From contig JAPPHZ010000036.1 in the NCBI GenBank assembly GCA_028820935.1, positions 62,001-126,000 of the forward strand: a DNA stretch of 64,000 bases, given 5' to 3'. Below are positions 1-64,000 of the stretch, one piece after another. The DNA is from a bacterium (GTDB lineage: Bacteria > Actinomycetota > Acidimicrobiia > Spongiisociales > Spongiisociaceae). Within the stretch, counting starts at the first letter, position 1. Each line of letters starts with the position of its first letter. The position numbers and the translations under genes are program-made. The notes beneath the pieces were generated by a model. The model had not been told where the DNA came from, did not search any database, and saw only the letters and a program-made list of their open reading frames with translations.

Positions 1-1613
1 CTGGACTCGTGGATGGCGACGGCGAACTCTTCGCGCTCCACGTACTCGAAACCTTCGGCCGGGCCCATTTCCTTGAGGGTCTTGGCCTTCCAGATGTCAT
101 CCCACCCGATGATGTCGCGGTCAGCTCGCTGGGCCAGGATGAGGGCCTCATTGACCAGGTCCTTGATCTTGGCGCCGGAGTAGTACGGAGTCTTGGCGGC
201 GAGCTCCTCGATCTGTTCGTCGGTGATGTCGTGGCTGACCTTGGCCAGATAGCCCTCGAACGTGCGAGCACGGCCCTCCTTGGTCGGGAATCCGACTTTG
301 TAGATACGGTCGATCCGTCCCGGACGTAGCAGCGCCGGGTCGAGCACGCTGGGGAGGTTGGTGGCCATCATGATGAAGATGCGGTACTTGGGTGGAGGCT
401 TGGGCTTTATCCCGAGCGCCTTCCGGGCCTTGTTGGTGATCCCTCGAGGCTTCTTCAACCCGGATATCTCGGTCAGGAGGGCTTGGAGGGTACCCATACC
501 GCCGCCTCCGCCGCCCATCATCATCACTCGGTTGATCCACGTTCCGGGAAGCCCTTCCGGTTCGCCGGAAGCCGGGCTCGTCCGGGCCGCATCCCCTTCG
601 ATGATGCTGAGGGACTGCGGGCTCAGGTAAAGGGAAGCGTTGCAGCCCATCCCGGCGCTGAGCGGTGTGGTGGGTTGTGGCGGTCCTCCTCCCTGGGCGA
701 GGGCGCCCCGGTTACCGAGGGCGTCGGCCTCGTCGAAGAAGACCACCACGCCCCCATGGCGCAGGGCCAGCTTGCGGAGCTTCCGGAACAGACCCTTCAC
801 CTTCAGGATGCCGACCCCCATGAACATGGCTTGGAAGGCGCCGGGATCGACGAAGACGAAGGGGAGGCCGACCTCACCCGAGGTGGCCTCGGCGATGAGC
901 GTCTTCCCCGTTCCCGGAGGGCCCCACAGCAGGATTCCACCGGGCACGTAGCCACCTTTGGCCTCGATCTCATCCGGCTTCTCGAGGAACCCGACGTTCT
1001 CCCGGACCAACTCGAGTACATGGTCCTGACCCCAGACATCGGAGTACCGGGTCTCTATCTCCTCCGGCATGATCGTGTCGACGCCCCCTCGGGACAGGAA
1101 CCAGAAGAGGGCGGCGAATTGCATGATCAGGAACAGGGGATAGAACAGGAACATGATGAACTGCTGCAGGTTGCGGGCCAGGATGCGGGGGAGTTGGATC
1201 ACTGCCTCGACCGGTCCGTTCACGTCGGCCACGAAGTAGTCCACCACCGAGCCCAGGATCAGCAGGAAGATCAGGATCCGGACGTAGCGGCCGAGCCGGA
1301 AGCGGGTCCACGGCTTGAGGCGTCGGTGAGCTTGGCGTTCCATCCCCCCGAAGAACCCTTGGGCCCAGAACCGGTTGTAGCGGGCCCACTTCTCCGAGAC
1401 GTAGTAGTGGATCTGGCGGAGCAACTCGATGGGCAGGGCGATCATCAGCACCCGACCGAATGTCTCGTTCCAGGTGTCCCCGAAGGCCTGGCCGAATGTG
1501 GTGAACGGGGCGGTGACCTTGGCGCTGATCAGGATGCCGAGGAAGAACAGGATCAGCACCACAAACTTGATGCGATCCCACGTAGGGGAGCGCCTGCGGA
1601 CGTCTGTCTTCAT
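1..1613 (-). CDS. FtsH-like membrane AAA+ metalloprotease, C-terminus cut by window edge
   Basis: An ATG at 1613 (AAGGAA 8 bases upstream) opens 537 codons that run off the left edge. Hydrophobic segments lie near residues 16-30, 111-128 and 151-173. An AAA+ module follows: Walker A GPPGTGKT at 231-238, Walker B with FFDEAD at 292-297, and second region of homology MATNLPSVLDPALLRPGRID from 416 with arginine-finger positions. The frame ends at H535-E536, where the zinc protease helix (HExxH in FtsH) should begin, so the metal site cannot be judged. Members of this family degrade membrane and short-lived cytosolic proteins. Oddities: about 120 residues separate Walker B from the second region of homology, against about 45-50 in FtsH as I recall it, and the insert is Gly/Pro/Ser rich with a GGGGGG run. 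The longer membrane N-terminus also differs from textbook FtsH. Confidence 0.88.
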   Translation of the reverse strand, partial: MKTDVRRRSPTWDRIKFVVLILFFLGILISAKVTAPFTTFGQAFGDTWNETFGRVLMIALPIELLRQIHYYVSEKWARYNRFWAQGFFGGMERQAHRRLKPWTRFRLGRYVRILIFLLILGSVVDYFVADVNGPVEAVIQLPRILARNLQQFIMFLFYPLFLIMQFAALFWFLSRGGVDTIMPEEIETRYSDVWGQDHVLELVRENVGFLEKPDEIEAKGGYVPGGILLWGPPGTGKTLIAEATSGEVGLPFVFVDPGAFQAMFMGVGILKVKGLFRKLRKLALRHGGVVVFFDEADALGNRGALAQGGGPPQPTTPLSAGMGCNASLYLSPQSLSIIEGDAARTSPASGEPEGLPGTWINRVMMMGGGGGGMGTLQALLTEISGLKKPRGITNKARKALGIKPKPPPKYRIFIMMATNLPSVLDPALLRPGRIDRIYKVGFPTKEGRARTFEGYLAKVSHDITDEQIEELAAKTPYYSGAKIKDLVNEALILAQRADRDIIGWDDIWKAKTLKEMGPAEGFEYVEREEFAVAIHES

Positions 1614-1624
1614 AATCGGCTTCC

Positions 1625-2263
1625 TTATCGGCGGGTGTTCACGATCCACGACTCGACCGCCGCCACGATATGCTCACCCTCCCGGGCGAAGCATTCCAGG
1701 GAGCAACCCGCCGCCATCGAGTACAGCTCGGTGGCCTGCGGATTGGTGACGGCCAGCACGTAGACGAGTCCCTGGCTCTGCCCATCCTGGGCGGTGAGCC
1801 CCACCGTGGCGCCGATGCCCTCGAAATCCCTCCCGAACGTGAAGTCCCACGTGTCGATCTCCACTCCCTGGCCCGGGTTGGTGACGTCGTAGGCCGAGAC
1901 CGCCATCAAGCGGCGTGAGAGTAGGTCCTTCTCTTCCGGGCTGATCTGGCGGATTATCTGGGCTCCCACCGGGAACGGGGAGGTTGCCGCATCGAGGGAC
2001 AGGTTGTTCAGGTCACGTCCCGCCGCGCCGTCGAACGCCACGAAGCTGATCGGCCGGTAACCACCGATGTCCGGCACGAACGGCACCGGAGCGATCTGGG
2101 ACAACTCGTCGGCCCGGTAGAGGTTCCAATTCTTGGGCAGTTCGAAGAGGGACCGATTCTCCGCGTCCCGGTAAACGGTGATGTCGGGATCGCCCCCGCC
2201 GCACGCGGTCAGCAGCAGGGCCCCGACCAGTACAAGGATCACGATCCTCGAGTGCGCTCTCAT
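1625..2263 (-). CDS. Putative lipoprotein of unknown function
   Basis: A 212-residue protein with a clear lipoprotein signal: basic start (MRAHSR), hydrophobic core VILVLVGALLL and lipobox LTAC followed by GGG. The mature part has no domain I recognise; it contains FELPKNWNLY and a PVPFVPDIGG stretch and looks like a small extracytoplasmic globular protein. I chose ATG 2263 because GAGGA lies 11 bases upstream and it places the signal sequence at the N-terminus; an in-frame ATG at 2284 would add seven residues. It ends 12 bases before the FtsH-like gene and is transcribed the same way, so the two are probably cotranscribed and the lipoprotein may be a partner of the protease. That link is inference only. 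Confidence 0.75.
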   Translation of the reverse strand: MRAHSRIVILVLVGALLLTACGGGDPDITVYRDAENRSLFELPKNWNLYRADELSQIAPVPFVPDIGGYRPISFVAFDGAAGRDLNNLSLDAATSPFPVGAQIIRQISPEEKDLLSRRLMAVSAYDVTNPGQGVEIDTWDFTFGRDFEGIGATVGLTAQDGQSQGLVYVLAVTNPQATELYSMAAGCSLECFAREGEHIVAAVESWIVNTRR

Positions 2264-2307
2264 GGGTGTTGATGTCCTCGCCATAAACGCCGTCCGGGTA
2301 TTCTACG

Positions 2308-2478
2308 CTAGTGGTTTGTCTACGTAACGGCGGTGTGGTCTGGCGTCGGCAGCGGCGTTCCTCGCAAGGCCCGCTGACGAAGGCGTACCCGCAGCGGTAC
2401 GTTGAGGAAGCGGAACGCAGTGACGGGGCGTCGATGACAGCCAGAGCACCCCTGGCTGTTGCGGAGGCAGACCACTAG
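2308..2478 (+). repeat. ~170 bp dispersed repeat with inverted ends, copy 1 (family II)
   Basis: The element begins CTAGTGGTTTGTCT and ends AGACCACTAG, which are near-perfect inverted ends. Its core is nearly identical to 10323-10490, including GCAAGGCCCGCTGACGAAGG, GCAGCGGTACGTTGAGGAAG and a GACGGGGCG block. The inner CGTAC/GTACG arms flank CCGCAGCG and can form a hairpin. There is no credible coding content. It looks like a MITE- or REP-like non-autonomous element. Confidence 0.85.
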
Positions 2479-2500
2479 GACGATGAGCTAGCGGGGCCGT

Positions 2501-2704
2501 TTGCGATCCCTCGGGCTCAGCGGAGATCGATTCGAGAGCGTTGTGATCGTGTCCCTCGTGACCTTGCTGGCCCACCATCCCTACGACACCGTTCTGGGCT
2601 TTTCGATCGCGCTGGTGGGGATAGTCCTGATCATGTGGGCCGAGAGGCGGGCCAAGGCGCGGCGCCAGGACGGGAACCACCGATCCGCGCCTCCGGATAA
2701 TTAG
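2501..2704 (+). CDS. Possible small membrane protein (67 aa)
   Basis: A short frame from TTG 2501 to TAG 2704. The translation has a hydrophobic central stretch (VLGFSIALVGIVLIMW) followed by a basic tail (ERRAKARRQ), the arrangement of a single-pass inner-membrane protein. There is no clear ribosome site and the frame sits in a gap between repeats, so it could be the remnant of a larger membrane gene. I recognise no family. Low confidence. Confidence 0.3.
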   Translation: MRSLGLSGDRFESVVIVSLVTLLAHHPYDTVLGFSIALVGIVLIMWAERRAKARRQDGNHRSAPPDN

Positions 2705-2736
2705 TTGCCAGTCGGTAGTTTCTAGTTTCTAGCTTT
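2701..2736 (+). repeat. Degenerate heptamer repeats (TAGTTGC/TAGTTTC type)
   Basis: Imperfect 7-base units reading TTAGTTGC, GGTAGTTTC, TAGTTTC and TAGCTTT directly follow the small frame ending at 2704. They resemble the much cleaner array at 38860-38894 and the reverse-oriented one at 2957-2990. Confidence 0.5.
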
Positions 2737-2746
2737 AACTCACTAC

Positions 2747-2952
2747 TAACCCTGATTAATCATGTTCTCAGCACACCGATGCGCATCAGGCCACCTCAAC
2801 CTCCAAATATGCGAGGCGGCCACTCCTCATCCGGCGGTGAATGTTTCGCCAAGCCGAGGCAGGGGCTGCGGATAGCTCTGCTCCCCAAGTCAAGAGCCCG
2901 TAAGCCCTCGCTTCTGTCATCCTTCAAACCCCTATCCATGAATAATTAAGGC
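2747..2952 (+). repeat. ~205 bp palindromic-ended repeat, copy 1 (family III)
   Basis: It starts TAACCCTGATTAATCATG and ends CATGAATAATTAAGG, imperfect inverted ends. The inner sequence (CTCAGCACACCGATGCGCATCAGGCCAC) aligns with the element at 33875-34285 (CCCAGCACACCAACGCGGATCAGGCCAC, quoted here only as an alignment of two halves, CAGCACACC and ATCAGGCCAC). GCGGCCAC and CGCCAAGCCGA blocks are also shared. No coding content is evident. Confidence 0.7.
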
Positions 2953-2956
2953 GAAC

Positions 2957-2990
2957 AACTAACAACTAGCAACTAGCAACTAGCAACCAG
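2957..2990 (-). repeat. Tandem heptamer repeat AGCAACT (4-5 units)
   Basis: AACAACT is followed by AGCAACT, AGCAACT and AGCAACC units. Read on the minus strand this is AGTTGCT, the same heptamer as the array at 38860-38894. It is followed by GGCAGACCACTAAG, which matches the right end of the family II repeat (GGCAGACCACTAGG), so a decayed end of that element may lie at 2994-3007. Confidence 0.8.
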
Positions 2991-3017
2991 AAAGGCAGAC
3001 CACTAAGATTCCCGCCG

Positions 3018-4208
3018 ATGTCCGATTCACGTGTGGCCGCTATCGGCGAGATACTGGGAGGCGCTCCCGACCATCTGGTGGAGCGATCGGCAGAGGCTCG
3101 CGCGGCGGCACAGGGGATAACGGTCGATGAGGTGTTGAGCGCCTGGTCCGGCGGGGCGGTTTTGGCCCCTACGGCTCCACCTCCGGCATCCGATCCGGTC
3201 GTGGCAGAGACCGAAGCTCCTGCGGCGCCGGCACCGGCGCCGGTAGATCCGATCCCTGGCGACGTGCCGCAGCCTGCGCTCCAGCCGGTAGCCGTTGCCG
3301 CGGTCGAGGTCGTCGAGGAGGAGGAAGAGATCGAGCCGGTCGATCCGGCGCCGTTGGCAGATCGAGTTCGCTTGGGCGCCAAGGTGGGAGCCGGCTTCGG
3401 CGCAGTGCTCGGTTTGGTGTCGTTCGCGGCGATGGCGCCGCTGATGCTGACCCGGCTTTCGCAGACAACGGCGGCGGGCGCTCCGGCCGGTGAGGTCACC
3501 TGGACCTACGTGGCTGCCACCGCAGTGGTCTGGACGGTGGCGGGCGCCATCATCAACGTGGCCTCGCGGGGGATGGGCCGCTTCAGGTCACCGGCCTTCG
3601 ACACCGAGACCGGTTGGGTCGGTTCGGTGTTCTCGGGGGGTTTCCTGGGTCTGGTGGTGGGCGCCGCGTTCGGAGGCGTCCTCTATGCCACCGGCGAGGC
3701 ATCCCTGTCGGGGACGCAACTCCTTGCCGTCAGTCCCCTCTCGATCATGTGGACCTGGTTGGGCTGGACGGCGCTGGGCGCGCTGATCGGCGGGCTCGGC
3801 CAGGCCATGGCGCAGCCGGCCGCCCTGTCCGGTACCGAGGCGGAGGAGGCCCGCGAGGTCCGGAAGCGCCTCACCGACGGGTTGGCCATGCCGGTGCTCG
3901 CGACGCTGGTGATCGCGGTGATCGTGGTTGCCTTCGGGTCCCTGCTGCTTCGCTATGCAGCGTTCGCTCCGCTGATCGCCATCCTGGTTTCCATCGGAAC
4001 GATCGGTTTCGCGGCGCTGATGTCATCGCGTCCCAACCTGCGTGTCACCAAGGCAGAGTTCCTGGTGGCGGCGGCCGGTGTCGGGGTAGTGCTGACCATG
4101 CTGGCGCTGATCGCGGCGGCGCTGTCGGGCGAGGGCGACGAGGGGGGAGCCGGAGAGCCCGCCGGGCATGCTCTGGAATACGTCATCACGGATCCGGCGA
4201 GCCGGTAA
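3018..4208 (+). CDS. Polytopic membrane protein with N-terminal small helical motif
   Basis: A 396-residue protein from ATG 3018. Residues 13-45 (PDHLVERSAEARAAAQGITV) form a short helical motif of the kind that recurs in actinobacterial envelope proteins. Residues 50-112 are a Pro/Ala/Glu-rich linker with an acidic EEEEEIEP run. About seven hydrophobic segments follow between residue 125 and the C-terminus, with GGFLGLVVGAAFGGVLY and LIGGLGQAMAQ as glycine-rich helices. I cannot assign a function. It faces the oxidase cluster convergently across a hairpin at 4209-4228. Confidence 0.85.
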   Translation: MSDSRVAAIGEILGGAPDHLVERSAEARAAAQGITVDEVLSAWSGGAVLAPTAPPPASDPVVAETEAPAAPAPAPVDPIPGDVPQPALQPVAVAAVEVVEEEEEIEPVDPAPLADRVRLGAKVGAGFGAVLGLVSFAAMAPLMLTRLSQTTAAGAPAGEVTWTYVAATAVVWTVAGAIINVASRGMGRFRSPAFDTETGWVGSVFSGGFLGLVVGAAFGGVLYATGEASLSGTQLLAVSPLSIMWTWLGWTALGALIGGLGQAMAQPAALSGTEAEEAREVRKRLTDGLAMPVLATLVIAVIVVAFGSLLLRYAAFAPLIAILVSIGTIGFAALMSSRPNLRVTKAEFLVAAAGVGVVLTMLALIAAALSGEGDEGGAGEPAGHALEYVITDPASR

Positions 4209-4228
4209 CCCTCCTTGACACGGGAGGG
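4209..4228. terminator. Putative bidirectional terminator hairpin
   Basis: CCCTCC (4209-4214) and GGAGGG (4223-4228) form a perfect 6 bp stem around an 8-base loop. It sits exactly between two convergent genes, starting on the base after the stop codon of the upstream one. There is no T-run, which is common in high-GC actinobacteria. Confidence 0.5.
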
Positions 4229-4236
4229 CGGCTCCC

Positions 4237-5607
4237 TCAACCGAGCAGCAGCACCAAGCCCCCGATGGTGAAGACGATCATCGCCGCCAGCATCGGATAC
4301 TGGGACCGGACCGCCATCTCCGGGGGGAACCTCTCCAGCGCTCGATCATGGGCCACCAGCACCGCCAGCATGTGACCTATGGCGATGGCAGTTGTCTGGG
4401 TCCATGCGATGGTGCCGGTCGACAGGATCGTGTAGTCGACACGCCACTGGGCCGTACCGAACAGGTTCCATCCGAGCCCGTACGGGTCCGAAGCCAGCCT
4501 GATCAGGTTCTGCCCTTCGAAGACCAGGAAGCTGAAGTAGTGGGCCACGGTGTAGGCCACCATGATCGGGACCAGGGAGGGCCCGAAAAGGTCGCCCAAC
4601 TCGTACTCGGGCTCGCCGGTTATCCGGGCCATGGCCGCGATGGCCACGCGGTACAGCGCCATCACCACGCCGATCCCGAATACCAACCCGCCGGTGTTCA
4701 CGGCGGTCAGTTCCCACCCGGACCGGTTGGAGACGATGTCGAGCCACAAGGAACTCCGCGAGAAGCCGTCGAACGTCGTGGCGCCTATGACCACCAGAAC
4801 GAGCCGCACCGTTCCCGGGCCCATGCGCATCCGCGCCAGCCCGGTCACGGGGTACCGGAGCCGCAAAGTTCCGCCGGCGTCCTTGTGGAGGGGCGCCAGC
4901 GCGCTGATCGTGCGGAACAGGACGGAGAAGCCGTCAGCCTGCCGGACCCAGGCCGGTCCGTGGAGCACGGCCCCCGCTACGAGTGCGATCGCATAGAGCA
5001 GCAGGTAGGCGCCGATCGTCCGGGGCGCCGCGCCCTGGTGGTATGCCAGTTCCATCCAGAGGAACACCACCATTCCGAGGAGCGAGATCGGTTCCCCGCC
5101 CCGCGCCGGCTCCGGTTCGATTCCCGTACGATCCGAACGGCGGATCCGCCCGCTCAGGTCGGCCAGGGTTGCGAAGGGGTTGACGGCGGCCCACAGGTCG
5201 CCTACGAAGGCCGACGCCACCGCCACTCCCACCCATACGAGCACGAAGGCCGCGAACGGCGCCAGGTTGGAAGCCACGTCAGGATTGCCCCTGAAGGCGG
5301 CGTGGATGGTCACCGCCAGCATCGCCACCCCGATCAGGCGCGTGATCGGCAGGAGACCTCGCGCCACCGACTCCAGTCCGCGCGGGAAGCGGACACCGCG
5401 GGAGGCGGGCGCCAGGCGGGCGTAGGTCCAGTAGCGGCCCAGCACGGCAAACGAGACGAGGACCGCGAACGCGGCCGTCCAGGCGAATTGCCAGATGGGG
5501 ATCGGTAGATCGAGACGGCCGCCCAGTCCGTGGGCGCGGGCAGGCGTCGCCATGGCCAGCAGCAGCACAGCCGCCACGGGCAAGGCTGCGAGGCGGGCCC
5601 GGGTCAA
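4237..5607 (-). CDS. Multi-pass membrane protein of the family often labelled fenitrothion hydrolase
   Basis: A 456-residue protein starting at TTG 5607, whose start overlaps the TGA of the upstream lipoprotein. The N-terminus is a signal-like helix ending ATPARAHG; the following GGRLDLPIPIWQFAWTAAFA matches actinobacterial membrane proteins commonly annotated fenitrothion hydrolase, a label I would not take literally. About ten further hydrophobic segments follow. Conserved-looking His residues occur at AHG, AYHQG, VAHYF and GHML. It is the last gene of a three-gene overlapping string (CtaG-like, cupredoxin-like, this) beside the oxidase genes, so a role in oxidase or copper biogenesis is plausible. 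That is inferred from context. Confidence 0.8.
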   Translation of the reverse strand: MTRARLAALPVAAVLLLAMATPARAHGLGGRLDLPIPIWQFAWTAAFAVLVSFAVLGRYWTYARLAPASRGVRFPRGLESVARGLLPITRLIGVAMLAVTIHAAFRGNPDVASNLAPFAAFVLVWVGVAVASAFVGDLWAAVNPFATLADLSGRIRRSDRTGIEPEPARGGEPISLLGMVVFLWMELAYHQGAAPRTIGAYLLLYAIALVAGAVLHGPAWVRQADGFSVLFRTISALAPLHKDAGGTLRLRYPVTGLARMRMGPGTVRLVLVVIGATTFDGFSRSSLWLDIVSNRSGWELTAVNTGGLVFGIGVVMALYRVAIAAMARITGEPEYELGDLFGPSLVPIMVAYTVAHYFSFLVFEGQNLIRLASDPYGLGWNLFGTAQWRVDYTILSTGTIAWTQTTAIAIGHMLAVLVAHDRALERFPPEMAVRSQYPMLAAMIVFTIGGLVLLLG

Positions 5608-6296
5608 GACACCTCCAGCTGGAGGACCAGGGTGTGGGTTCGTTCCAGCTCCACCTCGAAGACGCCGGGAATCGATGCTTCGAAGGTCAGTCGGCCCTGG
5701 CCTTCGACCAGTTCGATGTAGAGGTCATAGCCATGGATATGCACCTCGTCCGAGGTGTTCCCGCTCACCCGGAGCGTCACCCATTGTCCGACTCGCGCCG
5801 CCTCGCGCCGAACGCCCCCCTCCACCGAGCCGTCCGTGATCGTCAGGTCGATCACCACTCCGGGCGGATTGGCTTCGGTGGTCGGCGGAACGGTCGTGGT
5901 GGAGGGAGCCGGTGGCGCCGTGACCACCGAGGCAGCGGGCGCGGATGTGGTATCCACATGGGAGTCGCCGGCGTGCCAGGCTGAGCTGTGGGCGTCTCTC
6001 ATGGAAACCGCCAGGGGCGGATCCGCCGACCGGTCCAATCCCACCAACAAAGGTTCCGACGTACGCAGGTGATCGTACAGATGGGCCAGCGGGAAGCGGA
6101 AGTCGCCATCGGGCGCCGGAACGATCTCTATGACCTCACCGCCGTCGGTCCGTAGCACGAACGACTCGATGGCTTCCAGGTCGCCGTTGACTTCGAGGAC
6201 CACTCCCTGGACGGTCTCGAGGGAGGGTGTGTCGCCGGAGTCGCCGCAGGCTGCAAGGAACAGAAGCAGACCCGCCAGCGCCGCAACGTACTTCAT
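5604..6296 (-). CDS. Lipoprotein with C-terminal cupredoxin-like domain
   Basis: Starts at ATG 6296, overlapping the stop of the CtaG-like gene (ATGA arrangement). The 230-residue product has a lipoprotein signal ending LFLAAC. A first domain of about 95 residues (VQGVVLEVNGDLEAIESFVL) is followed by a Thr/Pro/Ala linker near residues 120-145. The C-terminal 85 residues include SDEVHIHGYDLYIEL and end in a run of beta-strand-like sequence. That pattern is typical of cupredoxin-fold domains, with His residues suited to copper binding, although the classical C-x-x-x-H-x-x-x-M cluster is absent. Likely an extracytoplasmic copper chaperone or assembly protein for the adjacent oxidase. Confidence 0.8.
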   Translation of the reverse strand: MKYVAALAGLLLFLAACGDSGDTPSLETVQGVVLEVNGDLEAIESFVLRTDGGEVIEIVPAPDGDFRFPLAHLYDHLRTSEPLLVGLDRSADPPLAVSMRDAHSSAWHAGDSHVDTTSAPAASVVTAPPAPSTTTVPPTTEANPPGVVIDLTITDGSVEGGVRREAARVGQWVTLRVSGNTSDEVHIHGYDLYIELVEGQGRLTFEASIPGVFEVELERTHTLVLQLEVS

Positions 6297-7102
6297 GATC
6301 CCTTGCGAAGCTCCCGTTCCAGGGCTTCCCAGCGTTGCTCGTACGCATACCACCGGAACCAGACCACCACCAGGACACCCCAGAGGATGGCGCCGCCGCC
6401 GAGCTTCATCACCAGCCCGGCCAGGGTCTGGTCGGTGATGGCGTCGATACCCCACAGGCGAGGCGCCTCGGCGTAGAAACGGTAGAGAGGCTCCCTTCCG
6501 AATGTCAGGAACGAGGCCGGGATGGTGGGCAGCAACGAGTGGGCGAACAGGTACAGCATGCGTAGCGGAGGGGTAAGCCGCTTCAGTTCCGGCACCGGGC
6601 TCAGCACCGGAATCCACATCACGACGGCCGCCGCCATCAGCAGGGCGTGAATGGCGAAGTGGTAGATGCCGGAGGTGACCATCAGGTTCACGATCTCGGG
6701 CCAATGGATGCCGACCAGGATGCCGTTGAACACGAAGAAGGCCGCGAGCGGTCGGGTGAGCGGGCGAAGGACGCTGAAGAAGCGCGGGTTGGTGAAGATC
6801 CTCCGGAGCATCCAGGCCGGTGTCCCGGCGATCATCAACGGGGCCGACACCAGCGCCAGGGTCATGTGTTCGATCATGTGGAACAGGAACAGGTGCTGTT
6901 CGGCGATGTCGTGGAAGGGCCAATCCGATACCACCCATAGCGATGCCAGCCCCGAGGCGAAGAGGGCCACCTGGCCCCGGGTGACCAGCGGTCCGTCGAC
7001 CTCCAGGTAGGGACCGATGCGGCGGATGGTGTACACGTACCAGAAGCCGACCACGAACACGAAGGCCCACACGTCGAAGTGGGGGTGCCAGGCCGGGATC
7101 AT
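6293..7102 (-). CDS. ctaG: CtaG-like cytochrome c oxidase assembly factor (caa3_CtaG family)
   Basis: A 269-residue polytopic protein of typical length for the caa3-type CtaG family. Six to seven hydrophobic segments are visible. Conserved-looking histidines occur in HMIEHMTLAL, GIHWPEIVN and YHFAIHALL, the pattern of membrane His pairs expected of a copper-delivering or oxidase-maturation factor. Start ATG 7102. It overlaps the downstream cupredoxin lipoprotein by 4 bp, which suggests coupled translation. It lies 219 bp downstream of the subunit IV gene, separated by the repeat at 7219-7325. Confidence 0.88.
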   Translation of the reverse strand: MIPAWHPHFDVWAFVFVVGFWYVYTIRRIGPYLEVDGPLVTRGQVALFASGLASLWVVSDWPFHDIAEQHLFLFHMIEHMTLALVSAPLMIAGTPAWMLRRIFTNPRFFSVLRPLTRPLAAFFVFNGILVGIHWPEIVNLMVTSGIYHFAIHALLMAAAVVMWIPVLSPVPELKRLTPPLRMLYLFAHSLLPTIPASFLTFGREPLYRFYAEAPRLWGIDAITDQTLAGLVMKLGGGAILWGVLVVVWFRWYAYEQRWEALERELRKGS

Positions 7103-7218
7103 CTCAGTGATCCATCAGGCCGTGTGGTGGTGGCTCGGGGGCGTTTCATCGGGGGTGTCGCTCGGGATAAGGCCAGTGTAAATACCGGCCAGTAGTTGGC
7201 TACCGGCAACTGGCAGCC

Positions 7219-7325
7219 CTAGAAGGGTGCTGAAAAAGACGGGGATGGGTTGGCCCGCGATGTCGTGAGCAGGAGTTTCGTCACAGGGTCTCGGGCCAAC
7301 TGGACATTTTTCAGTACCCTCCTAG
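7219..7325 (+). repeat. ~105 bp inverted-end repeat, copy A (family I)
   Basis: Ends are CTAGAAGGGTGCTGAAAAAG and TTTTTCAGTACCCTCCTAG; the core begins ACGGGGATGGGTTGGCCCGC. It matches 22823-22926, 31793-31897 (inverted), 12897-13003 (diverged) and a half copy after pstS. The TAG stop codon of the subunit IV gene (7322-7324 on the minus strand) lies inside its terminal CTAG. No coding content. Confidence 0.9.
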
Positions 7326-7630
7326 AACAGGACGACTGCGCCCAGCGCGGCGAGGGTGATCAAGTACAGGGCGCCCGCCAGGATGGCGCCGGAGGTGAAG
7401 AACCGGGACAGCAGTCGCTTTTCAAACCTGAGGTGCATGAACATGGCAACCACCAGGTAGAACTTGAGGGCGCTCAGGATCAGAAGGGCCGGGACGGTCA
7501 GGGACTGGCCGATGGCGTCCACGCCGGCCTCCAGGTAGAAGAGCGCAACCTCGGCGGCCGTGAGCACCGCGAGCACGATGGCGATCATCACGTACTGCCG
7601 AGGCTGGGGATGGTGTGCGCCGCCGGCCAT
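7322..7630 (-). CDS. ctaF: Cytochrome c oxidase subunit IV (caa3-type small subunit)
   Basis: A 102-residue protein with three hydrophobic segments (VMIAIVLAVLTAAEVALFYL, LILSALKFYLVVAMFMHL, and a C-terminal helix), fitting the prokaryotic COX4 small-subunit family. The KFYLVVAMFMHLRFE motif is characteristic. It follows the subunit III gene by 19 bp in the order I-III-IV. Its TAG stop is formed by the terminal bases of the repeat at 7219-7325. Confidence 0.88.
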   Translation of the reverse strand: MAGGAHHPQPRQYVMIAIVLAVLTAAEVALFYLEAGVDAIGQSLTVPALLILSALKFYLVVAMFMHLRFEKRLLSRFFTSGAILAGALYLITLAALGAVVLF

Positions 7631-7649
7631 TCCTAATGCCCTGCTTCTC

Positions 7650-8261
7650 TCATTGGATCAGGTAGACGAGCACGAAGATGACGATCCAGATGATGTCGAC
7701 GAAGTGCCAGTACAAGCCTACCAACTCGACGTTGAGCCCTTCGGCCTCGGACAGGCCGCCGGTGCGCATCGACTTGAAGGCCAGCACCAGCAGCATCAGG
7801 ATCCCGAGAACCACGTGGAGCCCGTGGAATCCGGTCAGCATGTAGAAGGCGCTGGCGGCCGGGTTGATGTTGAGTTTCAACCCGTGGAGGATGAACTCCG
7901 CGAACTCGAAGAACTGGCCGGAGACGAAGACCGTTCCCAGGAAGGCGGTGGCGAACAGCCATGTCTTGGTCTGGTCCTGATCGCCGCGCGCCAGCGCCGA
8001 ATGAGCCAGGACCATCGTCAGCGAGCTCATCAGCAGGACGAACGAGCTGATCGACGTGAACGGAATGTCGTAGAGTTCGACGGGATACAGGGTTCCCGGC
8101 CCGAAGTCACGGCCCTTGAACAGCAGGTAGTTGTTGATCAGGGCGCCGAAGAACAGGAACTCCGAGCTGAGAAACACCCACATTCCGAGCTTGCGGCTGT
8201 CGATGCCGGTCAGCTGGTGGTGGCCCCCACCCTCCTCGTGGCCGTGGGCGATGTCCGCCAT
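7650..8261 (-). CDS. ctaE: Cytochrome c oxidase subunit III
   Basis: A 203-residue protein of typical length for the five-helix bacterial subunit III. Recognisable blocks are KLGMWVFLSSEFLFFGALI near the N-terminus, GQFFEFAEF, AFYMLTGFHGLHVVLGIL and the C-terminal LYWHFVDIIWIVIFVLVYL. These include the conserved Glu and His residues of the family. Its ATG at 8261 overlaps the stop of the subunit I gene, so the two are translationally coupled. Confidence 0.95.
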   Translation of the reverse strand: MADIAHGHEEGGGHHQLTGIDSRKLGMWVFLSSEFLFFGALINNYLLFKGRDFGPGTLYPVELYDIPFTSISSFVLLMSSLTMVLAHSALARGDQDQTKTWLFATAFLGTVFVSGQFFEFAEFILHGLKLNINPAASAFYMLTGFHGLHVVLGILMLLVLAFKSMRTGGLSEAEGLNVELVGLYWHFVDIIWIVIFVLVYLIQ

Positions 8262-10309
8262 CAGACGTCTCCCTCGCTCATCGCCTGTCCGGTGTTCGCC
8301 TCGTGCGCGTCGCCGTCGTGGTCGCCGTGCTCCTCGTCATGGACCTCCTCGAGCGGTTCGGACCCCCAGGCGAACAGCGCGCCGATGGCGACGAAGGCCC
8401 CTGCCGCCAGCATGGGGATGCCCCACGGGTGGGTGTGGTACATGATCCCGTAGGCGATGAACATGATGCCCAGCCCGACTATGAAGGGGAAGTACGAGGG
8501 CGCCGGTAGGTGGATCTCGTGGTCGGGGTTGCCGTTGGAGCGGATCAGCTCGTCGACCAGTTCATCCGCCTTCTCCTTGCGCACCGCCCGGCCTTCCTCG
8601 TCCTCGTCATACTTGAGGTGCCAGAAGTCGTCCAGGGAGGTGACGGTCGGCTCCACCGCGAAGTTGTATTCGGGAGTTGGGGAGGGCATGGTCCACTCCA
8701 GGGTGCGGGCATCCCACGGGTCATTGGGCGCTACCCGACCCCGCCGCTTCGAGTAGCTCCAGTTGATCATGAAGACCAGCACCCCGACGGCGATGACGAA
8801 GGCGCCGACGGTCACCACGAAGTTGCCGGCGCCGAGGCCCGCCTCCTCGGGGTAGACCCAGGTCCGCCGCACCATGCCCTGCAGTCCCAGCCAGTGCATG
8901 GGACCGAAGGTCAGGTTCATGCCGATGAACATCAGCCAGAAGTGCCACTTGCCCAGCGCCTCGTTGTACATGCGGCCCCAGACTTTGGGGAACCAGTAGT
9001 AGATGCCGGCGAAGAGACCGAAGAGGGCGCCCCCGAACAGCACGTAGTGGAAGTGGGCCACGATGTAGTAGGTATCGGTCTGCTGCCAGTCGGACGGGAC
9101 CACGGCATGGGTGACCCCCGACAGGCCCCCGATGACGAACAGGGCCACGAAGCCCAGCGAGAACAGCATGGGCGTGGTCAACCGCACCCTGCCTCCCCAG
9201 ACGGTTCCCAGCCAGTTGAAGATCTTTATCCCGGTGGGAATGGCGATGGTCATCGTGGACAACCCGAAGGCGGCCTGGGCGACAGTGGGAATACCGGAGG
9301 AGAACATGTGGTGGGCCCAGACCCCGAAGCCCAGGAAGGCGATGGCGGCGCCGGCGAACACCACCGCCGGGTAACCGAAGAGCGGTTTCTTGGAGAAGAC
9401 CGGCAGGGTCTCGGAGACGATGCCCATGGCCGGCAGGATCAGGATGTACACCTCGGGGTGCCCGAATAGCCAGAACAGGTGCTGCCAGAGGATGGGATCG
9501 CCACCGGCTTCCGCCACGAAGAACAACGTCCCGAACTGCCGGTCGAAGGTGAGCATGAACAGGGCGATGGCGATGATGGGGAGCGAGAAGAGCAGCAGCA
9601 GCGCCACTACCAGGGTCATCCAGACGAACACCGGCATCCTGAGGAGCCGCATCCCCTTGGCCCGCATGTTGAGGATGGTGACGATGAAGTTCACCGCCGA
9701 GATGAGTGAGGCTACGCCCAGGATCTGCAGTCCCAGGGCCGCGTAGTCGACCGCCGTGCCGGGGGAGTAGGTGGCGCCGCTGTTGGGGGCGTAGATGAAC
9801 CACCCGCTGTTCGGGATCGACCCGAGGGCGCTGGCGTCGGCGGCGCCACCCGGGAGGCTGCCGCCCACCGGAGGCGGGGAGGTCCCGAAGATGAGGGACG
9901 AGTAGATGAAGAGGCCCCCGAAGAGGAAGATCCAGAAGCTCACCGCGTTCATCCGGGGGAAGGCCACGTCGCGGGCGCCGATCATCAGGGGCAGCAGGTA
10001 GTTGAAGAAAGCTGCCGAGATCGGCATCACGAAGAGGAAGATCATCGTCACGGCGTGGGTGGTGAAGAGGCCGTTGTATTCGGCCGCGGTCAGGAATGCC
10101 CCGTCCGGGCCCGCCAACTGGATCCGGAGCAGCAGGGCCTCGATACCGCCGGCGAGGAAGAAGATGAAGGCGGTGTAGCCGTACATGAGGCCGATCTTCT
10201 TGTGGTCGGCGGTGGTGATCCACGACCAGAATCCGTAGGTAAGCCGGGGACGCCGGAAGAGGGTGGTCTCAGCCCGCTCGACCTTGTCGGTCGCTACGTC
10301 GATTGCCAT
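8261..10309 (-). CDS. ctaD: Cytochrome c oxidase subunit I with C-terminal extension
   Basis: The 682-residue catalytic subunit reduces O2 to water and pumps protons. Haem and copper ligands are visible: H85 (TTHAVTM), H284 and Y288 of GHPEVY with E286, HH at 333-334, H419 and H421 (AHFHY). K362 in TGIKIF fits the K-channel lysine. Twelve core helices run to about residue 540. An extension then carries an acidic soluble stretch and two more helices (PFIVGLGIMFIAYGIMY, LAAGAFVAIGALFAW), ending in a His/Asp/Glu-rich tail that may bind metal. It lies downstream of the subunit II gene, separated by the family II repeat. Confidence 0.97.
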   Translation of the reverse strand: MAIDVATDKVERAETTLFRRPRLTYGFWSWITTADHKKIGLMYGYTAFIFFLAGGIEALLLRIQLAGPDGAFLTAAEYNGLFTTHAVTMIFLFVMPISAAFFNYLLPLMIGARDVAFPRMNAVSFWIFLFGGLFIYSSLIFGTSPPPVGGSLPGGAADASALGSIPNSGWFIYAPNSGATYSPGTAVDYAALGLQILGVASLISAVNFIVTILNMRAKGMRLLRMPVFVWMTLVVALLLLFSLPIIAIALFMLTFDRQFGTLFFVAEAGGDPILWQHLFWLFGHPEVYILILPAMGIVSETLPVFSKKPLFGYPAVVFAGAAIAFLGFGVWAHHMFSSGIPTVAQAAFGLSTMTIAIPTGIKIFNWLGTVWGGRVRLTTPMLFSLGFVALFVIGGLSGVTHAVVPSDWQQTDTYYIVAHFHYVLFGGALFGLFAGIYYWFPKVWGRMYNEALGKWHFWLMFIGMNLTFGPMHWLGLQGMVRRTWVYPEEAGLGAGNFVVTVGAFVIAVGVLVFMINWSYSKRRGRVAPNDPWDARTLEWTMPSPTPEYNFAVEPTVTSLDDFWHLKYDEDEEGRAVRKEKADELVDELIRSNGNPDHEIHLPAPSYFPFIVGLGIMFIAYGIMYHTHPWGIPMLAAGAFVAIGALFAWGSEPLEEVHDEEHGDHDGDAHEANTGQAMSEGDV

Positions 10310-10322
10310 GAGGCCCTCCTAG

Positions 10323-10490
10323 CTAGTGGTCTGTCGGTGGAATGGTGGTGTGGTATGGCGTCGGCAGCGGTGTTCCTCGCAAGGCCCGCTGACGAAGGCG
10401 TACCCGCAGCGGTACGTTGAGGAAGCGGAACGCAGCGACGGGGCGCCGATGACCGCCACAGCACACCGAGCTTTTTCGCCGACAGACCAC
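10323..10490 (+). repeat. ~170 bp dispersed repeat with inverted ends, copy 2 (family II)
   Basis: Starts CTAGTGGTCTGTCGG and ends CCGACAGACCAC, near-perfect inverted ends. The interior is almost identical to 2308-2478. It fills the space between the subunit II stop (10493) and the subunit I start (10309), both minus strand, so it is transcribed within the oxidase operon if that operon is continuous. Confidence 0.9.
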
Positions 10491-10492
10491 AA

Positions 10493-11563
10493 TCATTCCA
10501 GGCTCGACAGGTACACGACCAGGGCGTCGATCTCGTCGGCGGTCAGGCCGAGTTCGGGCATGAACGAGCCCGGCTTCCAGGTGGGTGGATCGGCCAGCCA
10601 TAGCCGCAGGCCTTCCTCCCAATCGGCCTGGGTGGGGTCGAGTTGGGCGGGCAGGGTGGCGCCGGCGAACACGCCCCGGCTGGCGAAGTGCGTCAGGTCG
10701 GGGGCGGGGACGGTCAGCGTCTCGGGGTCGGGGTTGTTGACGCCGTCGATGATGTGGCAGCCGATGCAGGCGCCGCCCAGGAACACCTCCATCCCGCGCT
10801 CGGCCTCGGAACCGGGCTCCGGCGAGACGGCGGGAAGGAGTTGGCCGGCCGTCCAGGCGTCGTAGTCTGCCCTGGTCATCGCTACCACGCGGGCCCGCAT
10901 CCGCGCATGGCTCAGCCCGCAGAACTCGGCGCAATGACCCCAGTATTCGCCCGGGTCGTCGGCATACAGCCGCTGCTCGGTCTCCTGCCCGGGGACGAGG
11001 TAGCGCTTGCCGGCCAGCTTCGGAATCCAGAAGTTGTGCAAGACGTCTTCGGAAGTCATCTTGGCGCAGACCTCGGTGTCCTCCGGGATCACCATCACGT
11101 TGGCTGTCACCACGCCCGAATCGGGATACCGGAACTCGAACCACCACTGGTGCCCGATCACCTCCACCTCCATGGCGTCGCCGGGGCACTCGGCCAGTTC
11201 GAACAGGGTCGAGATGGTGGGGACGGCGATGGCGGCGAGGATGATCGTCGGAACCACCGTCCAGATCAGCTCCAAGCGCGTGTTGCCGGCGACCTGCTTG
11301 GGCTCGGGACGTTCCTTCCCTTTTCGCTCCCTGAAGAGGAAGACCGCCAGCAGGAGAGCGCCTTGGACCAGCACGAATATCACCGCTGCGCCCCAGAAGA
11401 CGGGCCAGAACAGCTCGTTGATCCGCTCGGCTATGGGACCCCGGGAGTCGAAGGTGTTGAGGGGTTGTTCCACCCTCCCGCAACTCGCAAGCAGGATTGC
11501 GGTCAGGAGAGCGACCGGCAGACGTCTGGACAGCCAAAGGACCGGCCGCTCGCGTCGTTCCAT
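10493..11563 (-). CDS. ctaC: Cytochrome c oxidase subunit II with fused cytochrome c (caa3 type), lipoprotein
   Basis: A 356-residue protein that accepts electrons into CuA. A lipobox LLASC puts the lipid-modified cysteine at C28. Two membrane helices lie near 52-77 and 98-120. The CuA ligands are visible: H176, C211, E213, C215, H219 and M222 (CAEFCGLSHARM). The C-terminal domain is a cytochrome c with CIGCH (C266, C269, H270) and a likely axial M335. Strong ribosome site GGAAGGGAG precedes ATG 11563. The fused haem makes this a caa3-type oxidase fed directly by cytochrome c or the bc1 complex. Confidence 0.96.
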   Translation of the reverse strand: MERRERPVLWLSRRLPVALLTAILLASCGRVEQPLNTFDSRGPIAERINELFWPVFWGAAVIFVLVQGALLLAVFLFRERKGKERPEPKQVAGNTRLELIWTVVPTIILAAIAVPTISTLFELAECPGDAMEVEVIGHQWWFEFRYPDSGVVTANVMVIPEDTEVCAKMTSEDVLHNFWIPKLAGKRYLVPGQETEQRLYADDPGEYWGHCAEFCGLSHARMRARVVAMTRADYDAWTAGQLLPAVSPEPGSEAERGMEVFLGGACIGCHIIDGVNNPDPETLTVPAPDLTHFASRGVFAGATLPAQLDPTQADWEEGLRLWLADPPTWKPGSFMPELGLTADEIDALVVYLSSLE

Positions 11564-11676
11564 GTCTCCCTTCCAAGCCAGGGCCGCGGGGTACCGCGCA
11601 GACCCCTATATGTTACGGGTTCGGGTATCCGGCCACCAAGCCGGGGACCTCGGGGGGCGCCACGCCTCCCGGCGCC

Positions 11677-12678
11677 TCAGGAGGTCACTCTATCCAAGGC
11701 AGCATGTAGTTCAGCGCGATCGAGCACGCCCTCGAATCGGTGGGTCACGATGCCCGCGCCGTCAACCACGAAAACCCAGGGCTCGTTGGGCAATCCCCAC
11801 TCGACGACCGCCCTGGTCAACTCCAGGTCAGCGCGATTGGAGGCGTCCAGGTTCTCGTAGATCTCCACATGGATCCAGTTGACGTCCGGGTAGATGTCGA
11901 TCAGCGGTTTCGCTACGTCGACCACGGGGCCACAGGTCTGGCTGGTGCAGAAGGCGGGAGTGGCGAAGACGATCACCGACGGCCGGCCGGAACCGACCGC
12001 TTCCCCAACGGTCGTCTGGTAGAGACGGACGTCGGGCGCCGGGTCGGTGGTCAACGATCCCAAAGGTGTTTCCGGGAGGGTCTTGGAATCGGAGGGCGGC
12101 GCCCGTTCTCCGATCCCGACGGTGCGGGGCTCGGGGCTCACCGAGAACGGGGCGCCCTCGATCGCCCGATCATCTCCAGTCCGCATCCGGAAGGTCCACG
12201 TGCCGGCCTGGTCGAAATCGACCTCCGCCACCCACAAGCCCCGGACATCCGGAATGGCCCAGATGAACCGACCCGGCACCTCTTGAGACAGTGAGCCGCC
12301 CGGCGCCACGAAGGCAAGCTCTATCGGCTGGTCGGTGACCAGTGATCTGTTCTCGGCATCGATGGCGGAGACCAGCACCCGCTCCCTGCCCACCGCCAGA
12401 TCCGAGGAGACCACCAGCACCAGTGCGTCATCCAGTTCATCGGAACTGCTGCCACACGCAAGGAGGCCGGCCGTTACAACTACCAGCAGCCATCGGGTAA
12501 GGATCCCGCCGGACTGGAGTCTCCGAAGCCCGGGATCGGAGAAGAGGGGCTTCCCAGCGTCCTGTGTTCTTGGTTCGGCGCGTTCTGTGACCTGTGGCGG
12601 TGGTGGGCGGCGCGGGCCACCCGGACATGGCCCGGGCGCCCGAACAAGGGGGTTGAACATGTCACGCACCCGTCGCAT
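11677..12678 (-). CDS. Thioredoxin-fold lipoprotein, Sco/TlpA-like, beside oxidase genes
   Basis: The frame from ATG 12678 gives 333 residues. A lipoprotein signal (LLVVVTAGLLACG) has its cysteine at position 75 of this frame, so about 55 residues precede the signal helix. No in-frame ATG or GTG lies closer than the ATG at 12660, so the true start is uncertain. A beta-rich domain (residues 85-185) precedes a thioredoxin-like domain with RPSVIVFATPAFCTSQTC (C244, C249; a CX4C spacing unlike the CxxxC of Sco and CxxC of TlpA). Position upstream of subunit II suggests a role in CuA thiol reduction or copper insertion. Confidence 0.78.
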   Translation of the reverse strand: MRRVRDMFNPLVRAPGPCPGGPRRPPPPQVTERAEPRTQDAGKPLFSDPGLRRLQSGGILTRWLLVVVTAGLLACGSSSDELDDALVLVVSSDLAVGRERVLVSAIDAENRSLVTDQPIELAFVAPGGSLSQEVPGRFIWAIPDVRGLWVAEVDFDQAGTWTFRMRTGDDRAIEGAPFSVSPEPRTVGIGERAPPSDSKTLPETPLGSLTTDPAPDVRLYQTTVGEAVGSGRPSVIVFATPAFCTSQTCGPVVDVAKPLIDIYPDVNWIHVEIYENLDASNRADLELTRAVVEWGLPNEPWVFVVDGAGIVTHRFEGVLDRAELHAALDRVTS

Positions 12679-12896
12679 ACTGTCCGGCAGTCACAAGCAC
12701 CGCCGGTTCTCTGCTTATCGACGTCGAGTGAACCGGCACAGGGATCAATTCGGGAGCGGACCCGTTGGGGGATGGCGGAACGCGTTCGGACCGAAGGAGG
12801 TGGTGGCTGGGGGATGGGCCCGCCGGGGCGGGGCGTGTCCCGGCGTTTTTCGCGTTCTCGTTGTCTCGGGTGCGGATGTATCTCGGAGACAGGGCA

Positions 12897-13003
12897 CTAG
12901 AACGGTGCTGACAGGGGCGGGGATGGGTTGGACCGTCGTCACGCTTCGACCTGGGGTTACTTCTGCCCAGCGGCCAACCGGACACTTTCTGGTAACGCTC
13001 CTC
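12897..13003 (+). repeat. ~105 bp inverted-end repeat, copy B, diverged (family I)
   Basis: It begins CTAGAACGGTGCTGACAGG, contains GCGGGGATGGGTTGG and AACCGGACACTTTC, and ends GTAACGCTCCTC. The same blocks occur in the same order as in copies A and C. It lies about 23 bp past the MOSC gene stop. The rest of the 12679-13025 gap, to its left, holds no gene I can support; it is weakly similar to part of 51780-51990. Confidence 0.75.
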
Positions 13004-13025
13004 CCCACCCGATCCAAGTACCGGC

Positions 13026-13607
13026 TCAGGCGGCGCGGATCGCGACCGGCATGCCGGGTGTCACGTCGAACAGGTCGATCCCGTCGAGGGGCATGACGAA
13101 GCCCCTGATCCCGTTACGGAGCCGCTCGCGGTCCTCTGCCAGTTCCTGCGCCGATGCCTCGGCGCGGCCGGTCACCAGCCGCGTGAAGGCCACGCAGGGC
13201 TCTGCCACCTTCGCGTTCGAAACCAGGATCGAAGCTTGGGGGTTTCCGATGCGGATCCCTCCATCCAATTCGGATTCGGAGATCACCTCATCACTGGAGA
13301 CGATCAGGTTCTCACCGCTCGCACCGAGCGGGATCGGTGTGAACCGCTTCCAGATGTCCTCGTAATGAGAGGTGAATCCGATCGAAAGCGCCCGCCCCGG
13401 GCGGTGGGAAGTGGCCTGCGGGTGATAGCGGTGGTGGCAGTCCACGATCCACGAGCCGCCGTCGAAACCGATCGGCCCGTCAGGCGTGAGCCGCAAGGTG
13501 GACACTTCGGCCAGGGGATCGAGCCGGTATACCCCTTCGTCGCGTTGGTGGCGCCGGTGGATCTGGAGCTTGACTACTTGCCCGACCTCTACCCAGTCAC
13601 CCATCAC
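13026..13607 (-). CDS. MOSC-domain-like protein
   Basis: A 193-residue protein. Segments GENLIVSSDEV, GGIRIGNPQASILVSNAKVAEPC and a C-terminal beta hairpin (VTPGMPVAI) follow the MOSC layout, including the single conserved cysteine in the AEPC segment. MOSC domains bind sulfur or molybdenum cofactor and occur in MoCo sulfurases and detoxifying reductases. The N-terminal 70 residues carry a His-rich stretch (DCHHRYHPQATSH). It overlaps the upstream phosphodiesterase gene by 11 bp. The specific reaction is unknown. Confidence 0.7.
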   Translation of the reverse strand: MMGDWVEVGQVVKLQIHRRHQRDEGVYRLDPLAEVSTLRLTPDGPIGFDGGSWIVDCHHRYHPQATSHRPGRALSIGFTSHYEDIWKRFTPIPLGASGENLIVSSDEVISESELDGGIRIGNPQASILVSNAKVAEPCVAFTRLVTGRAEASAQELAEDRERLRNGIRGFVMPLDGIDLFDVTPGMPVAIRAA

Positions 13608-14415
13608 GTGGTTCCTTCCGGTTCGTGTTCCGCCTGCGCTCGGTCAGGAGGGTTCGGAGCAGGTCCGGACGGTCGGTGATGAGACCGTCCACTCCCATGT
13701 CCAGCAATTCCTCCATCTCGGCCGGATGGTTGATGGTCCATACTATTAATGGAACCCCCAGCCTCCTGGCGGCCCGGACCGTGCGGGGCGTGACGATAGT
13801 GACGCCACGATCCTTGACGGGCACCTGGAGGGAGTCGGCTCGGGGGCGGTACGGCAGGCCGGTCCGCGCCGCGGTCAGGAACCGGACAATCTCGGCGGGG
13901 CCGGCCGAGGTTGCCACCGGCCGGTCGATCAGCGCCCGGAACCGGCGCAGGCGGAACCCGCTGAACGAACCGACGACTACCCGTTCCCACAGGTCGAGAC
14001 GGCGGATGAGGTCTACCAGGGCCGCCTCCATGCCGGCGCTCTTCAGGTCGAGGGCGAATACGCCGTCCGGATAGGTGACGACCAGTTCCTCGAGCGTCGG
14101 CACCTGGATTCCCTGTCCTCGATGCGGGTAATCCCCGTCGCGCTCGAGTCGATAGCCGGCGTCGAGGGTCCGGAGTTGCTCCAGCGAGTAGTCGGACACG
14201 AGGCCTGCGCCGTCGGTGGTGCGGTCGACCGTGTCGTCGTGGATGGTGACAAGGATGCCGTCCCCCGTGATCTGGAGGTCGGTCTCCAGGTATCTGTAGC
14301 CGAGATCCACCGCGCCCTGGAAGGCGACCATCGTGTTCTCGGGCCACAGCAGCCCGGATCCCCGGTGCGCCATGGCAATAGGGTGCTCGTGCCCGAGCGC
14401 GACGGGAAGCGACAT
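13597..14415 (-). CDS. Glycerophosphodiester phosphodiesterase
   Basis: A 272-residue TIM-barrel enzyme of the GDPD family, hydrolysing glycerophosphodiesters to glycerol 3-phosphate and an alcohol. Characteristic motifs are AHRGSGLLWPENTM (H17, R18, E26), YLETDLQITGDGILVTIHD with the metal and catalytic Glu/Asp/His residues, ALDLKS, and a C-terminal TINHPAEMEELLDMGVDGLI. No signal peptide is present, so it acts in the cytoplasm. The downstream MOSC gene overlaps it by 11 bp, so the two are cotranscribed. Confidence 0.93.
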   Translation of the reverse strand: MSLPVALGHEHPIAMAHRGSGLLWPENTMVAFQGAVDLGYRYLETDLQITGDGILVTIHDDTVDRTTDGAGLVSDYSLEQLRTLDAGYRLERDGDYPHRGQGIQVPTLEELVVTYPDGVFALDLKSAGMEAALVDLIRRLDLWERVVVGSFSGFRLRRFRALIDRPVATSAGPAEIVRFLTAARTGLPYRPRADSLQVPVKDRGVTIVTPRTVRAARRLGVPLIVWTINHPAEMEELLDMGVDGLITDRPDLLRTLLTERRRNTNRKEPRDG

Positions 14416-14493
14416 TGGCCGGAAGGTTACTGTGGCCTGTGTCCTGCGGGTGGTGGCTGAATCAAGAGCCGGCCATAGATGGGCGCGCCATAT

Positions 14494-14506
14494 GCCATAG
14501 TATGGC
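14494..14506. promoter_or_regulatory. Palindrome GCCATA-G-TATGGC, probable VapBC operator
   Basis: A perfect 6+1+6 palindrome directly before the antitoxin gene, overlapping an in-frame ATG at 14502. VapB-VapC complexes normally autorepress by binding palindromes at this place. No strong Shine-Dalgarno precedes the antitoxin, so a leaderless or short-leader transcript is possible. Confidence 0.55.
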
Positions 14507-14510
14507 TAGT

Positions 14511-14762
14511 ATGGGTGATATGAAGACGACGCTGGACATTCATGACGAGTTGCTTGCGCGGGCCAAGCGCCACGCAAGGGACACCGGTCTGCCGCTGCGG
14601 GCGGTCGTGGAGGAGGGGCTGCGGTGCGTGCTATCAGTGCCTGAGCCCGCCGCTTACGAGTTGGCTGATCGGCGCGTCGGTGACCCGGAGCGGGCGGACC
14701 CTTTGGAGCGGTACTCGTGGCCGGAGCTGCGTGGGTTGATTTACGGCGGCGAAGCACCCTGA
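14511..14762 (+). CDS. vapB: VapB-type antitoxin (ribbon-helix-helix)
   Basis: An 83-residue protein. MKTTLDIHDELLARAKRHA and LPLRAVVEEGLR match the N-terminal DNA-binding part of VapB antitoxins, which pair with PIN-domain toxins. The C-terminal part (DPLERYSWPELRGLIYGGE) would wrap the toxin. I chose ATG 14511; ATG 14520 is equally possible. Its TGA stop overlaps the toxin ATG (ATGA-like junction at 14760-14764). Confidence 0.88.
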   Translation: MGDMKTTLDIHDELLARAKRHARDTGLPLRAVVEEGLRCVLSVPEPAAYELADRRVGDPERADPLERYSWPELRGLIYGGEAP

Positions 14763-15199
14763 TGCTCGCCGTCGACACGAGCATCCTCGTCTACGCGCAT
14801 CGCCGGGAGAGCCGCCACGGAGAGCAGGCCTACGAGGTCCTGCGGGCGCTCGCCGAAGGAGACCGGACCTGGGCGATCCCGTGGCCGTGTTGCTACGAGT
14901 TCCTCAGCGTGGTGACCAACCGGCGCATCTGGGGCGAAGCGGCCTCCTCTCCGCAGCAGGCGTGGGGTCAGTTGGCCGCGTGGGTGGCATCTCCGTCGAA
15001 CCGCCTCATCGGCGAGACGGACGGTTTCGTGGAGATCCTGGCCGGATTCGTGGATCGCCCGCGTGTCGTCGGCGGCATTGTCCACGACGCTCGGATCGCC
15101 GCTATCTGCGTCGCCCACGGCGCCGAAGCACTGTTGACGCGTGACCGCGACTTCTCGATGTTTCCGAAGCCTCGCACCAGAGACCCCCTGGCCACATAG
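14762..15199 (+). CDS. vapC: VapC-type PIN-domain ribonuclease toxin
   Basis: A 145-residue PIN protein starting MLAVDTSILVYAHR, where the first catalytic Asp is D5. The conserved Glu lies in PCCYEFLSVV, and further acidic residues in VHDARIAA and TRDRDF complete the Mg-binding site expected of PIN RNases. The toxin would cleave RNA when VapB is degraded. It overlaps the antitoxin stop. Confidence 0.9.
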   Translation: MLAVDTSILVYAHRRESRHGEQAYEVLRALAEGDRTWAIPWPCCYEFLSVVTNRRIWGEAASSPQQAWGQLAAWVASPSNRLIGETDGFVEILAGFVDRPRVVGGIVHDARIAAICVAHGAEALLTRDRDFSMFPKPRTRDPLAT

Positions 15200-15222
15200 C
15201 CCACACGTCCCGATCGCCCCGG

Positions 15223-16554
15223 TTATCTGCTGACCACCACCTCGCCGGCCTTGAGCACCTTCCACACCAGGTTGGTTCCTGGCCGGTATGGAAGGTGGGT
15301 TGGGCTGGGAGCGTCGAGAACGATCAGATCAGCTACCGCGCCATGGCCAAGCCAGCCCCGGTCGCCCAAGCCCAGTGCCCGCGCACTGCCCATCGTGGCC
15401 GCCCAGATGGCCTGGTCGGAGGTGAGCCCCATCTCTGTGACGGCCAGCGTGATGGCGAGCGGTAACGACTCCACCATCACCGGCGCCGGGCTGCAGTCGG
15501 TCCCCAGTCCCAGCGGGACGCCTCGCTCCATGAGCTTGCGAAGCGACGCGGGGGAGCGCCGGGTACCGAGCACCGCCGTGGGGGTGATCACCACGCTGAT
15601 GCCCCTCTCTGCCATCTGCTCGGCCTGATCACGGTCGGGATACCCAGCGTGGTCGACCACCGGGACCGAGGCTTCCAACGCCAACCTGTACACATCCGGC
15701 GTCCGGCCCCGATGGTGAATCCGGGTCCGGGTCCCGAGGCTTGCGGCAACCCCGATGAGACGGCGTGCTTCCTCGGTTGCCAGAGCGTCGGTTCCGAGAG
15801 ACAACCGGACCGCCGCTCCCAGCCTCGTCGCGGCGGGAACGTGTAGCTCGGCCACTTCATCCAGCGTCCTCTCACGGTCGGATGCGGTCACCGGCAACCC
15901 CGGTACGTCGAACGTGGGCACGAGGTCAACCACATGACGCCGGCCCGCTTCGACCACCGTGTCGATGAGCGCCAGCTCCCGCTCGTAGTCGTTCGAGTAC
16001 CCGGCGGACGCTTCGACCGTGGTGACGCCGAAGTCGAGCATGCGGTTCAGCCGCCGGCCGATGACCTCGGCGATCCGGGAGGCATCCGCGAGGTGGTTGA
16101 GGCGGGCTGTCGTGGCGCTGCCGGAGTGTGCAACCGCTCGGGCTTCGGGCATGCCGGTGCTCCTGAGCACGAACTCCTCGCTCCGGTCGCCCGCGAACGC
16201 CAGATGGGTGTGGGCGTCCACCAGTCCCGGAAGAACCGCCCGGCCCCCGCAGTCCAGGCTGGGCAGAGACCGGAGTCCCTGGGGCGTTCTTTCCGAGGGC
16301 CCCGCCCAGACCACCTGGCCGCGGCGGATCGCCACCGCGGCATCCGTTACGAGACCCAGCAGACCGGGGAACCGCCGATCATTGGTGGCCAGGGTGCCGA
16401 TGTTGTCCAGCACCATGTTGCCGATCGGTGTGGCCTGTTCCCGCACCAGGCCGACCGCGAGGTCCACACAGGCATCACAGATGGCGGCGCCTGCCTCGCC
16501 CATGACCAGGTTCCCGGCATCTTCCGCCCGGGTCCCGCAGAAACTACAGATCAT
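15223..16554 (-). CDS. Fusion of ClpX-type C4 zinc finger and imidazolonepropionase-like amidohydrolase
   Basis: A 443-residue protein. Residues 1-40 contain CSFCG and CDACVDL (C3, C6, C26, C29), the layout of the ClpX N-terminal zinc-binding domain. From about residue 47 it follows a HutI/amidohydrolase plan: VLPGLVDAHTHLAFAGDRSE (H115, H117), GVTTVEASAGY, a possible third metal ligand near H280-H281, H302 and D353 in LGTDCSPAP. The HutI substrate motif GAHA is replaced by PTFDVPGLP, and the HAxE motif by HHRG. It is probably not an imidazolonepropionase, and no other hut genes are nearby. The true substrate is unknown. Confidence 0.8.
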   Translation of the reverse strand: MICSFCGTRAEDAGNLVMGEAGAAICDACVDLAVGLVREQATPIGNMVLDNIGTLATNDRRFPGLLGLVTDAAVAIRRGQVVWAGPSERTPQGLRSLPSLDCGGRAVLPGLVDAHTHLAFAGDRSEEFVLRSTGMPEARAVAHSGSATTARLNHLADASRIAEVIGRRLNRMLDFGVTTVEASAGYSNDYERELALIDTVVEAGRRHVVDLVPTFDVPGLPVTASDRERTLDEVAELHVPAATRLGAAVRLSLGTDALATEEARRLIGVAASLGTRTRIHHRGRTPDVYRLALEASVPVVDHAGYPDRDQAEQMAERGISVVITPTAVLGTRRSPASLRKLMERGVPLGLGTDCSPAPVMVESLPLAITLAVTEMGLTSDQAIWAATMGSARALGLGDRGWLGHGAVADLIVLDAPSPTHLPYRPGTNLVWKVLKAGEVVVSR

Positions 16555-16928
16555 CGGCCAGGCACCGGCATCGGCGACAATCCCGCATGAATGGGCTACT
16601 GGCGACTGTGACCATGACCTGTCTCACCGCCCAGATAAGTTACTCGAAACAGCCCGGAACACGGGGATCGCCGTTGGAGGTGTTTAACGGGTCAACTCCA
16701 AATGGCGCTTATGGGGACGGCTCGGATCCGGTCGGCGAGTTGGAAACCGCGGGTCCGGTGTGCAGAATCACGCCGGCCAGGAACCGGTTGTCCACCTGGT
16801 CGCATAGAACGATACCGCTTCTGCTCACGTTGTGATGTCACTTCTGCGCGGCTCTTGATGTCGGGTCTACCCACACTTGCGCAGGGTCAGGGTGGACCCG
16901 CTTCGTTGATGATCGCATCCTTTGAGGG

Positions 16929-17921
16929 TCAGAGAAGCTTTCCTGCCAGGTAGTCGATCACGACCCCCGGATAGAGCGAATGGAACGGCCGGCCGAAGTT
17001 CTTCATCGTGATCTTCTCCTGTACCCGCGTGGTGTGGTCCTGGGCGTCCAGCTGGAAGGAATGGTTGGCGCCCGGGATCACCCGCAGCTCGACATCCCTG
17101 TTCCCGGCGGCCCATAGGGCTCGGACCGTCTCGAAGGCGTCTTCCACCGGCACGTTCAGGTCCGCGGCGCCGTGCAGAACGAGGGCGGGGGCGGCCAGGT
17201 GGCGGAACTGGTCCTCGGGAGGGAGATCCAGGTCGTACCGCAGGCTCGACAGGTCGCGGGCCCTGGTCACTCCATCGAACTCCGCCGTCGCGATCGACCG
17301 GCGGTTCTCGATCGCGCTCACGATGGTTCTCATCATCATCGCATCCTCGTAGGCCTTCGGTGAATGCTCCTTGACCCACGCCACCTGGGGCTCGCCGAGG
17401 CCCATGTAGTCACGAACCAGGCCGTAGTTGTACTCGAGCAGCTCCGCGATCGACCGGTAGAGGGCGCCCTGCAGCACCGCCGCGTCGGGCTGCCCCACTT
17501 CGAGCGCCACCCGGCAGAGCACGTAGGCGCCCGCGCTGTGGCCGAGCATGGCCGCCCTGCCGTTGCACTCCGGCACGGCCCGGACCCATCGCCACACGGC
17601 CCCGGCGTCGGCGACCTCATCGGCGCGCCGGACTCCCAGTTGGCCGGTGCTCTGGCCTGCTCCTCTCCGGTCGAAGCGGAAGGAGGCGATGCCCGCCCGC
17701 GCCAGACCGCGGGCGAGGATGGCGTACATGCCGCGCCTGGGGACTCCGGGCCACAGCCTCGGATCCACATCCGCATCTCTGAGATCCGAGAATGTCCCGC
17801 CGAGGAGGAGGGTGACCGGCCACGGAGCTTCGCCAAGGGGCATGGTCAGGGTCCCGGCCAAGGTAGCGCCGTCGACCTTTACGAAGCGGTCCTCGTCCCG
17901 AAAGGATGCGGCCCGGCTCAC
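16929..17921 (-). CDS. Alpha/beta hydrolase
   Basis: About 330 residues from GTG 17921, which has a GGGGTGGTGA stretch just upstream; an in-frame ATG at 18041 would add 40 unconserved-looking residues. Hydrolase features: LLLGGTFSD as a possible oxyanion-hole region, FRFDRRGAGQS, nucleophile elbow GHSAG, HGAADLNVP with the acid, and PGANHSF with the catalytic His. The size and RFDRRGAGQS motif resemble serine-hydrolase peptidase-like enzymes. The substrate is unknown. The 16555-16928 gap downstream holds no gene I can support. Confidence 0.82.
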   Translation of the reverse strand: MSRAASFRDEDRFVKVDGATLAGTLTMPLGEAPWPVTLLLGGTFSDLRDADVDPRLWPGVPRRGMYAILARGLARAGIASFRFDRRGAGQSTGQLGVRRADEVADAGAVWRWVRAVPECNGRAAMLGHSAGAYVLCRVALEVGQPDAAVLQGALYRSIAELLEYNYGLVRDYMGLGEPQVAWVKEHSPKAYEDAMMMRTIVSAIENRRSIATAEFDGVTRARDLSSLRYDLDLPPEDQFRHLAAPALVLHGAADLNVPVEDAFETVRALWAAGNRDVELRVIPGANHSFQLDAQDHTTRVQEKITMKNFGRPFHSLYPGVVIDYLAGKLL

Positions 17922-18141
17922 CGGATCACCACCCCAGAGGCCGACTCTTGCATTCGAGTGTGCATCGGAACGCTCCTGGAGGTGCATCTTGGCTGGGATG
18001 CGATGTTCGGAGGTAGGAACCCCTGTGATCCCGGTAAGCAAGCCTACCCACGCCGCCAGCGGCCGAGCCGAGGGTCGTGTTCAGGCGTCCAGGGCCATGA
18101 AACGATTCAGGTCTACGTGGCAACTCCCTCTTGCAGACAAC

Positions 18142-18196
18142 TTGACGGCCGGCACATTTGTTGTAAACTACTTTGTAATACAAACTAGACGGGAGG
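18142..18196 (+). promoter_or_regulatory. Promoter with TTGTAA direct repeats and Shine-Dalgarno for 18203 gene
   Basis: TTGACG (18142-18147) and TAAACT (18164-18169) are spaced by 16 bases, a plausible housekeeping promoter. TTGTAA is repeated at 18161-18166 and 18173-18178 in an unusually AT-rich patch, a candidate operator for the regulator encoded second in the operon. GGGAGG at 18191-18196 sets the GTG start at 18203. Confidence 0.5.
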
Positions 18197-18202
18197 TTCC
18201 CG

Positions 18203-18835
18203 GTGTCAGGCTCAGAAAGTGGAGGGTCCACCCTCACCCCTCAAGAGAGTTGGGGATCCATCCACACCACGATGGACAAGGCGAGGAGTTCGATGTACCT
18301 CGCCGGAACCTCACCCATCCTGCTGCTGTGGGGAGGTCTCACCGCGGTGGCGTACCTCTTTGCATACTGGCTCCAGACCGGGGGCTCCGATCTGGTGGAG
18401 CAAAGGCCGTGGGTGGTGGTGCCGTTATTCGGCGTCCTGATCGTGGCCGGGACAGTCGGGAGCGCCATCATCGGGCACCGGGCGGGGAGCAGGAACGTGT
18501 CCAGGGAGGCCAGCCGAGCGGTCGGTCTCCGGGTCTTCGGCTTCTGGATGGCAGTGGCGGTGGCGGCCTGGCTCATTCCGGCAGCCGCGGGGATGTGGAA
18601 TGACGAACTCGGTCCTCGAATCCCCCACGTGGCTATCGGGATAGTGGCTCTGGGGTACATCCTGTACGGCATGATGACGAGGCCGGCGCTGGCAGCCGTC
18701 GGCGTAGGGATAGCCGCCGCCTACTACGTTCCCAGCTTCCTGGCGGGTGACGCCGCACTGGTGGTCTCGGCAGTGGCGACCCTGGCGGTCGTGGGCGGGG
18801 GCGCAGCGTGGTTGCGCAGGATCGGAATCCGGTGA
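18203..18835 (+). CDS. Six-helix membrane protein paired with a winged-helix regulator
   Basis: A 210-residue integral membrane protein from GTG 18203. Hydrophobic segments include SPILLLWGGLTAVAYLFAYW, VVVPLFGVLIVAGTVGSAII, FGFWMAVAVAAWLIPAAAG and two or three more toward the C-terminus. The N-terminal 35 residues are soluble and Ser/Thr rich. No transporter motif is seen. It overlaps the next gene (GTGA), a winged-helix regulator. The pair resembles membrane-protein/regulator couples that are self-regulated; its physiological role is unknown. Confidence 0.83.
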   Translation: MSGSESGGSTLTPQESWGSIHTTMDKARSSMYLAGTSPILLLWGGLTAVAYLFAYWLQTGGSDLVEQRPWVVVPLFGVLIVAGTVGSAIIGHRAGSRNVSREASRAVGLRVFGFWMAVAVAAWLIPAAAGMWNDELGPRIPHVAIGIVALGYILYGMMTRPALAAVGVGIAAAYYVPSFLAGDAALVVSAVATLAVVGGGAAWLRRIGIR

Positions 18836-19158
18836 CCGACGAGCCCGTCGACCTCGACCAGATCATCCATCAGCCGGTCCGACTGCGGATCATGACGCTG
18901 CTGGTCTCCCAGCCGGGCAACGGCCGGGTGGCCTACACGTTCATCCAGAGGACTCTGGATGTGACCGGCGGGAACCTCACCATTCACCTGCGCAAGCTCC
19001 GGGACACCGGTTACGTTGCGATCAGCAAGGAGTTCCGGAACGAGAAGCCCTCCACATGGGTGAACGCCACGCCTTCGGGCCGCCGGGCCTTTGCGGACTA
19101 TCTCGTCAACCTGGAGAAGGTGCTGAAGTGGGTCCCGCCCCTCCAGCCGGAGAGTTAG
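18832..19158 (+). CDS. Winged-helix transcriptional regulator
   Basis: A 108-residue protein starting at GTG 18832 inside the stop of the membrane gene. IIHQPVRLRIMTLLV, FIQRTLDVTGGNLTIHLRKL and the wing GYVAISKEF...TWVNATPSGRRAF match the MarR/ArsR-like single-domain winged-helix family (the type annotated winged helix DNA-binding domain). The sequence has no metal-binding cysteines. It probably represses its own operon through the TTGTAA-containing region upstream of 18203. Confidence 0.88.
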   Translation: MTDEPVDLDQIIHQPVRLRIMTLLVSQPGNGRVAYTFIQRTLDVTGGNLTIHLRKLRDTGYVAISKEFRNEKPSTWVNATPSGRRAFADYLVNLEKVLKWVPPLQPES

Positions 19159-19211
19159 CAGCCGGAACGCGCCATGCCGGCAGCGCCAGGCCGAGGACTT
19201 GATTCACCCTG

Positions 19212-21692
19212 CTACGTACGGGTCCTGGCTCGGTAGAAGGGGCGTAGCTGGGCGGCGGCGGGGATGCGGACTCCGGCAAGCTCGATGTCCCAAGCACCCG
19301 TCTCTATCCACTCTGGGGTCACGCCCTCGTCGCGGAGAACGTAGCCCATGGCCAGGCAGGCGCCGAAGGTGTGGCCGTACATTCCGGACGTTGTGCGGCC
19401 GACCAGTTCGCCGTCGCGGCGGATCGGCTCGTCGTGGTAAACGATGCCTTCCGGGTCCTCCAGCTTGAACTGGACCAGCCGTTTGGGTAGCACGCCTGCC
19501 TCGCGCTGGGCGACCAGGGCTTGGCGTCCCAGGAAGCCGCCCTGCTTGTCCCAGGCCACCGCAAAGCCCAGCCCGGCCTCCAGCGGGGTGTCCTCGTCGG
19601 TGATGTCGTGGCCCCAATGCCGGTAACCGGCTTCCAGCCGCAAAGTGTTCATGGTGTGGTATCCGGCGGGGTGGATGCCGGGTGCCCTTCCCGCCTCCAT
19701 GACCGCGTCGAACAGATCGACCGCTGCTTCGCGGGCGACGTACAGCTCCCATCCCAACTCGCCCACGTAGCTGACCCGCAGAGCCCGTACCGGTATGCCG
19801 GCCACTGTCATCTCCCGTGACCATCCGAACGGGAAGGATGCGTTGTCGAGGGGGGTGTCGGTCAGGGCGCTCAGCAGGGCTCGCGACCGCGGTCCCATGA
19901 CCCCGATGGTGGGGAGCTCCATGGTGATATCGGTCAGATCGGCGTCGTGGCCCCGTAGCGCCCGTCTCAGGGTGTGGTAGTCCCGGTTGGCCACCGCGGC
20001 TCCCGTCACCACCATGAACTCCTCGGGCCCGGTGCGGGTGACGGTGAGATCGGCCTCGATGCCGCCCCGGTCGTTGAGCCACTGGGTGTAGACCACCTTT
20101 CCGATCGGCGTGTCCACATCCGCGCCCCCGATGTGGTTGAGGACAGCCCGGCCATCGGGTCCCCGCACGCGGAACTTGGCGAACGAGGACTGGTCGTACA
20201 GCGCCACCCTCCTGCGGGTGGCCTCGCACTCGGCGGCCGACGCCGGATACCAGTTCTGGCGGCCGTACGAGTACCGGTACTCGCGTTCCATTCCCTCCGG
20301 CGCGAACCAGTTGGGTCGCTCCCATCCGGCCACCTCCCCGAAGACCGCGCCCAGGTCGTCGAGGCGGTCGTGGAGGACCGACCGGAACACGTCGCGGGCC
20401 GATACGAACTGGCGGAAGGGCCAGTGCATGGCGTAGAGCAGCCCCAGGCTCTCGGAGATACGGTCCTCCAGGTAAGCCTTGCCGCCCTGGAACGGGAAGG
20501 CCCGGCGGAGGTCCACCGCCGACAGGTCCATCGGAGGGTGCCGCTCGGCGATCCAGTCCGCCAGCACCCAACCCGCCCCGCCGGCCGACTGGATACCGAC
20601 CGAGTTGAACCCGGCGGCCACGTAGAGGCTGTCCACTTCCGGAGATTCACCCAGGTAGTAGACGCCGTCGGGTGTGAAGGCCTCCGGTCCGTTGAGGAAG
20701 AGCTGGATGCCGCACTCGGCCAGGGCGGGGATGCGGTGGATGGACCTCTCGAAGATCGGCCCGACGTGGTCCCAGTCGTCCGGCAGGGTTCCGAAGGTGA
20801 AGTCCCGCGGGACCTCGTACTTCCAGGTCTTGGCCTTCGGCTCGAAGAACCCGGCCATCAGCTTGCCGGTCTCCTCCTTGAAGTAGGTGTAGTTGGTGGG
20901 GTCGCGCAAGGTGGGCATCCCCGGCAGCATCCCGTCGAGCGGTTCGGTCACCACGTAGAAGTGTTCGCATGGATGGAGCGGCACGTTGACGCCTGCTGAT
21001 GCCGCCAGCTGGCGGGTCCAGATACCGCAGGCCAGGACCACGGTCTCCGCCTCCACGTAGCCTGCCTCGGTCTCGACCCCGACCGCCGCCTCGTTCTCCA
21101 CCCGAACCCGCTCTACCGCGATACCCTCGCGGATCGTGACGCCCCGGTCCCTGGCGCCCTTGGCCAGCGCCATCGTGGTGTCCACCGGGCTGGTCTGGCC
21201 GTCTCCGGGTATGTAGACCGTGCCCACCAGGTCGTCGATGCGGAGCAGCGGCCACATCTCCCGCGCCTGCTCGGGGTCGATCACCTCCATCTCCACGCCG
21301 GCCGTCCTGGCCATCGACATGCCGCGCAGGATCTCCTCCCACCGCTCCTCGTCCGAGGCCACCGAGATCGATCCGGTGGTGCGGTAGCCGGTGGACTGGC
21401 CGGTCTCGTCCTCCAACTCTTCGAAGAGGCGGGTGGTGTACGTCGCCAGCCTGGTCAGGCTGTGGCTGGACTTGAGCTGGCTCACCAGCCCGGCCGCGTG
21501 CCAGGTGGTCCCTCCGGTCAGGGTGTTCTGCTCGAGGAGCAGCACGTCGGTGATGCCCCGTCTGGCCAGGTGGTAGGCGATCGCGCACCCGACGATCCCG
21601 CCGCCGACCACCACCACTTGGGCCCGGTCCGGGAGGGCTCCGCCGGACGGGCTATCCGGTGGCGGCGCGACTGTGGAGCCGGGATCCGTCAT
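19212..21692 (-). CDS. FAD-dependent oxidoreductase with C-terminal GcvT domain (sarcosine/dimethylglycine dehydrogenase-like)
   Basis: An 826-residue protein. The FAD-binding motif VVVVGGGIVGCAIAYHLAR lies near residues 26-44, followed by a DAO fold (TWHAAGLVSQLK is typical of this group). The C-terminal half, from about residue 430, is an aminomethyltransferase (GcvT) domain: IMGPRSRALLSALTD, FPFGWSREM, LGWELYV, GYHTMNTLRLEAGYRHWG, and LAMGYV near the end. Family members demethylate dimethylglycine or sarcosine and pass the one-carbon unit to tetrahydrofolate. It lies 12 bp downstream of ald, so the two share a transcript. Confidence 0.9.
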   Translation of the reverse strand: MTDPGSTVAPPPDSPSGGALPDRAQVVVVGGGIVGCAIAYHLARRGITDVLLLEQNTLTGGTTWHAAGLVSQLKSSHSLTRLATYTTRLFEELEDETGQSTGYRTTGSISVASDEERWEEILRGMSMARTAGVEMEVIDPEQAREMWPLLRIDDLVGTVYIPGDGQTSPVDTTMALAKGARDRGVTIREGIAVERVRVENEAAVGVETEAGYVEAETVVLACGIWTRQLAASAGVNVPLHPCEHFYVVTEPLDGMLPGMPTLRDPTNYTYFKEETGKLMAGFFEPKAKTWKYEVPRDFTFGTLPDDWDHVGPIFERSIHRIPALAECGIQLFLNGPEAFTPDGVYYLGESPEVDSLYVAAGFNSVGIQSAGGAGWVLADWIAERHPPMDLSAVDLRRAFPFQGGKAYLEDRISESLGLLYAMHWPFRQFVSARDVFRSVLHDRLDDLGAVFGEVAGWERPNWFAPEGMEREYRYSYGRQNWYPASAAECEATRRRVALYDQSSFAKFRVRGPDGRAVLNHIGGADVDTPIGKVVYTQWLNDRGGIEADLTVTRTGPEEFMVVTGAAVANRDYHTLRRALRGHDADLTDITMELPTIGVMGPRSRALLSALTDTPLDNASFPFGWSREMTVAGIPVRALRVSYVGELGWELYVAREAAVDLFDAVMEAGRAPGIHPAGYHTMNTLRLEAGYRHWGHDITDEDTPLEAGLGFAVAWDKQGGFLGRQALVAQREAGVLPKRLVQFKLEDPEGIVYHDEPIRRDGELVGRTTSGMYGHTFGACLAMGYVLRDEGVTPEWIETGAWDIELAGVRIPAAAQLRPFYRARTRT

Positions 21693-21704
21693 CGGCCCTC
21701 GTAC

Positions 21705-22790
21705 TCAGCCACCTAGCGCGGACCTCACCGTCTCGTTGGCGATGGAGCCGCCCCGGGTGTTGACGCCCTCTGCCAGCTCCGGGCGCCGCTCGATGGCGGC
21801 GTCGACGCCATGATCGGCCAGCAGGCGGACGTAGGGGATGGTTGAGTTGGCCAGAGCGAAGGTGGAGGTGCGGGGCACCACGCCGGGGATGTTGCCGACC
21901 GCGTAGTGCACGACCTCGTCGATCAGGTAGGTGGGGTCGGAGTGCGTGGTCTCCCGTGAGGTCTCGAAGCAGCCTCCCTGGTCGATCGCGATGTCGACCA
22001 CCACGGAGCCCGGCTTCATGTCGCTGACATCCTCGGCGGTCAGGACCCGCGGGGCGCGGGCGCCGGGCAACAGGACCGCGCCGATGACCAGGTCCGCATG
22101 CAGCACCGCTGCTTGAACATCGGCTCGATTGGCGATCAGGGTCGTCACCTCCCGGCGGTACAGGTTGTCGATCTCGCGCAGGCGCGCCGGGTTCAGGTCG
22201 AAGACCTTGACGTTGGCGCCCATCCCCACCGCCACGCGGAGGGCATTGCCGCCGGCCATGCCGCCACCGATCACCACCACATCGGCGGGCGCGACACCGG
22301 GGACCCCGCCGAGGAGTACGCCACGGCCTCCACCCGACTTCTCGAGAAAGCGGGCCCCGACCTGGGTGGCCATGCGCCCTGCTATCTCCGACATGGGCGC
22401 CAGCAGGGGTAGGTCGCCGCCGGGAAGCCTCACCGTCTCGTACGCCACCGAGGTGGTGCCTGCCCGGCAGAGAGCCGAGGCGACCTCGGGATAGGCGGCC
22501 AGATGTAGGTAGGTGAACAGGATCTGGTCGTGGGAGAGGTGGGACAACTCCTCCTCCTGAGGTTCCTTGACCTTGACGATCAAGTCGGCGCTCGACCAGA
22601 CATCGGTAGCGGCGCCGACGATGGAGGCGCCCGCGCTGGCGTAGTCGTCATCGGAGATGTACGAGCCCATCCCGGCGTTCTCCTGAACCAGGACCTGATG
22701 GCCGGAGCCGGTCAGGGCTTCCACCCCGGCCGGCGTGAGAGCTACCCGGGACTCATCCGGCTTGGTCTCGGTGGGTATCCCGATCCTCAC
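21705..22790 (-). CDS. ald: Alanine dehydrogenase
   Basis: A 361-residue enzyme of typical length, interconverting alanine with pyruvate plus ammonia using NAD. The start MRIGIPTETKPDESRVALTP is diagnostic, with the substrate Lys/Arg region following. VVIGGGMAGGNALRVAVGMG is the NAD-binding glycine motif, followed by KVFDLNPARLREID. HYAVGNIPGVVPRTSTFALAN near the C-terminus is also characteristic. It sits between an aminotransferase gene (upstream) and the flavoprotein gene, consistent with recycling alanine made by transamination. Confidence 0.96.
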   Translation of the reverse strand: MRIGIPTETKPDESRVALTPAGVEALTGSGHQVLVQENAGMGSYISDDDYASAGASIVGAATDVWSSADLIVKVKEPQEEELSHLSHDQILFTYLHLAAYPEVASALCRAGTTSVAYETVRLPGGDLPLLAPMSEIAGRMATQVGARFLEKSGGGRGVLLGGVPGVAPADVVVIGGGMAGGNALRVAVGMGANVKVFDLNPARLREIDNLYRREVTTLIANRADVQAAVLHADLVIGAVLLPGARAPRVLTAEDVSDMKPGSVVVDIAIDQGGCFETSRETTHSDPTYLIDEVVHYAVGNIPGVVPRTSTFALANSTIPYVRLLADHGVDAAIERRPELAEGVNTRGGSIANETVRSALGG

Positions 22791-22822
22791 GCGATCCCTC
22801 CACCGTCAGTGCTGTGCCGGGT

Positions 22823-22926
22823 TAGGAGCATGCCGAAAAAGATGGAGATGGGTTGGCCCGCCACCCCTTGACCCGGGCTTCAACTCCCGCCATGGCGCCA
22901 ACGGGACATCTTTCAGCACGCTCCTA
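22823..22926 (+). repeat. ~105 bp inverted-end repeat, copy C (family I)
   Basis: Left end TAGGAGCATGCCGAAAAAG and right end TTTCAGCACGCTCCTA are inverted copies with two mismatches over 16 bases. The core carries GGAGATGGGTTGGCCCGCC and CATGGCGCCAACGGGACATC. Its last three bases on the minus strand are the TAG stop of the aminotransferase gene (22924-22926). It separates the aminotransferase and ald genes. Confidence 0.92.
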
Positions 22927-24249
22927 GATGCTAGAGGCGAGCTGGACCAGGACCTGCGACACACCCTCGGTTATCTCGTCCAATTCGGTGGTGGCGACGA
23001 GTGGGGGAGAGAGCATGATCTTGGCGCCGCCCCGGTCGTCAACCCGGAGGTGCATGCCCGCTTCGAGGGCCAACGGGGGTAGAACCTCGTAGACGGCCCG
23101 CTTTGCTTCCTCGTCGGAGTATTCCCGGCCTTCCTTCCGGCTATGCCCTAGAGCAAGGGAGTACAGGTAGCCGGTTCCCCGGACGTCCATCACCACATCG
23201 TGCGCTCCGGCGAGATCATGAAGGCTCGCCTCGAATAGCGGCGCGTGGCGGGCGACGTTGTCGATCACCTTCTCGTCCCGCATGGCGGTGAGGTTGGCGA
23301 TGGCGGCTGCCATGACCACCGGATGACCACCCCAGGTCGCGCCGTGCAGGAAGCTTCCGGTCGGCGAGTCCAGGACTTTCTCGACCAGCGGCCGGCGCAC
23401 CAGAACGCCGCCGATCGGCGCGTAGCCCGAGGTGGCACCCTTGGCGAACGTGATCATGTCGGGTTCCGCGTCCACGACCTCCGATCCGAACCAGGCGCCG
23501 AGTCGCCCGAACCCACAGATCACCTCGTCAGCGACCAGCAGTACGTCATACCGGTCGCAGATGCGACGCAGTTCCCGCCAGTAACCCACCGGAGGAACGA
23601 GGGACCCGCCCCCGTTCTGGACCGGCTCGGCGATCACCATGCCCACCTGCTCCGGTCCCCGGCGCAGGATCTCCTCCTCGACCACCCGTGCGGCTTCCAC
23701 CCCATCCGAGAAGCCGAGGGTGTTGGGTACATGGCTGAAACCCGGCAGGAGAGGTAGGAAAGGCTCTCTGATGGGTTTCAGACCGGTAGCCGAGAGTGCG
23801 CCCATGCTGGTGCCGTGATAGGCGTCGTTCCGGGCGATGACGCCGGTCTTGGTGGGCCGGCCTTCGGCCTGGTGGTACTGGCGGGCGAACTTGAAGGCTG
23901 ATTCGTTGGCCTCGGAGCCCGAACTGACGAAGAACACGGCGTCCAGATCGCCGGGCGCCAGATCGGTGATCAACGAGGCGGCCTCGAGAGTGACGGGAGT
24001 GGTGGCGGACCAGGACGGGAAGAAGGCGAGCTGCTCGGCCTGCTCGCTCATGGCCTTCGCGATGTCGGTCCTCCCGTGGCCGATCTGGACCACGAACAGC
24101 CCGGCCAGCGTGTCGAGGTACTTGTTGCCCGCGTGGTCCCAGAGATAACAGCCCTCACCGCGGGCGAACACGGGGACGGCTCCGGAGCGCCAGTACTTGG
24201 CGCCGGTGAAGGACGGCAGGAGGTGGCTCAGATCAGGTGAGTTCGTCAT
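22924..24249 (-). CDS. Class III (omega) aminotransferase
   Basis: A 441-residue PLP enzyme of the class III family. GSEANESAFKFARQYH, GVIARNDAYHGTSMGALSATG, LLVADEVICGFGRLG (the Asp that contacts the PLP pyridine) and ITFAKGATSGYAPIGGV (PLP lysine in FAKG) are diagnostic. It is the type that uses pyruvate as amino acceptor with taurine, beta-alanine or similar amines. The neighbouring alanine dehydrogenase would regenerate pyruvate, and a MocR regulator is divergent, both as in taurine-pyruvate aminotransferase loci. The amine substrate cannot be fixed from sequence alone. Confidence 0.92.
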   Translation of the reverse strand: MTNSPDLSHLLPSFTGAKYWRSGAVPVFARGEGCYLWDHAGNKYLDTLAGLFVVQIGHGRTDIAKAMSEQAEQLAFFPSWSATTPVTLEAASLITDLAPGDLDAVFFVSSGSEANESAFKFARQYHQAEGRPTKTGVIARNDAYHGTSMGALSATGLKPIREPFLPLLPGFSHVPNTLGFSDGVEAARVVEEEILRRGPEQVGMVIAEPVQNGGGSLVPPVGYWRELRRICDRYDVLLVADEVICGFGRLGAWFGSEVVDAEPDMITFAKGATSGYAPIGGVLVRRPLVEKVLDSPTGSFLHGATWGGHPVVMAAAIANLTAMRDEKVIDNVARHAPLFEASLHDLAGAHDVVMDVRGTGYLYSLALGHSRKEGREYSDEEAKRAVYEVLPPLALEAGMHLRVDDRGGAKIMLSPPLVATTELDEITEGVSQVLVQLASSI

Positions 24250-24315
24250 ACCGGAAGTCTACCTGCCCGCCGGGCCTGGGTAGAGTGATAATGTCGATCG
24301 TCGGGGCGGTGAACG

Positions 24316-25791
24316 ATGACGTCTGATCAGCACTACGCGACGGTCGCCCGCCTGTCCGACTCCCTGAGCGACGAGACGAACAAGCCACGTTTTCGCCGTC
24401 TCAAGGACGGACTGACCCGGGCGATCGAGAGGGGGGAGTTGCACGGGGGTGAGATGCTCCCCTCGTCCCGGGTGCTGGCCGACCACCTGGACGTCTCCCG
24501 CAACACTGTCAACCGGGCCTACCGGGAACTGGCGGTGGAGGGGTTCATCGAGCCGATCGAACGGGTCGGCTACGTGGTGAATGAGGGTCTCGGTGATGGC
24601 GATGCGGGTGTGCCGCACCGGGATGGATCGTCCACCCCGCCCAGGGTCCGCTGGGACGAGAGGTTGGACGCCCTGGCCGACGGCCATGACGAACGGACCC
24701 GGCCGGCCGGTTGGCGTTCCTACCCCTATCCGTTCGTGGTCGGGCCGGGTCCGGAGGCCTTCCCGATCGGTTCGTGGACCAGGGCTATGCGCATGGCGCT
24801 GCGCGAGGAGCACAGGGGCACCAGCCTCCACAACCTGGACGACCAGGATGACCCGCTCCTCGTCGAGCAGATCCGGCGCATCATCCTTCCTGCCAGGGGT
24901 ATCCAGGCCGCGCCTGACCAGATCCTGGTGACGCTGGGAACCCAGCACGGACTCCACCTGGTCGCTGAGGCGTTACTCGGAGCCGGGTCCACGGTGGGCG
25001 TCGAGGATCCCGGCTATCCCGACGCCCGGAGGATATTCCTCAAGCAGGAGGCGAAGCTGGTGCCGTTACCGGTCGACGCCCACGGCGCGACCGCTCCTGA
25101 AGGCCTGTCGGGGCTGGACTTCGTGTTCATCACCCCGGGCCGCCAGTTTCCCACCAACGTGACGATGACTATCGGCCGCCGGCGAAAGCTTCTCGCTCAG
25201 GCCGCTCGCGACGGCGCGCTGATCGTGGAGGACGACTACGACTCGGAGTACTGCTACTCCCGACGGCCCCCGCCGGCCCTCAAAGCCCTCGACACGACAG
25301 GGCGCGTCGTCTACGTCGGGAGCTTCTCCAAATTCCTGGCCCCCGGGTTGAGACTCGGATTCGTGGTTGCCGATCCCGTCCTGATCGACTATCTGCGCCG
25401 CTTGCGACATCACATGCTCAGGCATCCTCCGGGGATCATCCAGCGCACCACCGCCCTGATGATGGAGGTGGGTGATTACGGAAGGGTGATCAGAAGGCAC
25501 CGCCGGGTACTCAGGTCCAAGTGGCAGGCCATCACCGAGGCGGTGGACGACCTGTTTCCATGGCCGGTACCGGGCACCGACGGGGGAATGAGCCTGTGGG
25601 TGGCCGGCCCGGAGGATCTGGACGCAGCCTTCCTGGCGGAGCGGGCACTGGATGACGGGGTGGTGATCGAACCGGGCCGATCCTGCTTCCTTGGCCCGGT
25701 CCGTCCCGCTCGCTACTTCCAACTCGGGTTCGCCGCCATCGATCGGGAGGCGATTCGCCCGGGAATAGAGCGTCTGGCCCGGTTCCTCTGA
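24316..25791 (+). CDS. MocR-family regulator (GntR winged helix fused to aminotransferase fold)
   Basis: A 491-residue protein. Residues 25-95 are a GntR winged helix (GLTRAIERGELHGGEMLPSS, VSRNTVNRAYRELAVEGFIE). The rest is a class I aminotransferase-like domain: ILVTLGTQHGLHLVAEALL, VEDPGYPDARRIFL, FITPGRQFPTNVTM, VEDDYDSEYCY and YVGSFSKFLAPGLRLGF with the PLP lysine in SFSKF. Relatives (TauR, GabR, PdxR) activate catabolic aminotransferase genes in response to a PLP adduct. It diverges from the aminotransferase gene with a 66 bp intergenic region holding GATAAT at 24287-24292, so it probably controls that operon. Confidence 0.93.
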   Translation: MTSDQHYATVARLSDSLSDETNKPRFRRLKDGLTRAIERGELHGGEMLPSSRVLADHLDVSRNTVNRAYRELAVEGFIEPIERVGYVVNEGLGDGDAGVPHRDGSSTPPRVRWDERLDALADGHDERTRPAGWRSYPYPFVVGPGPEAFPIGSWTRAMRMALREEHRGTSLHNLDDQDDPLLVEQIRRIILPARGIQAAPDQILVTLGTQHGLHLVAEALLGAGSTVGVEDPGYPDARRIFLKQEAKLVPLPVDAHGATAPEGLSGLDFVFITPGRQFPTNVTMTIGRRRKLLAQAARDGALIVEDDYDSEYCYSRRPPPALKALDTTGRVVYVGSFSKFLAPGLRLGFVVADPVLIDYLRRLRHHMLRHPPGIIQRTTALMMEVGDYGRVIRRHRRVLRSKWQAITEAVDDLFPWPVPGTDGGMSLWVAGPEDLDAAFLAERALDDGVVIEPGRSCFLGPVRPARYFQLGFAAIDREAIRPGIERLARFL

Positions 25792-25946
25792 GCAGATTGG
25801 CGGATCCGCCGTCCCGCCTCTGACCTGACCTCCAACTCGATGGGGTGTGGCTGTCGCACCCACAGGTATAGCCAGGTAGCGTTTCTTAGGATAAACCATC
25901 GAATGGTAGGGGCGACAACCGAAGTCATCGCCCACCACCACAACTT

Positions 25947-26040
25947 GGCGGGTATTGCCTGTTGGTACAGGACCGGGCCTCACATGCTCGGAGTCGTGGA
26001 GCGTAACCTCCTGGCTGCGGTTCGACTCCGCTGCCCGCCG
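25947..26040 (+). tRNA. Candidate type II tRNA (allo-tRNA/tRNA-Sec-like, 8/4 fold), anticodon CAC
   Basis: A 94-base cloverleaf can be drawn. The acceptor is GGCGGGTA (25947-25954) with TGCCCGCC (26032-26039), 8 bp including one G-T. The D arm is CCTGT/ACAGG around tetraloop TGGT (25958-25971). The anticodon arm is CCGGGC/GCTCGG (25973-25978, 25986-25991) around CTCACAT, anticodon CAC. The variable arm pairs GTC/GGC and GGAG/CTCC around CGTAAC (25993-26015). The T arm is GCGG/CCGC around TTCGACT (26017-26031). The discriminator is G26040; CCA is not encoded (CCG follows). The long variable arm, tetraloop D arm and G73 are serine/selenocysteine-type features, whereas CAC reads valine codon GUG. 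The 8+4 acceptor/T arrangement differs from the usual 7+5. A degenerate pseudo-tRNA is the alternative. Confidence 0.6.
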
Positions 26041-26139
26041 CCGTTTCCCGCAGCCTTGCGGACCAGTGTAGCACATACTCTTCCATTGACAGCATCCGCC
26101 AACCGGTATTTATCTTAGTTTTCTTGCACATGTCGTCTG

Positions 26140-26228
26140 GTCGTCGTGAACCGTTCTGCCCGCTTCACGAGGCAGGGGCGCCGATGGCCACCGGAGCACG
26201 CAGGCTGTTTCGCAGGCGGACCATTAGA
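26140..26228 (+). repeat. Decayed 3' part of family II repeat
   Basis: GGGGCGCCGATGGCCACCG, GAGCACGCAGGCTGTTTCGC and GGCGGACCATTAG line up in order with the last 60 bases of the copies at 2308 and 10323 (GGGGCGCCGATGACCGCCA, TTTTTCGCCGACAGACCAC). The 5' two thirds is unrecognisable. Apart from this and the tRNA candidate, the 25792-26305 gap shows a small GGGCGA/TCGCCC hairpin at 25910-25933 and nothing else I can name. Confidence 0.5.
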
Positions 26229-26305
26229 ATCGGGAGTGCGGCCGGCTGCGGTATGGTGGCAGCCCCGTAATGGGTTACCTGTTCTTTCCAGGTCGAGAGG
26301 TGCAG

Positions 26306-26551
26306 ATGTCGGATCAGGTTCGAGGAGACGACGGATCCCATGATGCCGGTAGCGATCTGGCCTTCGGTATGGCCATCATGAAGGGCTCCATCGTCGGTCT
26401 ACCCCTGATGGTCGCCTTCATGACCGTTGCCGTCTGGCTGATGACCGATCAGAGCTGGCAGACCTCGATCGCTACCGCCTTGCTTCCCGGTGTCCTGTTC
26501 GGCGTTTTCGGCGGCGGTTTTCTCGGCATGATCCGGGCGATGGATCACTGA
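26306..26551 (+). CDS. Small two-helix membrane protein
   Basis: An 81-residue protein from ATG 26306 (GAGAGGTGCAG upstream). The N-terminus is acidic and soluble, followed by two helices, IVGLPLMVAFMTVAVWLM and a glycine-rich ALLPGVLFGVFGGGFLGMI, and ends IRAMDH. Small actinobacterial membrane proteins of this shape are common and uncharacterised. It is convergent with the histidine kinase gene, 10 bp away. Confidence 0.7.
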   Translation: MSDQVRGDDGSHDAGSDLAFGMAIMKGSIVGLPLMVAFMTVAVWLMTDQSWQTSIATALLPGVLFGVFGGGFLGMIRAMDH

Positions 26552-26561
26552 ACGAGGGCTC

Positions 26562-28787
26562 TCACTCGTCCTCGTAGTCGTCGTCCTCGTCGTCATCGTC
26601 ATCCTCGTCGATCAAGCGGTCCGCGTACGCCTGATCGGCTTCGGACGCTCCCTCCGGCCGCCTGAGCGGTAGTTCGACCGTCATCTGGGCGAACTCTCCC
26701 TCCTCCGAATCCACGGAGATGGACCCACCATGGGTCCGGACGATGTCGCTCGAGAGCGCCAGGCCCAGGCCGGTGCCCTTGTCGGTCGGCTTGGTGGTGA
26801 AGAACGGATTGAAGATCTTGTCGATCACGTCGGGAGGGATGCCGTCCCCGTTGTCCCGAATCACGACCTGAACCCGGTCATCGATCCGCTTGGTCTTCAG
26901 CCAGACCGTGGGCGTGTAGGGCGTGCCATCGCGAGGTGTCTCCTGGATCGACACCCGCTTGAAGTCGACGGCTTGGCAGGAGTTGCCGACCATGTTGAGG
27001 AAGACCCTGCCCAAGTCCTGCGGGATGGCCTCGATGTCGCCTACGCCGGGATCGAAGTCGCGCTCGATGGTCAGCTGGAAGTCGGGATCCACAGCCCGGG
27101 CGCTGTGGTAGGCCAGCTGGGCGTGCTCGTTGAAGACGGTGTTGAGATCGACGGTCTGCCATTCGCCACCACCCCGGCCCATCATCAGCATGTCCTGCAC
27201 GATCCGGTTGGCTCGCTCGCTGTGCCGGCGGATCCGTTCGAGGTTGTCGGTCAGATCCTCGACGATCTCGGCTATCTCGTCCTCGTCCAGGTCGTCCTCC
27301 TCGAGGATCTCCTCGAGTTCCTCCAGCAGTTCCTCGGAAGCCTCGGAGAAGTTCTTCACGAAGTTCAGCGGGTTGCGGATCTCGTGGGCCACCCCGGCGG
27401 TGACCTCACCGAGCGCCGCCAGCTTCTCCTGCATCACGATCTGGTCCTGGGCCCGCTCCAGCTCGGAGAGGACCTCCTCCAACTGGCTGTTCTTCTCGAC
27501 CAGCTCGGCGGCCATCTTCTCGACCAGGTTCAGGCGCTGGACCTCGAGGGCGTGGCGGCGGAAGACCTCCAGGGCGGCGGCCATGTCGGCCACCTCGTCC
27601 CGGCCCTTGATGTTGACCTCGGCTTCGAGGTCCCCGTCGGCCATCTGCCGCATGCGCGCCGACAGTATGTGGATCCGGCGGAGCAGCACCCGGCCGACGA
27701 AGCCGTAGCTGATGGCGAAGGCCGCGAGCACGCCGAGGATGCTGATCGTCACCAGCAGGGCGCGGCCGGTGTTGATGGCGTTGTCCGATGCCTGATTGGC
27801 CGCATCGGCGGCCTGGTTGGCGGAGGTGACCAGGCCATCGACCTCCGTGGTCAACTCTGCGGCCAACTCGGTCGTGTGGAGCAACAGGGCGTCCTGGCTC
27901 TCCTCCAGCCTGAGCTTCTCGATCAGGAGGTCGAAGCCGTCCCCCTGAGTCGTGGCTGTACGGAGCAGTTGATCGAAGAGCGGGGTGAGTGAGGTGTGGA
28001 GCTCGGTTCCCTCTATGGCGCCCAGGCTGATCGCCAGGCGCCCGGAGGTCGATTCGAAGCTCTCCTGGAGGGGTTCGATGTAGGCCGCGTCCGAGACGCT
28101 CAGGCCGCTGGACAGGAGCTGGGTCGCCAGCGTTGCTTCCGACTTGAGCGACGCTAGGTGGCGGTAGCGGTTGAACTCGGTCTCCGACAGGTAGAGGGTC
28201 CGGCTGACCGGCGGTTCGCCCAGATCCCGAAACCCGGTCAGCTGGTAGAACAGCTGATCGTCGATGGCGGGGACGATTATGTCGTCGAGTCGGGAGCGCA
28301 GGTCGATGATCAGCAACCTCAACTCCTCCGCTCGCTGGACGAGGGTGTGATGCTGGGAAAGCTGTCCCTGGATCCGGTCGATGTTGAACAGCAACTGGAA
28401 GAAGACCGCCTGCGCGTTGGGGATGTAGGTCTGGATATGATCTTCGGTTCTCGCCAGCCTTTGCAGGAGGAGGATCTGATCCTCGAACCCCTGCTGGGCT
28501 TGGCGGATCTCCTCGGATATGGCGCCGACCTCGGTCGGTTGGGCGGCTACCAGCCTGGGAGCTGCCGCGGCGAGGGTCCGGCTGTACTCGGCCATCCGGA
28601 ACGCCGCCTCCATCTCGGGCAAGCTCTCGCTCTCCACCCTGGCCTGGGCGGCGCCGACCCGGTTGAACGAGACCCAACCGACGAAGCTGGCCGCAATGGT
28701 CAGCGCGACGACGGCTCCGATCCCGATGTACATCTGGGTGGATATGAGGGTGCGGAGCGCCCAGAGGCGGCCGAGCCAGTTCACCAT
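26562..28787 (-). CDS. Membrane histidine kinase with HAMP domain and acidic tail
   Basis: A 741-residue sensor. A helix near 15-38 and another near 342-368 bracket a ~300-residue extracytoplasmic helical domain. HAMP follows (~368-420), then a coiled coil and a HisKA-like region with GVAHEIRNPLNF (H468). The HATPase domain carries N602 (MVGNSCQAV), DNGDGI at 645-650 and GTGLGLAL from 671. Two highly acidic segments stand out: 487-511 inside the dimerisation helices, and the C-terminal DEDDDDDEDDDYEDE. It overlaps the end of the binding-protein gene by 7 bp, so the two are coupled and probably act as receptor and kinase. Confidence 0.93.
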   Translation of the reverse strand: MVNWLGRLWALRTLISTQMYIGIGAVVALTIAASFVGWVSFNRVGAAQARVESESLPEMEAAFRMAEYSRTLAAAAPRLVAAQPTEVGAISEEIRQAQQGFEDQILLLQRLARTEDHIQTYIPNAQAVFFQLLFNIDRIQGQLSQHHTLVQRAEELRLLIIDLRSRLDDIIVPAIDDQLFYQLTGFRDLGEPPVSRTLYLSETEFNRYRHLASLKSEATLATQLLSSGLSVSDAAYIEPLQESFESTSGRLAISLGAIEGTELHTSLTPLFDQLLRTATTQGDGFDLLIEKLRLEESQDALLLHTTELAAELTTEVDGLVTSANQAADAANQASDNAINTGRALLVTISILGVLAAFAISYGFVGRVLLRRIHILSARMRQMADGDLEAEVNIKGRDEVADMAAALEVFRRHALEVQRLNLVEKMAAELVEKNSQLEEVLSELERAQDQIVMQEKLAALGEVTAGVAHEIRNPLNFVKNFSEASEELLEELEEILEEDDLDEDEIAEIVEDLTDNLERIRRHSERANRIVQDMLMMGRGGGEWQTVDLNTVFNEHAQLAYHSARAVDPDFQLTIERDFDPGVGDIEAIPQDLGRVFLNMVGNSCQAVDFKRVSIQETPRDGTPYTPTVWLKTKRIDDRVQVVIRDNGDGIPPDVIDKIFNPFFTTKPTDKGTGLGLALSSDIVRTHGGSISVDSEEGEFAQMTVELPLRRPEGASEADQAYADRLIDEDDDDDEDDDYEDE

Positions 28788-30040
28788 ATCCTCTTGATCT
28801 TTTGGGCCGGTTCGTACTCGCCTTCGCTGTTGATGAAGGTGAGGAACACCCGGTCCGAGCCCTGGTTGTCACCCGCGCCGAAGTTGAGGGGGAACCCGTC
28901 GATGTCCATGGCGCCGCCGTTCAGGATGCTGTCCAGGAAACAGGCGCGGGTCGGTTCGAGTCCGCATGCCTCCAGGCCGAAGATGGCCAGCCGTCCTGAC
29001 AGGTAGCCCTCCAGGGAAACGAAGCTGGGCGAGGCATCCGGGGCGTAGGCCGCCAGGGCGTCTATGTAGGAGGCCACGACCGGTATGGACCTATCCGTGG
29101 GGAACGGCACCACCTGGGTGACGAATACGCCCCGGCCGTCCGGGCCGAGCTCCCTCGCCAGGGCGTTGCTTCCCACGAAGGAGATGGTGATGAAGATGGG
29201 ATCGAAGCCGATGTGTCTGGACCAGGCGATCAGGGCCGCCACGGGCTGGTAGGCGCCGACCACGATGACCGCGTCGGGGTTGCCCAGGGTGAGGTCGATG
29301 AGGCCGGTCTTGATGGCCGTCGTGTTGCGAGGGTAGATCCCCACCGATACGGGCTGCATGTCGCGGCGCTCGAGTGCTGCCTGGGCGCCCTGCAATCCGG
29401 TCCGGCCGAACGAGTCGTCCTGGTACATGATTGCTATGCGCTCGATCTCCAGGTCCTGGGTGAGACGGGCCACCATCTCCTCGGTCTCCTGGGCGTAGGA
29501 CGCCCTGAGGTTGACGATATTGGTCCAACTCTCGGACCGGAGGAACGCGGCGCCGGTGAAGGGCGCCACGAAGGGGACTTCCGCCTCGGCGGCGACCGGG
29601 GTGGCGGAACGGGACGTTGGCGTTCCCACCTCGCCTATCAGGGCGAATACCTGCTCGTCCTCGATGAGCTGGAGGGTGTTGGCGATGGCCAGTTCCGGTT
29701 CGTACGTGTCGTCGAGGCTGATCAGTTCGAGGCGGCGACCACCCACCCCCCCGTTCGAGTTCACCTCGTGGAAGGCGGCATTGATGCCCAGGCTCATTTC
29801 CAGACCCAGCTCCTGGGCCGGGCCGCTGAGGGCCGCCGACTGGCCGAACAGGACCCGCTGGTCGTCCACACCCGGGGTGGCCTGGCCCGAGGCGGCCGTG
29901 GCGGCGGAGGAGGTGGTGGTGGGATCGGTGTCTTGGGGGCCTTCGCCTGCCGGCGGCGACCCGCAAGCGGCCAGTGCTAGCACGAGAATGCCGGAACCGA
30001 TGGCCTGAAGAGTCCGTGGCCGGCGCTTCCTGACCCCCAT
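28781..30040 (-). CDS. Liv-type periplasmic binding lipoprotein (ABC substrate-binding/receptor family)
   Basis: About 419 residues from ATG 30040; an in-frame ATG at 30094 would overlap the previous gene by 40 bp. The signal LVLALAACGSP is a lipobox. After a Thr/Ala linker, VLFGQSAALSGPAQELGLEM and GINAAFHEVNSNGGVGGRRL are hallmarks of type I periplasmic binding proteins of the branched-chain amino acid (LivK) family. No permease or ATPase genes are nearby. The gene lies between an RsbW-like gene and a histidine kinase, so it is more likely a ligand-sensing partner of the kinase than an uptake component. The ligand is unknown. Confidence 0.9.
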   Translation of the reverse strand: MGVRKRRPRTLQAIGSGILVLALAACGSPPAGEGPQDTDPTTTSSAATAASGQATPGVDDQRVLFGQSAALSGPAQELGLEMSLGINAAFHEVNSNGGVGGRRLELISLDDTYEPELAIANTLQLIEDEQVFALIGEVGTPTSRSATPVAAEAEVPFVAPFTGAAFLRSESWTNIVNLRASYAQETEEMVARLTQDLEIERIAIMYQDDSFGRTGLQGAQAALERRDMQPVSVGIYPRNTTAIKTGLIDLTLGNPDAVIVVGAYQPVAALIAWSRHIGFDPIFITISFVGSNALARELGPDGRGVFVTQVVPFPTDRSIPVVASYIDALAAYAPDASPSFVSLEGYLSGRLAIFGLEACGLEPTRACFLDSILNGGAMDIDGFPLNFGAGDNQGSDRVFLTFINSEGEYEPAQKIKRIW

Positions 30041-30054
30041 CCGGCCGGAAACCC

Positions 30055-30492
30055 CTATTGGGCGCGCCTTATCGTGATGGTCAGATGATTCCAACCCTCT
30101 TCCCTTCGATAAGCAAGGTCGTCCACCATCTCCCGGATGAGAAAGATTCCCAGACCGCCTATCGGTCGATCATCCATGTCCGCGCCGGGATCGGGAATCG
30201 GCGCGTCCTTGGTCGGGTCGAAAGCAGCGCCGTTGTCATGCAGCTCGAGCACTATCTCGTCAATGCCGGGCGTGATCGATACCTGGAACTCGGACAGGCC
30301 CTTCTGCCGACCGTAGGTCATGGCGTTGAGCGCCAACTCCTCCAGGCATAGCTGGACCAGGTAGAGCAACTTGGGGGACCACTCGTCCTCTTCCCCGATG
30401 CCTTCGATCTGAGCGGAGATACTCTCGAGCATCTCCGCGTTGGTCGCCTGCGAACCCTGCTCGAAGTCCAACGCCAGCGAGCGCGAAGCCAT
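30055..30492 (-). CDS. RsbW/SpoIIAB-like serine kinase (anti-sigma regulatory factor)
   Basis: A 145-residue single-domain GHKL ATPase. YLVQLCLEELALNAMTYG carries the N-box (ELxxNA), ELHDNGAAFDPT the G1 box and GGLGIFLIREMVDDLAYR the G2 box. This is the plan of anti-sigma kinases that bind a sigma factor or phosphorylate a STAS antagonist. It starts 2 bp after the PP2C response regulator gene. No sigma factor gene is in the window, so its target is unknown. Confidence 0.92.
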   Translation of the reverse strand: MASRSLALDFEQGSQATNAEMLESISAQIEGIGEEDEWSPKLLYLVQLCLEELALNAMTYGRQKGLSEFQVSITPGIDEIVLELHDNGAAFDPTKDAPIPDPGADMDDRPIGGLGIFLIREMVDDLAYRREEGWNHLTITIRRAQ

Positions 30493-30494
30493 CG

Positions 30495-31709
30495 CTACCT
30501 CGGGATCCTGGAGATGGTCAGACAGGTTATGTCGTCCGATTGGGGCGTGCCACCGGCGAAGGAGTGCACGGCTCGGAAGACGGCCTCGTTGGTGTGTTTA
30601 GCAGACGTGGGCGGCTCTTCCATGAAGATCGCCTGCAGGCGCTCCACGCCGAACTCCTCGTTGTCAGCGTTCATGGCCTCGGTGACACCGTCGGTGTACA
30701 GCAGGAGCGTGTCGCCCGGTTGCAAGGTGAGGGTTCCCTGCGCGAAGGGCGCCCCTTGGAGGATCCCCAGGGCGATCCCCCCGACCCGAGGAACGAACTC
30801 CGAGCTCCCATCGGCGTGGATGAGCAGGGGAGGGTTGTGGCCGCCGTTCGCGTAGGTCACTTCGCCGGTCATCGGTGAGTACACCGCGTAGAAGACCGTC
30901 ACGAACATGGCCGTCTCGTTCTCCTCGGTCAGGAGGTCGTTGACATCGGACAGGACCATTCCGGGCTGTGGCAACCCGATAGCAGTTCCCTTGAGGAGGG
31001 TCCGGCTCGACATCATGAAGAGCGACGCGGGCACGCCCTTGTCGGACACGTCGGCGATGGCGAGTCCGATGTGGTCTCGCTCCAGCATGAGGATGTCGTA
31101 GAAGTCTCCGCCGACGTTGCGGGCGGGTTCCATGCTGGCGTGAATCCCGTACCTCTCGTGCTGCGGGAACTCGGTCGGCAGGATGGACTGCTGGATCTTG
31201 CTGGCCACGTCCAGTTCGTTCTGGAGCACGACCAGCTGGTCGCGGGAAGCCAGAGCCTCCCGCCACTCCACCAGGTTGCGGAGGGTTCTCGCAATGGTGT
31301 GGCGCAGGTCCTTGAAGTCGAGGGGCTTGGTGACGAAGTCGAAGGCGCCGCGGTTCATAGCGGTGCGGATGTTCTGCATGTCGCCGTAGGCGGAGATGAT
31401 CACGGAGCGGATGTTCGGATTGACGCTCGGTATCTGTTCCAGCAACGTCAGGCCGTCCATCTGGGGCATGTTGATGTCCGACACCACCATGTCGATGTCG
31501 GGTTGCGCGTTCAGTTTCTCGAGGGCCTCGATGCCGTTCTGCGCGAATTCGAACGTGTACTTGCCGGAGCGGATGGGACGGCGCATCCGCTGGAGGATGA
31601 GGGGTTGCAGGTCCGGCTCGTCGTCGACGACCAGTATCTTGTACGGGTAGTTGTGGCTCGCCTCCGGGTCTTTATCGCCGGACCGGCGGGATCGTTTTTC
31701 CGATGCCAT
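30495..31709 (-). CDS. Response regulator fused to PP2C (RsbU/SpoIIE-type) phosphatase
   Basis: A 404-residue protein. The receiver domain (residues 23-145) has the acidic pair DDE at 29-31, phosphoacceptor D78 in VVSDINMPQMDG and the lysine in FVTKPLDF. A short coiled coil leads to a PP2C-type Ser/Thr phosphatase (about 185-400) with GGDFYDILML, IADVSDKGVPASLFM, NGGHNPPLLI and LLYTDGVTEAMN, the metal-binding acidic motifs. Phosphorylation by the neighbouring kinase would gate dephosphorylation of the STAS protein encoded upstream, releasing the RsbW-like partner. Confidence 0.94.
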   Translation of the reverse strand: MASEKRSRRSGDKDPEASHNYPYKILVVDDEPDLQPLILQRMRRPIRSGKYTFEFAQNGIEALEKLNAQPDIDMVVSDINMPQMDGLTLLEQIPSVNPNIRSVIISAYGDMQNIRTAMNRGAFDFVTKPLDFKDLRHTIARTLRNLVEWREALASRDQLVVLQNELDVASKIQQSILPTEFPQHERYGIHASMEPARNVGGDFYDILMLERDHIGLAIADVSDKGVPASLFMMSSRTLLKGTAIGLPQPGMVLSDVNDLLTEENETAMFVTVFYAVYSPMTGEVTYANGGHNPPLLIHADGSSEFVPRVGGIALGILQGAPFAQGTLTLQPGDTLLLYTDGVTEAMNADNEEFGVERLQAIFMEEPPTSAKHTNEAVFRAVHSFAGGTPQSDDITCLTISRIPR

Positions 31710-31792
31710 GACTCGACCTCGATGATGCTCGCTATCCGGAGAAGGCCGGATAGGCGGGTATGACGGTCACCGAAACAGGGTTCGCCTGTTTC

Positions 31793-31897
31793 CTAGGAGC
31801 GTGCCGAAAAATGTCCCGTTGGCGCCATGGTGGTAATGGAAACCCAGGTCGAGGCGTGGCGGGCCAACCCATCCCCGTCTTTTTCGGCATGTTCCTA
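31793..31897 (-). repeat. ~105 bp inverted-end repeat, copy D, reverse orientation (family I)
   Basis: Plus-strand ends are CTAGGAGCGTGCCGAAAAA and TTTTTCGGCATGTTCCTA. The interior (GTCCCGTTGGCGCCATGG, GGCGGGCCAACCCATCCC) is the reverse complement of copy C. Bases 31895-31897 form the TAG stop of the STAS gene on the minus strand. It separates the STAS gene from the response regulator gene. Confidence 0.92.
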
Positions 31898-32230
31898 CTT
31901 GAGCGCGCCGACAGCATCGGCTCCGGAGTCGAAGATGGCGATGATCTGGTCGAACCCGCTTATGGTGAAGATCTCCTTGACGGAACTGGAGAGCGAACAC
32001 ACCCCGAACCCGGTCTGCTTCTGACGTAGTTCCTTGGCGAGGAGCAGGATTACCCGCAGGCCGGCACTGCTGATGTAGTTGATGCCCCCGAAATCTAGAA
32101 CGACTCCGTTGTCGTCGTCGCTGACCACCGCCTGAATGGACTCAAGGAACTGGGCGGAGTTCGATCCATCAATGCGGCCCTCGGCATTGATCACGAGCAC
32201 CCCGTCGGTCCGTTCGGTGTTGATTTCCAT
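31895..32230 (-). CDS. STAS-domain anti-sigma factor antagonist (RsbV/SpoIIAA-like)
   Basis: A 111-residue protein of standard size. VLVINAEGRIDGSNSAQFLE, the loop DFGGINYISSAGLRVILLLA with the phosphorylatable serine (ISSAGL) and a short C-terminal helix are typical. Dephosphorylated STAS protein binds the RsbW-like kinase and frees its client. A good ribosome site (AGGAAAGGG) precedes ATG 32230. It heads the five-gene minus-strand string to 26562. The 32231-32642 gap upstream contains no gene I can support, only a CCTCT/AGAGG hairpin at 32385-32399. Confidence 0.94.
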   Translation of the reverse strand: MEINTERTDGVLVINAEGRIDGSNSAQFLESIQAVVSDDDNGVVLDFGGINYISSAGLRVILLLAKELRQKQTGFGVCSLSSSVKEIFTISGFDQIIAIFDSGADAVGALK

Positions 32231-32642
32231 GGTTACCCTTTCCTGGATCGTTGGTGTCGACGCTTCCTAGCAGGTATCGGAACGCATCAGTTGCCCGAAT
32301 TCTCCACTCTATCGACTGTTTGCCACTGGTACGCGGTTGAGGGTGTTGGTTCGAGTCGCCTACGGAGGACTCAACGTCACTTCGCCTCTTGATCAGAGGG
32401 ACGCCGATGACGGCGGCCCCGGGGCACCCGAACGGTAGGATAGTGGTTCACCCAGGGTCTTGCACCGGATACCTCCTCCATCCTCCCGCCACCGTACCAC
32501 GGGGAGGCGCGCCTGATTCCGCGCGTGCCCGGGGGCGGCCTACGGCTCGAAGCCGAGGCATCGAATCACAGCCGACCGCCGTTGCGCAGACAGACGCGAA
32601 AGTGGTCACTAGCCTGGCGGGGCGTGCGTGGAAGGGAGCCCG

Positions 32643-33095
32643 ATGTTCGAGTTGATGCAATTCCTGCATATCCTGGGTGTGGCGGCCTGGTTCGGCGCCA
32701 ACCTGGTGCGGGCCTTCGCCCGCGGTCCCATGACCAGTGAGGGCGACGGCTCCGCCGCCGCCTGGCACCGCGTCACCGTTTCCATGGGCCGGGTGATCCA
32801 CACCCCGGCGGCGATCGTGGTGTTCGTAACCGGGTTCGGCCTGGTCGGCCTGGCGAACGATGCCTACAGCATGACCGACCCGTTCGTGGTGGTCGGGATT
32901 CTGGCCGTCGTGATCGGCGCGGTGCTGGCGATGACCGTCATAGGCCCGAACGGGAGACGGATCGCGGCCGCGTACGAGCGGGCCGATCACCGCCAGGCCG
33001 AGAGCCTGTCCCGCCGCTCCAGCCTGGTGGGTTGGGTGGATACCGCCGTACTGGCTTTCGCCATCCTCGTCATGGTGACGCGCTGGGGCGCCTGA
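32643..33095 (+). CDS. Four-helix membrane protein (DUF2269/CopD-like)
   Basis: A 150-residue protein from ATG 32643, with GGAAGGGAG five bases upstream fixing the start. Four hydrophobic segments begin with FELMQFLHILGVAAWFGANL; the His in LHILG, the R-A-F-A-R cluster and the second HTPAAIVVFVTG motif resemble small membrane proteins annotated DUF2269 or CopD-like. It may bind haem or copper through the paired histidines, but that is inferred. Confidence 0.78.
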   Translation: MFELMQFLHILGVAAWFGANLVRAFARGPMTSEGDGSAAAWHRVTVSMGRVIHTPAAIVVFVTGFGLVGLANDAYSMTDPFVVVGILAVVIGAVLAMTVIGPNGRRIAAAYERADHRQAESLSRRSSLVGWVDTAVLAFAILVMVTRWGA

Positions 33096-33143
33096 CATCT
33101 CGGGGACACCGGGCCCGGTGGGCAGGTGTCGACGGGAAGGGGC

Positions 33144-33863
33144 TTAGCCCTGCTCCAGGTCGTGGATTGCTTCAAGGGCGATCCTCACCATCTGGTCGAA
33201 GGTGCGCTCCCGCTCGGCTGAGGAGGTCTGCTCCTCGGTCACGAGGTGGTCCGAGACGGTGACGATGGCGAGTGCCTGGGCTCCCTCTTCGGCCGCGATG
33301 GCGTAGAGCGCCGCCGCCTCCATCTCCACCGCCAGCACCCCCATCCGCTGCCAGATCGCCAGGGCGTCGGTGTAGCTGTTGTAGAACAGATCGGAGGAGT
33401 GGAGGTTCCCGACATGGGTGTCGATCCCCATTCCGGCGGCGGCATCGGCGGCCGCGCGGAGAAGCGGATAGCTGGCGGTGGCCGCGTAGTCCCAGCCGTT
33501 GTAGCGGGTCCGGTTGATGGCCGAATCGGTGCCGGCGCCGATCGCCAGGATGACGTCCCTCATCTTCACGTCGGTGGAAATCCCGCCGCAGCTTCCCACC
33601 CGGACCAGCCGCCGCACGCCGTAGAAGCGGGTCAGTTCGGTGAGGTAGATCGATGCCGAAGGCATCCCCATGCCGGTGCCCATGGTCGACACGCGCGTTC
33701 CCTTGTAGGTGCCGGTCAACCCGAGCATGTTGCGGACGGCGGTCACCTCGGTGACGTCCTCCAGGAACGTCTCCGCGATGTAGCGGGCCCGGAGCGGATC
33801 GCCGGGCAGCAGGATGGATTCGGCGAACGCGCCATCCGGAGCTGAAATGTGCGGCGTGACCAT
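33144..33863 (-). CDS. deoD: Purine-nucleoside phosphorylase, DeoD type
   Basis: A 239-residue enzyme of the usual length, cleaving purine (deoxy)nucleosides with phosphate. TPHISAPDGAFAESILLPGD with the phosphate-binding GDP and Arg, GTGMGMPSASIYLTEL, RLVRVGSCGGI, VEMEAAALYAIA and VSDHLVTEE (catalytic Asp region) are diagnostic of the hexameric DeoD group. It is transcribed away from a repeat-filled 574 bp divergent region. Confidence 0.96.
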   Translation of the reverse strand: MVTPHISAPDGAFAESILLPGDPLRARYIAETFLEDVTEVTAVRNMLGLTGTYKGTRVSTMGTGMGMPSASIYLTELTRFYGVRRLVRVGSCGGISTDVKMRDVILAIGAGTDSAINRTRYNGWDYAATASYPLLRAAADAAAGMGIDTHVGNLHSSDLFYNSYTDALAIWQRMGVLAVEMEAAALYAIAAEEGAQALAIVTVSDHLVTEEQTSSAERERTFDQMVRIALEAIHDLEQG

Positions 33864-33874
33864 GCGTGCCTCCT

Positions 33875-34285
33875 TAGCCCTGATTCTTCATGTTTCCAGT
33901 CACGCCGACGTACATTAGGCCTGATTATTCCTGTTCCCAGCACACCAACGCGGATCAGGCCACGTGAACCACATAATGCGCATGCGGCCACATTCCACCC
34001 CGCGGTTGATCCCGCACCGACTGGAAGACGGGCCAGTCAGATGGTTGTAACCCCAGGCTAGGAGGACGAAGCATCCATCTCGTCACCCGGACAGACCACC
34101 ACCATGAATAATCGGGGCTAGGCACGTCAACTTCACGAGTTCATTCCTGCCACTCCAACACCGGGCAGGTGAAGGTCACGCCAAGCCGAACTTAACGACC
34201 AGATAGCTATAACCCCAGGTCGGGAGGCCGAAACTAGCGCGCCATTCAGCGCACAAAACCCCCGATCCATGAAGAATCGGGGCTA
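33875..34285 (+). repeat. Family III palindromic-ended repeat, one full and one partial copy
   Basis: TAGCCCTGATTCTTCATG (33875-33892) is the inverted partner of CATGAATAATCGGGGCTA (34103-34120) and of CATGAAGAATCGGGGCTA (34268-34285). Blocks CAGCACACC, ATCAGGCCAC, TGCGGCCACATTCC and CGCCAAGCCGA match 2747-2952. It looks like one element followed by a partial tandem copy. It fills the divergent gap between deoD and the IclR gene, whose promoters must lie in or beside it. Confidence 0.75.
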
Positions 34286-34437
34286 CCGGGCGGTCAGGAC
34301 CAGCCAGGAACAGCTGGCGCAGAAGTCATCATCCTCGTCGGGCCTGCCGTTTTCCGGTGTTCCTCGATGCGGTCGCGGTCCACGATGTGGTACGTTCCTC
34401 CCGCGAGGTGGTACCTCCGACATCGGGAGATCCGGCC

Positions 34438-35181
34438 ATGGGCAGGGTGCAATCAATTGACCGGGCTTTCGCCATCCTGGACGTCATCTCGGCCTCCGAC
34501 CTGGGAATCACCGAACTGGCCGAGCGGGTCGCGATGCCCAAGAGCACGGTGGCCCGGCTGGTCAAGACCCTGGTGGAGTTGGGCGCCGTGGAGCGGGTGT
34601 CGCCCGGTTCCACCTACCGGATCGGTCCCCGCCTGTCCGGTCTGGCCGCCGGCAGGAGCCGGGCGGCCGAGTTAGTGGCGCGGGCCCGGCCCCATCTCAA
34701 GATGCTGGCCGATGGACTGGGGGAGGACGCCGGGCTTGCCATTCCGGACGGCAACCGGGTCCAATACATCGCTCAGGAGGACGCCCAAAACAATATCGTG
34801 GTGAGGGATTGGACCGGCACCCTTCTACCCATGCATGTGGTCTCCTCCGGGCTGGTGATCCTGGCCCACTGGCCGCCCGAACAGCTGGATAGCTATATCG
34901 CCTCCAACCCTGAGTCCTACACCCGCTACACGGTGACGGACGCTCGGCTGATACGGCAACGCATGAAGTCGATCCGTACCCAACGCCACGCCTGGGTCGT
35001 GGACGAGTTCGTAGAGGGGATGAGCTCGGTCGCCTCCCCCGTCTACGACCACCAGATGAGGGTGCTCGGGGCGATTCACGTCCACGGCCCCTCATACCGC
35101 TTCCCGGGCTCGGCCGACCGGGACGCCATCGCCGCCCGTGTCACCGACGCTGCCGAGCGCGTGTCGATTGCGCTCCAGTAG
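34438..35181 (+). CDS. IclR-family transcriptional regulator
   Basis: A 247-residue protein from ATG 34438 (GGGAGA upstream). VQSIDRAFAILDVISASD and LAERVAMPKSTVARLVKTLVELGAVER are the IclR winged helix. The effector domain follows (LKMLADGLGEDAGLAIPDGN, PMHVVSSGLVILAHWPPE, GMSSVASPVYDHQMRVLGAIHVHGPSYR, the last quoted as two abutting motifs SSVASPVYD and GAIHVHGPSYR). Such regulators usually control small catabolic operons. The target is not evident, since the next gene on its strand is 800 bp away. Confidence 0.92.
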   Translation: MGRVQSIDRAFAILDVISASDLGITELAERVAMPKSTVARLVKTLVELGAVERVSPGSTYRIGPRLSGLAAGRSRAAELVARARPHLKMLADGLGEDAGLAIPDGNRVQYIAQEDAQNNIVVRDWTGTLLPMHVVSSGLVILAHWPPEQLDSYIASNPESYTRYTVTDARLIRQRMKSIRTQRHAWVVDEFVEGMSSVASPVYDHQMRVLGAIHVHGPSYRFPGSADRDAIAARVTDAAERVSIALQ

Positions 35182-35205
35182 AAGGCCGTTCTGAACAGAT
35201 AGTAA

Positions 35206-35236
35206 CCAGCACTAGCAACTAGCGACTAGCGACCAG
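35206..35236 (-). repeat. Degenerate heptamer repeat (AGCAACT/AGCGACT)
   Basis: Units AGCACTA, GCAACTA, GCGACTA and GCGACCA are spaced by exactly seven bases between convergent genes. On the minus strand they read TAGTTGC and TAGTCGC, a diverged form of the array at 38860-38894. Confidence 0.6.
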
Positions 35237-35237
35237 C

Positions 35238-35798
35238 TCAGGGGGTGTCGTGGCGGCGGGTCGAGATCACCCGGCGCGCCATCGGTTCGAAGAACTCCAG
35301 AGGCAGGGACTCGTAGTCGGGGTCGAAGCAGTTCTGGTCGTATCGGGCACAGAACTCCACCGTGTCGTCGTACCACGGGTGATCCTTGTACCTGTCGCGG
35401 GCGTCGCGATCCCCGCCGAAGTAGTGGAAGTAGTAGTAGCCCTGGAAGAGGCCGTGGTGCCTGATGATCCAGTAGTTCTTCTCTGATATGTAAGGACGCA
35501 GCATGTCCGCCGCCACCTGGCTGTGGTTGTAGGGGGAGACGAGATCGCCTATGTCATGGAACAGGCAGCACACCACGAACTCCTCGTCCTTACCGTCCCG
35601 GTAGGCGCGGCTGGCCGACTGGAGGGAGTGCTCGAAGCGGCTGACCCGGTAGCCGGTGTCTCCCTCGTTCCATTGGACCCACTCGAGAAGGCGGTCGACG
35701 TAGTCGGTATGGAGTTGGTGTTCCATCCTCTCGAGGAGCTGGTAATCCTCCTTCGTCCCGTCTTCCATCCGGGTGAACGAAACCTGTTCCACAGCCAT
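35238..35798 (-). CDS. HD-domain protein, possibly a PhnZ/TmpB-like mixed-valent diiron oxygenase
   Basis: A 186-residue protein from ATG 35798. Metal-ligand motifs run in the order RFEHSLQSA, CCLFHDIGDL, NHSQVAADML, IIRHHGLF and a late FCARYDQNCFD. This H...HD...H...H...D layout, with a short chain of about 190 residues, is that of HD-fold oxygenases such as PhnZ, rather than a nucleotide phosphohydrolase. The His-rich GLFQGYYYFHYFGGDRDARD segment is distinctive. No phosphonate gene is adjacent, so the substrate is open. Confidence 0.72.
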   Translation of the reverse strand: MAVEQVSFTRMEDGTKEDYQLLERMEHQLHTDYVDRLLEWVQWNEGDTGYRVSRFEHSLQSASRAYRDGKDEEFVVCCLFHDIGDLVSPYNHSQVAADMLRPYISEKNYWIIRHHGLFQGYYYFHYFGGDRDARDRYKDHPWYDDTVEFCARYDQNCFDPDYESLPLEFFEPMARRVISTRRHDTP

Positions 35799-35974
35799 CC
35801 CCGCGCGATCGGGGACAGGATACAGCAGAAAGGGAGTGGAGGCTCCCACGAGGCGGCGGACTCGATGCGTCCGAGTGAGCCGTGCGGGCCTCCGGAACGG
35901 TGTTTTGGCTCGCGTCCTCTCTCGTGGGTCGGTAACATCGCGACGGCGGGTATCTCCCGCAGGGAGGGGCAACG

Positions 35975-37825
35975 ATGAACAGCGAAGTCGAGCGCGAACG
36001 CCAGGCCATAGGGGCGGCTATCGGCGACATGACCTTGGTCGGATTGCTCGGCCGGAACGCCGAGCGGTTCGGTGACCATCCGGCCATCCGGTGGAACGCC
36101 GGCGAGGAGACCCGGACCCTGACCTGGTCCGAGTACCGGGGCCAGGTGGTGGAGGTGGCAGCCGGGTTGCGCACCCTCGGCGTCGAGGCCGGGAACTTCG
36201 TCGCCATCATGGCCGGCAACCGGCCCGAGCACGTGATCGCCGACCTCGGGATCGTTCATGCGGGCGCCGTTCCGGTGTCGCTGTACAACACTCTGGCGGG
36301 CGAGCAGATCCAGTACATCGCCGATCACTGCTCCGCCCGGGTGGCGGTGCTTGAGAACGCCGACTATCTGGGGCGTTGGCAAGGAATCCTGGGGGACCTG
36401 CCCAACCTGACCCACATCGTCGTCATGGAGCCGCCCGAGGACGGTGACGACGAGCGGATCATGTCCTGGGAGGCTCTCCGCTCGGCGGGCCGGGAGGCGC
36501 TGGCAGCTGATCCGGAGCTGGTCGAGCGGTCGTCGGTGGCGGTGGCGCAGGACGATCTGGCCACCCTCATCTACACGTCCGGCACGACCGGGGTGCCCAA
36601 AGGGGTGATGATCAGCCACCGCAACGTGATGTGGACCCTGGAGTGCGTCTCCCGCACCTACTCGCTGCCCGATCACCTGCGGCTCGTGTCCTACCTGCCC
36701 CTGGCGCACATCGGCGAGCGCATGGCCAGCCACTACGTCAGCCTGTACTGGGTCGGAACCGTCCGCTACATCCCCGACCTCACCGAGGTGGCGGCGGCGG
36801 TCCAGGAGACCCGCCCGCACGTCTTCTTCGCCGTGCCCAGGGTGTGGGAGAAGTTCCACGCCGGCCTGATGGCGCGGGTCAACGCCGAGCCCAACGCCCG
36901 GCGGCGGGCCCTGGCGCTCGGCGCCATCGAGTTGGCGATCGAGGGGCAACGGGCCGAGCAGGAGGGCCGCCACCTCGGGCTGGGGGCCCGCCTCAAGCTC
37001 AAACTGTTCGATCGCATCCTCTTCTCCAAGAAGTTCCGGACCGGTCTAGGCATGGACGCGCTGAAGGTGGCCATCTCGGCCGCGGCGCCCATCTCGCCGG
37101 ATCTCCTGCTCTTCTTCCGGGGTATCGGCCTACCGGTCTTCGAGCTGTACGGGATGACCGAGTCCTCCGGTCCAGGAACCTCCAACGTGCCGGGCGCCAA
37201 CCGGATCGGCACCGTGGGCCGGGCCATGCCGGGCGTGGAGCTGTCCATCGCGGATGACGATGAGATCATGTTGCGCGGTGGGCTCATCACCGAGGGTTAC
37301 TACCGCGACCCGGACACGACCGCCGCCACGTACGGAGAGGACGGATGGCTGCGCACCGGCGACCTGGGGCGGCTGGACGACCACGGCTACCTCAGCATCA
37401 TCGGGCGCAAGAAGGAGATCATCATCACCGCGGGCGGCAAGAACGTGGCCCCGGCCCGGCTGGAGAACCTCATCAACGAGCACGCCCTGATCTCCCAGGC
37501 CTGCGTGGTGGGCGACGGTCGCCGCTACCTGACCCTTCTGTTGGCCCTTGATCCCGACATGGCGGAGGGATGGGCCGAGAGCCAGGGCGTGGAGTACGGC
37601 AGCTTCGACGAGTTCACCCGCCATTCGAAGGTGCTCGCGGAGGTCGACCGGCTGGTGGAGTCGGCCAACGCCCGGGTCGCCCGGGTGGAGCAGGCTCGCA
37701 AGTGGACCGTGGTGTCGGAGAAGTGGTCGGCCGAATCCGGCGAGCTCACCCCGTCGCTCAAGATGAAGCGCCGGGTGGTGCTGGAGCGCTACTCCCGCCA
37801 GATCGAGGACCTCTACGAGGACTGA
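35975..37825 (+). CDS. Long-chain fatty acid-CoA ligase (FadD15-like)
   Basis: A 616-residue AMP-forming ligase. ATP/AMP motifs: LIYTSGTTGVPKGVMISHRN, ELYGMTESSG, DGWLRTGDLGRLDDHGYLSI and KNVAPARLENLI, with the catalytic C-terminal lysine region before KMKRRVVLERYS. Length and the LPLAHIGERM segment match long-chain acyl-CoA synthetases of actinobacteria. It activates free fatty acids for oxidation or lipid synthesis. A good ribosome site (GGGAGGGG) precedes ATG 35975. Confidence 0.94.
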   Translation: MNSEVERERQAIGAAIGDMTLVGLLGRNAERFGDHPAIRWNAGEETRTLTWSEYRGQVVEVAAGLRTLGVEAGNFVAIMAGNRPEHVIADLGIVHAGAVPVSLYNTLAGEQIQYIADHCSARVAVLENADYLGRWQGILGDLPNLTHIVVMEPPEDGDDERIMSWEALRSAGREALAADPELVERSSVAVAQDDLATLIYTSGTTGVPKGVMISHRNVMWTLECVSRTYSLPDHLRLVSYLPLAHIGERMASHYVSLYWVGTVRYIPDLTEVAAAVQETRPHVFFAVPRVWEKFHAGLMARVNAEPNARRRALALGAIELAIEGQRAEQEGRHLGLGARLKLKLFDRILFSKKFRTGLGMDALKVAISAAAPISPDLLLFFRGIGLPVFELYGMTESSGPGTSNVPGANRIGTVGRAMPGVELSIADDDEIMLRGGLITEGYYRDPDTTAATYGEDGWLRTGDLGRLDDHGYLSIIGRKKEIIITAGGKNVAPARLENLINEHALISQACVVGDGRRYLTLLLALDPDMAEGWAESQGVEYGSFDEFTRHSKVLAEVDRLVESANARVARVEQARKWTVVSEKWSAESGELTPSLKMKRRVVLERYSRQIEDLYED

Positions 37826-37880
37826 GCCCTCCGGTGCGGTGGGGACGGGGCCCGAGCGCCGGGACCAGGGTGGCCGAGGC

Positions 37881-38858
37881 ATGACCCGGGCGCAGGTCGT
37901 GATCACCCGCCGGCCGCCCGGGGCGGTCGTGGAGATGCTCCGGGAGGTGGCGGAGGTGTGGGTGTTTCCCGAGAACCGAGCCATCCCGCGGGCCGAGCTG
38001 CTGGCAAGGGCGCCTGACGCCGACGGCCTGTACTGCATGCTCACCGACCGCATCGACACGGAGTTGCTGGAGGCCGCCGGCCGGCTCGAGGCCATCAGCC
38101 AGATGGCGGTGGGCGTGGACAACATCGACCTGGCCGCATGCACGGCGCGGGGCATCCCCGTCGGCTACACCCCCGACGTCCTCACCGAGACCACCGCCGA
38201 CACCGCCTTCGGGCTGCTGATCGCCGCGGCTCGCCGGTTCAGGGAGGGTTTCGAGGACGTGGTGGACGGCCGCTGGGGGGAGTGGGATCCGATGGCGCTG
38301 GTGGGCCGCGACATCGCCGGATCCACCCTGGGCATCGTGGGCCTCGGGCGGATCGGGCAGGCCATAGCCCGGAGAGGTGCGGGGTTCGGCATGCGGATGC
38401 TCTACACCAAGCGGAGCCGCGATCGCAGCGCCGAGGAGATGTTCGGAGTCGAGTACCGCACCCTGCCCGAACTGCTGGCGGAGGCGGATCATGTGGTGGT
38501 GGTGACCAGCTTCCATCCGGGCACGCACCACCTCATCGACCGGGATGCCCTGGCCGCCATGAAGCCGACCGCCACGCTCGTGAACGCGGCTCGGGGTCCG
38601 GTCGTCGATACGGACGCGCTGGTCGAGGCGCTGGCACGGGGGACCATCGCCGCCGCCGGCCTGGACGTGACCGATCCCGAACCCATCCCGGCGGACCATC
38701 CCCTGGTGGCCATGAACAACTGCTTCATCGTCCCGCACATCGGGAGCGCCACCGTCCGCACCCGCATCCGGATGGCGGAGCGGGCGGCGGCCAACCTGGT
38801 GGCTGCCCTGGAGGGGCGGCGGATGCCGTATTGCGCCAACCCGGAGACCTACGCTTGA
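37881..38858 (+). CDS. D-isomer-specific 2-hydroxyacid dehydrogenase (glyoxylate/hydroxypyruvate reductase-like)
   Basis: A 325-residue NAD(P)H enzyme. VGVDNIDLAACTARGIPVGY, TADTAFGLLIAAARR, the Rossmann motif LGIVGLGRIGQAIARRG, LVNAARGPVVDTDALVEAL (catalytic Arg), GLDVTDPEP (Glu) and VPHIGSAT (His) complete the active site. It most resembles glyoxylate or hydroxypyruvate reductases. ATG 37881 lies 55 bp after the acyl-CoA ligase stop on the same strand. Confidence 0.94.
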   Translation: MTRAQVVITRRPPGAVVEMLREVAEVWVFPENRAIPRAELLARAPDADGLYCMLTDRIDTELLEAAGRLEAISQMAVGVDNIDLAACTARGIPVGYTPDVLTETTADTAFGLLIAAARRFREGFEDVVDGRWGEWDPMALVGRDIAGSTLGIVGLGRIGQAIARRGAGFGMRMLYTKRSRDRSAEEMFGVEYRTLPELLAEADHVVVVTSFHPGTHHLIDRDALAAMKPTATLVNAARGPVVDTDALVEALARGTIAAAGLDVTDPEPIPADHPLVAMNNCFIVPHIGSATVRTRIRMAERAAANLVAALEGRRMPYCANPETYA

Positions 38859-38859
38859 G

Positions 38860-38894
38860 CTAGTTGCTAGTTGCTAGTTGCTAGTTGCTAGTTT
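38860..38894 (+). repeat. Perfect tandem heptamer array CTAGTTG x4 plus CTAGTTT
   Basis: Five consecutive 7-base units start on the second base after the dehydrogenase stop codon. It is the cleanest member of the heptamer class in the window. Similar arrays lie at 2957-2990 and 35206-35236 in reverse orientation, all immediately next to gene ends. Confidence 0.95.
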
Positions 38895-38984
38895 ATGTTA
38901 GATTACATGTGGCACCTGCCCGCTGGCCACGTGGCAGTGTTCGGGTTGTTAGCCTTGGAACCGCGGAGAATGCGGGGGATACCT

Positions 38985-39194
38985 ATGCAGGAGATACAAC
39001 TAACCGCTGTTGTCCGGCAAGAGGACGGTTGGTTCGTAGCGCAGGCATTGGAGGTCGACGTCGCGAGCCAAGGTGAGTCGCCCGATGTTGCGCTTGACAA
39101 CCTCGCTGAGGCGTTGGAACTCCATTTCGAACCGCCCCGCTCGACTGTGGCACCACAAGTCCATCACCTCCGAGTGAAGGTTGGAGCGGCTTAG
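38985..39194 (+). CDS. hicB: HicB-like antitoxin
   Basis: A 69-residue protein from ATG 38985. MQEIQLTAVVRQEDGWFVAQ and the helix SPDVALDNLAEALELHFE match the partial RNase H fold of HicB antitoxins, although there is no C-terminal DNA-binding domain at this length. It precedes and overlaps a HicA-type toxin gene, the antitoxin-first order seen in many short HicBA pairs. Confidence 0.82.
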   Translation: MQEIQLTAVVRQEDGWFVAQALEVDVASQGESPDVALDNLAEALELHFEPPRSTVAPQVHHLRVKVGAA

Positions 39195-39405
39195 CCCGCT
39201 CCCCTACAGGCAGGTCGCTCGCAAACTGCACAAAGCGGGGTTTGTGGAGGTCAGCCAAAAGGGCAGTCACGTCAAGTTCGTGAGGCGGGATGGCGATGAG
39301 ATTCGCACCGCCGTTGTTCCGCGTCACAGGGAAGTGCGAGTCGGGACCTTGAGCAGCATATTGCGCCAGGCGGGACTGAGCGTTGAGCAGTTCAACCGCC
39401 TCTAG
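39181..39405 (+). CDS. hicA: HicA-like mRNA interferase toxin
   Basis: A 74-residue double-stranded-RNA-binding-fold toxin. PYRQVARKLHKAGFVEVSQK, GSHVKFVRRDG with the catalytic His (GSHVKF) and VVPRHREVRVGTLSSILRQAGLS, quoted here as VVPRHREVRVGTL and SILRQAGLS, are the HicA/YcfA signature. The start is taken as TTG 39181, overlapping the antitoxin stop by 14 bp. The toxin would cleave mRNA when HicB is lost. Confidence 0.88.
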   Translation: MERLSPLPYRQVARKLHKAGFVEVSQKGSHVKFVRRDGDEIRTAVVPRHREVRVGTLSSILRQAGLSVEQFNRL

Positions 39406-39539
39406 ATTGCTGGATCTGGCAAGAGGAGGCTGACCGACCCTCCCGCGACCTCTGCCCTAGCGGAACTCACCCGCTCCCTTGGCGGCCGATTGTCAGTGTC
39501 CTCCCCGATCTGCACCATTTACTGACCAGTGACCACTTA

Positions 39540-40181
39540 CTACTCGAGACGATGGTTGAAGACGGCCAGGACGGCGCCATCGGCTACCTCGATCTCGACC
39601 TCCTCGCCCAGCGCGACGTTGCTGATTCCCAGCGAGCTGTGGATTGGGAGCGAGGCATCCCGGAGCGGCCATCGGGCGTGCCGGACATGCACCCCGCGGG
39701 CTTCGCTCCCGATCGGGATGAGGCTGAAGACCTCCCCCTGCGTGGTGGGAATCGATCTGCTCCCCCGGACGACGTAGGCCGTTTCCCGCTCCATGACCCA
39801 GCTAACCGCAACGTGGCCGGCTGCCGGGCTCCCGATTACCCCGACGTTGCCCAGCAGATGGTCGAGACGCCCGCGGCCGCCGCCCACGAAGACGATCTCG
39901 CTCGGATCGTGGCGGAGCGCGACCTCGAGCGCCAACTCCAGATCGGTGGCGTCCTTGTCAGCGGGGTGGCCCTCGATGACCGTCTCGTCATCGAAGACCC
40001 GCTCCAGGGCGCTTCGGGATATCGAGTCGAGGTCGCCTACCAGGATGTTGACGGTCACGGCACCGGCGGCTGCGATATCGGCGCCGGAATCGGCGGCTAT
40101 GACGAGGTCGGCCGGCCCGAGGTTGCCGATCCGTTCCGGCGAGACCGGATCACCCCCGACGAAGACATGGACGACAGCCAC
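39540..40181 (-). CDS. thiN: Thiamine pyrophosphokinase
   Basis: A 213-residue enzyme converting thiamine to thiamine diphosphate. ADLVIAADSGADIAAAG, NILVGDLDSIS, HPADKDATDLELALEVAL and FVGGGRGRLDHLLGN are the family's ATP and substrate motifs. Start is GTG 40181, touching the stop of the upstream lipoprotein gene, so the two are cotranscribed. No TPP riboswitch is visible. Confidence 0.93.
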   Translation of the reverse strand: MAVVHVFVGGDPVSPERIGNLGPADLVIAADSGADIAAAGAVTVNILVGDLDSISRSALERVFDDETVIEGHPADKDATDLELALEVALRHDPSEIVFVGGGRGRLDHLLGNVGVIGSPAAGHVAVSWVMERETAYVVRGSRSIPTTQGEVFSLIPIGSEARGVHVRHARWPLRDASLPIHSSLGISNVALGEEVEIEVADGAVLAVFNHRLE

Positions 40182-41606
40182 TCAGGCTCCCGGCGAGAAA
40201 ACGGCCATGGAGCCGGCGCCCAGGAGGACGGGGCGCTCCTCCTCGAGGAGCTGGAGGAAGACGAAGTCGTCTCCCAGGTCGGAGGCGGCATACACGAAGG
40301 CCGAGCTGTCCGGCGCCCAGAGCGTATGGCTGTGGCCGTATTGGTTCCAGAATGGGATGTAGCTGCGCAGGAAGTTCTCGGTGGGGGCGATGCCGGGGTA
40401 TGAGGTGATGGCGCCGTCCTGGTACACGTCCATCGAGAGCCGGCTCGCCTCGTTGATTCCGAGCAGGAGGATCTTGCTGCTGTCGGGGCTCCACTGCCAG
40501 GCCACCGTGTTGGGGGCATCGAGCTCCGCTACCTGACCGCTACCCGGCTCCACCAGGTACATGGAGGTGGGGCGGGCCAGGTTGTGGAGCGAGTAGGCCA
40601 CCCGTGTTCCGTCGGGTGACGCCGCGAATGCGAAGAAGCCGGCCCCCGTTCCGATGACTTCGATTTGACCGCTTACCAGGTCGTGGATCACCAGTTCGTC
40701 CTGGGGTTCCTCGCTCTGGTCCCCGGCGGGACGCACGTACAGGATCGAGCGGCCGTCGGGCATCCAGGACGGTGCCTGATAGGCCGACCAGACGAAGTCG
40801 AAGGCGGCTATGCGGGTGATCTCTCTGGAGGACAGGTCGAGGATGTGGAGGTGCGAGTTGTCGAGATGGGCCAGCATCCGCGAGCTGTCCGGCGACCAGT
40901 GGAAGTAATAGGAATTGGCGGAGTCCACCATCGTGACCGTCCCGGTGTCCAGGTCGAGGACTGCCAGAGCAACCTGGGCATCAGCGTTTCCCAGCATTGC
41001 CACGAAGCGACCGTCCGCGCTCCAGTGGATGTAGAACACCACGAACGGGGTCCCGTAGGCGGTCAGGGATCCGTCGGCTCCAGGACCGACGACTATCCAA
41101 CTCCCAGCGCTCGAGGCTCTCGAAAAGGCCACCATCCGGCCGTCCGGCGACCAGCTGGGCTGGGCCAGGTAGCCATCCGCCGTCTCCACGTACAGCTCGT
41201 TCCGCTCGGCCCCGGGACCGAGGACGGTCACCCCCTCGCCCAACCGCCCGTCGACCAGCACCGGGCCCGTTAGCGCCTCGATCCCCCGGTCCGACAGCTC
41301 CGGCGCGGCCGGCATGGTCGTCGTGTCGGCTGCCGAGACGGTCGTGGCGACGGTCCCTGTCGCGGCGGGCGCGGTGGTGGCGGTGGTCGTTGCGGCTCCT
41401 GTTTCGGCGCCGGCCGGTAGGGAGGTGGCAGCCGTGGCGGCGCCGTCCTCCGCTGCTGCGACGGTGGTCGCCTCCGTGGAAGGACTTCCCTCGAATACGA
41501 CCTCGTTGCTCGAGGTCGAGCAGGCCGGGCCTAGAGCCATCATCGCTGCGACGAGGGCAAGCATTCCTGGTCGCCACGATCGGGCCGCGCCTGCTCGGAG
41601 GCTCAT
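40182..41606 (-). CDS. Lipoprotein with WD40-like (TolB/PD40) beta-propeller
   Basis: A 474-residue protein from ATG 41606. The signal ends MALGPACSTSS (lipobox). A Thr/Ala/Val-rich linker follows to about residue 90. At least six propeller blades are marked by repeats such as QPSWSPDGRMVAFSR, YIHWSADGRFVAML, YFHWSPDSSRMLAHL, APSWMPDGRSILYV, FAASPDGTRVAYSL and AWQWSPDSSKILLLG. It is an extracytoplasmic propeller, perhaps for binding peptidoglycan or other proteins; no enzymatic motif is seen. thiN follows immediately. Confidence 0.85.
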   Translation of the reverse strand: MSLRAGAARSWRPGMLALVAAMMALGPACSTSSNEVVFEGSPSTEATTVAAAEDGAATAATSLPAGAETGAATTTATTAPAATGTVATTVSAADTTTMPAAPELSDRGIEALTGPVLVDGRLGEGVTVLGPGAERNELYVETADGYLAQPSWSPDGRMVAFSRASSAGSWIVVGPGADGSLTAYGTPFVVFYIHWSADGRFVAMLGNADAQVALAVLDLDTGTVTMVDSANSYYFHWSPDSSRMLAHLDNSHLHILDLSSREITRIAAFDFVWSAYQAPSWMPDGRSILYVRPAGDQSEEPQDELVIHDLVSGQIEVIGTGAGFFAFAASPDGTRVAYSLHNLARPTSMYLVEPGSGQVAELDAPNTVAWQWSPDSSKILLLGINEASRLSMDVYQDGAITSYPGIAPTENFLRSYIPFWNQYGHSHTLWAPDSSAFVYAASDLGDDFVFLQLLEEERPVLLGAGSMAVFSPGA

Positions 41607-41669
41607 GTGTGGACTGTACCCGACTCGCCACGGCAACGGTTGGCCGGACGGGTGGCTACCCTTGCGACC

Positions 41670-42305
41670 ATGACTATCAACGCATTGATGAACTTCAGCG
41701 CCGAAGCCCTCGAGAGGATCATCGAGATCCGTGACCAGGAGCCGGGCGAAGAGGAGTACGGCCTGCTGATCGAGATAACCGGCGTCGAGGGACTCCAGTT
41801 CGGTTACTCGTTGTCGTTCGTCCCGCTCGGCGAGGCGGAGCCGTCCGATCACGTGGAGCGCCACGGCGACCTGGCGGTCGTCATCCCGGCTGCGGACACC
41901 GAGAACATGACCGGCGCCCGGCTGGCCATGTCGTCGAACCCGATGACCCCGGGGTTGGCCATCGACAACCCGAACAACCCGTCGCCGGACATTCCGGACT
42001 TCGACGCAGGGGATCTGACCGGGCCGATCGCGGAACGGGTCCAGCAGGTCCTCGACCACCAGGTGAACCCGGCGATCGCGGCCCACGGAGGCCAAGCCAG
42101 CCTGGTGGGCGAGGAGAACGGTGTGGTCTACCTCCAGATGGGTGGAGGATGCCAGGGTTGCGGGATGGCCGCCATGACCCTGCGCCAGGGAATCGAGCGG
42201 ATCCTGCGGGAGGCCATCCCCGAGATCGTCGAGATCGTGGACATCACCGACCACCAGGGCGGCGAGAACCCCTACTACGCGGCATCCCACGCACATTCCC
42301 ACTAG
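41670..42305 (+). CDS. nfuA: Nfu-type Fe-S cluster scaffold/carrier
   Basis: A 211-residue protein from ATG 41670. The first half is an IscA-like (degenerate HesB) domain lacking the usual cysteines. The C-terminal NifU domain has HGGQASLVGEENGVVYLQMGGGC followed by QGCGMAAMTL (given here in two parts around the CxxC), which assembles or carries a 4Fe-4S cluster. The tail is His-rich (YYAASHAHSH). It delivers clusters to apo-enzymes in the cytosol. It is divergent from the lipoprotein gene. Confidence 0.9.
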   Translation: MTINALMNFSAEALERIIEIRDQEPGEEEYGLLIEITGVEGLQFGYSLSFVPLGEAEPSDHVERHGDLAVVIPAADTENMTGARLAMSSNPMTPGLAIDNPNNPSPDIPDFDAGDLTGPIAERVQQVLDHQVNPAIAAHGGQASLVGEENGVVYLQMGGGCQGCGMAAMTLRQGIERILREAIPEIVEIVDITDHQGGENPYYAASHAHSH

Positions 42306-42314
42306 GCGCCCGCT

Positions 42315-42332
42315 CAGGCTAGGCCAAGCCTG
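42315..42332 (+). terminator. Putative terminator hairpin after nfuA
   Basis: CAGGCT (42315-42320) and AGCCTG (42327-42332) pair around AGGCCA, 10 bases past the stop codon. There is no T-run. The rest of the 42306-42613 gap has a second small hairpin (CCAGG/CCTGG at 42505-42521) followed by a T-rich patch, then the palindrome at 42550-42593. Confidence 0.45.
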
Positions 42333-42549
42333 ACGTAACGTTCCTGAAAACGCCTCCGGCCTGGAGAATCCTCAACAAGCGCGGAATGCGCTGCGAGGCG
42401 GCGCCCCTGGGACGCGGAGGCGAGCGGGTCGCCTGTCACGTCGCCGCGCCGGTCTTAGAGCCGATCGGGCGGGTCGATCCATCCACATATTCACTGTCAA
42501 AAACCCAGGAGAAATCCCTGGCCACCGTTTCATCTGTCTTTTTAGACCA

Positions 42550-42593
42550 GAAAATGTGGTAAAGTGCTGGCAGACCTGCCCAGCCACATTTTC
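42550..42593. promoter_or_regulatory. Long nested palindrome upstream of AlbA/HATPase gene
   Basis: GAAAATGTGG (42550-42559) is a perfect inverted copy of CCACATTTTC (42584-42593). Inside, GCTGG (42566-42570) and CCAGC (42580-42584) form a second stem. GACCAG flanks both sides (42545-42550; 42595-42600 reads AGACCA). It lies 20 bp before the start codon of 42614 and contains TAAAGT, a possible -10. It is a candidate autoregulatory operator or an RNA hairpin. Confidence 0.6.
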
Positions 42594-42613
42594 AAGACCA
42601 GAGCGAGGGTGCG

Positions 42614-44431
42614 ATGTCTACAGGATTCGGAGCTTCGGCCGCCCTTGATGACCAGATCCAACTCATGCTCGATCTCTTGGCGCAAGGTCGCCCTCCCGCG
42701 GAGATCGAAACGGCCCATGTGGACGTCAAAGAGGAGCCCGGCCGTCGCGACCGGCGCGGCAAGTCCCTGCCGGCAAGCCGCGAGAACGAGGAGGCTGCCG
42801 GGTACCTCACGGGCGAAATGGCCTGCATGGCCAATACCCCCGGGGGTGGCGCGATCATCTTGGGTGTGTCCGACGACGGTGTCAGGATCGGCACAGGGCT
42901 TGATCCGGAGTGGCTCCGCCACCGCATATTTGAACTGACACAGCGCAAGCTGACCGTCTCTGCCCGACCCTTGATGTTGGACGGCTGCCGCTTGCTGGTG
43001 CTGTCCACGCCCGAAGCTTGGGAGCCGATCCCTTACAGGGGTCGCTATCGCTGGCGTTTGAACGACAACTGCGTTGATGTCGATTTCACATCGTGGAATG
43101 ACAGGCGGCTCCTTCGCGGAGGCTTCGATTGGTCGGCCCAGCCGTCATCTCACTCACTGGCCGACGTCAAGCAGACCGCTGTCGACATCGCCAGGCGGTA
43201 CATGCGCGAGAACGGCAACGGTAGTGGTGACGGCGGCCATCTGGCGATGGCGACGAGTCAGGACATGATCCGCCGTCTCAACCTTGTGGACGCAGACGGC
43301 CGACTGACCAACGCAGGATCGCTGCTCTTTGTGGGAACTCCCGAGATCGGAATCGACTACGTTCGGCGGGAGGTCCCCGGTGGCGACAGCACGCATCGCG
43401 TGCCCCGTGCCGGTCGGCCTTGGTCGAGCGCCTTTAGCGAGGCGTTCGGGCCGTCCTTCAGCCGGGAGGAGGTGGGGCGCCGCCCGTTGCTAGAACAGTT
43501 CGCCGCGGTGGAGCAGGCGATGGACGTGGCGAACGCCGTGGTTCATGTGCCGGACGGCTTCGCGGCGCATCAGATCGACTCCATCCCGCTGAGAGCCATG
43601 AGGGAGGCGCTGGTCAATGGCATCGTCCACCGCGACTGGAACTCCCCGCAACCGACGACCGTCGAGCATGTCGGGTCCGTCCTGACTGTCACCTCGCCGG
43701 GGGGCTTCGTCGGAGGGGTCGCCCCCTCGAACATCATCACGCATCCTGCGGCGCCCCGCTATAGAAGTCTCGCTGAGGCCATGGCGGCTATGCGGTTGGG
43801 CGAGCGAGAAGGGATCGGCGTGGACCGCATGACGGCGGACATGCTCTCTCTGGGTCACCCACCGCCGGTCTTCTCGGAGGTTGATGGCCCGTACGTGCGG
43901 GTCGCGCTGGTCGGCGGCAAGCCGGATCTGGAGTGGCTCCACTTCATCGGCGGGCTCGAGCCCTCCTCGCGGGGTGATCTGGACCTGCTGCTTCTCGTGA
44001 ACTGCCTGATCGACCGCGGCTGGGCCGATGCCAACTTGGCGGCTCCGGTTCTGCAAAGACCTGTCCAGGAGACGTTGTCGATAATCGAGCGGGTTGCTGA
44101 TCGAGTTCACATCGACGGAAGGCCGATCATCGAGAATGTTCACGGCATTCCCGAGGGTCACCCGCCTGCCCTCCGGCTGTCGGACGGTGCCCGCAGGCAA
44201 TTCGTCCGCAAGCTCGAGCGATTCGCCACGCGCGCCGGACGGGAGTCGGTGATGCTGGACTACGCCCGGGCGAGGGGACGCATCTCCTCGACCGAGGCCG
44301 GCGACCTGGCGGGTGTCACCGCGTCTCACGCCGCCCAGATGCTTGCCGCGCTGGCTGATGCCGGGCACCTGGTGGGGAGCCGTCCCAACCGGCGGGGCCG
44401 CGGCTTCCACTACCTGCCAGTGCGGACGTGA
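42614..44431 (+). CDS. AlbA_2/HATPase putative transcriptional regulator (COG2865-like)
   Basis: A 605-residue protein. The N-terminal part (residues 35-140) is an AlbA_2/Schlafen-type domain: ETAHVDVKEEP, MANTPGGGAIILGVSDDGV and the RYRWRLNDNCVDVDF stretch. The middle has a GHKL-type ATPase fold: PLRAMREALVNGIVHRDW, VTSPGGFVGGV and LGEREGIGVDRMTADM. The C-terminus (last 75 residues) is a winged helix, RGRISSTEAGDLAGVTASHA followed by HLVGSRPNRRGRGFHY. Such proteins occur as stand-alone regulators and near defence or mobile genes. None of those is adjacent here. Confidence 0.85.
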   Translation: MSTGFGASAALDDQIQLMLDLLAQGRPPAEIETAHVDVKEEPGRRDRRGKSLPASRENEEAAGYLTGEMACMANTPGGGAIILGVSDDGVRIGTGLDPEWLRHRIFELTQRKLTVSARPLMLDGCRLLVLSTPEAWEPIPYRGRYRWRLNDNCVDVDFTSWNDRRLLRGGFDWSAQPSSHSLADVKQTAVDIARRYMRENGNGSGDGGHLAMATSQDMIRRLNLVDADGRLTNAGSLLFVGTPEIGIDYVRREVPGGDSTHRVPRAGRPWSSAFSEAFGPSFSREEVGRRPLLEQFAAVEQAMDVANAVVHVPDGFAAHQIDSIPLRAMREALVNGIVHRDWNSPQPTTVEHVGSVLTVTSPGGFVGGVAPSNIITHPAAPRYRSLAEAMAAMRLGEREGIGVDRMTADMLSLGHPPPVFSEVDGPYVRVALVGGKPDLEWLHFIGGLEPSSRGDLDLLLLVNCLIDRGWADANLAAPVLQRPVQETLSIIERVADRVHIDGRPIIENVHGIPEGHPPALRLSDGARRQFVRKLERFATRAGRESVMLDYARARGRISSTEAGDLAGVTASHAAQMLAALADAGHLVGSRPNRRGRGFHYLPVRT

Positions 44432-44541
44432 GCACGTTTCCGATTGCTGGGCAAGGTTTACCTCGCGTTCACCCTGGAAGACCGGTCCCTTAACCCTGAC
44501 GGCTTAGCGTTCCCTCCGGATTGAGGGTTCAGAGAGCATGG

Positions 44542-45597
44542 ATGCCGATCGGCAACGTATGGCGCCCGCTCGCGCTCGTCGCGTTTATGACGCTGGTTGC
44601 CGCGGCATGCGGTTGGGGACCCGACTACAGCCGCGTAACCACCATCGCCACCACCCTCCCTACCCAAGGGGCATCCTCGCACGGTGGTGGTTCGGCGTTG
44701 TCCGGCAGCCGTGGTTTGCCTCCGTCCGATCCGTTGTCCGTGTCCGGGGACATCGTCGTGGCCGGTTCGTCGACAGTGTTCCCGCTGGCGGAGGCGATGG
44801 CGGCGCGGTTCGAGGATGAGGGCTATTCGGGCCTGATCACCGTCGATTCGATCGGCTCGGGCGCCGGGTTCGAGCGGTTCTGCGTGGCCGGCGAGTCGGA
44901 TGTATCGAATGCGTCCCGTCCGATCAAGGAAGCGGAGGTGGAGCAGTGCCGGGCGATCGATCGGGAGCCGATCGAGTTCCGGGTGGGGACGGATGCCTTG
45001 GCGGTGACGGTCTCGCCCGGGAACACGTTCGCAACCGATCTGACGGTTGCGGAGTTGGCGGTGTTGTTCTCGACGGCGACGACTTGGCAGGATGTTCGCG
45101 CCGGGTTCCCGGCGAATCCGATCCAGCGGTTCATCCCGGGGACGGACTCGGGAACGTTCGACTACTTCGTCGAAGAAGTGTTCCACGAGGATGAGGGTCC
45201 GATCCTGGGGGCCGGGAATACGCAGTTCTCGGAGGACGACAACGTGTTGGTCCAGGGCATTTCGGGGGATGGGTGCGATCCGTCGAATGCCGCGACCACG
45301 TGCGCGGTCGGCTTCTTCGGGTATGCGTACTACACGGAGAACGGCGATCTGTTGAGGGTGCTGGATGTCGAGGGCGTGGAGCCGACCACGGACTCGGTGA
45401 ATGCGAATACCTATCCGCTGGCTCGCCCGTTGTACATGTACTCGACGGCTTCGATCATCGCGGAGAAGCCGCAGGTCGGGGCGTTCCTGAACTTCGTGCT
45501 CCAGTTCGTGAACGAGGAGGTCGGCGAGGTCGGGTACTTCCCGGCGCCCGACAGCGTCCTCGACAGCGCGGCCACCGAACTCAAAGCGGCCTTGTAG
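44542..45597 (+). CDS. pstS: Phosphate ABC transporter substrate-binding lipoprotein
   Basis: About 351 residues from ATG 44542; TTG 44521 is an alternative start. The signal LALVAFMTLVAAACG has a lipobox. VAGSSTVFPLAEAMAARFED, DSIGSGAGFERFC, SNASRPIKEAEVEQC and IPGTDSGTFDYFVEEV carry the phosphate-binding loops of the PstS family. Four extra cysteines could form disulfides. It captures phosphate outside the membrane for the permease encoded next. Its TAG stop is also the first three bases of a partial family I repeat. Confidence 0.93.
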   Translation: MPIGNVWRPLALVAFMTLVAAACGWGPDYSRVTTIATTLPTQGASSHGGGSALSGSRGLPPSDPLSVSGDIVVAGSSTVFPLAEAMAARFEDEGYSGLITVDSIGSGAGFERFCVAGESDVSNASRPIKEAEVEQCRAIDREPIEFRVGTDALAVTVSPGNTFATDLTVAELAVLFSTATTWQDVRAGFPANPIQRFIPGTDSGTFDYFVEEVFHEDEGPILGAGNTQFSEDDNVLVQGISGDGCDPSNAATTCAVGFFGYAYYTENGDLLRVLDVEGVEPTTDSVNANTYPLARPLYMYSTASIIAEKPQVGAFLNFVLQFVNEEVGEVGYFPAPDSVLDSAATELKAAL

Positions 45598-45640
45598 GTG
45601 GGTACCGGAAAGATGTCCGGTTGGCACGATTCTCGCAACA
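45595..45640 (-). repeat. Half copy of family I repeat at the pstS stop codon
   Basis: TAGGTGGGTACCGGAAAGAT and GTCCGGTTGGCACGATTCTC align with the plus-strand start of copy D (TAGGAGCGTGCCGAAAAAT, GTCCCGTTGGCGCCATGG). The other inverted end is missing or decayed. The first TAG is the pstS stop. Confidence 0.6.
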
Positions 45641-45722
45641 CGGGATCCGGCGAGGTGGATAGTCGCGGCCACCGAGGGGAGACGGAACCATCGCGACGCG
45701 ACTGACATCGGAGGCTTCGCCG

Positions 45723-46661
45723 ATGGCCGGTTCCTTGCGCAAGAGGCGGCGGCCGGGCGAGGCGGCGATACGTGGGCTGCTCTTCATCGCAGCCGCCCTG
45801 TCGATTCTCACCACCGTGGGCATCGTCTTCGAGTTGGGGAAGGAGGCCCTGCTCTTCTTCAGGTCGGAGGAGGCGTCGCTGGTCGAGTTCCTGTCCTCCA
45901 CGCAATGGCAACCGGCCATTCTGGACTTCGGCATCTGGCCCCTGGTCCTGGCCACGCTGACCACCTCGGTCACGGCCATGGTGGTGGCGCTGCCGGTGGG
46001 TCTGGCCACCGCCATCTACCTGAGCGAGTACGCCACCCCCCGGGTGAGAGGCACCATCAAGCCGGTGCTCGAGATACTGGCCGGCATCCCGACGGTGGTC
46101 TACGGCTACTTCGCCCTCACCTTCATGACCCCGCTTCTCAGGTCCATCCTGGGGGTGAGCGTGGTGGAGATCTTCAACACGGCATCCGCCGGGATCGTGG
46201 TGGGCATCCTGATCATCCCGCTCGTCAGCTCCATGTCCGAGGACGCCCTCCACGCGGTGCCGATGTCGCTCCGGGAGGCCTCCTACGCGGTAGGGGCCAC
46301 CAGGTTGGAAGCCTCGCTGCGGGTGGTGCTGCCGGCTGCGCTCTCGGGTATAACGGCGGCCTTCGTGGTCTCGATCTCCCGGGCCATCGGCGAGACCATG
46401 GTGGTGGCGATAGCGGCCGGCGCCGGGCCCAAGAACTTCACGTTCGGCGCCGACAGCCTGTTCGGCTACATCCTGAACCCGTTCGTGGCGGGCGAGACCA
46501 TGACCGGACACATCGTCCGCATCAGCGGCGGTGACCTGAGCTACAACTCGATCGACTACAACTCCATCTTCGCGATCGGGCTGGCGCTGTTCGTCATCAC
46601 CCTGACGCTCAACGTCCTGAGCCGCCGTTTCGTGGCCCGATTCCGCGAGGTCTACGAATGA
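45723..46661 (+). CDS. pstC: Phosphate ABC transporter permease PstC
   Basis: A 312-residue permease with six core helices. LPVGLATAIYLSEYATPRVR, KPVLEILAGIPTVVYGYFAL and the EAA-type loop PMSLREASYAVGATRLEASLRVVLP, quoted here as SLREASYAVGATRLEA, are characteristic. It forms the membrane channel with PstA. ATG 45723 is 125 bp after pstS. It overlaps pstA by 4 bp. Confidence 0.95.
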   Translation: MAGSLRKRRRPGEAAIRGLLFIAAALSILTTVGIVFELGKEALLFFRSEEASLVEFLSSTQWQPAILDFGIWPLVLATLTTSVTAMVVALPVGLATAIYLSEYATPRVRGTIKPVLEILAGIPTVVYGYFALTFMTPLLRSILGVSVVEIFNTASAGIVVGILIIPLVSSMSEDALHAVPMSLREASYAVGATRLEASLRVVLPAALSGITAAFVVSISRAIGETMVVAIAAGAGPKNFTFGADSLFGYILNPFVAGETMTGHIVRISGGDLSYNSIDYNSIFAIGLALFVITLTLNVLSRRFVARFREVYE

Positions 46662-48025
46662 CGGCGTCCGGTACGGAAGTGGACAGCGGGTCCTCCGACC
46701 TCCTGCGAACTTCCGCGCAGATGAGGCGCCGGCAGCGCCGGGGACTCGTGGCGAAGTTCGCACTGCTGGGCGCCCTGATGGTGGCGGTGGCGGCGCTGGT
46801 GACGCTGATCGTCACCATCCTGAACTCGTCATTCGGCCTGGTGGCGGTTGAGAACGAACGCTCCCCGGGTGAGCTGGTAACCGGCCTCGGATACCCGGAG
46901 GGCACCGCCCTCGGCGACCTGACCAAGGAGGATCTGGTAGCGCTCCTCGAAGCCGAGATCTCGACCAACCTGGGCCGCCGGTTCGAGCGGGAGCAACGCT
47001 TCTTCGGCGACCGGATGGTCTTCGAGGATCTGTACGTGCTCAACGACCTGTGCATGACGGACGATCCCCCGCCCGCCTGTTACCTGCCCGCCCGGAGCCA
47101 TTCCCAGGTCGAGGCGCTGGTGGTGGAGCGGGTGGTGGAGCCCACCATCGTCGGCACCTGGTCCTTCTTCTCGTCCGTGTTCAGCCGTCACGAGGTGGAG
47201 GCCTACGCGGCGCAGAAGTACCCCGGCGCGGAACTGGAGTTCCGATCCTGGCTCTCGTGGGACTTCGTGGTCAATCCGCAGTCGCCGGAGCCGGCCATCG
47301 CCGGGATCCGCACCGCCCTGCTCGGGTCGCTCTGGGTGGTGCTGATCACCCTGGCCTTCTCCTTCCCCATCGGGGTCGGGGCCGCCATCTACCTCGAGGA
47401 ATATGCGCGCGAGAGCCGCCTGAACGCCATCCTGCAGACGAATATCAACAACCTGGCCGGCGTTCCGTCGATCATCTACGGGATGCTCGGTCTGGCGATC
47501 TTCGTCCGGACCCTGGAGGCCATCACCAGCGGCTCGTTCCTGGGGACCGGCAGCGAGGCGACCGCCAACGGCCGGACCATCGTGTCGGCCGGCCTCACGC
47601 TCGGCCTGCTGATCCTGCCGATCATCATCATCAACGCCCAGGAGGCGATCCGGGCCGTACCGGGCTCGCTGCGCCAGGCGGGCATGGCGCTGGGTTCCAC
47701 CAGATGGCAGACGGTGCGCTCCCACGTTCTCCCCAACGCCCTTCCCGGCATACTGACGGGAACCATCCTGGCCGTGGCCAGGGCGCTCGGGGAGACAGCC
47801 CCCCTCGTGGTGGTGGGTGCGTCGACCTTCATAACCACCGATCCGAGCGGGCCGTTCTCGAAGTTCACGGTGCTGCCGATCCAGATCTACCAGTGGACGA
47901 GCCGGCCTCAGGACGAGTTCCGCAACATCGCCGCGGCCGCCATCCTGGTGTTGCTGGTGCTGCTCCTCACGCTCAACACGGCGGCGGTGATCCTTAGAAA
48001 CAAGTATTCTCGGAGGACAGCATGA
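46658..48025 (+). CDS. pstA: Phosphate ABC transporter permease PstA with large extracytoplasmic insertion
   Basis: A 455-residue permease; PstA is usually near 290-300 residues. After the first helix (residues 28-53) about 150 residues, including [19 protein letters not shown] and a two-cysteine segment near [15 protein letters not shown], lie outside the membrane. The permease core then follows: [38 protein letters not shown] and the EAA loop [19 protein letters not shown]. It overlaps pstC and pstB by 4 bp each, a translationally coupled operon. Confidence 0.94.
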
Positions 48026-48873
48026 CGACCGTGGGCAAGCCTGAGGTGAACGAGAAGAAGCGCGTCAACCTGAACGTGCCGATGGGAACCACGACCGGAT
48101 CGGACCTCGAGACCGTCGCCATGGAGGCGGTGAACCTCAATGCGTTCTACGGAAAGTTCCGGGCGGTCAGGGACGTCAACCTGTCGTTCCGGGACAGGCA
48201 GATCACGGCCCTGATCGGACCGTCCGGATGCGGCAAGACCACCCTGTTGCGGACCCTGAACCGGATGAACGACCTGGTTCCGGGCGCCCGGGCGGAGGGC
48301 GAGGTCCGGTTCCACGGGCAGAACATCTTCGACGCGTCGGTGGATCCGGTGGAGTTGCGTAGGCGAGTGGGAATGGTCTTCCAGAAGCCCAATCCGTTCC
48401 CGAAGACCATCTACCAGAACGTGGCCTGGGGCGCCCGGATCAACGGTATGAAGCAAGACCTGGACGGCCTCGTGGAGCATTCTCTCCGCCAGGCCGCCCT
48501 CTGGGACGAGGTCAAGGACAAGCTCGACGAGAGCGGCTACTCCCTGTCCGGCGGCCAGCAACAGCGTCTCTGCATCGCTCGCGCCATCGCGGTGAAGCCC
48601 GAGATCATTCTGATGGACGAGCCGACTTCGGCGCTCGATCCGGTTGCGACCCTGCGGATCGAGGAGCTGATCCAGGAGCTGAAGGTCAACTACACGATCA
48701 TCATCGTCACCCACAACATGCAGCAGGCGGCGCGGGCCTCGGACCACACGGTGTTCCTCAACATGGACTCCGACCGGGCCGGGTACGTGGTGGAGGCGGG
48801 GACCACGGGCACGCTCTTCACCCGGCCCGCGAAGCAGGAGACCGAGGACTACATCACGGGTCGGTTCGGATGA
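48022..48873 (+). CDS. pstB: Phosphate ABC transporter ATP-binding protein PstB
   Basis: A 283-residue ATPase. Walker A is GPSGCGKTT (66-74), the signature is [16 protein letters not shown] and Walker B is [32 protein letters not shown] carries the switch His and is typical of PstB. About 30 residues precede the usual start and appear unstructured; an internal ATG near residue 34 could be an alternative. It energises phosphate uptake through PstC/PstA. Confidence 0.97.
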
Positions 48874-49559
48874 CCGAGTTCCGGAGCCTGTTCCATTCCG
48901 AGCTCAACCAGCTCGAGGTCCTGCTGCTCGACATGTCCGAGCTGGCGGAGGTCCAGATAAACAACGCGGTGGAGGCGTTGCTGCAGGGCGATGCGGAGCT
49001 GGCCCACCAGGTGGTGCTGGGGGATCGCGAGATCGACCAGCTCTACGTGGAGGTGGAGCGGCGCTGGCATGAGGTGATGGCCCGCCAGACCCCGGTGGCC
49101 TCGGATCTGCGGCTGATGTCGCTCATCCTCCAGGCCGGGCACAGCCTGGAACGGATGGGCGACCAGGCATCGAACATAGCCAAGATCGTGGAGGCGACCT
49201 CAACTCTCCCCACCAACAGGACCATCCTGTTGCATATCCGGGAGATGCGGTCGATCGTGGTGCCGATGGTGGAGACGGCCATGGAGGCGCTCGTCAAGAG
49301 GGACCTCAATCTCGCCCTCCGGCTGCCGGAGCTGGACGATCCTGCGGACTGGTTGAACCGCAACATGTGGAAGGAGGTGGCCGCCTGCGCGTCCAATCCC
49401 GAGATGCTCGAATGGGCGGTCCACATGATGCTGGTGTCGAGGGCCCTGGAGAGGGTCGGCGACCGGGCGGTCGACATCGGCGAGCAGGTGGCGTTCCTGC
49501 TGACCGGCGAGCAGCACGAGTTCCCCGAGGGCTGGGTAACGGCTCCCGGTTCGGTATGA
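48870..49559 (+). CDS. phoU: Phosphate uptake regulator PhoU
   Basis: A 229-residue, all-helical protein made of two PhoU repeats. [39 protein letters not shown] and [16 protein letters not shown], then [18 protein letters not shown], include the metal-binding E/D-rich motifs of both halves. It links transporter state to the PhoR kinase. It overlaps pstB and phoB by 4 bp each. Confidence 0.95.
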
Positions 49560-50251
49560 ACGGGACGTCGATCCTGGTGGTCGAGGACGAGGAGACCCTC
49601 GCGGAGTCGCTCCGCTACAACCTGATCCGTGAGGGTTACGAGGTCACGGTGGTCGATGACGGCCGCATGGCCCTCGACACCTTCCGGGCCAAGGCCGCCG
49701 ATCTGGTGGTTCTGGACCTGATGCTGCCCGGGCTGGGCGGGTTCGACGTGCTGAGGCAGATCCGGGCGTCGTCCGAAGTCCCGGTGGTGGTGGTCACCGC
49801 CAAGGATTCGGAGCCCGATGTGGTGGCCGGCCTCGAGCTGGGCGCCGATGACTACGTCACCAAGCCGTTTTCGATGCGCGAGCTGATGTCTCGGATCAGC
49901 GCCAACCTTCGCCGGGCCTCCCGGGGTGTCCACCCTCCCGACTCCCTGGTGCTGGAGGGCGGGCCGGTGGCGCTCGACGTGGATCGCCATGAGGTCCGGG
50001 TCAACGGCGAGTTGGTCGCCTTCCGTCCCAAGGAGTTCGATCTCCTGGAGGCGTTGCTCCTGCGCAAGGGCAGGCTGGTCCATCGCCAGGTCCTCCTGGA
50101 GGACATCTGGGGGGTGCCCTTCTTCGGCGACCCCAAGACGCTCGATGTGCATATCCGTCGCGTGCGAGAGAAGATCGAGGATGATCCCCGCTCTCCAGAA
50201 TGGATCGTCACGGTCCGGGGCCTGGGATACAAGTTCGTCGTTGAGGGCTGA
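49556..50251 (+). CDS. phoB: PhoB-like response regulator (OmpR family)
   Basis: A 231-residue protein starting at ATG 49556 within the phoU stop. The receiver has the acidic pair near E10-D11, phosphoacceptor D54 (VVLDLMLPG) and the lysine in DDYVTKPFSM. A winged-helix effector domain follows: FRPKEFDLLEALLLRKGRLV, DVHIRRVREKIEDDP and VRGLGYKFV. Its position after phoU and before a kinase fits phosphate starvation control of the operon. Confidence 0.95.
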   Translation: MNGTSILVVEDEETLAESLRYNLIREGYEVTVVDDGRMALDTFRAKAADLVVLDLMLPGLGGFDVLRQIRASSEVPVVVVTAKDSEPDVVAGLELGADDYVTKPFSMRELMSRISANLRRASRGVHPPDSLVLEGGPVALDVDRHEVRVNGELVAFRPKEFDLLEALLLRKGRLVHRQVLLEDIWGVPFFGDPKTLDVHIRRVREKIEDDPRSPEWIVTVRGLGYKFVVEG

Positions 50252-50359
50252 CACGAGGGGCGCCCCCCGGCCAGGGCCCGCAGCGATTCGACCGTGGCCC
50301 CCTTCCGGACCGTTCTCCTCCCCGCCGCGACCGCTCCACCCACCCGGAGGCCGTGACTG

Positions 50360-51583
50360 ATGGCCTCTCCGGCCCCTCCACGCGCCCGCCGTATCGGTCC
50401 GGCGCTCGCCCGGTGGGCGGCATCGGCGAGTCTGGCGGCGGCCGGCATCGCCGCGGTGCAGGCGCCTCCGCCATGGCCGTGGGTAGGCATAGGGGCGGTG
50501 GCGCTGGGGGTGGTCTCGTTGATGCTCCAGTACCGGATCCATCGGCGGGAGCGGAGCGTTGCCGAAGCCCTGATCGAGGAACTCGAGGCGGAGGGGCTGG
50601 AGATGTCGAGGAGCCGGGACCTGTACGGATCGCTCCTTTCCGCGCTGCCGGTGGGCGTGGTGGCCGTTCAATCAGGCCAGGCCGTGTACGCCAACCCGGC
50701 CGCCATCGAGGTGCTCGGGGACCGGGTGACCCAGGCAGGCGCACCCATGCCGGGCGCGGTGCGGGAGGTCATGGAGGAAGCGGTCGCCGGCCGGTCCTCG
50801 TCGGGCCGGTTCTCGCAGGGACTGCCCCGCCGGGTGATGGAGGTTGCGGCCCTACCCGTCGGAGAGGGTCTGGTGTTGCTCCATCTGTCCGACATAACCG
50901 AGCGTTCCCGGATCGACCGGATGCGCCAGGACTTCGTGATCGCGGCGTCACACGAACTCAAGACCCCGGTGGCGGCGATCAAGGCGGCGGCCGAGACGGT
51001 CCTGCTGGCGCTCGAGGATGACCAGGATGTGGTGTCCAGTTTCTCGGGACGCATCCTCGACAACGCGGTCCGAATGTCGAGGACCGTCTCCGACCTCCTC
51101 GACCTGTCCCGTCTGGAGTCGGGCATTCTGCCGTTGGAGGCCTGCGACCTGGCGGAGGTGGTGGGAGAGGTGGTGGAGCGGTTCGTCACCGCACGCCCCT
51201 CGATCGAGTGGGATGCCGAGCCGACCCTGGTGATGGGTAACCCCTCCTACCTGGCGCTGGCGTGCCGGAACCTGCTGGAGAACGCGGTGCGCCACACCCC
51301 CGATGACGGCCGGATCCGGGTGGCGATGGGCACCGCCGACGGGGAGGCGACCGTGGTGGTCACGGACGACGGAACCGGTATTCCCTCGGACGAGCTGCCC
51401 CGGATATTCGAGCGTTTCTACCGGGTCGACGCGGCGCGCTCGCGGGCCACCGGCGGGACGGGTCTCGGCCTGGCGATCGTCAGGCACGTGGCCGACCTGC
51501 ACCATGGCCGCATCGAGGTGGAGAGCAGGCTGGGGCAGGGTTCCACCTTCCGGCTTCGCATCCCGGTTCGCCCCCCTTCGTAG
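50360..51583 (+). CDS. phoR: PhoR-like sensor histidine kinase
   Basis: A 407-residue kinase with one or two N-terminal helices (about 15-35 and 41-57), no large extracytoplasmic domain, a PAS-like domain (about 88-180), then HisKA with ASHELKTPVAAIKAAAETVL (H198). The HATPase domain shows LLENAVRHTPDDG, VTDDGTGIPSDEL and GGTGLGLAIVRHVADLHHG. The lack of a sensory domain is typical of PhoR, which senses transport through PhoU and Pst. It starts 108 bp after phoB. Confidence 0.94.
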   Translation: MASPAPPRARRIGPALARWAASASLAAAGIAAVQAPPPWPWVGIGAVALGVVSLMLQYRIHRRERSVAEALIEELEAEGLEMSRSRDLYGSLLSALPVGVVAVQSGQAVYANPAAIEVLGDRVTQAGAPMPGAVREVMEEAVAGRSSSGRFSQGLPRRVMEVAALPVGEGLVLLHLSDITERSRIDRMRQDFVIAASHELKTPVAAIKAAAETVLLALEDDQDVVSSFSGRILDNAVRMSRTVSDLLDLSRLESGILPLEACDLAEVVGEVVERFVTARPSIEWDAEPTLVMGNPSYLALACRNLLENAVRHTPDDGRIRVAMGTADGEATVVVTDDGTGIPSDELPRIFERFYRVDAARSRATGGTGLGLAIVRHVADLHHGRIEVESRLGQGSTFRLRIPVRPPS

Positions 51584-51630
51584 CGCAGACCTTCTCGCAC
51601 CGCCGGGTCCCGAGTCCCTCCTGTCCTGTA

Positions 51631-51664
51631 CGGCCTCCGGGCTCCTGCCGGTACACGGAGGCCG
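51631..51664 (+). terminator. Strong hairpin after the pst-pho operon
   Basis: CGGCCTCCG (51631-51639) and CGGAGGCCG (51656-51664) form a perfect 9 bp stem with a 16-base loop, 48 bp after the phoR stop. It is the likely end of the phosphate operon. The remaining gap to 51997 holds no gene; 51780-51990 has weak similarity to the 12690-12870 spacer (shared GGTGGTGG-TGGGGGA-GGGCCCG and TTTTCGCG blocks). Confidence 0.55.
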
Positions 51665-51997
51665 ATCCGGGGTGGCCGCCTGTTCCTCCAGAGCCCGGCC
51701 TCCGCCGCAACAGTCGACGCTTTTTCGCGAGGTCGGACGGGGGGCGAAATGTGTCATACCCCTCCGATACGTTGTCTATTGCCAAGCACCTACACCGGCC
51801 GATGCGTCTACCGATCGGAACGGCCGGCCCGGAGGGAACACACGGGGCTTCAATGGAGCGAACCGCCGACCCGGCAGCCGGCCGGGCATGGCCGACCACG
51901 CTCCGAACCAGGACAGGTGGTGGTGGGGGAGGGCCCGGTGCGGGGCACCGTTGCGGCGGCGCGATTTTCGCGCTCTTGGGGACGGATCAGGGCCGGC

Positions 51998-53383
51998 TCA
52001 GGTGTTGGCGGCCGACTCCACCGCTTCCGCCACCCGTTTCACCACGCCGGGGTTGAACACCGACGGGATGATGTAGCTGGCGTTGATCTGTTCGGGTCGC
52101 ACCACCGAGGCGATGGCGCGGGCGGCGGCCACCTTCATGGCCTCGGTGATCTTCGTGGCGCGGGCGTCCAGGGTCCCGCGGAAGACCCCCGGGAAGGCCA
52201 GCACGTTGTTGATCTGGTTGGGGTAGTCGGAGCGGCCGGTTGCCACCACCGGTGCGTACTCGCGCGCCACCTGGGGATCGAACTCGGGGTCGGGATTCGC
52301 CAGCCCGAACACGATGGGATCGGGCGCCATACGCCGGATCTCCCTGGCGTCGAACAGGTCGGGGCCGCTCACGCCCACGAACACGTCCATGCCTTCCAAC
52401 GCCTCGAGGATGCCGCCCTTGCGGTTCTCCCGGTTGGTGTTCTCCCTCAGCCAGATCTTCGAAGCGTCCGTCAATGTGCGCTCCTCGCTGATGATGCCGC
52501 CCCGGTCGAGGGCCACGATGTCCGCGATGCCGGCCGCCTCGAGGAGCTTGGCGACCGCCACGCCGGCCGCGCCGGCCCCGCTCATGGCCACCTTGACATC
52601 GCCCATCTCCTTGTTCACCACCCGCAGGGCGTTGGTCAGGGCGGCCAGGACCACGATGGCGGTACCGTGCTGGTCGTCGTGGAAGACCGGGATGTCGAGC
52701 GACTTGCGGAGCCGGTCCTCGATCTCGAAACAGCGCGGCGCGGCGATGTCCTCGAGGTTTATACCCCCGAATACCGGCGCCAGCATCTCGACCGCCCGCA
52801 CGATCTCGTCGGTGTCCTGGGAGTCGAGACAGATCGGCCAGGCGTTGACGTTGGCAAAACGTTTGAACAGGGCGGCCTTCCCCTCCATGACCGGTAGGGC
52901 GGCCACCGGCCCGATGTTGCCCAGTCCGAGCACGGCGCTGCCGTCCGTGACGATGGCCACCGAGTTCCCCTTGACGGTGAGGTTGCGGGCATCCTCGGGC
53001 CGCTTGGCGAGAGCCCGGCTGACCCGGGCCACCCCCGGCGTGTAGGCCATCGAGAGCTGGTCGCGGTTGCGGAGCCGGATCCGGTTCTGGACCTCGAGCT
53101 TCCCTCCCAGATGGAAGAGGAAGGTGCGGTCCGAGACCTTGTGGACCGTGACCCCCTCGACCGCGGCCACCGCATCGGTGATCTGGTCGGCGTGGTCGTC
53201 ATCGCGGGTGTTGGCGGTGACGTCCAGCACCAGCCGGGTGGCTTCGAACTCGACGAAGTCCAGCGCCGTTACCACCCCGCCGGAGGTCCCGATGGCGGTG
53301 GTGATGCGGCCGATGGCATGCTGATCGTCGGGCGGGGCGTACAATCGGAGGGTTACCGAATACCCCGCGCTGGCCAGTGTCAT
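51998..53383 (-). CDS. NAD-dependent malic enzyme with N-terminal ACT-like domain
   Basis: A 461-residue protein from ATG 53383 (TTAGGA upstream; ATG 53446 is a longer alternative). Residues 1-80 resemble an ACT regulatory domain (YSVTLRLYAPPDDQHAIGRI). The malic enzyme part has MAYTPGVARVSRAL (catalytic Tyr region), LTVKGNSVAIVTDGSAVLGL, NLEDIAAPRCFEIEDRL, PVFHDDQHGTAIVVLAAL (metal-binding acids) and MSGAGAAGVAVAKLLEAAG for NAD. It decarboxylates malate to pyruvate. Confidence 0.95.
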   Translation of the reverse strand: MTLASAGYSVTLRLYAPPDDQHAIGRITTAIGTSGGVVTALDFVEFEATRLVLDVTANTRDDDHADQITDAVAAVEGVTVHKVSDRTFLFHLGGKLEVQNRIRLRNRDQLSMAYTPGVARVSRALAKRPEDARNLTVKGNSVAIVTDGSAVLGLGNIGPVAALPVMEGKAALFKRFANVNAWPICLDSQDTDEIVRAVEMLAPVFGGINLEDIAAPRCFEIEDRLRKSLDIPVFHDDQHGTAIVVLAALTNALRVVNKEMGDVKVAMSGAGAAGVAVAKLLEAAGIADIVALDRGGIISEERTLTDASKIWLRENTNRENRKGGILEALEGMDVFVGVSGPDLFDAREIRRMAPDPIVFGLANPDPEFDPQVAREYAPVVATGRSDYPNQINNVLAFPGVFRGTLDARATKITEAMKVAAARAIASVVRPEQINASYIIPSVFNPGVVKRVAEAVESAANT

Positions 53384-53562
53384 TGTGTTCCTAAGGTTGT
53401 CCTCGGCGCCGGGCCCGTTCGTTTCTGACGGGTTCCGGAGCCGCAAGGTTACTCCCGCCGTCCGCGCCGCCGTCCGGGAGGCTCCGGTCGATGGAGGGCG
53501 GCCGATACGATCGACCGCAGGTGCTCCCGGGCCGGGTGGCGGCTGGTGAGGAGGGCCGTCCG

Positions 53563-55302
53563 GTGACCAATGCCGAGATAGCAGCCGTCTTCGACGAGTT
53601 GGCCGCGCTCACGCGGATCGCTGACGGGACTGCCCAGTCGTTCCGGGCCAGGGCCTACGAGTCGGCGACGAAGACCATCAGGGGGCTGCCCCGGCCGGCT
53701 GCCGACCTGTCGGCGGCGGAGTTGATGCGGGTTCAGGGGATCGGCAAGTCCACGGCATCCATGATTCGCGAGTATGTCGAGAGCGGCCGGCTTCGCCGCC
53801 TCGAGACCCTCCGCAAGGAGTACCCCCCGGCCTTCCAGGAACTGGTCCGCATCCCGGGCCTGGGTCCCAAGCGGGCGGTGACACTGCGAACGGCCCTGGG
53901 GGTGGACTCGGTGGAGGCTCTCCTCGTCGCGCTGGACTCCCGGGCGGTACGGGAACTGCCGGGCTTCGGTCGGAAGACGGAGGAGAACCTGCGGCGAGCC
54001 ATCGACCGGCTCGGTTGGACAGGCAAGGAGCGGCGGACCCCGATACTGGTGGCCATGCGCGAGGCCGAGCGCCTGGTCGCGGATCTGAGCGGGCTGCTCG
54101 GCGTGGACCGGGCCGCCTACTGCGGGAGCCTGCGGAGGTTCCGCGACACGGTGGCCGACCTCGACCTGCTGGTGGCTACCTCCGATCCCTCCTCGGTGGC
54201 CCGGCGCCTGGCAGGCCGGTCGTGGGTGAGCGAGGTCATCGGCTCGGGCGATACCAAGACCTCGGTGCTGACCCATGCGGGCCTCCAGGTGGATGTCCGC
54301 ATGGTGCCCGAGCACCAGTGGGGAGCGGCCCTCCTCTACTTCACCGGTTCCAAGGAGCACAACATCCGGCTGCGGAGGCTGGCGATCGAGCGGGGCTGGG
54401 TGCTCAGCGAGTACGCCCTCTACGAGTCCGAGACCGAAGCCGTGGTGGCGCAGCGGACCGAGGAGGACATCTACCGGGCGCTGGGGATGGAGTGGGTGCC
54501 GCCGCCGATCCGGGAGGATCAGGGGGAGATCGAGGAGGCGCTCACCGGCCGGATGCCCGATCTGGTGGCTGAGAGCGATCTCCGAGGTGACCTGCACGTT
54601 CACACCGACATGTCCGGCGATGGGCAGGACTCTCTGGAGGCGATGCTCGACAAGGCCGTCGCCAAGGGGCTGGAGTACATCGCCATCACGGACCATGCCG
54701 AGAACCTGGCCATCAACGGGGTCGGGCGGGATGAGATGCTGGCCCAGCGCCGCCGTATCGCCCGCCTTCGAACCCGTTACCCCGGGTTACGGATCCTGCA
54801 CGGGGTGGAGCTGAATATCGGACGGGACGGCTCTCTGGACTACGACCACGACTTCCTCATGGACTACGACTGGTGTGTCGCCTCCGTCCACAGCCATTTC
54901 GACCTCCCGCAGGAGGAGCAGACCGTGCGGGTGATCTCCGCCATGGCGCACCCGGCGGTCGATGTGGTCGGCCACCTCCAGGGACGGAGGATCGGGCGCC
55001 GCCCGCCCATCGACCTGGAGGTGGGGGCGGTGCTGGAGGCGGCCGAGCTGACCGGCACGGCCATCGAGATCAATTCCCACCTGGACCGGCTCGATGCGAC
55101 CGTCGAGGTGCTACTCCAGGCCCGGGGGAGGGACGTGCGGTTCGTCATCTCCTCCGACGCCCACGACACGGGGGAACTGGATCAGACGGCTTGGGGCGTC
55201 CTCCAGGCTCGACGAGGCCGGGTGAGCCGCGACATGATCGCTAACACCTGGCCGGTGGACCGCTTCCTCGCCTGGGCCCGGGACCGACGGCACGGACGTT
55301 AG
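53563..55302 (+). CDS. polX: DNA polymerase/3'-5' exonuclease PolX
   Basis: A 579-residue protein from GTG 53563 (GGAGGG upstream); frame-open bases to 53491 are probably untranslated. The N-terminus holds helix-hairpin-helix repeats (ELMRVQGIGKSTASMI, LVRIPGLGPKRAVTL). The pol beta-like palm follows, with YCGSLRRFRDTVADLDLLVA carrying the catalytic Asp pair. The C-terminal PHP domain (residues 345-570) has DLHVHTDMSGDGQDSLEAML, ITDHAENLAINGVGRDEM, HGVELNIGRDG and SSDAHDTGELDQ, ligands for the exonuclease metals. It acts in base excision repair. Its 3' end overlaps the convergent hydrolase gene by 192 bp. Confidence 0.95.
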   Translation: MTNAEIAAVFDELAALTRIADGTAQSFRARAYESATKTIRGLPRPAADLSAAELMRVQGIGKSTASMIREYVESGRLRRLETLRKEYPPAFQELVRIPGLGPKRAVTLRTALGVDSVEALLVALDSRAVRELPGFGRKTEENLRRAIDRLGWTGKERRTPILVAMREAERLVADLSGLLGVDRAAYCGSLRRFRDTVADLDLLVATSDPSSVARRLAGRSWVSEVIGSGDTKTSVLTHAGLQVDVRMVPEHQWGAALLYFTGSKEHNIRLRRLAIERGWVLSEYALYESETEAVVAQRTEEDIYRALGMEWVPPPIREDQGEIEEALTGRMPDLVAESDLRGDLHVHTDMSGDGQDSLEAMLDKAVAKGLEYIAITDHAENLAINGVGRDEMLAQRRRIARLRTRYPGLRILHGVELNIGRDGSLDYDHDFLMDYDWCVASVHSHFDLPQEEQTVRVISAMAHPAVDVVGHLQGRRIGRRPPIDLEVGAVLEAAELTGTAIEINSHLDRLDATVEVLLQARGRDVRFVISSDAHDTGELDQTAWGVLQARRGRVSRDMIANTWPVDRFLAWARDRRHGR

Positions 55303-56184
55303 GCCGTCCTTCCGGCCGGGCGCCCGGTCCAAGAACTCCGCCACCACCTCCAGCAACAGATGGGGGGCTTCCAGCATCGCTATGTGGCCGACCCCGACCA
55401 GCGGCCGGTAGAACCAGTCCGGACGGAGCGCAGCCAACCGCTCCGCCGCGCTGATCGGCACCACCTGGTCGTGGGTGCCGTGGATGAGAAGGGTGGGGGC
55501 CCGGACCAGTAGCGCCGTCCGGCGCCAGCGGGCGAAGGGAACGAGGTTGGCGATCACCGATCGGAAGGCCTGCAGGTAGGCGTGCGGTGGCCAGGGCATG
55601 GCGTTCCGCTCGGCGGCGACCTGGGCGTGGAGCCGCCTGACGCTGGCCGACATCCGCCCCGGCTCGCCGGCCAGCAGGTCGAGGGCGGTGTCGGTGGTGT
55701 GCTCGGGAGTCCCCCGGCGGCGGAGCCAGTTCACGTACATGAGGTTGGCGCCCGGCACCAGATACATCAGCATGGAGGTGATCCAGGCCGGAGGGAGACC
55801 CTCCAGGTCGGCGGTCGATCCCGGCGTGTCGATCAGCACCAGGCGGTCCACCAGGTCGGGCCGCTGTCCCGCCAGGATCATGCTGATCATGGCGCCCATC
55901 GAGTTCCCGATCACCAGCGCCGGCCCGCCGCCCTGGTGCTCGATGAAGTCGGCCATGAGTCCTGCCTGGGCCTCCATCGAGGCGCTCCGACCGGCCGGAG
56001 GGGTGCGGCCGAAGCCGGGTAGCTCCGGCGCCACCACCCGGCCGTAGGCGGTCAGCGGGACGGCCGTCTCCACCCAGTTGACCGCCGATCCGCTCAGACC
56101 GTGGACCAGCAGCACCAACTGACCCTCCCCGCCGTACTCCATGCCATGCAGGGGGCCGTGCAGGTCGATCGTGAAGCGTTCCAT
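55111..56184 (-). CDS. Alpha/beta hydrolase with long unconserved tail
   Basis: A 357-residue protein. VLLVHGLSGSAVNW (oxyanion loop), nucleophile elbow GNSMG near residue 94, HGTHDQVVP with the acid and VGVGHIAMLEAP with the His form a complete triad. The recognisable fold ends near residue 290. The last ~65 residues (from about APGRKDGLT) are proline/glycine-rich and are read from the opposite strand of polX, a 192 bp convergent overlap, so they may simply reflect loss of an earlier stop. The substrate is unknown. Confidence 0.87.
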   Translation of the reverse strand: MERFTIDLHGPLHGMEYGGEGQLVLLVHGLSGSAVNWVETAVPLTAYGRVVAPELPGFGRTPPAGRSASMEAQAGLMADFIEHQGGGPALVIGNSMGAMISMILAGQRPDLVDRLVLIDTPGSTADLEGLPPAWITSMLMYLVPGANLMYVNWLRRRGTPEHTTDTALDLLAGEPGRMSASVRRLHAQVAAERNAMPWPPHAYLQAFRSVIANLVPFARWRRTALLVRAPTLLIHGTHDQVVPISAAERLAALRPDWFYRPLVGVGHIAMLEAPHLLLEVVAEFLDRAPGRKDGLTSVPSVPGPGEEAVHRPGVSDHVAAHPASSSLEDAPSRLIQFPRVVGVGGDDEPHVPPPGLE

Positions 56185-56217
56185 CCGGTCAGGGTACCCG
56201 GCCGCCGAGCGTGCGGA

Positions 56218-57213
56218 TCAGTAGGCGACGGTCTCCCGGATGGCGGCCATGATGTCCTCGGCGCCGGGACGGTAGGCGTCTTCCAGCGGCGGGCTGAACG
56301 GCACCGGCACGTCGAGGCCACCCACCCGGTGGATGGGCGCATCCAGGTGCTCGAAGGAGGTCTGGCCGAGATCCGCCGCGATCTCGGCGCCCACCCCGGC
56401 CAGCCGGTTGGCGGCGTGTACCACCACGGCCCGGCCCGTCTTGCGTACCGACGCCGTGATCGTGTCGCGGTCGAGCGGTTTCAGGGTGCGGAGATCTATG
56501 ACCTCCACGGCGAGCTCCGGCGCCAGGCCGTCGGCTGCCGCCAGGGCCTGGCGCACCATCTCGCCGTAGGTGATGACGGTTACGTGATGGCCTTCCCTCG
56601 CGATCCGCGCCCGCCCGATCGGGGTGGCGCGGTCCCCCTCCGGAACCTCGCCCCGAAGGCTCCGGTAGAGCGGCTTCGACTCGAAGTAGATGACCGGGTT
56701 GTTGTCCCGGATCGCCGCCAGCAGGAGCCCCTTGGCGTCGGCCGGCGTGGCCGGCGCCACCACCTTGAGGCCGGGGGTGTGCACGAACCACGCCTCCGGG
56801 TTCTGGCTGTGGAAGGGGCCCGAGCGGATCCCCCCGTCGGCCGGGGCCCGGATCACCCAAGGAACGGCCGCCTGCCACCGGTAATGGGTGGTGGCGGCGT
56901 ACTGGACGATGGAGTCGAAGCCCGTGGAGATGAAGTCGGCAAACTGCACCTCGATCACGGGGCGGAGGCCCATCAGACCCATGCCGGTGGCGGCGCCGAT
57001 GAAGGCCAGCTCGGTCATCGGTGTGTTCATCACCCTCCGGGCGCCGAACTCGGCTTCCAGGCCCTTGGTGGCCTTGAAGGCGCCGCCGAAATCGCCTCCG
57101 ATGTCCTCGCCCATGACCAGGACGTCGGGATCACGTCGCATCTCGGTCGCCAACCCGTCCGTGATGGCCTCGATATAGGTCATGGTGCGGGCGCCGGTCC
57201 GGTTGCTGTCCAT
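56218..57213 (-). CDS. 2-oxoacid dehydrogenase E1 component, beta subunit
   Basis: A 331-residue protein from ATG 57213 (GAGGAAC upstream). MTYIEAITDGLATEMRRDPD, VLVMGEDIGGDFGGAFKATK, RVMNTPMTELAFIGAATGMG and GLRPVIEVQFADFISTGFDS match E1 beta of pyruvate, branched-chain or acetoin dehydrogenases. The C-terminal domain binds the partner E2. It follows the alpha subunit by 11 bp. No E2 or E3 gene is in the window. Confidence 0.94.
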   Translation of the reverse strand: MDSNRTGARTMTYIEAITDGLATEMRRDPDVLVMGEDIGGDFGGAFKATKGLEAEFGARRVMNTPMTELAFIGAATGMGLMGLRPVIEVQFADFISTGFDSIVQYAATTHYRWQAAVPWVIRAPADGGIRSGPFHSQNPEAWFVHTPGLKVVAPATPADAKGLLLAAIRDNNPVIYFESKPLYRSLRGEVPEGDRATPIGRARIAREGHHVTVITYGEMVRQALAAADGLAPELAVEVIDLRTLKPLDRDTITASVRKTGRAVVVHAANRLAGVGAEIAADLGQTSFEHLDAPIHRVGGLDVPVPFSPPLEDAYRPGAEDIMAAIRETVAY

Positions 57214-57224
57214 GCCGGTGTTCC

Positions 57225-58193
57225 TCAGGCGGCGTACACGCCGTCGGAGACGGTGCCGGGGTCCGGCCACTCGCTCGACTCGGCGAACTCCACCGCATCG
57301 GCCACGATCTCGCGGCACTTCTCGGCGACCCGGGCTAGGTATTCGCGGTCGACCAGGCCGCGCGAGGTCAGCTTCTCCTCGTGGAGGAGGAGAGGATCGC
57401 GGGCCTTCCATTCGTCCAGGAGATCCTGGGGGACGTATTCGGCGCCGTCGTGGATGGCGTGCCCCAGCATGCGCATGGTTCTGGCCTCAAGGAGGGTCGG
57501 CCCGCCTCCGTCCCGAGCCTTGCTCACCGCCGCCTCGACGCTCCGGTAGACCTCCTCCACGTCGTTGCCGTCGACGGTTCGGGCTTCCACCCCGTGAGCG
57601 CCGGCCCGAACGGCCAGGCTGTCGATGGCCATCTGCTGGCGCAGCGGTGTCGAGTAGGCGTACTGGTTGTTCTCGATGATCACCACGAACGGGGCTCGCT
57701 GCACGGCCGCCAGGTTGAGCGACTCGTGAAACACGCCGGCGCAGGACGAGCCGTCGCCGACGAACGTCAGGGCCACGCGGGGTTCGGAACGGTAGGAGAA
57801 CGACATGGCCGCTCCGAGCGCCACCGGCATGGACTGGGGGAGGTGGCTGATGAAGCCGATCAGGTTGAGGGACAGGTCACCGCAACCGTGGAGGTTGCTG
57901 TCCCGGCCCCGCGTGACCCCGGTGGCCCGTCCGAGCTGGTTGGCCATGAGCCGCCGAGGGGTCATGCCTCTCACCAGGTAGCAGCCCAGGTCGCGGTGCA
58001 TGGGAGCGACCACATCGTCCGGCGCGAGGGCCATCCCGGCGCCCACGCTTATCGCCTCGTGGCCCCGCTGGTTGAAGGTGGTGCCCACGCCCCGGCCCTG
58101 CTTCCACAGCGTCACGAGCTGGTCGTCCATCGTACGGGTGAGCCGCATCCAGTAGTGCAGGTCGATGTTGAGATCGTCAGGGAGCGGGGTCAT
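57225..58193 (-). CDS. 2-oxoacid dehydrogenase E1 component, alpha subunit
   Basis: A 322-residue thiamine diphosphate enzyme. RGHEAISVGAGMALAPDD, HRDLGCYLVRGM, GRDSNLHGCGD and the ThDP motif FVGDGSSCAGVFHESLNLAA ... VVIIENNQYAYSTP, quoted in two parts, are diagnostic. The phosphorylation-loop Ser region of mitochondrial enzymes is replaced by HAIHDGAEYVP. The length fits the short bacterial acetoin/pyruvate type. It begins the two-gene unit with the beta subunit. Confidence 0.94.
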   Translation of the reverse strand: MTPLPDDLNIDLHYWMRLTRTMDDQLVTLWKQGRGVGTTFNQRGHEAISVGAGMALAPDDVVAPMHRDLGCYLVRGMTPRRLMANQLGRATGVTRGRDSNLHGCGDLSLNLIGFISHLPQSMPVALGAAMSFSYRSEPRVALTFVGDGSSCAGVFHESLNLAAVQRAPFVVIIENNQYAYSTPLRQQMAIDSLAVRAGAHGVEARTVDGNDVEEVYRSVEAAVSKARDGGGPTLLEARTMRMLGHAIHDGAEYVPQDLLDEWKARDPLLLHEEKLTSRGLVDREYLARVAEKCREIVADAVEFAESSEWPDPGTVSDGVYAA

Positions 58194-58253
58194 GGTTTTG
58201 ATAATAGAGAGTGCGCGGAAAGGCTCGATACCGGGAGAGGAACGCCCGGACCG

Positions 58254-60026
58254 CTACTGCCCCAAGGTCTTGATGGCCTCCAGGAACCGGCCCAGCTCGA
58301 CGGCGAGCGCTTCGCGGTCCGGGCGGAGATCCGCCTCATCCGTTGCCACCGGATCATGCCGTGTCGCCATTCTGAGACCTGCCGACAGCAGGGGGAGGGA
58401 GGCGGCCTCGGCCGGTATCCGATCCTGGCGGACGTAGGCGAGGCTGCGCTCGAGAGCTGACCGCAGGAAGCCGTTGCGGTCGGATGGCCGACCCCCCGGC
58501 TCCTCCGCCAGGCGTCCGGCAACGACCCGGTATGCCTCTAGGAAGTGGCGCAGCGCCCAGGGGGCTCGGTGGGGGCGGAGCCTGTCCAGCGCCGGCCCGG
58601 ACCCCTCGTCGAGGAGGCGGGTCTCCCAGGCCGGGATGCGTCGGGCGAGCTCGCCGGCGACCTGGCCGGCGAACGCCTCCCGGTCGGGGAGGAAGAAGTC
58701 GGTCTCCAGCAGGCCATGCAGCGCCCCAAGCCGGTCGTGGAAGCCGTCGAGCAGGGACCTCCCGGTAGCCCGGCCCGCCGCGGCGAGAGCCACCTCCGCC
58801 GCCGCCGGCACCACGTAGTGATGCGCGACGGTGTTGCGATAGAACGAGGCGGCCAGGCGCTGGTCGGGTTCGATCCGGTAGGTCGGTGACGCCCCGCCCG
58901 GCCCGGATGCGTCCCGGTCGATGGTCACGATCCCCCGGCGGGCCAGCGTAACGGCGATCCGCTCGATCCCGGCCCGGTCGAGCGTCGCCAGGCCGTCGAC
59001 GGCGGGCAGCCGCCGGGCCTCGGCATCCCGGACCAGCTCGCCGACCAGTTCTCCGAGCCGGGCCATGGACAGCCCGGGCGGTTCGTGATCTCCGAGGATG
59101 GCCGATACCACCAGGGACGTGGCGGTTACGGGCGTGGCCCGGTTGATCCTCGAGCAGATCTCGGTCCCGAGCGCCTCGACCTTGCCGCGGCGGTCGGCTT
59201 CCGCGTGGCCGGCGAACAGCTCGGCCATGGACAGCGGCTCGCCCAGGCGGACATGGATGTCGCCGTAGTCCCTGCCCATCCTCAGGATGCTCTTGACCAT
59301 CCAGATGAGGGTCTCCCGCCGCTTCGTCGCCCCGCGCTGCTCCGCGACGTAGGGCTCGATCTCCTCCACATGGTCGTAGCTGATGGAGACGGGGATCGCA
59401 TGGATGTCGTCGCACCGGCCGTTCCATATGGCCTCGGCGGCGTACGTGAGCAAGCCGTAGGTGGGGGGCAACAGCTTGCCGGTCCGGCTGCGGGTCCCCT
59501 CGATGTACCACTCCACCGGGTGGCACTGCTCCAGGATGTGGGCGAGGTAGGCCCGCAGGACCCGCTTGTAGATGGGGCGGTCACCGATCCGGCGGCGGAT
59601 GAAGAAGGAACCCGAGCGACGCAGTATCGGCCCGACCAGGAAGAAGTTCATGTTGATGCCGGACGCCGTGTAGTTGGGTGGGCGCCCGTTCCTCCACAGC
59701 ACGTGGTGCAGGACGGCATGGTCGAGCTGGGACTTGTGGGACGGCAGGAAGACCAGTGGATGGTCGGCGCCCAGTTCCGCCAGCCGCTCCAGGTCGCGGT
59801 GGTCGTAGTGGACGTTGCGGTAGTTCCGGCGCCACACCTTGCCGGCCGCCCATCCGCCGAACCCGGCCACCAGCGGCGAGGGGATGGTCCGTATCTCCCG
59901 CAGGTACTTCCGGGCGGCCCGCATGGCCTGGCGGTCGGTACGGCCGGTCTCCCTGGCGATCCGGGCCAGGTCGGACCGGAAACCGGAACCGGTAAGGACG
60001 CCGAGGCGAGCAGACCGGGGGATCAT
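58254..60026 (-). CDS. Glycerol-3-phosphate acyltransferase (PlsB-like)
   Basis: A 590-residue protein. The acyltransferase core has the HX4D motif PSHKSQLDHAVLHHVLW (H97, D102), GINMNFFLVGPILRRSGSFF, YIEGTRSRTGKLLPP and AIPVSISYDHVEEIEP, the four motif blocks of the PlsB/DHAPAT family. The C-terminal 330 residues are helical with no motif I recognise, as in other PlsB relatives. It starts phospholipid or triacylglycerol synthesis by acylating glycerol 3-phosphate. No membrane helix is obvious, so peripheral attachment is likely. Confidence 0.9.
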   Translation of the reverse strand: MIPRSARLGVLTGSGFRSDLARIARETGRTDRQAMRAARKYLREIRTIPSPLVAGFGGWAAGKVWRRNYRNVHYDHRDLERLAELGADHPLVFLPSHKSQLDHAVLHHVLWRNGRPPNYTASGINMNFFLVGPILRRSGSFFIRRRIGDRPIYKRVLRAYLAHILEQCHPVEWYIEGTRSRTGKLLPPTYGLLTYAAEAIWNGRCDDIHAIPVSISYDHVEEIEPYVAEQRGATKRRETLIWMVKSILRMGRDYGDIHVRLGEPLSMAELFAGHAEADRRGKVEALGTEICSRINRATPVTATSLVVSAILGDHEPPGLSMARLGELVGELVRDAEARRLPAVDGLATLDRAGIERIAVTLARRGIVTIDRDASGPGGASPTYRIEPDQRLAASFYRNTVAHHYVVPAAAEVALAAAGRATGRSLLDGFHDRLGALHGLLETDFFLPDREAFAGQVAGELARRIPAWETRLLDEGSGPALDRLRPHRAPWALRHFLEAYRVVAGRLAEEPGGRPSDRNGFLRSALERSLAYVRQDRIPAEAASLPLLSAGLRMATRHDPVATDEADLRPDREALAVELGRFLEAIKTLGQ

Positions 60027-60107
60027 CCGGCGGTCCCAGACGGGATGGCCGGCACGCGGATGCTCCCGGGAATCGGCACCCTATGGATAATACGTAGCCG
60101 GAACCGG

Positions 60108-61754
60108 CTACCGGCTGCCGGCGGTTCCCGATTCTCGGGCCGCCAGCAGCTTCCGGTTGAGCTTGCCGGTGGTGGTCTTGGGCAGGTTGTCCACGTACTC
60201 GATGATGCGCGGGTACTTGTAGGCCGCCACCTGGGTCTTGACCTGCATCTGGAGTTCGGAGGTGAGCCCTCCGTCCCCGGCCTGCCCGTCGGCCAGCACC
60301 ACCAGCGCCTTGACCACCTGCCCGCGGATCGGGTCCGGGGAGGGGATGACGGCCACTTCCGCTACCTTCGGGTGCCGCACCAGCGCCTCCTCGACCTCGG
60401 CCGGTCCGATCCGGTATCCGGCGCTGGAGATCATGTCGTCGTCGCGGCCCAGGAACCGGATGTAGCCGGCCTCGTTTACGGTCGCCTGGTCGCCGGTCAT
60501 GATCCAGCCCCCACGAAGCCTGGAGGCGGTGGCCTCCGGGTTGCCCCAGTACTCCAGCATCCCGGTGGGATCGCCCGGCCGCACCGCGATCTCGCCTATA
60601 CCGCCCGCCTCGATGGGGTCGCCGTTCCCGTCGAGCACCGCCACCTGCCGGCCCGGATAGGGGCGTCCCATCCAGCCGGGCACCCCCGGCCACAGCGCCT
60701 CGCAGCCACCCACCAGGTGGTTCACCTCGGTGAGCCCGTAGAACTCGTTGATCACCGCACCCAGTTCCCGGTCGCTCCACCTGTGAAGCTCGTCGGCCAC
60801 CGACTCCCCGCCGCTGCCGATGACCCTCAGATCGAGGTCGTAGGTCTTGGCCGGCTCGGGGACCTGGGCCATCATCTTGAGGGCGGTCGGGGTGAGGAAG
60901 GCGTGCGTCACGCCGTTGCGGGATATCACCTCGAAGGCCCGCTCGGCGGAAAAGCGCTGCTGGTCGGCCACCACCGGGTGTCCGAACACCAGGGCGGGAA
61001 GGAGGATGTCGAGAAGGCCGCCCACCCAGGCCCAGTCGGACGGTGTGTAGAACACCGTGGACTCGTCGAATCCGATGTTGAAGAAGAGCTTGAAGGTGAG
61101 CAGGTAGCCCTCGATGATCCGCTGGGCGTGGAGGGCGCCCTTGGGATGGCCGGTGCTCCCGGAGGTGTACAGCAGCATCGCCGGGTCCTTGGAGGCCGTG
61201 TCGACCGGGTCGAACCGGGGCGGGAAGCCCTCCGCCTCGGCCAGCGCCCGCTCGCCCGCGCCTGCCCGCCCGGAGATGATCACGGTCTCGAGGTCTGCCA
61301 GGTCGGACCGGACCGAGCGGATGCGGTCGGCGTAGGGCTCGGCCACGACTATCGCCCTCGCCCCCGAGTCCCCGAGGATGTGGCGGTAGGAATCGGGTCC
61401 GTAGAGCGCCGACATGGGCAGGACCACCGCCCCGATGGAGTAGACGGCCAGGTGGAGGGCGGCCAGCTCGGCCCCCTGCGGCATGACCAGGGAGACGCGG
61501 TCGCCACGCTCCAAGCCGAGCGACACCAGGAAGTTGGCGTAGCGCTTGGCCAGACAGATGAGTTCGCGGTACGACCAAACGTCGCGGCGGCCGTCCGAAC
61601 GCTCCACGTAGAGGGCGATCCGCCGGCTGTCGGTGGACCAGCGGTCGAAGACCTCGGAGGCGATGTTCATCCGCTCGGGAATGTCCCACTCGAAGCCGTC
61701 GGCAATCGTCCGGTAGTCGCCGAAGCCGGCGAGGTCGGTGTCGAAGATACGCAT
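60108..61754 (-). CDS. AMP-forming acyl-CoA synthetase (medium-chain/benzoate-CoA ligase-like)
   Basis: A 548-residue ligase. MLLYTSGSTGHPKGALHAQR, YGLTEVNHLVGG, MTGDQATVNEAGYIRFLGRD and the C-terminal SAGYRIGPAEVEEAL with NLPKTTTGKLNRKLL (catalytic Lys) are complete. The short chain and DWAWVGGLLDILLPAL segment resemble medium-chain (ACSM) or aryl-CoA ligases rather than the FadD15-like gene at 35975. It probably feeds acyl-CoA into the pathway of the acyltransferase downstream, 81 bp away. Confidence 0.93.
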   Translation of the reverse strand: MRIFDTDLAGFGDYRTIADGFEWDIPERMNIASEVFDRWSTDSRRIALYVERSDGRRDVWSYRELICLAKRYANFLVSLGLERGDRVSLVMPQGAELAALHLAVYSIGAVVLPMSALYGPDSYRHILGDSGARAIVVAEPYADRIRSVRSDLADLETVIISGRAGAGERALAEAEGFPPRFDPVDTASKDPAMLLYTSGSTGHPKGALHAQRIIEGYLLTFKLFFNIGFDESTVFYTPSDWAWVGGLLDILLPALVFGHPVVADQQRFSAERAFEVISRNGVTHAFLTPTALKMMAQVPEPAKTYDLDLRVIGSGGESVADELHRWSDRELGAVINEFYGLTEVNHLVGGCEALWPGVPGWMGRPYPGRQVAVLDGNGDPIEAGGIGEIAVRPGDPTGMLEYWGNPEATASRLRGGWIMTGDQATVNEAGYIRFLGRDDDMISSAGYRIGPAEVEEALVRHPKVAEVAVIPSPDPIRGQVVKALVVLADGQAGDGGLTSELQMQVKTQVAAYKYPRIIEYVDNLPKTTTGKLNRKLLAARESGTAGSR

Positions 61755-61880
61755 CGGCGGTCGATTCTAAAGCCCGGCCGAACCGGTCCCGGTCACATCC
61801 CAGGTCCTTTCAACAGGCGTCCGGTCGCCGTCGCGGCTAAGCGCGCTACGGTCAGGCAGTTCCCGGCGGATGGAGACAGG

Positions 61881-62759
61881 ATGAGCAGGGTCGGATTCAT
61901 CGGCGTCGGCGTGATGGGCGCGCCCATGGCCCGGAACCTGCTGAGGGTGGGCCACCGGGTCCGGGTGTTCGACACCAGCGCGGCGGCCCAGGCCGCGGTC
62001 CTCCGGGACGGCGCCACCGACGCGGGCTCCGCCCGGGAGGCGGCGGACGGGGCGGACTACGTCATCACCATGCTCCCCACCGGTCGCCACGTCGCCGACG
62101 CGGTCCTCGGGCGCGGCGGCATTGCCGAGGCTCTCGATCCGGCCGCACTCCTCATCGACATGAGCACCGGGTTGCCGGCCCATTTCGACGCCACCGCCGA
62201 GGCGCTCGCTGCGTCCGGCAGGCGGATGATCGACGCGCCCGTTGGCCGGACCTCCAAGGATGCCGAGGCCGGGACCCTGCTGGTCATGGCGGGCGGCAGC
62301 CCGGAGGAGCTCGACCGGGCCCTACCGATCCTCGAGCTCCTCGGCGACCCGGTCATCCACTGCGGTCCCCGGGGCGCCGGGATCCGGACCAAGCTGGTCA
62401 ACAACTACGTGTCGGTGGTGTCCAACGTGGTGGTGGCCGAGGCTCTGACCCTGGCCGAGGGGGAGGGGCTGGACCGCGATGTGGTCATCGAGGTGCTGAT
62501 GGGCACCACGGCCGGCCAGGGCCACCTGGCCACCACCTATCCGGCCAAGGTGCTGGCGGACGACCTAGAGCCCGGCTTCATGATCGACCTGGCCCACAAG
62601 GACCTCGGCCTCGCCCTCGGGATGGGCGAAGCCGCCGGCGTCGCCCACGGCACGGGCCTGGCCGCCTTGGAGTGCTACTCCTCCGCCCGGGACCAGGGCA
62701 TGGGCCGCCTGGACTGGACCGCCATCTACAACTTCCTGCGCCGATCGGCAGGCTCGTGA
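61881..62759 (+). CDS. NAD-binding beta-hydroxyacid dehydrogenase (3-hydroxyisobutyrate dehydrogenase family)
   Basis: A 292-residue protein from ATG 61881 (GGAGACAGG upstream). VGFIGVGVMGAPMARNLLR is the Rossmann motif, DAPVGRTSKDAEAGTLLVMA the substrate loop (a GxxxxA variant of the family's DAPVSGG), and KLVNNYVSVVSNVVVAEAL carries the catalytic Lys. The VGRTSKDAEAGTL wording is seen in the sulfolactaldehyde reductase/YihU-like branch as I recall it. The substrate is therefore uncertain. It is divergent from the acyl-CoA ligase. Confidence 0.9.
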   Translation: MSRVGFIGVGVMGAPMARNLLRVGHRVRVFDTSAAAQAAVLRDGATDAGSAREAADGADYVITMLPTGRHVADAVLGRGGIAEALDPAALLIDMSTGLPAHFDATAEALAASGRRMIDAPVGRTSKDAEAGTLLVMAGGSPEELDRALPILELLGDPVIHCGPRGAGIRTKLVNNYVSVVSNVVVAEALTLAEGEGLDRDVVIEVLMGTTAGQGHLATTYPAKVLADDLEPGFMIDLAHKDLGLALGMGEAAGVAHGTGLAALECYSSARDQGMGRLDWTAIYNFLRRSAGS

Positions 62760-62841
62760 CGCCGCTCCGGTGGGCCGGTTTGCGGATGGCGGCGTCGCCC
62801 ATCACCATCACTCGGGTTGTTCGGATTCCAGGAGGGATGTC

Positions 62842-63237
62842 ATGCTCGACAAGAGGGTTCTGAGGCTGGCTCGGGGCGCCAACTACGCCTCGCTGGCGAC
62901 GATGATGCCGGACGGGTCCGTGCAGGTGCATCTGATGTGGGTGGACGCCGACGACGAGCACATCCTGATCAACACCGAGGTGCACCGGCCCAAGTTCAGG
63001 AACATGATGGCCGACCCCCGGGTCACCGTGCTGATCCCCGATGGGGGCAACCCCTTCCACTTCGCCGAGGTGAGGGGAGTGGTGGTGGACACGGTCACCG
63101 GTGCGGATGCCCGCTCCCACATCGACGCCCTCGCCCACAAATACCTGGGGGTGGACGAGTACCCGAACCCGATCACCTCGGAGCGGGCCATCGTCAAGAT
63201 CGCCCCCGAGCGGGTCCTGGTCTTCCCGCCCGGCTGA
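62842..63237 (+). CDS. PPOX-class F420-dependent oxidoreductase-like protein
   Basis: A 131-residue split-barrel flavin/F420-binding protein from ATG 62842 (GGAGGG upstream). NYASLATMMPDGSVQVHLMW, DDEHILINTEVHRPKFRNM and DPRVTVLIPDGGNPFHFAEV match small actinobacterial PPOX-family enzymes that use F420H2 or FMN. VFPPG is close to the C-terminus typical of the group. It lies between the dehydrogenase and a HAD hydrolase gene, 2 bp before the latter. Confidence 0.9.
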   Translation: MLDKRVLRLARGANYASLATMMPDGSVQVHLMWVDADDEHILINTEVHRPKFRNMMADPRVTVLIPDGGNPFHFAEVRGVVVDTVTGADARSHIDALAHKYLGVDEYPNPITSERAIVKIAPERVLVFPPG

Positions 63238-63239
63238 TC

Positions 63240-63872
63240 ATGGAGGCGGTCCTGTTCGACCTGGATCGGACCCTCATCGACCTCCAGACCTACACCGACT
63301 ACGGCGCAGCCTGGCAGGACACGGAGGCGATGATCGGGTCGTGGGACGACCTACCCACACCGGAGACGGATTGGGATGCCCCGACCCAGCGCTGCATGTC
63401 GATCCTGGTGGCCCTCAGCGGGGACCCCAGGTGGAGCCGGGTGTCGGAGGCGATCGCCGTCCATGAGACGGCCGCGGTGGCCGCTTCCCATGCCATGCCC
63501 CGCCTCGGGGAGGCCCTGGAACTCGCCCAGGGCACCCCGCGGGCGGTGGTGACGCTGGTGGCGGAGGCGCCGGCTCGGGCTGTCCTGGCCAGGCACGGGG
63601 TGGACATACCGCTGCTGGTTCCCAGGCGCCCGGACCTGCGGCCCAAGCCGGCGGCCGATCAGCTTCTCGAGGCCTGCCGCCTGCTCGAAGTGGCACCCTC
63701 CCGGACGGTGATGATCGGCGACTCGACCTGGGATGCCGAGGCCGCCGCCAACGCCGGGTGCGGGTTCGTGGGCGTCGCAGCCACCGAGGACGGCGCAACC
63801 CGGTTCGGCAGCGGGGTGGTTACCGGTGACGACCTCGTGGTTGCCGTAGAGCTGGCCAGGCGCCTGGTCTGA
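63240..63872 (+). CDS. HAD-superfamily hydrolase
   Basis: A 210-residue protein from ATG 63240. VLFDLDRTLID has the nucleophile D7 and D9; the threonine motif is replaced by AVVTLVAEAP, the lysine lies near LRPKPAADQL, and MIGDSTWDAEAA is motif IV. A cap of about 80 residues lies after motif I. It is probably a phosphoglycolate-phosphatase-like enzyme; the substrate is unknown. Confidence 0.88.
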   Translation: MEAVLFDLDRTLIDLQTYTDYGAAWQDTEAMIGSWDDLPTPETDWDAPTQRCMSILVALSGDPRWSRVSEAIAVHETAAVAASHAMPRLGEALELAQGTPRAVVTLVAEAPARAVLARHGVDIPLLVPRRPDLRPKPAADQLLEACRLLEVAPSRTVMIGDSTWDAEAAANAGCGFVGVAATEDGATRFGSGVVTGDDLVVAVELARRLV

Positions 63873-63904
63873 TCGACGGCCGGTGGCGTCGGGAGGATGT
63901 CAGG

Positions 63905-64000
63905 TCACCGGCGCAGGCGTTGCCGCCGGCGATAGGTAGCGATCCGCCACAGCCACTCGGCGGGCCCGTAACGGAACCGATCCAGCCAGGGCGCCGACCA
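63905..64000 (-). CDS. C-terminal end of a DUF418-like membrane protein (gene cut by window edge)
   Basis: Thirty-one codons before TGA at 63905-63907 read WSAPWLDRFRYGPAEWLWR followed by a basic tail. The FRYGPAEWLWR...RRQ(R/P)LRR ending is a hallmark of DUF418 proteins, which are polytopic membrane proteins of unknown function. The rest of the gene lies beyond the right edge. Confidence 0.65.
   Translation of the reverse strand, partial: WSAPWLDRFRYGPAEWLWRIATYRRRQRLRR

Follow-up and report, generated by a model that had tools for sequence, protein, structure and literature searches.

The gene described here lies in a window of 64 kb, the whole stretch of DNA that was analysed, which belongs to a 3.3 Mb genome assembled in 51 contigs and 97% complete. 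At positions 25947-26040, the window encodes a cloverleaf in which all arms are present, preceded by a hairpin and contained in a compact cassette behind a gene for a MocR-type regulator. The coordinates of the features, together with those of the related copies, are summarized in Table 1.

Table 1. Features of the window copy and of its relatives. Positions are those of the window unless a contig is named; neighbour names other than the MocR-type regulator were assigned by eye.
Feature	Position	Strand	Properties
Allo-tRNA-like gene, 8/4	25947..26040	+	anticodon CAC, G73, no encoded CCA (CCG next); from fold, ARAGORN and alignment
Acceptor, 8 bp	25947-25954 paired with 26032-26039	+
D arm	25958..25971	+	CCUGU-UGGU-ACAGG; 5 bp, tetraloop UGGU; stem the same in every counted copy, including diverged locus D
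Anticodon arm		+	6 bp, loop CUCACAU; from fold
Anticodon CAC	25981..25983	+	GAG or CAG at sister loci; U33 and A35 invariant
Variable arm	25992..26016	+	9 bp, split in two by a bulged U at 25997
T arm	26017..26031	+	4 bp, loop UUCGACU; C-G to U-A compensatory changes
Acceptor 3´ strand	26032..26039	+	half of the 8-bp helix; C-G to U-A compensatory changes
G73	26040	+	discriminator
Cassette	25841..26103	+	~265 bp; aligns as one unit to the L020 copy in an unrelated gene context, 84% identity
5´ hairpin (HP2)	25910..25933	+	GGGCGA...TCGCCC; ends 13 nt before the tRNA
Upstream block GGGGTGTGGCTGTCGCACCCAC	25842..25863	+	aligned in loci A, B and C
L020 cassette, A-type	L020:3202-3466	-	slightly decayed: one extra anticodon-stem base, one broken T-stem pair
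Sister copy	C19:36801-36893		anticodon GAG, intact
Sister copy	C45:176876-176968		anticodon GAG, intact
Locus A (window)			after MocR-type regulator; CAC
Locus B			after FAD oxidoreductase, QueG-like gene also a neighbour; GAG or CAG
Locus C			beside PQQ-type dehydrogenase, MFS transporter also a neighbour; GAG
Locus D (G001 only)	L076:1501-1630	-	after mazG, HNH protein also a neighbour; CAG, strongly diverged

The window copy and its cassette

The minimum free energy structure of the window copy is exactly the cloverleaf of Table 1 (-46.8 kcal/mol, z -2.83; 3 of 200 shuffles equally good), and the pairing originally claimed for every arm is borne out. ARAGORN calls a tRNA-Val(CAC) at 25947-26042, the only tRNA in the 64 kb, against a background of 0.05 calls per 64 kb (two calls in total from 40 first-order Markov shuffles of the stretch). 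In the window, every Rfam family stays below its gathering score. At relaxed thresholds, the tRNA-Sec family (RF01852) matches the window copy over its full length with 36 bits and an E value of 1.6e-5, the gathering score being 47, and a genome search with RF00005 (E <= 1e-3) returned 45 ordinary tRNAs, a list from which the window copy is absent. CCA must be added to the transcript, because CCG follows G73 in the gene; several ordinary tRNAs in the same genome likewise lack a fully encoded CCA. No sigma70-like promoter or terminator beside the tRNA passed the scan. A small ORF downstream of it (26270-26551; 93 aa, hydrophobic by eye) has no Pfam match.

When positions 24001-29000 were compared with contig L020 by blastn, a single match of 267 columns with sharp ends was obtained and no similarity beyond it. 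The L020 contig is labelled Gammaproteobacteria and carries unrelated genes (an AAA_16 ATPase and a Calx-beta protein); the cassette may have been transferred horizontally to Gammaproteobacteria or the contig may be misbinned. A G+C-rich hairpin stands before each copy of the tRNA and ends some 10-15 nt ahead of the acceptor. This hairpin, HP2, is present in loci A, B, C and D and in the truncated copies, and two of its pairs have changed on both sides with pairing retained, a result matched in 6 of 500 shuffles; at locus D it forms a perfect 11-bp stem, ACAGGCGACGG/CCGTCGCCTGT. Further upstream of the hairpin, the block GGGGTGTGGCTGTCGCACCCA is conserved in loci A-C. The upstream block GGGGTGTGGCTGTCGCACCCAC is possibly an operator, a promoter element or a small hairpin; conservation as a hairpin is not supported, since it pairs in A and C and not in B.

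A family probably under selection as RNA

The genome contains three intact copies (CAC, GAG and GAG) and a truncated one, the 5´ half of a tRNA located 320 bp downstream of the C19 copy. Sequence matches among 59 genomes are confined to the same genus, where 7 of 10 members, the window's own genome included, carry the family and G002, G005 and G009 gave no match. The covariance model R1 and the D-arm pattern, run over 395 class-level relatives, also restrict the family to this genus, the covariance search having used strict filters that distant relatives outside the genus may escape. GTDB contigs with the motif come from Acidimicrobiia MAGs, one bacterium (RHO1) and the contig labelled Gammaproteobacteria. 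We take the MAG series to be sponge metagenomes, judging by the isolate names, and the host genus is apparently one of sponge-associated Acidimicrobiia. Three IMG/VR hits to the D-arm pattern yielded no tRNA with model R1 or ARAGORN and were treated as chance; two of them (L125 and L126), when read, lie in near-identical stretches that look protein-coding.

Every locus has different neighbours, and a link to one neighbouring gene family was rejected. Locus D was found by the covariance model only, at 60.8 bits; its tRNA, seen in one species, has a D loop of 3 nt and a mismatch in the acceptor (G2-G71). Locus B (L002:1700-1900 and L014:1400-1600) also has a second copy in tandem, ~320 bp further downstream, in which the last part of the upstream gene, the hairpin of the leader and the first half (5´) of the tRNA are duplicated before the sequences diverge. 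Occupancy is patchy. At the site after the MocR gene, the unit is present in G000, G001 and G004 and absent in five other genomes, and loci B, C and D vary similarly among genus members. In G003 the locus A tRNA (L015) has lost its 3´ half, and in G004 the locus B copy (L013:1495-1592) has a broken acceptor and a damaged T stem, while both genomes have other copies that are intact. G006 retains only the right end of the cassette at locus A; with these last ~20 nt retained, the site is more likely a deletion remnant than a clean empty site. All seven genomes that bear the family keep at least one intact copy each, that of G008 being nearly intact.

The copies share the 8/4 acceptor/T split, a short D loop, a long variable arm, G73 and the upstream hairpin. 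The A8-U pair is formed in 12 of 12 distinct copies, whereas the closing U-U of the alternative 7/5 arrangement never pairs. The D stem has 5 bp throughout. The anticodon stem has 6 bp in the window copy and 5 bp with an additional C-A mismatch in the GAG and CAG copies of loci B and C, and the variable arm ranges from 9 to 10 bp with compensatory changes.

In the whole-family alignment, which was fitted to the covariance model and takes in broken and truncated copies, 95.2% of pair cells are standard, nine pairs are changed on both sides and 13 cells are double changes; 0 of 500 shuffles reach any of these values, and slid structures give 0-1. The compensatory changes are located in the acceptor, anticodon, variable and T arms. 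An unfitted alignment of nine copies retains double changes in the acceptor (C3-G70 to U-A) and the T stem (C-G to U-A), with a count of double-change cells reached in 0 of 500 shuffles. The D-arm stem does not vary among the counted copies, including those with changes in their remaining stems. The family model, built partly from the window copy, scores that copy at 105.5 bits. The original prediction would have fallen with a covariance score below background or with paired positions that are not conserved in relatives; the score is not below background, and the pairs are conserved with compensatory base changes across the family, a comparison that we regard as decisive for the reality of the cloverleaf.

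Between orthologues at fixed sites the tRNA changes less than its leader: four pairs show 6 substitutions in 375 positions of tRNA and 37 in 444 of leader (Fisher p 1.1e-5), a value that is only indicative, since the pairs (A G000/G004, B G000/G003, B G007/G006 and C G000/G003), although mostly non-overlapping, were picked after the data had been seen. All six tRNA substitutions fall in the loop of the variable arm. Other pairings are less contrasted, as in A G000/G001 (tRNA 8/94, leader 10/112), where the tRNA changes preserve pairing or are confined to loops, the bulge and the weak innermost pair of the anticodon stem. We conclude that the window copy is most probably under selection as an RNA.

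Relation to known tRNAs and possible serine identity

With its 8/4 split, long variable arm, long D stem and tetraloop, G73, non-serine anticodon, covariation and relatives, the reading as an allo-tRNA put forward from the sequence is well supported, and we regard positions 25947-26040 as an allo-tRNA-type gene with high confidence. The 8/4 allo-tRNAs (Mukai et al., 2017, via PMC7609411) likewise divide a 12-bp acceptor/T domain 8/4 and have a long variable arm, a lengthened anticodon stem, a non-serine anticodon and a serine-type discriminator. The listed sources of allo-tRNAs are Clostridia, Proteobacteria and Acidobacteria (PMC7609411); in contrast, the present family comes from Acidimicrobiia (Actinomycetota), and a full-text literature search for allo-tRNA with Actinobacteria returned only a review of pyrrolysine synthetases. 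It is further set apart from the 8/4 allo-tRNAs, as described rather than as published sequences, by the dispersed cassette with a 5´ hairpin, the invariant D arm and the bulged variable stem of the CAC and some CAG copies. The allo-tRNA(UAU)-like genes of Edaphobacter and soil metagenomes resemble it in the 8/4 layout, in pseudogenised copies and in a suspected link to mobile elements (PMC7609411), whereas the present cloverleaf is regular (no fifth stem), carries CAC, GAG or CAG and has a fold under selection.

The window copy is neither a tRNA-Sec nor a selC* tRNA-Cys, and an ordinary tRNA-Val does not fit it either. Bacterial tRNA-Sec (RF01852) shares the long D stem with tetraloop, the long variable arm and the 8-bp acceptor; the window copy differs in its 4-bp T stem, its sense anticodon CAC instead of UCA and its score below gathering. 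The selC* tRNA-Cys (PMC7609411) shares the 8/4 layout, but the window copy has G73 instead of U73 and lacks a GCA or UCA anticodon and the A51a bulge in the T stem. Compared with an ordinary tRNA-Val(CAC) (7/5, short variable loop, A73), the window copy has the 8/4 split, a 25-nt variable arm and G73, and a normal tRNA-Val(CAC) is encoded elsewhere in the genome. The structural placement of the family with the 8/4 allo-tRNAs is thus well supported, and by analogy with them it may be serylated and used in translation.

The window copy has G73, G1-C72, G2-C71 and a long variable arm, as do the genome's own tRNA-Ser genes, whereas the tRNA-Leu genes of the genome have A73. Model R1 scores the own tRNA-Ser genes at 24.6-31.0 bits and tRNA-Sec at 28.4 bits, above the two reported tRNA-Leu (15.8 and 19.3 bits). 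A single serS exceeds the cut-off in the genome, and a dedicated second SerRS was therefore rejected. None of the anticodons of the family (CAC, GAG, CAG) belongs to serine. In E. coli, 8/4 and 9/3 allo-tRNAs with non-serine anticodons inserted serine at the leucine codons CUC and UUA (PMC7609411), and those of Silvibacterium bohemicum insert serine at two leucine codons, one of which, CUC, would be read by the present GAG copies (PMC7609411). By analogy, charging of the family with serine is somewhat favoured.

The variable stem divides the copies. All four CAC copies have a bulged base at the same place, the locus B CAG copies have a bulge on the opposite strand, and the stem is unbroken in the GAG copies of locus B (G000/G003) and locus C. 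In 9/3 allo-tRNAs, a bulged U inserted in the variable stem prevented serylation in E. coli and made them poor SerRS substrates (Mukai; PMC7590224). Because of this, serine charging is more likely for the GAG copies than for the window copy and its orthologues, and at loci B and C the GAG copies would most likely carry serine, given their serine-like identity features and the known allo-tRNAs that insert serine at leucine codons. The window copy, with its bulged stem, may therefore be weakly charged or serve another end; efficient charging with serine appears unlikely for it, and the charging by SerRS with insertion of serine at GUG that was originally suggested is the weaker part of the first interpretation for this copy.

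Possible function in translation and the alternatives

The ordinary tRNA set of the genome is complete and includes Val-CAC, Leu-GAG, Leu-CAG, four Ser tRNAs and tRNA-Sec(UCA). With these and the single SerRS present, the allo-tRNAs are extra. In seven genes of the window, CUG, CUC and GUG rank among the commonest leucine and valine codons, at 50, 34.6 and 34.9 per thousand (about 12% of codons together), which demands low or conditional expression or charging; efficient misreading of these codons would be harmful, and strong constitutive missense activity is unlikely.

The reading that we prefer, with a probability of roughly 0.45, is that the window copy is a working 8/4 allo-tRNA gene, one of several dispersed copies, which acts as a minor serine acceptor with low or conditional misreading. 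The cassette would be transcribed, the hairpin leader removed by RNase P and CCA added to the 3´ end, and the product, through its long variable arm and G73, would accept serine to a minor extent although its anticodon is not one for serine. SerRS would act best on the GAG copies, whose variable stem is unbroken, and these would place serine at some CUC/CUU (Leu) codons, while the bulged CAC copy of the window would be a weak or conditional substrate that causes, at most, low-level misreading of Val (GUG) as Ser. Any use in translation is argued from known allo-tRNAs and has a little less than an even chance, and low-level or conditional misreading of Leu and Val codons as Ser is the leading account, put forward tentatively. 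Against it stand the promoter and terminator scan, which nothing beside the tRNA passed, the copies lost or broken in some species, the redundant ordinary Val-CAC, Leu-GAG and Leu-CAG tRNAs, and the bulge, which predicts poor serylation. A broader possibility, which we consider rather doubtful, is that this genus of sponge symbionts keeps a mobile cassette for non-canonical 8/4 tRNAs that carry Leu and Val anticodons. The variable arm would sort them into two functional grades, one unbroken (GAG) and one bulged (CAC and part of the CAG copies), and they would serve regulated mistranslation or else a dedicated role outside translation in which the invariant D arm and the 5´ hairpin take part.

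The main rival, less probable than the preferred reading, places the same allo-tRNA-like RNA outside ordinary decoding, where, charged or uncharged, it would act as a regulator, a decoy or a donor of amino acids, perhaps in concert with the 5´ hairpin and the invariant D arm. The D-arm sequence that stays fixed where other stems have changed, the compensatory changes that maintain the hairpin, and the bulge of the CAC and CAG(B) copies, which predicts rejection by SerRS (PMC7590224), are all consistent with such a role. Translational use would also be costly with anticodons that target the commonest Leu and Val codons, and some groups of allo-tRNAs were inactive in E. coli translation (PMC7609411). 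However, the family retains U33, a purine at 37 and anticodons limited to CAC, GAG and CAG, as in a decoding tRNA, and no partner gene is common to the loci.

The cassette could instead be a mobile or selfish element, a short piece of non-coding DNA that has spread among members of the genus and retains the tRNA fold mainly to propagate itself, without advantage for its host. The patchy occupancy of four loci that lie among unrelated genes, an A-type unit in a contig of entirely different genes, the truncated tandem copy at locus B and the tie of one allo-tRNA group to transposon-related sequence drawn by Mukai et al. (PMC7609411) would agree with this. We consider it improbable: the fold is kept at fixed orthologous sites after divergence (6/375 versus 37/444), which points to selection at the level of the host, inspection by eye showed no terminal repeats or target-site duplications, and neither phages and plasmids, searched with blastn, nor viral contigs gave a match.

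A functionless pseudogene, in which a paralogue of an ordinary tRNA (Ser, Sec or Val) is decaying, would explain the plainly broken copies (L015, L013 and the second copies at locus B) and is very improbable, since it is contradicted by the covariation and the orthologue substitution counts; the genome has three intact copies, compensatory changes separate the loci, and the canonical genes for tRNA-Sec (76.6 bits), tRNA-Ser and tRNA-Val are distinct from it and lack close sequence similarity. A further candidate, a selenocysteine tRNA that SelB would recognize but that bears a sense anticodon, could account for the long D stem with tetraloop and the full-length tRNA-Sec match at 36 bits, but it was rejected because the genome has its own canonical tRNA-Sec(UCA), the window gene stays under the gathering score and the copies read three different sets of sense codons.

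For the study of what allo-tRNAs do in nature, the family supplies material that is seldom available: a defined genus, near-complete assembled genomes and several orthologous loci whose gains and losses can be traced. The sister species without copies, together with natural variable-arm variants that match the engineered on/off switch for SerRS, make charging, expression and effects on the proteome directly testable, and the family offers new tRNA scaffolds for genetic code expansion.
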